The position numbers were made by a program, and so were the translations under genes. From contig CANGNB010000004.1 in NCBI GenBank assembly GCA_947454545.1, positions 1 through 35,232 on the forward strand: a DNA stretch of 35,232 bases, in the 5' to 3' direction. Source of the DNA: Oligoflexaceae bacterium. GTDB lineage: Bacteria > Bdellovibrionota_B > Oligoflexia > Oligoflexales > Oligoflexaceae. Below the pieces are notes generated by a model. That model was not told the origin of the DNA, made no database searches, and worked only from the letters and a program-made list of their open reading frames with translations. Below, one piece after another: positions 1 through 35,232 of the stretch; position 1 is the stretch's first letter; the number at the start of each line of letters is the position of its first letter.

Positions 1-4
1 CTCT

Positions 5-1465
5 TTGGAAAATCTACCAATCTTGAACAGCCCAGGGTCCATAGCCTCAGAGGTTCCTAAACTTCAAGCAGGGGCTAGGGAAAAATTGGAGCTATGGAAA
101 TCCACCCATGCTTGCATTGGGAACATAGAGGAAACCAAAAATCTCATCAGAGAGACGCAGATTATTGTCGAAGAGATTTGTCAGCAAAAAGGCTTAAAGG
201 CCTTACCAGAGTATGAAATTTTTAAAAGAGCAAAAGATCAAAGTCTTTTAACAGAGGCTTCGCCCAATTCGCAGCCATCAAAACCATCAGATGAGCCAAC
301 GATCCGCGTATATTCTCCTGATTATGTTGAATTCATTGCCAAAGATTTCGCTGCTGACGAAGTGATCAAGGCGGGAAATAAGGCCGACGCAAAAAATGGA
401 ACTGTGAGTAACTCGAATTCTGTTACTGGTGGCGTTTCGGGGGGAGGCGATCTCTCTGTCAGTCCGTTGGGTGTAGGTGGTGGGCTTCATGCAGGCATCA
501 ATGCAGGCTTGACTCGCACGGAGTCTAGGACACCTCCCCAAAAACTAGACTTCGACAAAATTGAAAAGGAAGCTTATGATACGGCCAAAAAGTACCCTCA
601 TATGACTGGCAAACCTGCAAATTACGAGTGCACCACAGACAAATGCCGCAATACCTCAAATAACGTCTGGTTCTCTCGAGCAGAGGCGCCCCATAAAATG
701 GGATGCACCCCTGGCCAAAACTGTGAAATAGCTCCCGACTATGACGAAGAAGCAGAGATAAATCGCTGCGTGGAACAGGGGGTTTATGACTACTTCGAAA
801 AAAGAGGTCGATTAACGCGTGACCCTGACTATGAGTTCATGCAAAAAATAGAGACCCAAAGTGCTGAAGATATGCTCAAAGAAGGCTTCTGTGAGGAAGC
901 TCATTTTGGGCAGCAGTTCTGTAGAGATTGGCAGAGAAAAGAGTTCGAAGAACGAGGAGCACCTTGGCTCTCTGATCAGACAAAGCATGATATTGAAATA
1001 AAAAAAGAACTTTTGAAGCAGGGAATATGTGACCCTAAAAGCTTTGGTTTAGATTTTTGTCAGGCTTATAAGAACATGAGGGCTTCGGAAAAAGCCCAGG
1101 ATAGCTCCATTCAGCCGGAGAACGAGGAAGGTAAACCGAGCGAATCCAGTCTGGACGAATGGAGAGAAAGCCTTAGAGAACTTAGAAGCTTTGCGACGAA
1201 TAGGGACGTAGAAAAGCAAAACAAAGAAGCTAAGACACGATATTGTCGTCAACTTTTTGAATCAAATCAAAAACGACTCTCGCCAAAACCATTGAAGGAG
1301 CTTTTCAGTGGCTCATTGGGCTCGCAATGTGCGGGAGCAACTTATGACATGTCTTCTCTGAAAAATTTAGGTGGACAGCTCACTGGGGTTAGCTCATCAG
1401 GAGAGGTGCTTTCTAGCAAACGACTGAAAGGTTCGACGCTAGGAACTCTTCGGGAAGCACCCTAA
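5..1465 (+). CDS. hypothetical protein, possibly truncated at the window edge; contains degenerate Cys-containing repeats
   Basis: Long ORF of 486 aa beginning at a TTG at the window edge; repeated motif LKxGxCxxxxFGxxFC. Confidence 0.7.
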   Translation: MENLPILNSPGSIASEVPKLQAGAREKLELWKSTHACIGNIEETKNLIRETQIIVEEICQQKGLKALPEYEIFKRAKDQSLLTEASPNSQPSKPSDEPTIRVYSPDYVEFIAKDFAADEVIKAGNKADAKNGTVSNSNSVTGGVSGGGDLSVSPLGVGGGLHAGINAGLTRTESRTPPQKLDFDKIEKEAYDTAKKYPHMTGKPANYECTTDKCRNTSNNVWFSRAEAPHKMGCTPGQNCEIAPDYDEEAEINRCVEQGVYDYFEKRGRLTRDPDYEFMQKIETQSAEDMLKEGFCEEAHFGQQFCRDWQRKEFEERGAPWLSDQTKHDIEIKKELLKQGICDPKSFGLDFCQAYKNMRASEKAQDSSIQPENEEGKPSESSLDEWRESLRELRSFATNRDVEKQNKEAKTRYCRQLFESNQKRLSPKPLKELFSGSLGSQCAGATYDMSSLKNLGGQLTGVSSSGEVLSSKRLKGSTLGTLREAP

Positions 1466-1636
1466 AACCACTCTACGCGCGATCTGATTCCATGACTGTG
1501 CGAGATCACACTTCAGGGTGGGATTTCGCTGTTCTCTAAGTATTCGTAATCATTTCAAATTCCCCTGCATAGGGGGCTCCTCCACCCTGGCTCGGCCCTT
1601 GCTTTGGCCTCTGAAGTTGCCGTGAGAGGAGAGTTC

Positions 1637-3055
1637 ATGAGTCGCCGACCTTTTAGCCTTGCCCATCGCGAAAGTTACCTGCGTTTTAGTAGCCTGGCTC
1701 TGCCGCGCTACACGTCCTATCCAGCTATTCCACATTGGAAGGATCAGCTGACGCTCGCCGCGAAAGGGAGCGAACTCGCAGCGGCTCTTGAAGTCGGACA
1801 AGCCTACAGCCTCTATCTGCATGTGCCTTACTGTGCCAAGCTCTGCTTTTACTGTGGCTGTCAAAAAGAGATTATGAACCCAAAGAGTGCGGCCGCTCAG
1901 CAGAAAGTTGAGGCATTCATCCAGGGCCTGCGCGATGAGCTTGCGCTCGTCGCTCCAGCCTTTCAAAAGGCTGTACTTCGCCATATTCATGTGGGAGGCG
2001 GGACGCCGAATTTTTTAAATCCCGAGCAGTGGCTGCAAGTCAAAGCGCTGATCGTCGCGCAATTACCCACAGCCCCGGACCTTGAGTGGAGTGTCGAGGT
2101 CGATCCCCGTACGATCACCGAAGCGCATCTAGAAACTTTTGCTCAGCTGGGAGTAAAGCGTCTCAGCCTTGGCGTCCAGGACTTTGAGGATAAAGTTCAA
2201 AAGGCTATCAATCGCATTCAGCCTTTCTCTATGGTGGCTGATCTGTGCCAGAAGGCTCGAGCTCTTGGGATGAATGCTTTGAATTTTGATCTCATCTATG
2301 GTCTGCCTTTTCAAACACGTGAGAGTATCGAAGGGACTTTAGAAAAAGTCCTCGCGCTGCGACCGGATCGTATCGCCTACTACCGCTTGGCTATTCTGCC
2401 CGATCTCTTTGCGGCTCAAAAAAACTTTGCACCCGAGGATTTACCTCAGGGCAAGGCTTCTATGGAACTCAATCTTTTGATCCAAAGACGCTTGCAAGAT
2501 GCTGGCTATGAGAGCATAGGTCTCGATCATTTTGCCTTGCCCGAAGATGCCTTGGCGATCGCGGCTCGAGCCGGAACACTGCAGAGAAACTTCCAGGGCA
2601 TGACCACAGGACGCGATCTGCCGCTGCTGGGTCTTGGACCCTCAGCGATCAGCTCGATGGGAGCGGTGTCCGTGCAAAATCCTAAGACGACAGAAGCTTG
2701 GTTAGAAGCTTTGCAGCAATCTGAAACGCAACTCAAAGCCCATCATCTTACCAGAGAGGATCGCCTGCGCAAGGCTATTATCGATCAGATCTTTTGTCGT
2801 TCGGCGATCGATGTGAAGGAACTCGAGCAGGAGTTTGGAGAAGCTCTCATCGCTTTGTTCCAAGAGGTTTTACCAGATCTGCGTATTTTGGAGGCTGAAG
2901 GTCTTGTCAGCTTTGATCGACACAAATGCATCCGCCTAACAGAACCGCTCGGTCGGCTTTTGCAAAGAGTCGTAGCAAGCCTCTTCGATGCTTACCTTCC
3001 TAGGGGGGCTTACCTCAATGGCTTAGAAGTCGGACGTGCGTCCTCGGTGGGCTGA
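1637..3055 (+). CDS. hemN: oxygen-independent coproporphyrinogen III oxidase (radical SAM)
   Basis: YTSYPAIPHW, LYLHVPYCAKLCFYCGCQ (CxxxCxxC), HVGGGTPNFL, RNFQGMTT, GLGPSAISSMG; start chosen at ATG 1637 behind GAGAGGAGAG. Confidence 0.93.
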   Translation: MSRRPFSLAHRESYLRFSSLALPRYTSYPAIPHWKDQLTLAAKGSELAAALEVGQAYSLYLHVPYCAKLCFYCGCQKEIMNPKSAAAQQKVEAFIQGLRDELALVAPAFQKAVLRHIHVGGGTPNFLNPEQWLQVKALIVAQLPTAPDLEWSVEVDPRTITEAHLETFAQLGVKRLSLGVQDFEDKVQKAINRIQPFSMVADLCQKARALGMNALNFDLIYGLPFQTRESIEGTLEKVLALRPDRIAYYRLAILPDLFAAQKNFAPEDLPQGKASMELNLLIQRRLQDAGYESIGLDHFALPEDALAIAARAGTLQRNFQGMTTGRDLPLLGLGPSAISSMGAVSVQNPKTTEAWLEALQQSETQLKAHHLTREDRLRKAIIDQIFCRSAIDVKELEQEFGEALIALFQEVLPDLRILEAEGLVSFDRHKCIRLTEPLGRLLQRVVASLFDAYLPRGAYLNGLEVGRASSVG

Positions 3056-3693
3056 AGGTTCGTTTGGGCGAGATGATAGACGCAAGGCTGGGAGGATCCA
3101 GTCGCAGAATCTTCTCGCAAAAGATCACGATCATTGAAGCCGACGGTGATACGCGGGCGATAAGCCTCGGGATCAAAACTGCCCGGCTTACCTCCATGCT
3201 CTACAAAATGCCGAGAAAGCTGGCGGCGGACTTCGAGTAGACCTTTAGACTCGAGAGCAAGAAAGTAAGTGACCAAGGTCTTATCCGCCTCTTCTCGTCG
3301 CAAGATGCTAAGACAAACTGGTTGAAAGGGTATCTTCTGAAGTCCTACCTTGCTGATGTAGCTATGAATTTCACCTAGACTCATGTGTGCCCGCAGGATC
3401 TTGAGCTCGGCGGGGCTCAAAACCCATAGCGATGCCTCAGGACGCGACTGCAGCGTCATAGCTTCTTTATGTTCCAGCTCCAACTTAAGCTTTTGCAAAG
3501 GTTCGGCTGGTATCACCATGGCCACATGGTCAGCGCGCGGCTGCCACGAGAGGCGTGAGGTTTCGAGCAAACTCGACTCGAGACTAAGCGAGGGGATAGC
3601 AGGAGGCGGCTCAGTCCCGATGCGGGAAGAGGGCCTAGGGCTTGTGCAATGGGTAAGCAGTAGACTGCTTAAGAGTATGATTCTCCCTTGCAT
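3010..3693 (-). CDS. putative lipoprotein, possibly related to the 2H-phosphoesterase/RNA-ligase-like fold
   Basis: Signal peptide with lipobox (LLLTHC); YRPRITVGFNDRDL resembles the second HxTxGF motif of 2H proteins with H replaced by R; fold assignment is tentative. Confidence 0.6.
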   Translation of the reverse strand: MQGRIILLSSLLLTHCTSPRPSSRIGTEPPPAIPSLSLESSLLETSRLSWQPRADHVAMVIPAEPLQKLKLELEHKEAMTLQSRPEASLWVLSPAELKILRAHMSLGEIHSYISKVGLQKIPFQPVCLSILRREEADKTLVTYFLALESKGLLEVRRQLSRHFVEHGGKPGSFDPEAYRPRITVGFNDRDLLREDSATGSSQPCVYHLAQTNLQPTEDARPTSKPLR

Positions 3694-3967
3694 GTGATAA
3701 TCTCCTTGTCGCTATCACGCGTCAGAGTCTCTTTATACCGACTCGATCGGATTGTTCAACTTTGTTAAAGGGGATGCTCAGCAGATCTTAGATGAGTCTC
3801 AGAAGGGCTTCTGCTGTTGGTGCAGCCTACTTTTACTTTAGCATAGTCTGGAGAAAAGCGCTCACCGTGAGTCGAAGATTATACAACGCGCTGATGTGAG
3901 CATTTTTGTTCGCAGCTTGATCTCTCGCTTTCCTATCCGATAAGCTATCGTCACATCTGTCCGGAGG

Positions 3968-5386
3968 TTGCCTTGTATGGGGCCAATACCCTTAAGTCTA
4001 TCGCACCGCAAAGCGAGCTTTTTCTCGCGCTTGAGTTTAGGAATTTTTATGCTGTTCGGAGCGAGTCCCGAACTCTGGGCTATTCCCGCTAATACGCGCC
4101 TTTTTTGTGAAAGCTATCCAGCTACAGCGCTCTGTCGCAACGGAGCCACAAGCTGTCAAAGCTGTCATACGGCAGCGCCCGAACTCAATTCTTTCGGAGG
4201 GGATCTTCAGCAATCCCTTCGCCGCTATGCCGATTACGATCGCAGCCCTGCTGCCTTTCAAAAGTATCTCGGGTCAGCATTGAAAGCTATCGAAGGCAAA
4301 GACAGCGACGGGGATACCTTCGGCAATCGTCAAGAAATTGACGCTGGAACGGCCCCGGGGGATCCTTATCAATATCCGGGAGCAGCGGGTCGTCTCGTTT
4401 ATGATAACGAACGAGCGTGGCGTCGCATCCACCTCTTGTTTTGTGGGGAGAGTCCAGACCTCGAGGCGACTCGTGAGCAGCAGGCTCGAAGCCCTCAGGA
4501 ACAAAAAGCGGCTCTTCATCAGGCACTCGATGCTTGTCTGCAGTCTGAGTTCTGGCAAAAACAAGCGCTTCCTCATCTCGCCGACGAAAAGATTCGTCCT
4601 GTAAAAGCTGTGGGTATCGAAGGCGATCCCTTTGTGATCGGTGATTTTTATTATGATTATCGGCTTTTTTCTTATGTTTTAAGTGCTGATCGTGACATGC
4701 GCGAGCTGCTGACGGCGCAGTATCACATCGATGCCCAAGGGCAAAGAGTCGAAGGTCCCATTCCTGATACACCCATCAAAGGTAAGATAGTGGTTGGTGA
4801 TGGTCAGCCGCTCGCTGTTGAGCGGCGCTATGGAATGATTACAACGCAATGGTTCTTATCCTCGAATACTATGTTTGCCGAGCTGCCCCGCAACACGGCC
4901 TCACAGGCTTATCGCGCCTACCTTGGGCTCGATATTGCCAAAAGTGAGGGACTGTATCCGGTCAGCAACGAACCGCGGGATGTGGATCACAAAGGTGTCC
5001 AGGCCGAGGCCTGTGCCTTTTGTCACAGCACACTCGATCCCCTCGCGTACGCATTTTCTCCCTACCTGGGCCTGCGATCCTTTGGTACCCGATTGCCAGT
5101 CGGAGCTTACCATCCCGGACGCAAGCAGTGGGAGGCGGATGGATGGCTTATGGGTGAACCCGTCCTCGATCTCGGGGATTGGGTTCAGAAAGCTGTTGAT
5201 TCCGATGCTTTCAAGCTGCAGCTGACTCGCATGCTGATGAGCTATGCGATCGGGCATAAGCCCCAATCCCTTCAAGAACAGAAGGACCTGGCTAGGCTGT
5301 GGCCGACTCTGCCAAGTCTCAATTTCTCAGCGCATCGTATGCTTCATGCGCTGATAGACACTCTAAGCTTTGCGGGGAGAGACTGA
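3968..5386 (+). CDS. secreted c-type cytochrome-like protein with two CxxCH motifs
   Basis: Signal peptide; CQSCH, DSDGDTFGNRQEIDAGTAPGDP, and CAFCHSTLDPLAYAF (DUF1588-like). Confidence 0.8.
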   Translation: MPCMGPIPLSLSHRKASFFSRLSLGIFMLFGASPELWAIPANTRLFCESYPATALCRNGATSCQSCHTAAPELNSFGGDLQQSLRRYADYDRSPAAFQKYLGSALKAIEGKDSDGDTFGNRQEIDAGTAPGDPYQYPGAAGRLVYDNERAWRRIHLLFCGESPDLEATREQQARSPQEQKAALHQALDACLQSEFWQKQALPHLADEKIRPVKAVGIEGDPFVIGDFYYDYRLFSYVLSADRDMRELLTAQYHIDAQGQRVEGPIPDTPIKGKIVVGDGQPLAVERRYGMITTQWFLSSNTMFAELPRNTASQAYRAYLGLDIAKSEGLYPVSNEPRDVDHKGVQAEACAFCHSTLDPLAYAFSPYLGLRSFGTRLPVGAYHPGRKQWEADGWLMGEPVLDLGDWVQKAVDSDAFKLQLTRMLMSYAIGHKPQSLQEQKDLARLWPTLPSLNFSAHRMLHALIDTLSFAGRD

Positions 5387-5949
5387 TGCGCGCCTTACTC
5401 CTTGGTTTTTTCATGCTCCTCATGTCGCCTGGCCTAGAAGCTTCCGAATGGATATGGAAGCGTAGCCGCATACTTGAAGCTGATCTGGCGAGGGCCCTCG
5501 CCCTGCCACGGGAAGATCTTTGTCACGAACTTGGGCTCTATTCGTGTTTTACAGGTGTTCATCTGTTCGCCCTGGGCGGCAACGATGCTGTGGGGCGTTC
5601 GCAGTATACGCCTTTGGAGCAGCCGACGCAGCTCTCGGCGATAGCGGTCGAACGCGTCGTCTCGCAAGCGTGCCTGCAGCGTATCGCACTTGATGCGGAA
5701 ACCTCGGCGCCTGTGGTGTTTACGTCCCTAAAGCTACAGCAAACGATTGCTGAGCAAAGCGAGACTGCTGTGCGGGCTCAAATTCGCAGTCTGTCCCAGC
5801 GCTTTTTGCAGCGTGATCCTCGCGCTGAGGAGGAGCAGTTGCTCCTACACCTCGCTGATCCTCAGCGCTTTGGGGCCTTGCCAGCGCGTGATCTTGCGCA
5901 TGGGCTTTGTCTCGCCTTTGGTTCGCAACTGGAATTTCTTTTTTTCTGA
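5386..5949 (+). CDS. hypothetical secreted protein
   Basis: Signal peptide MRALLLGFFMLLMSPGLEA; TGATG stop/start overlap with the upstream gene; the supplied ORF start at 5299 is upstream of the likely start. Confidence 0.75.
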   Translation: MRALLLGFFMLLMSPGLEASEWIWKRSRILEADLARALALPREDLCHELGLYSCFTGVHLFALGGNDAVGRSQYTPLEQPTQLSAIAVERVVSQACLQRIALDAETSAPVVFTSLKLQQTIAEQSETAVRAQIRSLSQRFLQRDPRAEEEQLLLHLADPQRFGALPARDLAHGLCLAFGSQLEFLFF

Positions 5950-5960
5950 GAGGAGCCTTT

Positions 5961-7412
5961 ATGCGTCTTCATCGTCGCCACCTTTTGCAATCATCCTTGC
6001 TCTGGCCTCTCTCCAGTCTTAGCGCCAAGCGTGCCTTGGGTATGTCTGCGATAACAGAGGAACGGCCCGAAAAACTGCTGATCGTACTGGCAGCAGGTGG
6101 GGGAGCGAGTCTCGTAGATTCGTTTTTACCTGTCGTGGCTCAGTCAGATAATCGCGACATACGCAGCTACAGTGAAGCGATGATCGATACGGTTCCTGGT
6201 ATTCAGTTGCAAACGCTCAAGTCGCTACCCTACACTGTCGGTAAACCGACCAATACCTCGTACACGATGGCTTCTTTTTTACAGAGGCACGGGCAAGATC
6301 TTGCGGTCCTCACTCAAACCTGCAGCAGCGTGAATCATCTGATCGGTAGCCAGCGCTCGCTGAATGGGAATGGCATCAATAAAGGACGCACGCTCATGGA
6401 AGCTGTGGCTGCCGCTTACGGGCAGCAGTGCTTGCTGGCGAATGTGAATATGGCGACGGGAGGTTATGCTCTGCATGGGACCGATAGCACTCTGCCACGA
6501 ACAGCTAAAGCGGAAGTCGTCGCGGATGCCTTACTCTTTCCCTTGGGCCTCCATCGCGATCTGAAAATCGAAGGGCGTGCTGACTCCAAGCTCTTAGCTG
6601 AAGCACGCGCCGTCCGAGATGCCCTGGATCAAAAGTCGCCTCTGGGCGGCGAGGCCTCGCGCAGTGCTCTGATCCGAGAATTTCTTACCCTTCGTCAGCA
6701 GATTCCAAGGCTCGAAGCGGCTCAGGTTATGGAAAGCCTTATGTTCTTCGATCAGGCTCGGCAGCAGGGAGGCCGCGACGATCGTTTTGCGGATTCTTCA
6801 CTGCTGCAAAAAGTGCGCGAACGCTTTCCCCACTATGCAAGCGATCCCTTGGAAGCGCAGGCAGCCCTGAGCTTTCTCTTGCTGCGCTATGGTCTGAGCA
6901 CGGCGGTGACACTTGGTCTCGATGATCAGGTGCGTTTCCAAGATGGTGCCCAAGATAAAGAGCTCCTGCACCTGCCCCTTGCTTTTGACTGGTCGCACAA
7001 CGCGCATCAGGGGGCACAAAATACCATGTGGCGACGTTTGCTTTCGGTTTTGGATCGCTTGATCCAACTGCTCAAAGAGGAAGATTATCTCGGGACGGCA
7101 GCACATGGCAAAATTTGGGAGCGTTCGCTGCTCTATATAGCTACGGAGTTTGGTCGTGATCGCGAGCCGACTCAAGGCAGCGGGCACAATTTGAATAACG
7201 GACATGTGCTCCTTTCCCCCTTGCTTAAGGGCAATCGTGTCTATGGCGGTGTGGATCCAAGGACAGGCATGACCTTTGGCTACGACCCGCGAACAGGGCT
7301 AGCGGATCCTGGACGCCAGATGCAGGAGGCGGATACCTATAGCGCGATCTTGGGTGCGCTCGGCATTCGCTTTGCAGGACAGACCGATTGTTCAGGGCTA
7401 TGGCGAGCTTAA
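5961..7412 (+). CDS. DUF1501-like protein with signal sequence
   Basis: MRLHRRHLLQSSLLWPLSS leader after AGGAGCC; ATEFGRDREPTQGSGHNLNNGHVLLSPLLKGNRVYGGV is typical of DUF1501 C-termini. Confidence 0.75.
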   Translation: MRLHRRHLLQSSLLWPLSSLSAKRALGMSAITEERPEKLLIVLAAGGGASLVDSFLPVVAQSDNRDIRSYSEAMIDTVPGIQLQTLKSLPYTVGKPTNTSYTMASFLQRHGQDLAVLTQTCSSVNHLIGSQRSLNGNGINKGRTLMEAVAAAYGQQCLLANVNMATGGYALHGTDSTLPRTAKAEVVADALLFPLGLHRDLKIEGRADSKLLAEARAVRDALDQKSPLGGEASRSALIREFLTLRQQIPRLEAAQVMESLMFFDQARQQGGRDDRFADSSLLQKVRERFPHYASDPLEAQAALSFLLLRYGLSTAVTLGLDDQVRFQDGAQDKELLHLPLAFDWSHNAHQGAQNTMWRRLLSVLDRLIQLLKEEDYLGTAAHGKIWERSLLYIATEFGRDREPTQGSGHNLNNGHVLLSPLLKGNRVYGGVDPRTGMTFGYDPRTGLADPGRQMQEADTYSAILGALGIRFAGQTDCSGLWRA

Positions 7413-7871
7413 AGGATGTGTGGGTGCGGTGCTGACCGGACAGTCGCTTTCTTTTTCGGGTAGACCGTTCGCGATAAAGGCGAGGATAGTCTGTTGCTCG
7501 AGGGGATCAAGGGGCTCGGTAAAAGCATTGGCTGTCGTCCGCTGCTTGATCGCTTTTTGATGCAAGCTAAAGTTAGCATAGCTGGTGAGTAGCACGCCCT
7601 TCCAGGCAAAAGTTTCATTATGACAGCGCACGCAGCGAAATTCGCTCAGCTCCTGCAGGGTGCTTTCCCAAGAGGGAATACCGAGTGCGGCACAGCTTAA
7701 TTTGGGGCTTGGCGTTGACTGAGCGTCGGCGTCGCTTGGGCAAGCTGAGTTAGCTTCAGGGCAAGAAACACCTGTGGCAGCGCTAGCATCGCTTGTTCTA
7801 TCGACTTTGACCTCGCGCTGACAGCCTAGGCTGAGGCACGCAGTGCTAAGGGTTATGATCCAAGCTTTCAT
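7398..7871 (-). CDS. lipoprotein with a CxxCH haem-binding motif
   Basis: Lipobox LSLGC; RCVRCHNETF. Confidence 0.75.
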   Translation of the reverse strand: MKAWIITLSTACLSLGCQREVKVDRTSDASAATGVSCPEANSACPSDADAQSTPSPKLSCAALGIPSWESTLQELSEFRCVRCHNETFAWKGVLLTSYANFSLHQKAIKQRTTANAFTEPLDPLEQQTILAFIANGLPEKESDCPVSTAPTHPLSSP

Positions 7872-7892
7872 AAGGCCACACCAAAGCTAGAG

Positions 7893-7923
7893 CAAAAAAA
7901 AGGGGAGCCGGTGACGGCTCCCC
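7893..7923 (-). terminator. intrinsic terminator
   Basis: Perfect 8-bp stem GGGGAGCC/GGCTCCCC followed on the minus strand by T8. Confidence 0.9.
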
Positions 7924-7941
7924 TGGGACTACAAGTGAAAC

Positions 7942-9699
7942 TTATTGTTTCTTTTGGCTTTCCAGATACTTCACGAGAGTATCGATCTGGCTGTCGTTGA
8001 GCTGGCGGAAGCGGCGGGGAGGCATTGTCAGCAAGTGCTCTCCACGCTCAAGTTCCACAGGGGCTCCCGATTCGCTCAGGATCTTGAGGCCTTCGGATTT
8101 CAGGCGCTCGGTGCTATAGCCAAGTTTGACGCGTGCGATCGCGATATCTAGTTCTTGGTTGAGGTTCGGCATCTTCGAGAAGTCGAGAGCGTTGAACTTC
8201 GCGCGGCTCAGCGACTGGTCGAGATCCGAATGGTGACACTGGCTACAGGCTAACTTCAGCATATCTTCTGGACCGAGATCAGGATCGACAGCAAAGCCGA
8301 TCTGAGAAGTGACCTTAGCATCAGCTGGGAAGATATCGCGGTGATCTTCAAACTTGCTCGCGTCCAGAGTGCCCGCGCGGAAATCGTTGTATTGTTTCGT
8401 ATACTTCGCCAAGAGAGCTGGATCAGCTACGAAAGGACGCAAGTAGGGGGGTGGAATAAAGTTGCGTTTCTTCGAAGGAGCGGGTGTGTTGGTTGGGGTA
8501 CACGCATCCGTGTGGTTCATGAAGTTGTACATCAGAGCATCCCATGTAGCACTTGGGCTAGGGGAATCTTTGGCAAAATCCATCTTACAGTTGGCTTTGT
8601 CGCGGACGGCAAGAGCGGTGTTACGGCCTGTTGCAGTGCGACCTTGGTCACCCATCTCGGTAGCGATAGCACCGGTGAGGAATTGGTTCGGTTGGTTGTT
8701 CTGCGGAGCAGCTTCGTTGGCAAAGCCTTGACCCCTCAGGAATTGTTCGAGGTTCGCAGGGTTGGAACCAGCGATAGCGCCAGCTGGGATACCACCATAG
8801 GTTTCTGTGGTGCCGTGGGCTGCTTGGTATTGCTTAATAAGAGTACCGTCATCGGGTTGACCGTTGTTGGTACGGAACCAGTGAGTCCATGGGTTTTGAA
8901 GCTCTTGCATGCGCAAGATCTTAGGGGAAGAAGGACCATCAGGCTGGTGACACTGACGGCAATCGACGATCGTGTTTTTAAGATCTTCGTCGTCGTAAAG
9001 TGTAAAGCTAGTCCAGTTGATTTCGACCGCTGGGGTTAAGGTGTCAGCGGGTGAACAACCAGTAGGGCTCGAGTTACAGGCTTGGGCGAAAGCACCGATG
9101 AAAAGACTGAAGGTGCCATCAGCATTTTTTACGGCAATTTCTGAAAGTTGCTCACCGCGCACGAAGCCGACGGCTATGGCGTCAGTGGCCGATGTCGTGT
9201 TGAAAAGAATAACTCGTGGGTTGATGGCAGATACAAAGCGACCTACCAGTGAGCTTGAGTGCCCTTGGATTGCGTATCCATTGGTGTTACCACCACTTTG
9301 TGTTGTTCCGGGAGGCTGAGCAACGCCCAGAGCCTGTTGGAACTCGATGAGACTTTTAGGGCGTATTTTATCGATACAAAATGCCTTGACCACCCGGTTC
9401 ATTTTGCCTGCATTGCGGTTACAAATCTGGGTCATCTGGTCTTCGCCAGATTTCAAGCCATGGAGAGCTTCTTCATCGGTCAAAGCCAAAAAGGTTTTGT
9501 TGTCCTTTTGTGCATCCGTCGGAGTCTTCGCCTCTAAAGGTCCTCCAGCTTTTTGCGGAATGTCGTTACCTGTGCCGACGCCACTGATGCCTGCGGCTTC
9601 GTCGTTCGACTTGGTAAAGCGACCTGGAGTAGCAGGGCTACATGCTGCGATATACGCGAGCAGACCTGTCGCAAAAAGAATGTTGGTGAACGGTCTCAT
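7942..9699 (-). CDS. cytochrome c-like lipoprotein
   Basis: Lipobox AYIAAC; two CxxCH motifs (CRQCH, CSQCH); C-terminal MPPRRFRQLNDSQIDTLVKYLES. Confidence 0.85.
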   Translation of the reverse strand: MRPFTNILFATGLLAYIAACSPATPGRFTKSNDEAAGISGVGTGNDIPQKAGGPLEAKTPTDAQKDNKTFLALTDEEALHGLKSGEDQMTQICNRNAGKMNRVVKAFCIDKIRPKSLIEFQQALGVAQPPGTTQSGGNTNGYAIQGHSSSLVGRFVSAINPRVILFNTTSATDAIAVGFVRGEQLSEIAVKNADGTFSLFIGAFAQACNSSPTGCSPADTLTPAVEINWTSFTLYDDEDLKNTIVDCRQCHQPDGPSSPKILRMQELQNPWTHWFRTNNGQPDDGTLIKQYQAAHGTTETYGGIPAGAIAGSNPANLEQFLRGQGFANEAAPQNNQPNQFLTGAIATEMGDQGRTATGRNTALAVRDKANCKMDFAKDSPSPSATWDALMYNFMNHTDACTPTNTPAPSKKRNFIPPPYLRPFVADPALLAKYTKQYNDFRAGTLDASKFEDHRDIFPADAKVTSQIGFAVDPDLGPEDMLKLACSQCHHSDLDQSLSRAKFNALDFSKMPNLNQELDIAIARVKLGYSTERLKSEGLKILSESGAPVELERGEHLLTMPPRRFRQLNDSQIDTLVKYLESQKKQ

Positions 9700-9902
9700 A
9701 GACTCTCCCGGATTGATAAAGTGTAGTCCCCTGTCTTCAAGGCTCTTCTATCGGCAAATTTTTGAAAAACTTGAGGGCAAAGCGGAGCTATTTTAGCGAC
9801 CTAGAGGGAAAAGCCTGAGATCGGGCGAGCTTAGGATCCAGGTGGAGGAACCCATTCGAGCGATTTTTGCCGCCTGTCTCGGATTTGGCAAAGAGTCAAA
9901 AG

Positions 9903-10994
9903 CTAGTTTTTGGGGGAAAGCGAACAGGAGCTTCGCAGGAGCTCCCAAGACTCTGGGGAGAGAGCTTGGCGCCCAGGGGTTTGCGGGAAGTGTGTGGCAA
10001 GTTCCTGGAATCGTTGCTCGGTATCGGGATGAGTGGCAAACCAGCTCCCCAGCCTTTGCCAGAGGGTGGGCTTTGCCTGGAGATCCTCATCCCTAGGGGT
10101 AATCAGACGCAAGGCTGTCCCTAAGGCCAAAGGGTTGAACCCCAACTTATGTAAGCGTTGGGCTCCGAAGGCATCGGCGGCACCTTCGGCCTCTCGCGCA
10201 TAGGCCCTATCCTTGGCTCTCTTTAGGATTTGCGGGTCAATGACAAAAGCACCTGAAAAATCGCCGACCAAAAGTCCCCAGATCCCTTGGGATAGGACAT
10301 TGCGAATAAATTCTCCGAGGTTGTGTCTCAGTTCGAGGTGACCTAACTCATGAGCAAGCACCGCCACGAGCTGCTCGGAGGTCTCCAGAGTGCGCAAAAG
10401 ACCTGTGGTGACATAGATATGGCGACCTGGAAAAGCAAAGGCATTGGGATGGTCCCAGTTGATCAGCTGCACATCGATCATGGTGCCTTCTTTGTAATCG
10501 GAGCTCAGCTGTTTGCTGAGCTCTTGTATGAGGGCTTGAGCTCGAGGTTCCGCACAGATCTGCTCTTTAGGGACGAAATTCATATCGCCAAAAAATTCGC
10601 GCTCCTGGGCTGGGGAGATCCAATCGGCAAGACTGTAAGCAATGGGTTGGAGCTGCGTATAGACCAGACCCAAAAAGAGTGCGCTGACGATAGCGAGAAC
10701 GATAGCGTAACTTTGCTTCTTGGGAGCTGAGGCCAGCTCCCAGCTGCTCACGCCCGGAAGGAGGGCATAGGCAGGTTCATCAACCCGAGGGATAAGCAAG
10801 GTGGCATCACTCGCTTGATGGGCGTAGAGTATGCCTTCTGCTTGCATGGTCCAGCGGATTTCAGCTAATGGCCAAGTGGCTTTCGTGCCTAGATCGCTGC
10901 TCAGGATCAAGGTCTCGCTGATCCACTCAACTTCAAGCTGCTCTTCCCGCGGACTCAGACCATCCCAGTAAAGTGCTGACCAACGCTGACTCAT
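9903..10994 (-). CDS. M48 family metalloprotease
   Basis: AVLAHELGHLELRHNL zinc motif (HExxH), AREAEGAADAFGAQ; start at MSQRW. Confidence 0.9.
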   Translation of the reverse strand: MSQRWSALYWDGLSPREEQLEVEWISETLILSSDLGTKATWPLAEIRWTMQAEGILYAHQASDATLLIPRVDEPAYALLPGVSSWELASAPKKQSYAIVLAIVSALFLGLVYTQLQPIAYSLADWISPAQEREFFGDMNFVPKEQICAEPRAQALIQELSKQLSSDYKEGTMIDVQLINWDHPNAFAFPGRHIYVTTGLLRTLETSEQLVAVLAHELGHLELRHNLGEFIRNVLSQGIWGLLVGDFSGAFVIDPQILKRAKDRAYAREAEGAADAFGAQRLHKLGFNPLALGTALRLITPRDEDLQAKPTLWQRLGSWFATHPDTEQRFQELATHFPQTPGRQALSPESWELLRSSCSLSPKN

Positions 10995-10995
10995 T

Positions 10996-11976
10996 TTAGA
11001 CTCCCAAGGAAAGATCAACACCAAGGAAATCCCCGAGACCTTCGGCCGCTGCAGCCTTATCTTTGGACTGCTGCACGCGTTCCAAAGGCAAGCGACCGAA
11101 GAAGAGCACCTTTAAGTAGAGTCTTTGCTTTTGCCACACGTAAGCCCAAGGGTAAGCGAGGCCTAAGGTCAGTGTGCTGAGGATCATAGGCCAGAGAAAG
11201 AGAGTGAGGACATCTTTAGCTTTCAGATCGATCGCAAAGTCCAGTTCATCGCCAAACTGAGTATGAGCCACAGTAAAGCGAACACGGCTAGCGATGGCAA
11301 ACGGCAGGTAGAGACCAATCGTAATAAGACAGAGCCCAAAGTTTTTGAGAGCGAGGACATAGGAGTCGCGCGAACGAGCTGTAAAGGTGAAGGCCTGATC
11401 TCCCCACCGAGCGCTACTGATCAAGGCCTCTGTCATATGAAATTTGAGCATGGGAAAGTAGAAGCCAAAGCTCAGCAGAGTGAAGATCATATCCAAGAGA
11501 AATTGCAGGACAAAGGCTTTGCGCCGGATGCGATCCATGGAAAAGTAAATTGAACGATAGCGCAGGCGCGAGAGTCGATAGGCATGACTTCCCCATATTG
11601 CAAGGGGCAGAATGCTATAGAACCCCATGACACTGATCCAGACGAGGACGAGCTTTAACCAGGTTGTGCTATCGCTGATCTTGGTTGTACCGAAGATAAG
11701 TCCGTAAAAGATCGCGTAGAGTGCTATTCCCTTGAGATAAGATAGTGCAATCTCACGACCATGACCGGTAAAGGTTAAGCTATGTTGTCCCAGACGTGTG
11801 TTCTGAAAGAGAAACTGGAGGCGCCTAGCGCGTGCCCAAGGATAATAGAGACCTGCGGTGATGAGTGTTAGAAACAGCGTCTTGAGAATGAGGATGAGAT
11901 AGTCGAGGGCTTTGCCCTCAAAACTAAGACGCAGGGAGGTCGGCTGATCTGCGCGGTCTAAGGCATGCAATTCCAT
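10996..11976 (-). CDS. DUF898 (YjgN-like) membrane protein
   Basis: Repeated LxFxGxALDY...GLYYPWARARRLQFLFQNTRLGQHSLTFTGHG motif; adjacent to the M48 peptidase. Confidence 0.85.
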   Translation of the reverse strand: MELHALDRADQPTSLRLSFEGKALDYLILILKTLFLTLITAGLYYPWARARRLQFLFQNTRLGQHSLTFTGHGREIALSYLKGIALYAIFYGLIFGTTKISDSTTWLKLVLVWISVMGFYSILPLAIWGSHAYRLSRLRYRSIYFSMDRIRRKAFVLQFLLDMIFTLLSFGFYFPMLKFHMTEALISSARWGDQAFTFTARSRDSYVLALKNFGLCLITIGLYLPFAIASRVRFTVAHTQFGDELDFAIDLKAKDVLTLFLWPMILSTLTLGLAYPWAYVWQKQRLYLKVLFFGRLPLERVQQSKDKAAAAEGLGDFLGVDLSLGV

Positions 11977-12146
11977 ACTGTGGGGTCCTTTGCTAGAGAC
12001 AAGAGGGGTACATAGCTTTCGCCCCTAAGAGGCCGTGGCTCTCCAAATATTGCAGGTGACGAGTCTCGATTTGCAGAGCTGTGTCTTTCTGCTAGAGTTG
12101 TCTAGGTTTGCGCTCAACGAGGTGCTGCAGGTGGGAGAAGGGTTCT

Positions 12147-12869
12147 ATGCAATTTATGAAAAAGATTGTCTTTTTTGGTGTTTGTCTGGCCTTGCTGGAA
12201 GCTGTCGCTTGGGCTAAAGACGATCGCACGCTTTGGGTCTCTGGCGAGGGTGAGGCTGCTGCGAAGGCCGATCAGGTGAGTTTTGTCGTGGGTATTGATA
12301 TCACTGAGCCCAAGTTTGAAACGGCTAAAGCCAAGAGCGATGAGGTGATGCGAAAGCTACTGAGCATCGCCCGCGATTTTAAGATCGAGCCCCGAGATAT
12401 TCAGTCTAACTACCTCCAGATTCAACCTATCATCGACAACCCCTATGGACCGAATGCGAAGCCTTCTCGCACGGTCACGGCCTACAATGCGCGTCGTGAT
12501 GTGCGCATCCTGTGGAAGGATCTCAAGCGTTATGAGGAGCTGATAGCTGTTTTGATGCAAAGTGGAATCAATCAGATGCACAGCCTTCAATTCAGCTCGT
12601 CGCAACACAAGCAATTGGAAGAGAGCGCGCGCAGCGAAGCTCTGAAGCAGGCTAAGGCGAAAGCTGAAGCTATGGCTCGCGAGATGGGACAAAAGCTAGG
12701 GCGTGTCCACAGTATCGCTGATGGCGTGCACGATATGGGACCTGGCCCTCAGCCGATGCTGAGCATGCAAAAGTCTATGGCGCGCTCACCCTCAGGGGAA
12801 GATCCCACTTTGGCTCCAGGCGAGATTCGCGTGAGTCGCGAGGTCTCTGTGCTTTTTGAATTGGAGTAA
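12147..12869 (+). CDS. SIMPL domain (DUF541) protein
   Basis: LWVSGEGEAAAKADQVSFVVGI and C-terminal PGEIRVSREVSVLFELE; signal peptide. Confidence 0.85.
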   Translation: MQFMKKIVFFGVCLALLEAVAWAKDDRTLWVSGEGEAAAKADQVSFVVGIDITEPKFETAKAKSDEVMRKLLSIARDFKIEPRDIQSNYLQIQPIIDNPYGPNAKPSRTVTAYNARRDVRILWKDLKRYEELIAVLMQSGINQMHSLQFSSSQHKQLEESARSEALKQAKAKAEAMAREMGQKLGRVHSIADGVHDMGPGPQPMLSMQKSMARSPSGEDPTLAPGEIRVSREVSVLFELE

Positions 12870-12900
12870 AAAAAAGCCGTCGTACACAGAGTGCGACGGC
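12869..12900 (-). terminator. intrinsic terminator for the 12926 gene
   Basis: Stem GCCGTCG/CGACGGC with a T run on the minus strand. Confidence 0.8.
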
Positions 12901-12925
12901 AGAGAGTTCGATACAAGACATCCGC

Positions 12926-13456
12926 TTACGATTGCGGTCCGATCTTGTTGTTTTGCCCGAGCTGATCGAGATCAACCTCTGGATAATCGACCGTGCAGGT
13001 GGCTCCCTGAGGTCCACACGGTATCGAGCTGTCTTTAGGCAACTCAGGAATCGAATACTGGCAAAGGCTGCCTTGTGGGCCGCAAACAAAATCTTTGATA
13101 GCGACCACATCACCCACCTTAAACACACCTTCTTGAGCGCTGACCACGAGAGCTCCGGCGCCTTTGCCTAAGTTCAAATGGACTGTCTCTGGGCGATGAC
13201 CAGTACTTAAAATCTCGAGTGTGCCATTGCCACCACTTGCGCCGGTCCAGCTCAAGATGAGCCAGCCTTGTTCAAAGCGGGATTGTTTGCCTTCGAGAGT
13301 TGCCGTGCTGCTCAAGACTACGCTGCCAAAATTCGTCTCGACTTCGAGAGCTGCGGGGTCTGAGCCACGAGTGAAGTGTGGGGCTTGGGTTGCTTGAGCC
13401 TGCGCCATGCAGAAAGAAAAGCCAAGGAGCGGGGCGAGCCAGGTGATTTTTTGCAT
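12926..13456 (-). CDS. hypothetical secreted protein
   Basis: Signal peptide MQKITWLAPLLGFSFCMAQA. Confidence 0.7.
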   Translation of the reverse strand: MQKITWLAPLLGFSFCMAQAQATQAPHFTRGSDPAALEVETNFGSVVLSSTATLEGKQSRFEQGWLILSWTGASGGNGTLEILSTGHRPETVHLNLGKGAGALVVSAQEGVFKVGDVVAIKDFVCGPQGSLCQYSIPELPKDSSIPCGPQGATCTVDYPEVDLDQLGQNNKIGPQS

Positions 13457-13649
13457 GAGAGATCTCCACAATTTCAGGGTAAGCAGCAAAGGGTCTGCGC
13501 GACCACGCAGCGAACCATAACGAGTTTGTTGGTAAAGGTCACGCGAAAAAAACAGCGTAAGCTGGTTTTAAGATTGCTTGCTTTCCTTTGCTGAACTTTT
13601 ACAAAACCTGAACAGACAGGGGCTGCTCGAGCGTCACCTCTCAGGCCTT

Positions 13650-14867
13650 TTAGCTGAGGTAAGCATACTGAGGCAATCGCCCGGACTCCACTGAGCTCTT
13701 GGTCTTGTCTTCGCTCGGGGGCAATGCCTCGAGAAAGGCTCTTTGCAAATCTGCCAGGAGATCGTGAACATGTTCCAAACCTACCGAGAGTCGAATCAGC
13801 CCATCACTTATGCCTGCTTTTTGACGGTCAGCCTTATCGTAGCTTGCATGCGACATCGATGCCGGTTGTTCGATCAGGGATTCGACGGCGCCGACGCTCA
13901 CAGCTCTTTGAAAAAGTTGAGTCGAGGCGACAAAGCGCTGGGTCGCCTGATAGTCGGCAGCAAGTTCAAAGCTAACGACCGCTCCAAAGGAGCCGCGTAA
14001 TTGGCGTTGTGCAAGTTCGTGTTGGGGGTGAGAGGCGAGGCCAGGGTAGAAAACTTTGCGGACTAGGGGGTGGTGGCTTAGGTACTGCGCGATCCAAAGA
14101 GCGCTTTTACACTGCTCCCGAAACCGCAGTTCGAGGGTCTTAATCCCCCGCGTACAGAGAAAACAGTCAAAGGGAGCCATCACTGCGCCGGTGGCGTTTT
14201 GAATGAAATAGAGTTCTTTTAAGAGTTCGGGATCTCTGACCACCAGAGCGCCGCCCAAGAGATCGCTATGCCCACCTAAAAACTTGGTGGCCGAATGCAT
14301 GACGATATCAGCACCCAAAGTTAAGGGTTGGGTTGCCACGGGAGTGCCAAAGGTGTTGTCGATGGCCAGCAGGGCCCCCTGTTCATGGGCGATATTGGCT
14401 AGGGCTTCGATGTCTACAAGGCTGAGCAAGGGATTGCCAGGATTTTCGGCCCAGATCATCTTGGTGTTGGGGCGGATGGCGGCGCGCACGGCTGCTTCAT
14501 CATCGAGGCGCACGAGTGTGGTTTCAATGCCAGCACGATTCAAAATCTTATGCAGGATGCGATAGGTGCCGCCGTAAATATCTGTGCCCGCGAGAATATG
14601 GTCCCCGGAACGCAAGAGCTGGGTAGCACAGTGGATCGCAGCCATACCCGAGGAAAAGGCTAGGGCTCCACAGCCCTCTTCGAGAGTCGCGAGCGTCGTC
14701 TCGAGAGCAGCACGCGTGGGATTGCCGCTGCGCGAATAGTCGTAGACGGCTTTGGAAAAATCGCCATCAGGGGCAAAGGTTGAGGACAGATGCAGCGGGG
14801 GAATCACCGCGCCAGTGATCGGTTCTTTTTCATTGCCTACATGGATCGAGCGTGTGGAAAAATGCAT
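13650..14867 (-). CDS. Cys/Met metabolism PLP-dependent enzyme (cystathionine gamma-synthase/lyase type)
   Basis: STRSIHVG, YSRSGNPTR, SSGMAAI, SATKFLGGHSD. Confidence 0.9.
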   Translation of the reverse strand: MHFSTRSIHVGNEKEPITGAVIPPLHLSSTFAPDGDFSKAVYDYSRSGNPTRAALETTLATLEEGCGALAFSSGMAAIHCATQLLRSGDHILAGTDIYGGTYRILHKILNRAGIETTLVRLDDEAAVRAAIRPNTKMIWAENPGNPLLSLVDIEALANIAHEQGALLAIDNTFGTPVATQPLTLGADIVMHSATKFLGGHSDLLGGALVVRDPELLKELYFIQNATGAVMAPFDCFLCTRGIKTLELRFREQCKSALWIAQYLSHHPLVRKVFYPGLASHPQHELAQRQLRGSFGAVVSFELAADYQATQRFVASTQLFQRAVSVGAVESLIEQPASMSHASYDKADRQKAGISDGLIRLSVGLEHVHDLLADLQRAFLEALPPSEDKTKSSVESGRLPQYAYLS

Positions 14868-14915
14868 GGGCTGTGCTCCCTCAGTGTGTTACGGACCAGG
14901 AAAAGCTTAGATAGG

Positions 14916-16094
14916 TTACAGAACGTCCAAGGCTTGCTTCACATCGGCAATGAGATCCTCGGTATCTTCGATGCCAAGCGCCAAGCGCACGAGGGCATCG
15001 TCGATACCCCAACGCTCACGATCGGCTTTGCTCGCTCTATAAAAACTCATGAGATAAGGCTGTTCGATCAAGGTTTCGACACCGCCGAGGCTAGGACCAA
15101 TCTTAGGGATGTGCACGGCATCAATAAAGCGGCTGCAGCCGTGACGATCGGTCTTCAGCTCAAAGCTGATCAGGCCGCCGCCTCCTTTGAGGAGCTTGCG
15201 GGCCAAGTGATAGCTCGGATGGGTTTCGAGGCCTGGGTAATACACGCGGGCCACTTTCGGATGCTGGGCTAAAAACTGCGCCACGGCAAGACCCGACTTA
15301 TTCTGTTGCGCTACGCGCAGGGGCAAAGTTTTGAGGCCACGCTGCAAAAGATAAGCTGTGTGCGGGGCCGCGACGGCTCCTATGATGCCTTGCAAGGTAC
15401 GGATGCTCGCGAGATCTTCCGTACGGCCGCAGAGGACCCCGGCGAGCAGATCGTTATGCCCCCCGAGGTATTTGGTCGCTGAGTGCACGATAAAATCTAT
15501 ACCCCAGCGACTCGGTTGGATGTTGATGGGACTTGCTAAGGTGGTGTCTACGCAGGTCGCTATGCCTTTTCTTTTGCCAAGAGCGGCCAGAGCTTCGATA
15601 TCGATCACATCGAGATGGGGATTGGTTGGGAGTTCGGTGAAGATCAGTTTAGTCCTTGCATCGCAGGCTGCTTCAAGCGCCTGGAAATCACCGGTGGCAA
15701 TCGCCTTGCAGCGCACTCCAAATTGCTCGAGATACTCGTAACAAAACTGCCGCGTGCGATGATAGCAGCGATCGAAGAAAAGCAGCTGATCCCCAGGACG
15801 CAGACGATTGAGAAAAAGCAGCGTGAGGGCTGACATACCTGTGGTGCAAAGGATAGCGTCTTCGGTCGCCTCTAGGGCAGCAAGCTTTTTCTCGACGGTA
15901 CGACTGTTAGGATTACTATAGCGAGCATACTCGTCGCGTTCTTCGCCATTCTCTAGCATCGAGATGATGGCGGCAGAATTGGCAAAGGTAAAAGTGGAGG
16001 AGCAATGAATTGGATCGACTATTCCGTAATCGCTTTTGACACGGGCTTCGCCCGCGTGTACGGCCAGGGTTTGAAGAGAGGCATCGTGAGACAT
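14916..16094 (-). CDS. Cys/Met metabolism PLP-dependent enzyme, second paralogue
   Basis: TLAVHAGEARVKSDYGIVDPIHCSSTF, YSNPNSRTVE, SATKYLGGHNDLLAG; start at 16094 behind AAGGAA. Confidence 0.9.
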   Translation of the reverse strand: MSHDASLQTLAVHAGEARVKSDYGIVDPIHCSSTFTFANSAAIISMLENGEERDEYARYSNPNSRTVEKKLAALEATEDAILCTTGMSALTLLFLNRLRPGDQLLFFDRCYHRTRQFCYEYLEQFGVRCKAIATGDFQALEAACDARTKLIFTELPTNPHLDVIDIEALAALGKRKGIATCVDTTLASPINIQPSRWGIDFIVHSATKYLGGHNDLLAGVLCGRTEDLASIRTLQGIIGAVAAPHTAYLLQRGLKTLPLRVAQQNKSGLAVAQFLAQHPKVARVYYPGLETHPSYHLARKLLKGGGGLISFELKTDRHGCSRFIDAVHIPKIGPSLGGVETLIEQPYLMSFYRASKADRERWGIDDALVRLALGIEDTEDLIADVKQALDVL

Positions 16095-16205
16095 AGACTG
16101 GTATTCCTTCATAGGGCGCACCCTTCCCGTGGCAGCAAAAAGACTGCAAAGAGTGCGAAAGCTTCGCGCTGATAAACTGGGGAGTGAGGCAGCAGGGCTG
16201 CGCTG

Positions 16206-16233
16206 AAAAAAAAAGCCACGCACAAGGCGTGGC
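16206..16233 (-). terminator. intrinsic terminator in the leader of the PLP enzyme gene
   Basis: GCCACGC/GCGTGGC perfect 7-bp stem with T9 on the minus strand. Confidence 0.85.
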
Positions 16234-16251
16234 TGAGATCTTTTCAGTTCA

Positions 16252-16301
16252 CATCTTGAAATTCCCAAGTAAGTTCGGAGGCTTACTTTTCGTCCAAGAT
16301 G
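16252..16301 (-). promoter_or_regulatory. candidate structured leader element
   Basis: Outer stem CATCTTG/CAAGATG (16252-16258/16295-16301) enclosing AAGTAAG/CTTACTT (16267-16273/16282-16288), upstream of the terminator at 16206-16233. Confidence 0.4.
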
Positions 16302-16411
16302 GGCTCTTTAGCAGTACGAGCTGCAAGCGGCCACAAATCCTTAACTCGAGGCTAAGGGAAAAGGCTTGGACTTGGCAAGAGTAAAAAATAATTTTCAAGA
16401 GCAAAGGCGAC

Positions 16412-16432
16412 TTTTGGGTAGGAAGCCCAAAA
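16412..16432 (-). terminator. possible terminator hairpin after the 16441 gene
   Basis: TTTTGGG/CCCAAAA perfect inverted repeat immediately 3' of the stop. Confidence 0.5.
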
Positions 16433-16440
16433 TAAGCTGG

Positions 16441-17379
16441 TTACGGATGGCTCTGCAGGGAAAGTGCGGGTGCACTTCTAGAAAACGTGATCGACAGTTC
16501 ATCACTCGCCGTTCGACCGACGTTATTGGTGACGGTCACCCGCAAGATATAGGTGCCTTCGACTTGGGATTGAACTTCTGTCGTTTGCACGCCATCACCT
16601 CTATCTGAAAACATCAGGTTCCCAGGGCCCGAGACGACGGTCCAAGCATAGGTCACGTTCTCTTGAGAGGCTTGTGCTGAAATTTCAATGGGGCCGCTGC
16701 TCATGAGGTCGGGCCCTGCTTGTACCATTAAGTCCCTGGTATTCCATGTCACCGCTGTTTTACGCACGGTTTTATTACCGGCTTTGTCAAACGCCGTCAC
16801 CCGCAGTTGATACACCCCATCGGCATTTGCAGAAAACATAGTCTTGGTTGGCTCGGGATGAGAAATCTGGGCTTCACCAGGTCCCGACAGGACTTCCCAC
16901 GCTATGGAGTCTGCATCCTGTGAGCTCAGATAGAGCTCGAAAGCTTGAAAGGCCCTAAAATCTGGGCTGATGATGAGGCTAGGAGGTGTGATGTCCCAGG
17001 TGAAATGCAGATTGTCAGAAAGCGTTGTTTCCCCTTTGGAAGCGATGATTTTTATGAGGTATTCGCCTTCTTTGTCTGCCGTCACGAGGGGGCTGGCTGA
17101 GGCGCGATCTGAAAAGGTGACGATACCTGGTCCAGAGACTTGCTGCCAAAGGATATTGTCGAATCCCTTGACCTGGGCCACTAGGGAAATACTGGTGTGG
17201 CTATAAATATCGCTTCCAGCTTCGACAAAGAGCGGGGATTGGTCGCGGCTGGGAAGCTTATCCTGTGAGGCGGTATCGAGCGATGCCGGGTCATGAGTCA
17301 CGGTGGACTTTTGCACCCTTGGCTCTTTGCATGATGCCAAGGCACTTAGGATGAGAAACCCGGATAAGCTTCTATGCAT
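16441..17379 (-). CDS. lipoprotein with tandem Ig/PKD-like domains
   Basis: Lipobox (ALASC) and three W/Y..(V/L)SGPG repeats. Confidence 0.75.
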   Translation of the reverse strand: MHRSLSGFLILSALASCKEPRVQKSTVTHDPASLDTASQDKLPSRDQSPLFVEAGSDIYSHTSISLVAQVKGFDNILWQQVSGPGIVTFSDRASASPLVTADKEGEYLIKIIASKGETTLSDNLHFTWDITPPSLIISPDFRAFQAFELYLSSQDADSIAWEVLSGPGEAQISHPEPTKTMFSANADGVYQLRVTAFDKAGNKTVRKTAVTWNTRDLMVQAGPDLMSSGPIEISAQASQENVTYAWTVVSGPGNLMFSDRGDGVQTTEVQSQVEGTYILRVTVTNNVGRTASDELSITFSRSAPALSLQSHP

Positions 17380-17529
17380 GGAGGCCTTCCTTTGGCGGTC
17401 TGCAGGGGTTATCGGCATAATAGCCCTTAGAGCTTAAGGAAAATTGAGCAAGAGCATTTTAGGGATAGAATACTGGATCTTGGGAGTCCTTGGGGTGAAA
17501 AATGAGTTGAAAACTGCTTTCGAAGATAA

Positions 17530-17565
17530 GTGTCCGTATGCCTTTTGCTGTCGGCATACGGACAC
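17530..17565 (-). terminator. long hairpin 3' of cysK, probable operon terminator
   Basis: Perfect 13-bp inverted repeat GTGTCCGTATGCC/GGCATACGGACAC with 10-nt loop; weak U tract. Confidence 0.6.
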
Positions 17566-17596
17566 GTCCTTGATAGGAAGAAAAATTTATGCGCCG

Positions 17597-18541
17597 TCAG
17601 GCATCTTCAAAAAGCCACGTCGACAGATAACGTTCACCTGTGCTTGCGATAATAGCCACAATCTGCTTGCCCTTGTTCTCAGGCCGCGAGGCGATCTGTA
17701 TCGCTGCTGCGATAGCTGCACCAGAGGAAATCCCGCAGAGGATGCCTTCTTCTTTCGCTGCTCGACGGGCCCATTGGCCAGCCTCTTCATTGCTCACCTT
17801 GATGATTTCATCAATGAGCTGAAGATCGACGATGTCGGGAATAAAGCCCGCGCCTATACCTTGAATCTTATGGGGGCCCGGTGCGCCTCCGGATAGGACT
17901 GGGGAATCCTTGGGTTCGACAGCGATAGCTTTGAAGCTCGGCTTTTTCTTTTTGAGAACGCTGCTCACACCCGTGATGGTGCCACCCGTACCCACTCCAG
18001 CAACCAAAAAATCAACCTTGCCATCGGTATCTTCCCAGATCTCAAGAGCTGTCGTCTTCTGATGGATCTCGACGTTGGCCATATTTTTAAACTGCTGGAG
18101 CATAAAGTAGCTTGGATTTTCTGCCGTGAGCTCTTCAGCACGCGCGATAGCGCCCTTCATCCCTTTTTCACCTGGTGTGAGGACTATGTCTGCGCCTAGG
18201 GCTTTGAGCATCTTGCGGCGCTCTATGCTCATGGTCTCGGGCATCGTGAGGATCAGTTTGTAACCCTTTTGAGCTGCGACAAAAGCCAGGCCTATACCCG
18301 TATTACCACTGGTTGGTTCGATCAGGGTCGAACCAGGCTTCAGTTCGCCAGCCGCCTCTGCCGCCTCTATCATGGCAGCGCCGATCCTGTCCTTGACGCT
18401 TGAAAGGGGATTAAAAAATTCAAGCTTAAGTAAAATCTCGCCATGCAGACCAGCATTGAGTTTTGGGATGCGAACCAAGGGTGTGTTGCCGATAGTTTCC
18501 AGAATATTTGCGGCTATTTTAGGTCGATGACGCCTTTCCAT
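17597..18541 (-). CDS. cysK: cysteine synthase
   Basis: [50 protein letters not shown]. Confidence 0.97.
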
Positions 18542-18585
18542 GAACAGTTCCTTATAGAGAGTGTGACTTGCACAGTAAAGTTAAA

Positions 18586-19398
18586 CTAGATCCCGCCACC
18601 ATCACGAAAGAGGTGAGAGACAAATTGCTGCTGGGTGATGCGACTTTTACTAGGGACACTTTCGGTGAGCCAGACATTACCTCCGATGATGCTCCCTTCG
18701 CCAATCATGATGCGGCCCAGTATCGTCGCGCCTGAGTACACGGTGACCTGATCGCCGAGAATAGGGTGTCGCGCTTCGCCCTTGATCACCATGCCCTCTT
18801 GATCGCGATGAAAGCGCTTGGCACCCAGAGTCACACCCTGATAGAGAGTGACGCGATTGCCAATGATGGCCGTCTCACCAATCACTGTTCCAGTGCCGTG
18901 ATCGATGAAAAAATGCGATCCAATCTGGGCACCCGGATGGATGTCGATACCCGTCTCCTGATGAGCCCTCTCGGCAATCATGCGTGGTAGCAGCGGCCAG
19001 TGTAAGCGGTAGAAAATATGCGCGATACGATGCGCGGACACAGCTTTAAATCCCGGGTAACAAAACATCACCTCCACCGGATCGGAGGTGGCCGGATCAT
19101 CGAGTAAGGCGGCCTCGATATCCGATCGAAACAGTGGCCCCAGCGTGCTCAGCTGAGCCAGAACAGGCTCAAGACTGAGGCTCTGAACAGCTTCGCTATG
19201 CTGATAGGTTTCTTGCAGGCAACTCAGCAGCTTTTGGACAACAGGGGCTAAGCTCTGCTCAAAGCTCCGCTTTTCATGATCGAGAACGAGGGCTGCGACG
19301 GTCAAACGAACAAGACGTTCGATCTGCTCGTGAAAGGTGCAGAGCAGCCCATGTTCGATGGAAGTCCTTTGGAGTGTCTGTTCCCAGGTCTGTGGCAT
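18586..19398 (-). CDS. cysE: serine O-acetyltransferase
   Basis: Hexapeptide repeats: TGIDIHPGAQIGSHFFIDHGTGTVIGETAIIGNRVTLYQGVTLG. Confidence 0.95.
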   Translation of the reverse strand: MPQTWEQTLQRTSIEHGLLCTFHEQIERLVRLTVAALVLDHEKRSFEQSLAPVVQKLLSCLQETYQHSEAVQSLSLEPVLAQLSTLGPLFRSDIEAALLDDPATSDPVEVMFCYPGFKAVSAHRIAHIFYRLHWPLLPRMIAERAHQETGIDIHPGAQIGSHFFIDHGTGTVIGETAIIGNRVTLYQGVTLGAKRFHRDQEGMVIKGEARHPILGDQVTVYSGATILGRIMIGEGSIIGGNVWLTESVPSKSRITQQQFVSHLFRDGGGI

Positions 19399-19533
19399 TA
19401 CGAAGTCTCCGTCAAGAACTTTGGTTCATCCCTTCCTCTTATACCCTGAACCTGGACTCGGTTCCAGAGACTTTCATGCCAATTGCTGAGAAAAGTTTTG
19501 CGTAAGGTCTTAGCCTCACAAACATACCCATGA

Positions 19534-21039
19534 TCAGATGCCAAGCCCATGTTCAAAGGTGCCGAGTCCCCGCTGGATCAAACGTTTTTGTAGGCTTTCG
19601 CTGAGAGGATCTTGTTCAAGATGCACATGCCAGCCAAGTTCCCACAGACTTTCTATGATCTTGAGGGAGGCATCCGCAGTATTGTTCTGCAAAAAATTCC
19701 GAGGAATTTGCAGGATGCGTTCGCCTTCGATCTCCGAAGGCTCGACAAAGTGATCGACAAGCCTCAGGCTGCCGACAGCAGAAGAACGATGGTTTTGGCC
19801 GTCAATATCCTTGATGATCCCTGCAGCGACTGTTCGAAAGCTCCGAGGATCGATCAAGATGAAAGCTCCCGCGTACTTATCGTCAGCAAAGGTATCAATG
19901 GCCAGGAGTCGAGAGCTCTCAATTTTGACCCGAGCGACATCATTGACCTGCAGCTGTGTGGAGGGCACCGGAGCCAGTTGCTCTAAATCAAAGCGATAGG
20001 CGATCTGAACTATTTGGGCTCGGGTCGTTTGCGAGCCAAGGCGCAAGAGATAGCGTTCGTCGAGGCGCTGAGCTTCCTCGTCGAACCATACGAGCTCAGC
20101 GTTAAATGCCTGAGCTGTCTTGGGCTGCTGTCCCTCAGCTAAGATGAGGCTGCCGCGTTCCAGATCACGTTCATCGTCCAAACTCACCGCGATGGCATCT
20201 CCAGCTTGAGCCTGGTTTGCGTTTTGGCCGTGGACCCAGAGCGAACGAATGTGGCTTTTCTGCTGCGACGGCCAAAGCGTGACCTCATCGCCAAGCTTTA
20301 GGGGGCCTGAACGCAGGGTTCCGCTTGCCAGACGCTGTCCCGATCGATCCCGCAGGATCAATTGCACGGGAAGATAAGGACTTTGTGTGGAGAGTGCCGT
20401 CGAAGGCAGGGTCTCCAAGAGCTCGAGCAGAGAGGGCCCCTTATACCAAGGGGTAGCCGAACTTTTAGAACTCACATTGTCCCCGAGCAGAGCACTGAGC
20501 GGCAGACTGTGGAGAGACTGGGCCCCATGAACCCATGCCAGGCGCCGAAAGTCGCGATCTATGGCTTCAATCCGTTCTTGATCGTAGTCGATTGCATCGA
20601 TTTTATTGATGGCCAAGATCACATGTGGGACGCCTAGCTGAGCGATCAGATAGGAGTGGCGCCGTGTTTGTTCGATGACACCCTGGCGAGCATCGACTAG
20701 GATGATGGCGACATCGGCGCGTGAGGCGGCCGTTACCATGTTGCGCGTATACTGGACATGACCTGGGGCATCAGCAAGGATAAATTTACGCTTTGTACTC
20801 GCAAAGTATTTATAAGCGACATCGATGGTGATACCTTGCTCGCGCTCGGATTTGAGGCCGTCGGTGAGCAGGGATAGATCGGGTTGCCCCTGGATCAGGC
20901 GAGCCTTTTGCAAGGCTTCCCACTGATCATCGAGGACAGCCCGACTCTCATAGAGGAGGCGACCTATTAAAGTCGACTTGCCATCATCGACGCTACCAGC
21001 CGTGGTGATGCGGAGGACCTGTTGGGTTAAGGAGCTCAT
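19534..21039 (-). CDS. cysN: sulfate adenylyltransferase subunit 1 (GTPase)
   Basis: GSVDDGKSTLIGRLLY, DAPGHVQYTRNM, NKID. Confidence 0.96.
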   Translation of the reverse strand: MSSLTQQVLRITTAGSVDDGKSTLIGRLLYESRAVLDDQWEALQKARLIQGQPDLSLLTDGLKSEREQGITIDVAYKYFASTKRKFILADAPGHVQYTRNMVTAASRADVAIILVDARQGVIEQTRRHSYLIAQLGVPHVILAINKIDAIDYDQERIEAIDRDFRRLAWVHGAQSLHSLPLSALLGDNVSSKSSATPWYKGPSLLELLETLPSTALSTQSPYLPVQLILRDRSGQRLASGTLRSGPLKLGDEVTLWPSQQKSHIRSLWVHGQNANQAQAGDAIAVSLDDERDLERGSLILAEGQQPKTAQAFNAELVWFDEEAQRLDERYLLRLGSQTTRAQIVQIAYRFDLEQLAPVPSTQLQVNDVARVKIESSRLLAIDTFADDKYAGAFILIDPRSFRTVAAGIIKDIDGQNHRSSAVGSLRLVDHFVEPSEIEGERILQIPRNFLQNNTADASLKIIESLWELGWHVHLEQDPLSESLQKRLIQRGLGTFEHGLGI

Positions 21040-21950
21040 CAGAAGTAACCCTCTCTTTTCTTGAGTTCCATGGAAGCATCTTGATCGTGATCAATGGCTC
21101 GAGTTGCACGTTCTGAGCTGCGAATTGTGAACAGCTCTTCAATGATGGCATCGATGTCCTGAGCCTGCGAACGCATCGCGCCTGTGCAGGGGCTGCAGCC
21201 TAGAGTGCGAAAGCGACTCCAGACTTTCTTCGCATCAGGATCCTGTCGGCGCGGATCGTCCTCGTCGAGAGGGATGAGATTTTTGCCTTTATCGAGGACC
21301 CAGCGTTCTGCTGCATAGTAGAGTGGAACGATAGGAATAGCCTCGCGGCGGATATAGTGCCAGATATCATACTCGGTCCAATTAGAGAGCGGAAAGACTC
21401 GCATGTTTTCACCGGGATGCACTTTGCTGTTGTAGAGAGTCCAGAGCTCTGGCCTTTGATTTTTCGGATCCCATTGGCCATGCTGATCACGAAAGGAAAA
21501 AATACGCTCTTTAGCACGTGAGCGCTCCTCGTCGCGTCGAGCTCCTCCTAAGGCTGCGTCGACCTGATAGAGCCGCAGGACCTGGAGCAAGCTTTCGGTT
21601 TTGAGCAGGGCACAGCAAGCGCTGGTGCCGAGAGCAAAGGGATTTGTCCCTTTGGCGATAGCCGGCTCGTTGCGATGGACGATGAGCTCGAGCCCGAGAT
21701 CGCGAGCCACCTGATCCCTAAAGCTATACATCTCCTTGAACTTAAAGCCGGTATCTACATGGATAAGAGGGAAGGGTATTTTTCCCGGTAAAAACGCTTT
21801 TTTTGCGAGATGCAGCAGCACCGATGAGTCTTTGCCGACCGAATAGAGGATAGCAGGACGCTCAAAGCTGGCAGCAACTTCACGCAGGATTTCGATACTC
21901 TCGGCCTCCAATTCGTGCAAGTAACGCTCGTCATGGGGATGGATAGGCAT
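21039..21950 (-). CDS. cysD: sulfate adenylyltransferase subunit 2
   Basis: [52 protein letters not shown]. Confidence 0.96.
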
Positions 21951-22689
21951 GGGTCGTCTCCTTTCGGGCATGAGTGTGAAGGCCGCACTCTTTGTGTTGA
22001 TCTCGTTCCCACCACCAGCGTCCTGCGCGCACATCTTCGCCTGCTTCTATAGCGCGTGTGCAAGGCGCGCAGCCTATGCTGGGATAGCCTCGATCATGGA
22101 GGGGGTTGTAAGGAAGCTGATGCGTATGCACATAGTCCCAAATCTGTTCGAGGCTCCAGTGAGCAAGTGGATTGAGCTTCCAACGTCCACTGCTCTCTTT
22201 TTCCGCGAGCTCTAGTGTGGAGCGAGCCTGTGATTGCTCGCGGCGTAGACCGGTCAACCAAGCTCCATGAGGACTCAGGGCACGGGTCAGGGGTTCGATC
22301 TTGCGAATCTCACAGCAGTGCTTGCGAAGTTCAAGGCTCTGGTAAAAAGCATTGGGCCCCTCCCTACTGACAAAGTCCTCAAGGGCTGCTGCATCAGGTG
22401 AAACCATGCGAAAGGCTATAGAAAATCGCAGGCGCCAGAGCTCAATGAGATCGTAGGTCTCTGCAGGCAAGCGCCCTGTATCAAGGACAAAGCTCTGGAT
22501 GCGATCCTTATAAGGCAAGGCCATATGCTGGAGCACTAGATCTTCAAGACCAAAGCTATTGGCCAAAGCTAAGGATCCAGGAAATAGCGTGACGGCACGA
22601 GCGACGATGTCCTCAGCACGAGGCGCCAGAGCTCCTTGGGCCAGCTGCTCGAGCCACCGAAGAGCGTCGAAGGAAAGGTCTTCGCTCAT
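21931..22689 (-). CDS. cysH: phosphoadenylyl/adenylyl-sulfate reductase, APS-reductase type (4Fe-4S)
   Basis: KHCCEIRK...CAPCTR and C-terminal KECGLH. Confidence 0.93.
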
Positions 22690-24347
22690 AGAGCTGCTCC
22701 TAAACGTTCCAAACCATAGCGCAAGGCAAAGTCACCCAGGCGCTCCTCATTGGGGCTTTCTTGGACCCAAAGAGCTGTAAGTTTTTCAAAGAGTTCCGAG
22801 AGCTGATCGATCTTGACCTTATCTTTGATTTTTTGAGCGAGGCGGCGGCCTTCGGCATCGCCTCCGATGTAAAGGGCATAATGCCCAGGGAGTTGCCCAA
22901 CTAAGCCGATTTCGGCGCTATAGGGTCGCGCACAACCATTAGGGCAGCCCGTGATGCGAATCACCGGAGCGCGTTCATTCGCCTGATGACGATCGAGGCT
23001 TTCCTGAAACCAGCCAAAAATCTGCGGGCCAGCGCGCTCAGCTTCAGCGAGGGCCTTGGTACAGGTGGGCAGGGCCACACAGGTGAGAGCCCTATCGTAG
23101 AGCTTTTGGGGACTGTGTGGGCTGAGTCCTCGAGCATCCAAAAGGCTTTCGATCGCTTTTTGATCCTCAGGCCGAATCCCAAGCAAAATCAGATCCTGAT
23201 CGGCGGTGACCTGGACTGAGAGCTGGTAAGTTGCAATCAGATCGCGCAGTGTGCTTTTGAGGGGGCGCTTTTCGGTGTCGATGAGGCGTCCAGAAAGGGT
23301 ATGAAAGCCGAGCGAAAGACTGCCATTGCGATGCTGGGACCAACCGAGATAGGAAGGCGTCTTCCATTCGGGGAGCGGTCGTTGCTCAAAGCGGATGCCC
23401 GCTCGCTCTTCGACTTCGCCCTGAAACCAAGCAACCCCCTTTTTGTCGAGCAGATACTTGAGTCGCGCAAATGTACGATTTTCTCGATTTCCGTAGTCTC
23501 TCTGGGTCGTCACAACCGCTTCGGTCACGGCGATCAGGGATGCCGCAGGAATCCAACCCAGAGCGTCGGCCAAGCGCGGGTGAGTCTCGGCATCGCTGTG
23601 CGACATGCCCATACCCCCACCGACAAAGACGAAGTAGCCCTCAAGCTGATCGTTGGCATCGAAGCTTGCAGCTAAAGAAAGATCTTGCGTGTAAAGATCG
23701 ATCGAGTTGTCGCCGACGGCTGTGATACCAATCTTGAATTTGCGAGGAAGATAGGCCTGCCCGTAGATGCGATCGATTTTCTCTTCGACAACAGGTTCTC
23801 CATCCAAAAAGATTTCAAAGTAGGCATTCGTATCAGCTTCAAAATGCTTGGAAATGAGATCCGCAGGGGCATCAAGTTGAGCAAGGCGCGGATCGCCCCA
23901 AGGATTCACAGCCTGTGCCACATTGCGAACGACATCACCGCAAGCTCCAACGGTGGAACTCAGCGCCGTATGGATATCTTGAATAGCGGCTTTAAGATTG
24001 CTTTTAAGCACCCCATGAAGCTGGACGCTTTGTCGGGTGGTGAGACGCAGGCCGCTGCTCGCATAGCGATCGGCTATCGTGTCCCAGGCTAGCCATTGTG
24101 CGGCCGTCAGGCGACCGCCGGGAATACGCCCACGCACCATGAGAGTAAAGGGTTTGGGGCCCTCGGGATCACCAGGCTTTCTGCGATCGCGATCCTTTTG
24201 CTGGTAGGCTCCCCAAAATTTGAGCAGGTGCTCACCATTGATGCTGAACTTGGGGGAGTCGCTCTGCAGTTCTTCGGCGAGCGTGCCGCGGAGGCCATGG
24301 GATTCTTCTTTCAAGAGTTCGATTTTAGTTTTTTCGGTAAGGCTCAT
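22686..24347 (-). CDS. cysI: nitrite/sulfite reductase haemoprotein
   Basis: LTTRQSVQLHGV, GACGDVVRNV, CVALPTCTKALAEAER, ITGCPNGCARPYSAEIGLVG. Confidence 0.93.
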   Translation of the reverse strand: MSLTEKTKIELLKEESHGLRGTLAEELQSDSPKFSINGEHLLKFWGAYQQKDRDRRKPGDPEGPKPFTLMVRGRIPGGRLTAAQWLAWDTIADRYASSGLRLTTRQSVQLHGVLKSNLKAAIQDIHTALSSTVGACGDVVRNVAQAVNPWGDPRLAQLDAPADLISKHFEADTNAYFEIFLDGEPVVEEKIDRIYGQAYLPRKFKIGITAVGDNSIDLYTQDLSLAASFDANDQLEGYFVFVGGGMGMSHSDAETHPRLADALGWIPAASLIAVTEAVVTTQRDYGNRENRTFARLKYLLDKKGVAWFQGEVEERAGIRFEQRPLPEWKTPSYLGWSQHRNGSLSLGFHTLSGRLIDTEKRPLKSTLRDLIATYQLSVQVTADQDLILLGIRPEDQKAIESLLDARGLSPHSPQKLYDRALTCVALPTCTKALAEAERAGPQIFGWFQESLDRHQANERAPVIRITGCPNGCARPYSAEIGLVGQLPGHYALYIGGDAEGRRLAQKIKDKVKIDQLSELFEKLTALWVQESPNEERLGDFALRYGLERLGAAL

Positions 24348-24949
24348 GTGAGTTCTCCTTTTGGGCGATGAGGTGCACCTTGTTCTATCCAGTGTGTCAG
24401 CTGCTCTCGTAGAGCCTGCATGCGCTGGACCGTATCGGGGATGTGGGTCCGCACAGAACTGCGCAAGCGAACGAGCTGATCAAATTCGGGGGTGATATCC
24501 TGCGGCAAAAACTCTTCGAGCCAGAGTCGAATCGCACGTGCGACTCCAGGGAAAAGACCTTGCGTTGAGATCGCTAGCTGCAAAGGACCGCGATGAAGTT
24601 GAGCGGCAAAGTAAAAATCAGAGGCCTTGGGTTCATCGACGGCATTGATGATGATCCTGGCAGCGCGTGCGGCATCGGCTACGGCCGCATGCGCAAGCGG
24701 CTCATTGACGGCTGAAATTATCAAAAAGACGCCTTCGAGATCAGAGGGCTCCCAAGCTCTTTGTTCCCAACTCGCTCCATAGGATTCTATAAGGCGCAGA
24801 GTATCCGGGTGAAAGTGCTTGGCAATGACGCGAAGCGTGGCGCCCGTCTCAACGAGTTTTTCCAGTTTTTCCAGAGCGACCAGTCCGCCGCCAATGACAA
24901 GGACGGGCTTTTGTTTCAAATCAAAGAAAACGGGTAAGAGTGAACTCAT
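24344..24949 (-). CDS. cysG: precorrin-2 dehydrogenase/sirohydrochlorin ferrochelatase domain protein
   Basis: LLPVFFDLKQKPVLVIGGGLVALEKLEKLVETGATLRVIAK; N-terminal CysG/Met8p type only. Confidence 0.9.
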   Translation of the reverse strand: MSSLLPVFFDLKQKPVLVIGGGLVALEKLEKLVETGATLRVIAKHFHPDTLRLIESYGASWEQRAWEPSDLEGVFLIISAVNEPLAHAAVADAARAARIIINAVDEPKASDFYFAAQLHRGPLQLAISTQGLFPGVARAIRLWLEEFLPQDITPEFDQLVRLRSSVRTHIPDTVQRMQALREQLTHWIEQGAPHRPKGELT

Positions 24950-25706
24950 CAGTCTTGTCCTCCGCATGGGTTTGGTTAAGGGCTGTGCTCTCCATCAGGG
25001 AGACGTTGCTGCCGATATAGATGATGCCTGGGCCTTTGGTTTTCTTTTCAAAGCCTGTTTGCTGCCAAATCCCAAGCTGACTTTTGCTGAGGTGAGTACG
25101 CCCCTCCTCATCCGTCTCTAAGATGGCGATGGGACGCTGACGCTCAGCTCCAAAAGCACGGAGTCGGGCGATGATAGTGGGGAGCTTTTCTATGCCCATA
25201 AAGATGACAAGAGTACCTTGGTAATGAGCGAGTTCGTGCCAGTAGGCTGGGTCATCCGGTAGGTGGTGTCCCTGGATCGCTCGAAATTCGTTGCCATGAC
25301 CGCGAGCGGTGAGGGGAAGGGCCCATTCCGCTGCGATGCCATTCATGGCGCTGATGCCGGGAATAATCTGATAAGCAAGGCCTGCAGCTCGGAGAGCCGC
25401 GACTTCTTCGGCGCCCCGACCAAAGATAAAGGGGTCACCGCCTTTGAGACGAACCACACGTTTGCCCTGCTGACCATAGGCTACCAATAGATCATTGATC
25501 TCATGCTGCTTGAGAGCATGCTGGCCGCAGCGTTTGCCAACATAGACAGTCTTGGCTCGTTTTGGAAAGAGCTTGCGTACATCGCTCGCAAGCAGAGCAT
25601 CGTAGAGTATCACTTCAGCTTTTTGCAGAGCTTTGACGGCGCCTAAAGTCAGAAGATCGACTGAGCCGGGACCAGCTCCGACCAGACTCACAAAACCTTG
25701 CTTCAT
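24921..25706 (-). CDS. cobA: uroporphyrinogen-III C-methyltransferase (SUMT)
   Basis: SLVGAGPGSVDLLTLGAVKAL, VVRLKGGDPFIFGRGAEE, PGISA; SD AGAGGA before ATG 25706. Confidence 0.95.
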   Translation of the reverse strand: MKQGFVSLVGAGPGSVDLLTLGAVKALQKAEVILYDALLASDVRKLFPKRAKTVYVGKRCGQHALKQHEINDLLVAYGQQGKRVVRLKGGDPFIFGRGAEEVAALRAAGLAYQIIPGISAMNGIAAEWALPLTARGHGNEFRAIQGHHLPDDPAYWHELAHYQGTLVIFMGIEKLPTIIARLRAFGAERQRPIAILETDEEGRTHLSKSQLGIWQQTGFEKKTKGPGIIYIGSNVSLMESTALNQTHAEDKTDEFTLTRFL

Positions 25707-25728
25707 AAGTATCCTCTTAGGTGAGCGA

Positions 25729-25800
25729 GTTTTTTGGCCATTGCTTTCGATGCGCGCAAGGTTCCCAAGGCTCTCAGGGCGAAAGCAATGGCCAAAAAAC
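25729..25800 (-). promoter_or_regulatory. perfect 21-bp inverted repeat (30-nt loop) in the leader of the sulfur-assimilation operon
   Basis: GTTTTTTGGCCATTGCTTTCG (25729-25749) and CGAAAGCAATGGCCAAAAAAC (25780-25800) are exact reverse complements. Confidence 0.9.
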
Positions 25801-25930
25801 AACGCGAAGAATGATAGTGTGGCGAAACGAAAACCAAGCGCAAACGCAAGGAATCAAAACTTTCGCAAACTCATTAAATTTTTATAAAAACTAGGGATTT
25901 TTCGTTGCTAACAGATAGCCGGGGAGGCTT

Positions 25931-26041
25931 TTAACAACAACAAAGGCAGGGACAACAGAGGGCAGCGCGAGCAGACACGAGGACGCGAGATGAGTCAGGA
26001 TTTTGTAATCTTTGCGCATAGCGCTGGGGTGTGTTCTGCAT
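25931..26041 (-). CDS. 36-aa Cys-rich leader peptide MQNTPQRYAQRLQNPDSSRVLVSARAALCCPCLCCC
   Basis: SD AGGAGA (26049-26054) 7 nt upstream of ATG; six Cys codons in the last eight; located directly upstream of the sulfur-assimilation operon. Confidence 0.8.
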   Translation of the reverse strand: MQNTPQRYAQRLQNPDSSRVLVSARAALCCPCLCCC

Positions 26042-26081
26042 AAGCTTATCTCCTATGAGCCTTATGTGCTTCTCAAAATCT

Positions 26082-26109
26082 CTTATAAGACCCTGCATGT
26101 CAACAGCAA
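26082..26109 (-). promoter_or_regulatory. candidate sigma70-type promoter of the Cys leader/operon
   Basis: Minus strand TTGCTG - 16 nt - TATAAG, about 40 nt upstream of the leader ATG. Confidence 0.45.
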
Positions 26110-26229
26110 AGGCCACTCTTGCCAGTGACTTCGAGCGGAAGAGGGACCTTGAGGTAGGAATCGTGGCGGGAACGAGGCGGCAAAAGTTGGAGAGTCGAGA
26201 GACTAAGTTTTCAAATTTTAAGCAGAAAA

Positions 26230-26262
26230 AACAAAGCAAGGTCGATCCAAGACCGACCTTGC
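26230..26262 (-). terminator. intrinsic terminator-like hairpin
   Basis: GCAAGGTCG/CGACCTTGC perfect 9-bp stem followed on the minus strand by TTTGTTTTTT. Confidence 0.75.
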
Positions 26263-26480
26263 CTAAATTGAGTGTGCCCCTAAAGGCGTACGCGATCTTG
26301 GGGGAATGGAGGTTCAAAGTCAAGCTACTGATATCATTGGTAACTGGTCGGTGCGAGAGCGCTGCTCAAAGGTGTCTAGGGTAGCCATTCAGAGCGCAAA
26401 TGAGCCCGTTGGCGCTTGCATTGCTAGCAAAAGAGGCGTATGCGGAACTCTGGAATAGACACCTTTCTGGAGGATGTACG

Positions 26481-26987
26481 ATGCGTTTTTCATTGTCTTT
26501 AGTCTCTCTGAGCCTTTTATGGCTAGCAGCCTGTGGTCGACCTGAAGAGGCGCAGCTGAAGGCTGAGAATGCAGCCGTAGGCAGCGTGCAAGGTGTTGAT
26601 ACTGAGAAAGCACCCTGTAGCCTCAGCTATGAGCGTGGCGCTGATGGAACCTTGAGCGATTTGAAGGTCGAAGCGACGTTCGTCGTGGATTATAAAATTC
26701 CCATGCCAGGTTCGGGACTTTATGGTGTCTACCGTTGGCCAGGGAGTTTTACGCTTGCTAAGAATGCTCGTGAAGGTCTTAAACTTAAGCGCAGTTTCTT
26801 AGGTGATGCGGATGTGATCACTGGTAAAGGCGAGCCCTTGTTTTGGAGTGCAGGAATGCACGACCATAAATTTGTGGTCAAACCTTCGTTAGCTAACCCT
26901 CAGACTCTGAGCTACGAAGCTAAAGAAAAAGTTGGAGGCGTCTTGACCACGGTTGAGCTCTCTCTCAATTGCCAGTTTGCCCGCTAA
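26481..26987 (+). CDS. hypothetical lipoprotein
   Basis: SD GGAGG before ATG 26481; lipobox LWLAAC. Confidence 0.8.
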   Translation: MRFSLSLVSLSLLWLAACGRPEEAQLKAENAAVGSVQGVDTEKAPCSLSYERGADGTLSDLKVEATFVVDYKIPMPGSGLYGVYRWPGSFTLAKNAREGLKLKRSFLGDADVITGKGEPLFWSAGMHDHKFVVKPSLANPQTLSYEAKEKVGGVLTTVELSLNCQFAR

Positions 26988-27011
26988 ATTTTTTGCCAAG
27001 ACCTAAAAAGC

Positions 27012-27050
27012 AAAAGGAGCCTTGAACAATCAGGGCTCCTTTTCTTTATT
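27012..27050 (+). terminator. intrinsic terminator of the 26481 gene
   Basis: AAAAGGAGCC/GGCTCCTTTT stem followed by a T-rich tract. Confidence 0.9.
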
Positions 27051-27073
27051 TCTGTGCGCAAGGCGACAGAATC

Positions 27074-27253
27074 TTATTCTTTCGAAGATTTAGCTTCAGG
27101 CAAGCTTTGCTCGCGCTCGCCTTCAGCGATGCCTTTTTTGAAGTTGCGAATGCTTTCTCCCAAGGCGCTACCCAATTTAGGCAGTTTTTGCGTCCCGAAG
27201 AGCAGAACGACGACAGATCCGATGACGAGAAGTTCTGGTGTTCCGATAGGCAT
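27074..27253 (-). CDS. tatA: Sec-independent translocase TatA/E family protein (59 aa)
   Basis: Own translation: MPIGTPELLVIGSVVVLLFGTQKLPKLGSALGESIRNFKKGIAEGEREQSLPEAKSSKE; classic FG-x-KLP-x-LG hinge; below the ORF-track size cutoff. Confidence 0.93.
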   Translation of the reverse strand: MPIGTPELLVIGSVVVLLFGTQKLPKLGSALGESIRNFKKGIAEGEREQSLPEAKSSKE

Positions 27254-27598
27254 GCTCGATTCCCCTCTAGAATGGTCTTTTGGGTCTCAGAAGGTCCCCT
27301 AAATGAGGACATGGGTGCACTCACTTCCGCCCAAGATTTACAATCCTATCGGCTTTTTGCAACTGAAACTCAAATAAAAAAGAGTTAATAGCGCCAGTAA
27401 ACTCGGGCGCCTGCGTCCCTGCGTAAAGTCCTTGGGCAAAGGCGTCAGCCTTTTGAGCGGCAGAATCTCGGTAAGAATCGAGGGAACTGCCGGCATTGAT
27501 TGACCCTCCCGCTCGGCTTGGGTATCTTCGAGGAATGCCATCGAGATGTCTTCCTTGCACGGTGAGGCCTTGCCAAAAAAGTGTGGAGCGGGGAGTTT

Positions 27599-28531
27599 AT
27601 GGAGAGTTTTAGGGCTACCCAGGAGTGCCTGCAGGCCATCTTTCGTGCCATGATGTCCCCTTGGAGCGAAGGTTTCGGTCTCAGCTCAGCGTTCTGTCCC
27701 TTGTATAGTATCACTGCGCTGCTCTTGGTCCTGCTTTGGCTAAGGCTGAAGGATCCACGAGGCGTTCGCGCTGGCCTTGCTTTCATCAGTCTGAAGGCCT
27801 GGCAGGCAAGGCGCTCTGTGCTCACGGATGGTCTTTGGTCTTTGGGTTATTTCGGGGGCTTAAGGGTTCCTGTTGCTGCTCTTCATGTCTTTTGTTTTGA
27901 ACGAAGCTATCAGGCGCTTTTAGCTTGGGGGGACCATTGGGAGCCCTTTGGGGATGGCTGGGAACTGCCCGACCTCTTGGAGGGCTTCTTGGCGACAGCG
28001 ATCACGATGCTGGCCTTCGATCTTGCCGCCTACCTGATCCATCGCGCGATGCATCGCTGGCAGTGGCTCTGGACTATCCATAGAGTTCATCATAGCGTCA
28101 CCTTTCTCACCCCCCTCAGCAATTTTCGTCAGCATCCTTTGGAGCCCCTCCTTTTGAGCGCGGCTCGTGGTCTTGCCGCGGGAGCCGCCTTAGGGGGATT
28201 GCATTTGCTCTTGCCCCGAGCGACTCCGGTTTGGATGTTTGGGGGCTTGGGTGTGGGATTTTTTCTCTATATGCTGACGGTTCATCTGCATCATGCGCCT
28301 GTGGCGGTGCACTACCCACGTTGGGTGCGAGCTTGGTTTGTCAGTCCACATCAACATCATATCCATCACAGTGCCGATCCTCGGCATTTCGATAAGAATT
28401 TCGGGGTGATTTTTGCGTTTTGGGATCGCTGGGGTGGGACGGCTTGCGATGAAGAGCTCGCAGGCCGCGAGCTCACCTGGGGGCTAGGAGCTTACCAAGA
28501 ACCGGCGCCGCCTGAGCTTTGCTTACCGTGA
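27599..28531 (+). CDS. sterol desaturase/fatty acid hydroxylase family protein
   Basis: Histidine clusters HRAMH, HRVHH, HQHHIHH with NFGVIFAFWDRWGGT. Confidence 0.9.
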   Translation: MESFRATQECLQAIFRAMMSPWSEGFGLSSAFCPLYSITALLLVLLWLRLKDPRGVRAGLAFISLKAWQARRSVLTDGLWSLGYFGGLRVPVAALHVFCFERSYQALLAWGDHWEPFGDGWELPDLLEGFLATAITMLAFDLAAYLIHRAMHRWQWLWTIHRVHHSVTFLTPLSNFRQHPLEPLLLSAARGLAAGAALGGLHLLLPRATPVWMFGGLGVGFFLYMLTVHLHHAPVAVHYPRWVRAWFVSPHQHHIHHSADPRHFDKNFGVIFAFWDRWGGTACDEELAGRELTWGLGAYQEPAPPELCLP

Positions 28532-28710
28532 CCTTTTTTCTCCCAAATGCCGCCTTTGCTTTCGCAGTCAGCTTGTTTGGCTTTTGCGTTTTTGCCTTTG
28601 ACTTTTACTTCTGAACCACTTTGGTTGCAAACCCAATGATCTTTCGCTGAGGCTACCACGGATCCGAAGTTGAGGGAGGCAAGGAATACAAGTGCAGAGA
28701 AGAGCTTCAT
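28492..28710 (-). CDS. small secreted hypothetical protein
   Basis: Signal peptide MKLFSALVFLASLNFGSVVASA; DUF333-like layout not established. Confidence 0.65.
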   Translation of the reverse strand: MKLFSALVFLASLNFGSVVASAKDHWVCNQSGSEVKVKGKNAKAKQADCESKGGIWEKKGHGKQSSGGAGSW

Positions 28711-28769
28711 AGCAAAATTCCTTTGGATTGAGGACATGGCATAAATATCTGCTTAGCCTATCAAAGAGA

Positions 28770-28797
28770 TGAGGGCCTCTTCAAGAAGAGACCCTCA
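28770..28797 (-). terminator. hairpin terminator after the CBS gene
   Basis: TGAGGGcCTCTT CAAG AAGAGaCCCTCA near-perfect stem. Confidence 0.6.
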
Positions 28798-28825
28798 CAT
28801 ATGTACCTTTTTATGTCCCCAGGGA

Positions 28826-29251
28826 TTAGGCGGGGACAGGGACCGAAGTGTGGAGGTGCGAGGCTAAGGCTCTCAAGGCATCCAGGTCGGTAAAGATGCC
28901 GATGAGCCGACCATCTTCGTGCACAATCAGAGCTGCTTCAAGGCGATGCTCGGCCATGTGCGCTGCCACGGTACTCAATTGTGTTTGGGGAGTGACAGTA
29001 TACACGCGATGTTCCATGAGATCAGCGACAGAACTTTCGGCTAAGCCTGGATCCTGGTCCCTTAACTTTTGAGCGAGGCGCAGGTCGCGATCCGCGAGGA
29101 TCCCGACCAACTTATCCCCATCGAGCACCGGGAGATGACGGACTTTGAAGGCGGACATCAGGGCCACAGCTTGATCGAGCCGCTCCTCTGGCCTTACCGT
29201 ATAGGGCATGGGAGTCATGTAGTTGCTCACGCTCACGCGATTCGAGATCAT
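28826..29251 (-). CDS. CBS domain pair protein
   Basis: YMTPMPYTVRPEERLDQAVALMSAFKVRHLPVLDGDKLVGILADRDLR; second CBS IVHEDGRLIGIFTDLDAL. Confidence 0.9.
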   Translation of the reverse strand: MISNRVSVSNYMTPMPYTVRPEERLDQAVALMSAFKVRHLPVLDGDKLVGILADRDLRLAQKLRDQDPGLAESSVADLMEHRVYTVTPQTQLSTVAAHMAEHRLEAALIVHEDGRLIGIFTDLDALRALASHLHTSVPVPA

Positions 29252-29271
29252 GGGAGCCCCCTTTTCATCCA

Positions 29272-29823
29272 TTAATGCAAGCGTTTGATAAAATCGGATA
29301 TGCTTGCATTGAGCTGACGCAGAGTCGAAGTTGCTTGGCGATTGAGTTCCCCGATATTTTTTTGAACATCCTGCCCAGCAGCATCTAGAAAGTCACGAGT
29401 TTCCAACTTTGCCAGTTTAGCCTGAAGGCGCAAACCGCCTATGTACTCTTTGGCCTTGACGCTGTCTTTGTGGAAAATTTCGAGGAGCTCTTGCGCCTCT
29501 TTGCGCGTCATATCCCAGCGCTCCTTAGCTTCCATAGCTCCTAGCTTGAGCTGCACGCCCCCCTCATCGAGTTTTTTGTCGAGTTTATAAGCGTATTCGC
29601 GCATTTTTTTGCCCAACTCATCGAGCGATTCTAGAACCTCATGGCGCAGATCACGCGATTCCATGCCGGCCAGATGCATACGGACCTTCAGGGTATCGGA
29701 AAGGCTGTGCAGCTTCTCAGCGGTATCCTCTAAAGTCTCTTTTGTTTCCTCGAGAGTTTCTGTGGGCAGAGTGCCTATTTTTTCTGGAATAGTGTTCAGG
29801 GGATCTTGGCCTTCGGTTCTCAT
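29272..29823 (-). CDS. hypothetical coiled-coil protein
   Basis: 183-aa charged helical ORF adjacent to the CBS gene. Confidence 0.65.
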   Translation of the reverse strand: MRTEGQDPLNTIPEKIGTLPTETLEETKETLEDTAEKLHSLSDTLKVRMHLAGMESRDLRHEVLESLDELGKKMREYAYKLDKKLDEGGVQLKLGAMEAKERWDMTRKEAQELLEIFHKDSVKAKEYIGGLRLQAKLAKLETRDFLDAAGQDVQKNIGELNRQATSTLRQLNASISDFIKRLH

Positions 29824-30182
29824 AATGGCTCACCTCGCTTCTGAGGAAGAACTCGCGCATGGACTATCCCGCACCAGGTCTTCACTTTCTAGAGAGCAAG
29901 GCATGTACCAGGGAATAAGTCTTATTTTTGTTTTATATATTAGATGGTTATAAAGATGTTAAAAAGGACTTTTGCGGCATTTCAGGCAGTCTGTTCCACC
30001 TGCCACACAAAAGCATCACTCTGGGGGGAGTCATGCTACCATAAGGAGATGCTCTTCTCAAAAAAAACACCCACACGTTGGAGCGAGAGGAGAGTTGATG
30101 AAATGAGACTTGTCGGGTCTCGCGTAAAGAGGCATCTGAAAGATTGCTGCAAACAGCATGACAAGACAAAGGAGAGCCGCTG

Positions 30183-31460
30183 ATGAGTCGCGCCGAGGAA
30201 CCTCATATGTCAGGAGATAGCTTCCCAAGTTTTCGCCAAGTACCGAATACGGGCGTGATTTACGTGATGACACGCGCGCAAAAGGAAGGCTTTGCTTATG
30301 GTGCAAAAGATTGGGCGAACTTAGGTCAGGGAGCTCCCGAGACTGGAGCGTTGCGGGCCGACGAAGAGCGATTAAAAACCGTTGCGATTGATTCCAACTG
30401 CAGTGAGTACGGTCCGGTTGCCGGTATCCAAGAGCTAAGGGACGCTGTAGCGGCTCTCTACAATGCGCGCTATCGTCGGGGGATGGCGTCGCAGTATACC
30501 GCGGAGAATGTGGCCATCTCCTCAGGAGGACGCACGGGCCTGGCTCGAGTAGTTGCATCTCTGGCACCGGTACATCTTGGGCACTACTTGCCCGATTATA
30601 CGGCTTATGAAGAGCTCTTTGATGCTTTCAAAGGCTTTGTGCCTATTCCCATCCTTTTGCAGGAAGCGGATGGATTTCGCGCGACAGCAGACCAGCTGCA
30701 GGCAGAGATCGTCGCTCGTGGTCTTGGAGCGGTGCTGCTCTCGAATCCTCACAACCCTACAGGTCAAGTGCTTTACGGTGAAGAGCTGTCGCAGTATGTG
30801 GAAATCGGTCGTAAGTACCGCTGTGCCCTCATCTTCGATGAGTTCTACTCCCACTATCTTTACGAACAGGTTGCGGCTGCCCAAGCATCCGTGTCAGCCG
30901 CTCGCTACGTGGAAGATGTGAATCGTGATATGGTGCTCGTGATTGATGGTCTGACGAAAAACTGGCGTTATCCGGGCCTGCGTATATCGTGGACGGTTGG
31001 GCCCAAAGACATCATCAAGCGAATCACTTCGGCGGGCTCGTTTTTGGATGGAGGTGCCGCTCACCCTTTGCAAAGAGCTGCTGTTCCCCTCTTAGACCCA
31101 GCTCGAGCCGATCTGTCCGCGCGTATCATTCAAGAGGAATTTGCCAGCAAGCGACTGCTTATGATGGAACGGCTGTCGGCGATGGGTCTGATCCTGCCGA
31201 ATAAGCCGCTCGGGGCCTTCTATTGTTTTGCAAAGCTTTCGGGCTTAGACCCAAGCCTTCAAGATGGGATGCAGTTTTTTGATGCTGCCTTGCAAGAAAA
31301 GGTGATCAGCGTTCCCGGTAAGTTTTTCGATGTGAATCCTGGCCACCGTCGCAGTCATATCCCTTCGCGTTTGAACGGCTATGTGCGCTTTAGCTTTGGG
31401 CCCCAGCGAGCCGAATTGGAACGCGGTTTGGATCGCCTCCAAAAGCTCCTCAATAAGTGA
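30183..31460 (+). CDS. class I/II PLP-dependent aminotransferase
   Basis: NPHNPTGQVL, IFDEFYSHY, DGLTKNWRYPGLRISW. Confidence 0.92.
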   Translation: MSRAEEPHMSGDSFPSFRQVPNTGVIYVMTRAQKEGFAYGAKDWANLGQGAPETGALRADEERLKTVAIDSNCSEYGPVAGIQELRDAVAALYNARYRRGMASQYTAENVAISSGGRTGLARVVASLAPVHLGHYLPDYTAYEELFDAFKGFVPIPILLQEADGFRATADQLQAEIVARGLGAVLLSNPHNPTGQVLYGEELSQYVEIGRKYRCALIFDEFYSHYLYEQVAAAQASVSAARYVEDVNRDMVLVIDGLTKNWRYPGLRISWTVGPKDIIKRITSAGSFLDGGAAHPLQRAAVPLLDPARADLSARIIQEEFASKRLLMMERLSAMGLILPNKPLGAFYCFAKLSGLDPSLQDGMQFFDAALQEKVISVPGKFFDVNPGHRRSHIPSRLNGYVRFSFGPQRAELERGLDRLQKLLNK

Positions 31461-31481
31461 GAGAACGCAGCTCAGGCGGAA

Positions 31482-31865
31482 TCAGGGTGCGGGTGATGTG
31501 CTGGACAGGATTTTGTGAATGAGCACCTTGAGATTCTTGGGGCCTGCAGGCTTAACCAGCCAGCCCGTCACGCCAAGAGCTTCGGCTTCTCGCTTCATCT
31601 CCTTGTCATTTTCAGTGGTATGAAAGATAACCGGGACTTTAGCATACTGAGGAATTTTACGAATCTCACGCAGCATGTCCATGCCGTTGAGTTCAGGCAT
31701 ATTTTGATCGGTAATGATGAGATCGATGGCCGGTAGCTTTTCACATATAAGCAAAGCGGATTTGCCATCCGAGGCTTCTAAAACTCGCAGATGATCCGCT
31801 TCCAGATAGGTGCGCATGACCATGCGGAGGGCATCAGAATCTTCGACCAGAAGGATATGAGCCAT
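31482..31865 (-). CDS. stand-alone CheY-like response regulator
   Basis: ILLVEDSDALR, IITDQNMPELNGMDMLREIR, VKPAGP. Confidence 0.93.
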   Translation of the reverse strand: MAHILLVEDSDALRMVMRTYLEADHLRVLEASDGKSALLICEKLPAIDLIITDQNMPELNGMDMLREIRKIPQYAKVPVIFHTTENDKEMKREAEALGVTGWLVKPAGPKNLKVLIHKILSSTSPAP

Positions 31866-31992
31866 GCCAAACCTACCTGCATGAGTCTCTGCGCAGCAGA
31901 GACAGAACCGAAAAGATTGCTACTCTCAATAGAATAGCAGGAGTCGCTGAGGGGCTCAAGCGCTCCTGACATAGTCTCGTAAATCCCTTCGA

Positions 31993-32790
31993 TCAAGGGT
32001 TGGTTTTGATGTAGCGACTTAGATAGTCGACAAGAGGCAGAAGTTCAGGTTTTGGTGGCTCAGGAACGAAAGCATCTTGTGGGCGGCCTGCAGCAAGCGC
32101 GCGCACGTGCTCACGAAGTTCGATCACAATGCTGCGGTATTCGTCACGCATGAGGCCCATCTCCAGATCGAAATCTGTGCTGGCTTTCGCCATGCCTGAC
32201 TGCTCGTAGTTGGCATGCACAGTGTTGCTGGAGAGATTGACCGTATAGTCTTGACGATTGATACCGTAAGTGTTGTCGGCATGGATGAGCAGGATCAGCT
32301 GTCCGTTTTCCGTATGCATCTCGAGCTGGCGATGGTCAGGATGGTTTCCTCCCGAGTGCCATGTGTAGCGTTGCCCTTCAAACCAAAACAGGTTCGTATT
32401 TTTGAGCTGAATCTCTTCGCCGCGAGGACGGCAGCGATAAGAGGAAAGTTGACCAGCAAAATCAAAACTGCGTAGATCGAAGGCGGTGCCTGAACCATAG
32501 GCTTGGCCAGCAGGGTCCCGGGCATCGAGGCTCAGGCTGCGGCCGTTGTAATGAACGTCAGCATAGGCCTCAAACACAAAACCATCTCTGACATAAACGC
32601 TGAGAGCGCGGTCTTGCCACCATGCGTCGAGTTCGGGCGAAAGGCTGTCTTGCTTGGCGATATGTGCAGTCCAGTAAGATCCTTCGAGTCCAGCTTTTTC
32701 GAAAAAGGCGCAATCAGCATCCTCTTTTTGAAAATCGGCGAAAGCAGGTCCGCTGAGAACAAGTGCCAAAAAGGCGAGGTTAAGACGCAT
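31993..32790 (-). CDS. hypothetical secreted protein
   Basis: Signal peptide MRLNLAFLALVLSGPAFA. Confidence 0.7.
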   Translation of the reverse strand: MRLNLAFLALVLSGPAFADFQKEDADCAFFEKAGLEGSYWTAHIAKQDSLSPELDAWWQDRALSVYVRDGFVFEAYADVHYNGRSLSLDARDPAGQAYGSGTAFDLRSFDFAGQLSSYRCRPRGEEIQLKNTNLFWFEGQRYTWHSGGNHPDHRQLEMHTENGQLILLIHADNTYGINRQDYTVNLSSNTVHANYEQSGMAKASTDFDLEMGLMRDEYRSIVIELREHVRALAAGRPQDAFVPEPPKPELLPLVDYLSRYIKTNP

Positions 32791-32907
32791 AGCAGTTTCC
32801 TTTATGTAGAGAGCCACTCTGCTAGATAAAAGAAATTTTGGCGCTGTACAAGGAGATTTCGTGAAAGTTCCATGAGTAGGCTCTCTGGCGAGAGCCTTAC
32901 GGAGAGC

Positions 32908-34059
32908 TCAGGGCTGAATAATCTTTAAGATCTCGGCTTTTTTGCGCTTGCCATCATCGTAGCCTAGATTCACAAGGCGGCTACAAAATGAGGACACGAA
33001 GAGCAAGTAGCTAGAAAGGTTTGCGACATCCTCGCGATTGCCGAGACCCTCGACGAGATAGCGCAGGGAGCGAGGGAGTTTTTCGTACTCTTGAGCAGCG
33101 ATCTTCGCGATGTCTTCGGTAGGGCTGATATGTAGGTGCTCCACGATGCGAAGACCGGCTTTGGGACGATCGTTCTCTGGGATTAAGCGAAGAGTGTTGT
33201 TGATGCGATTGAGGCGCTCGACATCGGTGCCGACCCCGTCGAGCATCACTGAATTGAGCAGAACGCTGAGGATTTGGGCAATGCTGGTGGATTCGCCATC
33301 AATGGCTCGACTTTGAGTCAGCGCAGGATTTTCCGGTGTGTACTGAACACCGACCACGATAAGAGCGTCCGCATCAAGGTGCACAGCAGCACTGAGCGGA
33401 GCTGTATTGCGCAGACAGCCATCGCCAAACGCATGGCCATCGATGGAAACGGGAGCAAAAAACAGCGGTATCGCAGCAGAAGCACAGACATGATCGACTG
33501 TAATCAAAGCCGACTGACTGAGACGGCGCATACGTCGCCAGGGGGTATAAGAGTGCATGCTGTGGACGAAGGTGACATTTTCGGAGTTATCGTAGTCCGT
33601 CGCTGAGACTGTCAGGGTTTCAAGCAAACCAGAGCGTTGGTTCTTCTTGATCTGCTCAAAGTCGATCTGTTCGGTGAGCAGGCTAAAGAGCGGTTTCGTA
33701 TCCAAAAGGCAATTGGCTCTCTGCTTACGGAGGGCACCGCTGCTAATAATATCTGTAGCCCATTTGAGTCCTATATTGGACAGGGAACGCAGATCGGTGC
33801 GAATCACCTGATTGATATTGATGCTGACCCAAAGATCGATCAAGCGCTCGGTGCATGCAATGAGAGATTCTTTGCGAGCGGCGAGAAAGGCTGCATTGAT
33901 AGCACCAGCACTGACGCCCGACATGATGCTAAAGGCTTCGGGATTGCCAGCCTCGGCGCAGATTTCAGCGATAGCGCGAACAACTCCAGCTTGATAGGCC
34001 CCTCGCGCGCCACCTCCGGAGAGGACGAGGGCCAGTTTCTTTTTCCGCGATTCATTCAT
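32908..34059 (-). CDS. patatin-like phospholipase family protein
   Basis: LSGGGARGAYQAGV, GVSAG (GxSxG), FGDG. Confidence 0.92.
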   Translation of the reverse strand: MNESRKKKLALVLSGGGARGAYQAGVVRAIAEICAEAGNPEAFSIMSGVSAGAINAAFLAARKESLIACTERLIDLWVSININQVIRTDLRSLSNIGLKWATDIISSGALRKQRANCLLDTKPLFSLLTEQIDFEQIKKNQRSGLLETLTVSATDYDNSENVTFVHSMHSYTPWRRMRRLSQSALITVDHVCASAAIPLFFAPVSIDGHAFGDGCLRNTAPLSAAVHLDADALIVVGVQYTPENPALTQSRAIDGESTSIAQILSVLLNSVMLDGVGTDVERLNRINNTLRLIPENDRPKAGLRIVEHLHISPTEDIAKIAAQEYEKLPRSLRYLVEGLGNREDVANLSSYLLFVSSFCSRLVNLGYDDGKRKKAEILKIIQP

Positions 34060-34550
34060 AGCGGGTACTCCCAGCTTTCAGGAAGAATCCTTCCTTCCTG
34101 TCTTCCTATAATCCCTAAAAACGGACGCGCCGACAAGGTGTGTGTAGCTTCGGAGGCGAGACAGGCTCCAGAAAGGAGACTTTTTCCGTTCTGTCTAAAA
34201 TCTTGTATGTCATGTTGGACAAAGTTTTGCGGGTTTTTGGAGCTGAGAGCTGACCTCTGGCCAGAGAAAGCATTTGGTCTGGTCCTTCAGGCGTTGCCTT
34301 GTATGCAATGTAAGGTGTTTACGGGAAGTGGGGGAAGCGTCTGAATTCGCTGAGCTTATAGCCCCTTTCGCGAGATTCGCTTTGGTAGGATAATCCGAAG
34401 AGATCACGGATAGCTTGCACTTTTATGCAGAAGAAGATACCAAATGGTGCGTTCGTTGACTGCGTGGTCAGAATGCGGATTGACTTTAGACCCCGTGCGC
34501 GGGAAAGTAGAGTCATAACGGTACGAGCTAGAGAGTTGAGCACACATCTT

Positions 34551-34664
34551 ATGTCCAGTTCCTCGATCATTAGGAAGATTATCGCAGACCTTCGTCGCAA
34601 CGAAGTCACTGGACTCGTGATTATTATTATTGCGCTCCTCTTGGGAAGCGGGGGCCCGCCTTAG
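34551..34664 (+). CDS. 37-aa branched-chain amino acid leader peptide MSSSSIIRKIIADLRRNEVTGLVIIIIALLLGSGGPP
   Basis: Run of Leu-Val-Ile4-Ala-Leu3 codons (34614-34643), followed by a terminator and ilvD; start codon uncertain because the SD is weak. Confidence 0.8.
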   Translation: MSSSSIIRKIIADLRRNEVTGLVIIIIALLLGSGGPP

Positions 34665-34689
34665 ACACACTTAAGGCTAAAGACGGCGC

Positions 34690-34725
34690 CCCCAACACAG
34701 ACCAAGTGTTGGGGTTTTTTATTTT
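34690..34725 (+). terminator. intrinsic terminator acting as ilv attenuator
   Basis: CCCCAACAC/GTGTTGGGG perfect 9-bp stem followed by TTTTTTATTTTT. Confidence 0.92.
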
Positions 34726-34791
34726 TCAAGCTTTTTCAAACTGGGTTCGACGTTCGCGTGAAGGGGCCCAGAGACACACACGAGGGATAGT

Positions 34792-35232
34792 ATGAAGTAT
34801 CGTAGCCAAACCATCACATCAAGACCGCCAGCGCGAGCCATGCTCAAAGCTACGGGCCTTACCGATGAAGATCTCAATAAGCCACTGATCGGGATTGCCA
34901 ATACGTGGACGGAGTCTACGCCTTGCAATTTTCATCTCAGACGGCTCGCCCAAAAAGTCAAAGAGGGTATCCGGGCGCGTGGGGGAACACCGATTGAGTT
35001 TAATACGATCGCTGTCTCCGATGGTATCACGATGGGAACCGAGGGGATGCGAGGGTCTTTAGTCTCGCGTGAGGTGATTGCCGACTCGATCGAGCTCATG
35101 GCCTATTCCCATTACTTCGATGGCGTCGTTGCTCTCGTCGGCTGTGATAAGACTATTCCTGCGGCAGCCATGGCTTTGGCGCGCTTGGATCTCCCGTCTG
35201 TGCTTCTGTATGGGGGCTCGATTGCACCCGGA
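34792..35232 (+). CDS. ilvD: dihydroxy-acid dehydratase, 5' part (runs off the window)
   Basis: Own translation: MKYRSQTITSRPPARAMLKATGLTDEDLNKPLIGIANTWTESTPCNFHL...FNTIAVSDGITMGTEGMRGSLVSREVIADSIE...CDKTIPAAAMALARL. Confidence 0.95.
   Translation, partial: MKYRSQTITSRPPARAMLKATGLTDEDLNKPLIGIANTWTESTPCNFHLRRLAQKVKEGIRARGGTPIEFNTIAVSDGITMGTEGMRGSLVSREVIADSIELMAYSHYFDGVVALVGCDKTIPAAAMALARLDLPSVLLYGGSIAPG

Follow-up and report, generated by a model that had tools for sequence, protein, structure and literature searches.

What is the role of a short, cysteine-rich open reading frame (ORF) that stands upstream of a sulfur-assimilation operon in an Oligoflexaceae bacterium, and through which step could it act on the operon? 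We addressed this question in a stretch of 35,232 nucleotides, referred to as the window (contig CANGNB010000004.1, assembly GCA_947454545.1), and in related genomes. An earlier inspection of the window, the sequence-only reading, had proposed a candidate cysteine-responsive translational attenuator. The cysteine-responsive part of this proposal is supported by our results, with Cys tails in seven of seven genomes; the translational part is not, judging from predicted leader masking and base composition.

The leader ORF and the operon that it precedes

Direct reading of the minus strand placed the leader start at an ATG at 26041 and the TAA stop at 25933-25931. This confirms the previously described 36-codon ORF (26041..25931) with its AGGAGA Shine-Dalgarno (SD) sequence, as well as the terminal codons TGT TGT CCC TGC CTT TGT TGT TGT TAA. 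The leader peptide ends in ALCCPCLCCC, and six of its last eight codons specify Cys. The features of the leader are as follows.

25931..26041, minus strand: leader peptide ORF, 36 codons, MQNTPQRYAQRLQNPDSSRVLVSARAALCCPCLCCC-stop (direct reading)
25934..25957, minus strand: control codons TGT TGT CCC TGC CTT TGT TGT TGT (direct reading)
26049..26054, minus strand: leader Shine-Dalgarno sequence AGGAGA, 7 nt before the ATG (direct reading)
26098..26103, minus strand: TTGACA, putative -35-like element, of which TTGAC is kept in relatives
26082..26087, minus strand: TATAAG, possible -10, which pairs with TTGCTG at 26109-26104 at 16 nt (direct reading)

The leader is co-oriented with cobA, the first gene of the operon, and the spacer from the leader stop to the cobA ATG (25706) measures 224 nt. 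The earlier estimate of about 225 nt was therefore accurate; a second spacer figure of 205 nt given in the same reading was wrong. The matches to NCBIfam families agree with the proposed gene order cobA-cysG-cysI-cysH-cysD-cysN-cysE-cysK on one strand:

24921..25706, minus strand: cobA, uroporphyrinogen-III C-methyltransferase, first gene (TIGR01469)
24344..24967, minus strand: cysG N-terminal domain protein, precorrin-2 dehydrogenase (TIGR01470)
22686..24347, minus strand: cysI, assimilatory sulfite reductase (NF010029)
21931..22689, minus strand: cysH, APS/PAPS reductase (NF002537, TIGR02055)
21039..22034, minus strand: cysD, sulfate adenylyltransferase small subunit (TIGR02039)
19534..21039, minus strand: cysN, sulfate adenylyltransferase large subunit (TIGR02034)
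18586..19398, minus strand: cysE-like serine O-acetyltransferase (NF041874)
17597..18541, minus strand: cysK, cysteine synthase (TIGR01139)

The promoter-like pair TTGCTG-16-TATAAG that had been pointed out upstream of the leader is present in the window. The element that relatives keep, however, is TTGACA at 26103-26098, six bases closer to the leader. In each of the six leaders with available upstream sequence, a TTGAC stands 62-75 nt ahead of the start codon. These leaders share no consensus -10, and TATAAG is neither conserved in relatives nor among the results of the consensus scan. SD-like sites precede the leader ATG in six of six readable leaders. We also considered a longer in-frame ORF that begins with TTG (130 codons, 26323..25931) and rejected it as the real start, because a terminator-like hairpin at 26264-26234 falls inside it and because the conserved SD/TTGAC layout belongs to the ATG at 26041 only. 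This hairpin, on the minus strand and upstream of the leader promoter, is strong (14 pairs followed by a T run) and would shield the operon from transcription that comes from upstream.

Other sulfur-related genes were seen in the same genome. Downstream of cysK, beyond one unrelated gene, the window encodes two trans-sulfuration-type PLP enzymes of the cystathionine gamma-synthase/lyase family (13650-16268, minus strand). On another contig, a separate sbp-cysT-cysW-cysA operon is followed by a LysR-type regulator gene (locus L221 on G000:C34, 693-5390, minus strand). No Cys leader was found at this separate operon, which suggests that sulfate uptake in this genome is under a second, different control.

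Conservation of the Cys tail across the class

The CysI type of the window was found in 7 of 58 sampled genomes of the class, and a phylum-level search returned the same set. In all seven, which are related to each other, a Cys-tailed leader heads the operon. The conservation of the Cys codons, on which the original proposal had been made to depend, was thus observed in every genome with this CysI. The tails read ALCCPCLCCC in the window, TLPLCPCCC in G002 (whose leader start is lost at a contig end), SLQCPLCFCCC in G030, LLPCLCCLSCCC in G005, AFSCLCCLSCCC in G006, SSLCLSACLCCCC in G012 and SSVLCACPCCCC in G036. Leader length and N-terminal sequence vary among the seven genomes, while the Cys tail and its position are kept.

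The first gene of the operon is cobA in five genomes and sbp, which encodes a sulfate-binding protein, in the other two. In G012 the leader precedes sbp-cysT-cysW-cysA, which is then followed by cobA; the same sbp-cysT-cysW-cysA-cobA order is implied for G036 by two contigs (C370 and C114). The distances from leader to sbp are 126 and 143 nt in G012 and G036, and the leader-to-first-gene spacers range from 78 to 268 nt over the seven genomes. Because the leader stands before either cobA or sbp, its position goes with the operon head and not with one particular gene.

Could the translated peptide itself be the active product, for example as a small Cys-rich metal- or redox-binding protein? Cys clusters bind metals in general, which is the point in favor of this explanation. 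However, only the Cys-rich tail and its position are kept while length and N-terminus drift freely, the Cys tail directly precedes the stop, and none of the genome's 28 other CCC-stop sites is a free-standing copy of the peptide. We therefore consider an acting peptide very unlikely. The conservation of the Cys tail in seven of seven genomes with divergent N-termini instead supports the cysteine-responsive reading well. On this sequence evidence, the leader is very probably a ribosome-mediated, cysteine-sensing attenuator of the siroheme, sulfate-assimilation and cysteine operon.

Chance occurrence and other candidate sites

To place the Cys tail against background, we surveyed 10,448 stop codons with eight open codons before them in 199 kb from this genome and its relatives. 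Six Cys in the last eight codons occurred at only one of these stops, that of the window leader. Five Cys occurred at seven stops, of which four are leaders of relatives and the remaining three come from sites that had been fetched for matching TGY-TGY-TGY-stop. Furthermore, when the 617-nt upstream region was dinucleotide-shuffled 5,000 times, the count never reached five Cys. By the survey and the shuffles, the Cys-rich tail is strongly non-random. Short ORFs are common, and one without function could in principle arise by chance; nevertheless, the conservation in seven of seven genomes and the failure of the shuffles to reach the Cys count make this explanation exceedingly improbable.

Inspection of the 28 other TGY-TGY-TGY-TRA sites of the window genome revealed none resembling a leader. 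One candidate, L188 (WCTCIGCCC), was rejected, as it falls within a long open frame resembling, in another frame, translation initiation factor IF-2. Searches of the leader region against Rfam gave no matches over the gathering score, and the sub-threshold matches, mostly onto a 21-bp hairpin in the spacer, were set aside as chance.

Tests of terminator and ribosome-site control

How the leader could act on the operon was examined in the region between the leader and the first gene. For the window, G006, G030, G012 and G036, terminator scans of the spacer between the leader and the first gene detected no intrinsic terminator on the operon strand, in line with the earlier remark that no obvious one lies between the leader and cobA; the sole stem in G036 consists of five pairs and is on the opposite strand. 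A weak terminator-like hairpin is found at the leader stop of G005, where GTTGCTAACCGCAAC is followed by seven T. A stricter scan, the only one to cover G002, gave no terminator for any of the seven leaders. Poor sensitivity does not explain this result, because the stricter scan finds the obvious terminators in the cysI leaders of Chloroflexota.

These results bear on classical transcription attenuation, in which an intrinsic terminator and an antiterminator would lie downstream of the leader. The same architecture is clear in the Chloroflexota cysI leaders, and the G005 hairpin would be compatible with it; nevertheless, four of the leaders, including that of the window, lack such a terminator, the G036 stem is on the wrong strand, and a scan that recognizes the Chloroflexota cases scored none of the seven. 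Classical attenuation is therefore very unlikely.

The second alternative is translational attenuation, in which a ribosome stalled at the Cys codons would refold the mRNA and free the ribosome site of cobA or sbp. Such control has been proposed for the mycobacterial polycysteine sORFs, the closest known precedent; the lack of an intrinsic terminator is consistent with it, and the spacers are long enough to allow refolding. However, when the leader was masked in folding predictions as by a stalled ribosome, the SD sequence of the first gene showed no consistent gain in exposure among the seven leaders. The predicted accessibility was nearly unchanged or lower, and the largest rise, in G036, was from 0.14 to 0.22. 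In addition, with cobA or sbp as the first gene, the sequestering partners would need to have evolved afresh. Translational attenuation is thus a possible but rather doubtful output. A full-length rho gene is present in all seven genomes.

RNA features around the leader stop

Three features of the spacer and the leader end are considered here:

25901..25944, minus strand: hairpin between the last Cys codons and post-stop sequence, -13.9 kcal/mol for the local segment
25891..25990, minus strand: pyrimidine-rich stretch with C in excess of G, candidate Rho-loading (rut) region by base composition
25729..25800, minus strand: perfect 21-bp inverted repeat in the spacer, with arms at 25800-25780 and 25749-25729

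A hairpin that joins the Cys codons and stop to post-stop sequence is present in six of seven leaders (five of the six relatives). Its arms are GTTGTTG...CAACAAC in G012, CTGTTGA...TCAACAG in G030 and GTTGCT...AGCAGC in G006, so that the sequence is altered on both arms between genomes. In six leaders the pairing is better than with shuffled downstream sequence (p values from 0.001 to 0.06); in G002 the post-stop hairpin has no support against shuffles. The Cys codons of the seven leaders are mostly TGT (25 TGT and 14 TGC), and those of the operon genes favor TGC (8 TGT and 22 TGC). The preference for TGT in the leaders may be due to the hairpin or to slower decoding. By eye, a YTTAAYA-like block is also seen 24-52 nt past the leader stop in all seven genomes, at about 25880-25872 in the window.

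From 40 nt before to 40 nt after the stop, the pyrimidine content of the seven leaders is 62-74% and the C/G ratio 1.6-3.0, with C exceeding G in all seven. Each of the seven stop regions falls within the top 1% of same-length windows in the loci of its own genome for pyrimidine content; the C-G excess of the window leader is moderate and is matched by 7% of windows. Codons for Cys, Leu, Ser, Phe and Pro are inherently pyrimidine-rich, and Rho sites are not reliably predicted from base composition. At fourfold-degenerate third positions in the last 20 leader codons, 66 of 76 bases are pyrimidines; the corresponding values for the operon genes are 56-73% per gene (Fisher p = 5e-5 against the leaders).

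The 21-bp inverted repeat was also considered as a switch and rejected. It occurs as a single copy in the window genome, is absent from G002 and has no U-tract on the operon strand, and for these reasons it is not part of the shared design. The spacer of G002 is 86 nt shorter than that of the window, and the repeat is possibly an inserted palindrome.

Proposed mechanism

Since the stricter scan found no terminator, SD exposure did not consistently increase upon masking and rho is present, the best reading is a Cys-tRNA sensor in which the stalled ribosome would cover a Rho-loading region. The pyrimidine-rich, C-over-G composition of the Cys/stop region favors Rho-dependent attenuation. By composition and elimination, we give a Rho-dependent output about an even chance of being correct. 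The joint proposal, a cysteine attenuator with Rho as its leading, as yet unproven output, is likely.

According to this model, a ribosome would initiate at the leader ORF through its SD sequence. Under a shortage of Cys-tRNA, this ribosome would slow or stall at the terminal Cys codons and shield the pyrimidine-rich stretch, which extends from the Cys codons across the stop into the first tens of nucleotides of the spacer, and the operon would be expressed. When cysteine is plentiful, the ribosome would finish the leader and depart, leaving the stretch open to Rho, and operon expression would drop. The Cys-codon hairpin may keep RNA polymerase waiting for the ribosome, like the 1:2 hairpin of trp leaders.

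More tentatively, the hairpin of Cys codons, stop and post-stop sequence, the pyrimidine-rich stretch and the YTTAAYA-like block might together form a Rho-type module in which the control codons serve as one arm of a pausing hairpin. If this is true, the terminator-free design would be distinct from both the trp type and the mycobacterial translational type.

Comparison with known systems

In the trp/his-type attenuators of Proteobacteria, the leader peptide carries control codons and a hairpin overlaps them. Both are seen here, but no terminator/antiterminator pair was found. The tnaC leader of E. coli stalls on free tryptophan through its nascent peptide. The present leader resembles it in the proposed shielding of a Rho site beside the leader stop, and a pyrimidine-rich, C-over-G stretch overlapping and following the stop is present by composition; the signal here would instead be starvation for charged tRNA. 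The tnaC system has been cited as an analogy for polycysteine leaders (PMC1262725).

In Mycobacterium and Propionibacterium, leader sORFs with Cys runs and no conserved terminator precede cys operons, and Rho was raised as one possibility for such polycysteine leaders in 2005 (PMC1262725). According to papers citing Canestrari et al. 2020 (Mol Microbiol 114:93), through which we refer to its findings, the mycobacterial polycysteine leaders are leaderless and cysteine-responsive, and one of these citing papers describes the control as translational (PMC9094748, PMC13236596). The leader described here is like the actinobacterial ones in that a short ORF with a Cys run near its stop lies co-oriented upstream of cysteine/sulfur genes without a conserved terminator. 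The pattern by which polycysteine leaders are recognized, conserved Cys codons in an otherwise drifting peptide, is found in all seven genomes. In contrast to the leaderless mycobacterial ORFs, as the citing papers describe them, the leaders of the present class with readable starts have SD-like sites of their own (six of six), with TTGAC 62-75 nt upstream. They also differ from the actinobacterial leaders in belonging to an unrelated lineage, in heading a cobA-first or sbp-first operon and in the hairpin that joins the Cys codons to post-stop sequence.

In Rhodobacterales, the Cys-codon leader ORF uORFC-8-2 lies upstream of cysS and was proposed as a Cys-tRNA sensor; it has tandem Cys codons at positions 14-15 and a U-tract terminator (PMC8632094). 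The present leader does not belong to this family, as its target is a cobA-cys operon and it has no terminator.

In scans of the region 0-300 nt upstream of cysI, we also observed Cys-cluster leaders with textbook intrinsic terminators directly preceding cysI at nine loci, mainly of Chloroflexota (L067, L069, L070, L072, L073, L075, L094, L115 and L240). The first four carry two leader-plus-terminator modules in tandem, and one of the nine is from a MAG with the label Bacteroidetes; its CysI and one from Chloroflexota share 75% identity. These are probably classical cysteine attenuators. They share with the present leader the signal amino acid and the kind of target gene, but have internal Cys clusters and intrinsic terminators where the present leader has terminal Cys codons and no terminator.

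In the literature searched, no paper on such leaders in the lineage of the window was found. This kind of leader is known from elsewhere, and here it has some features of its own. This extends cysteine-sensing leaders, best known in Actinobacteria, to environmental bacteria of an unrelated lineage, in a terminator-free design whose Cys tail persists although different genes open the operon. Together with the Chloroflexota cases, one sensor seems to be linked to different outputs, so that the action of terminator-free Cys leaders becomes testable by comparison.
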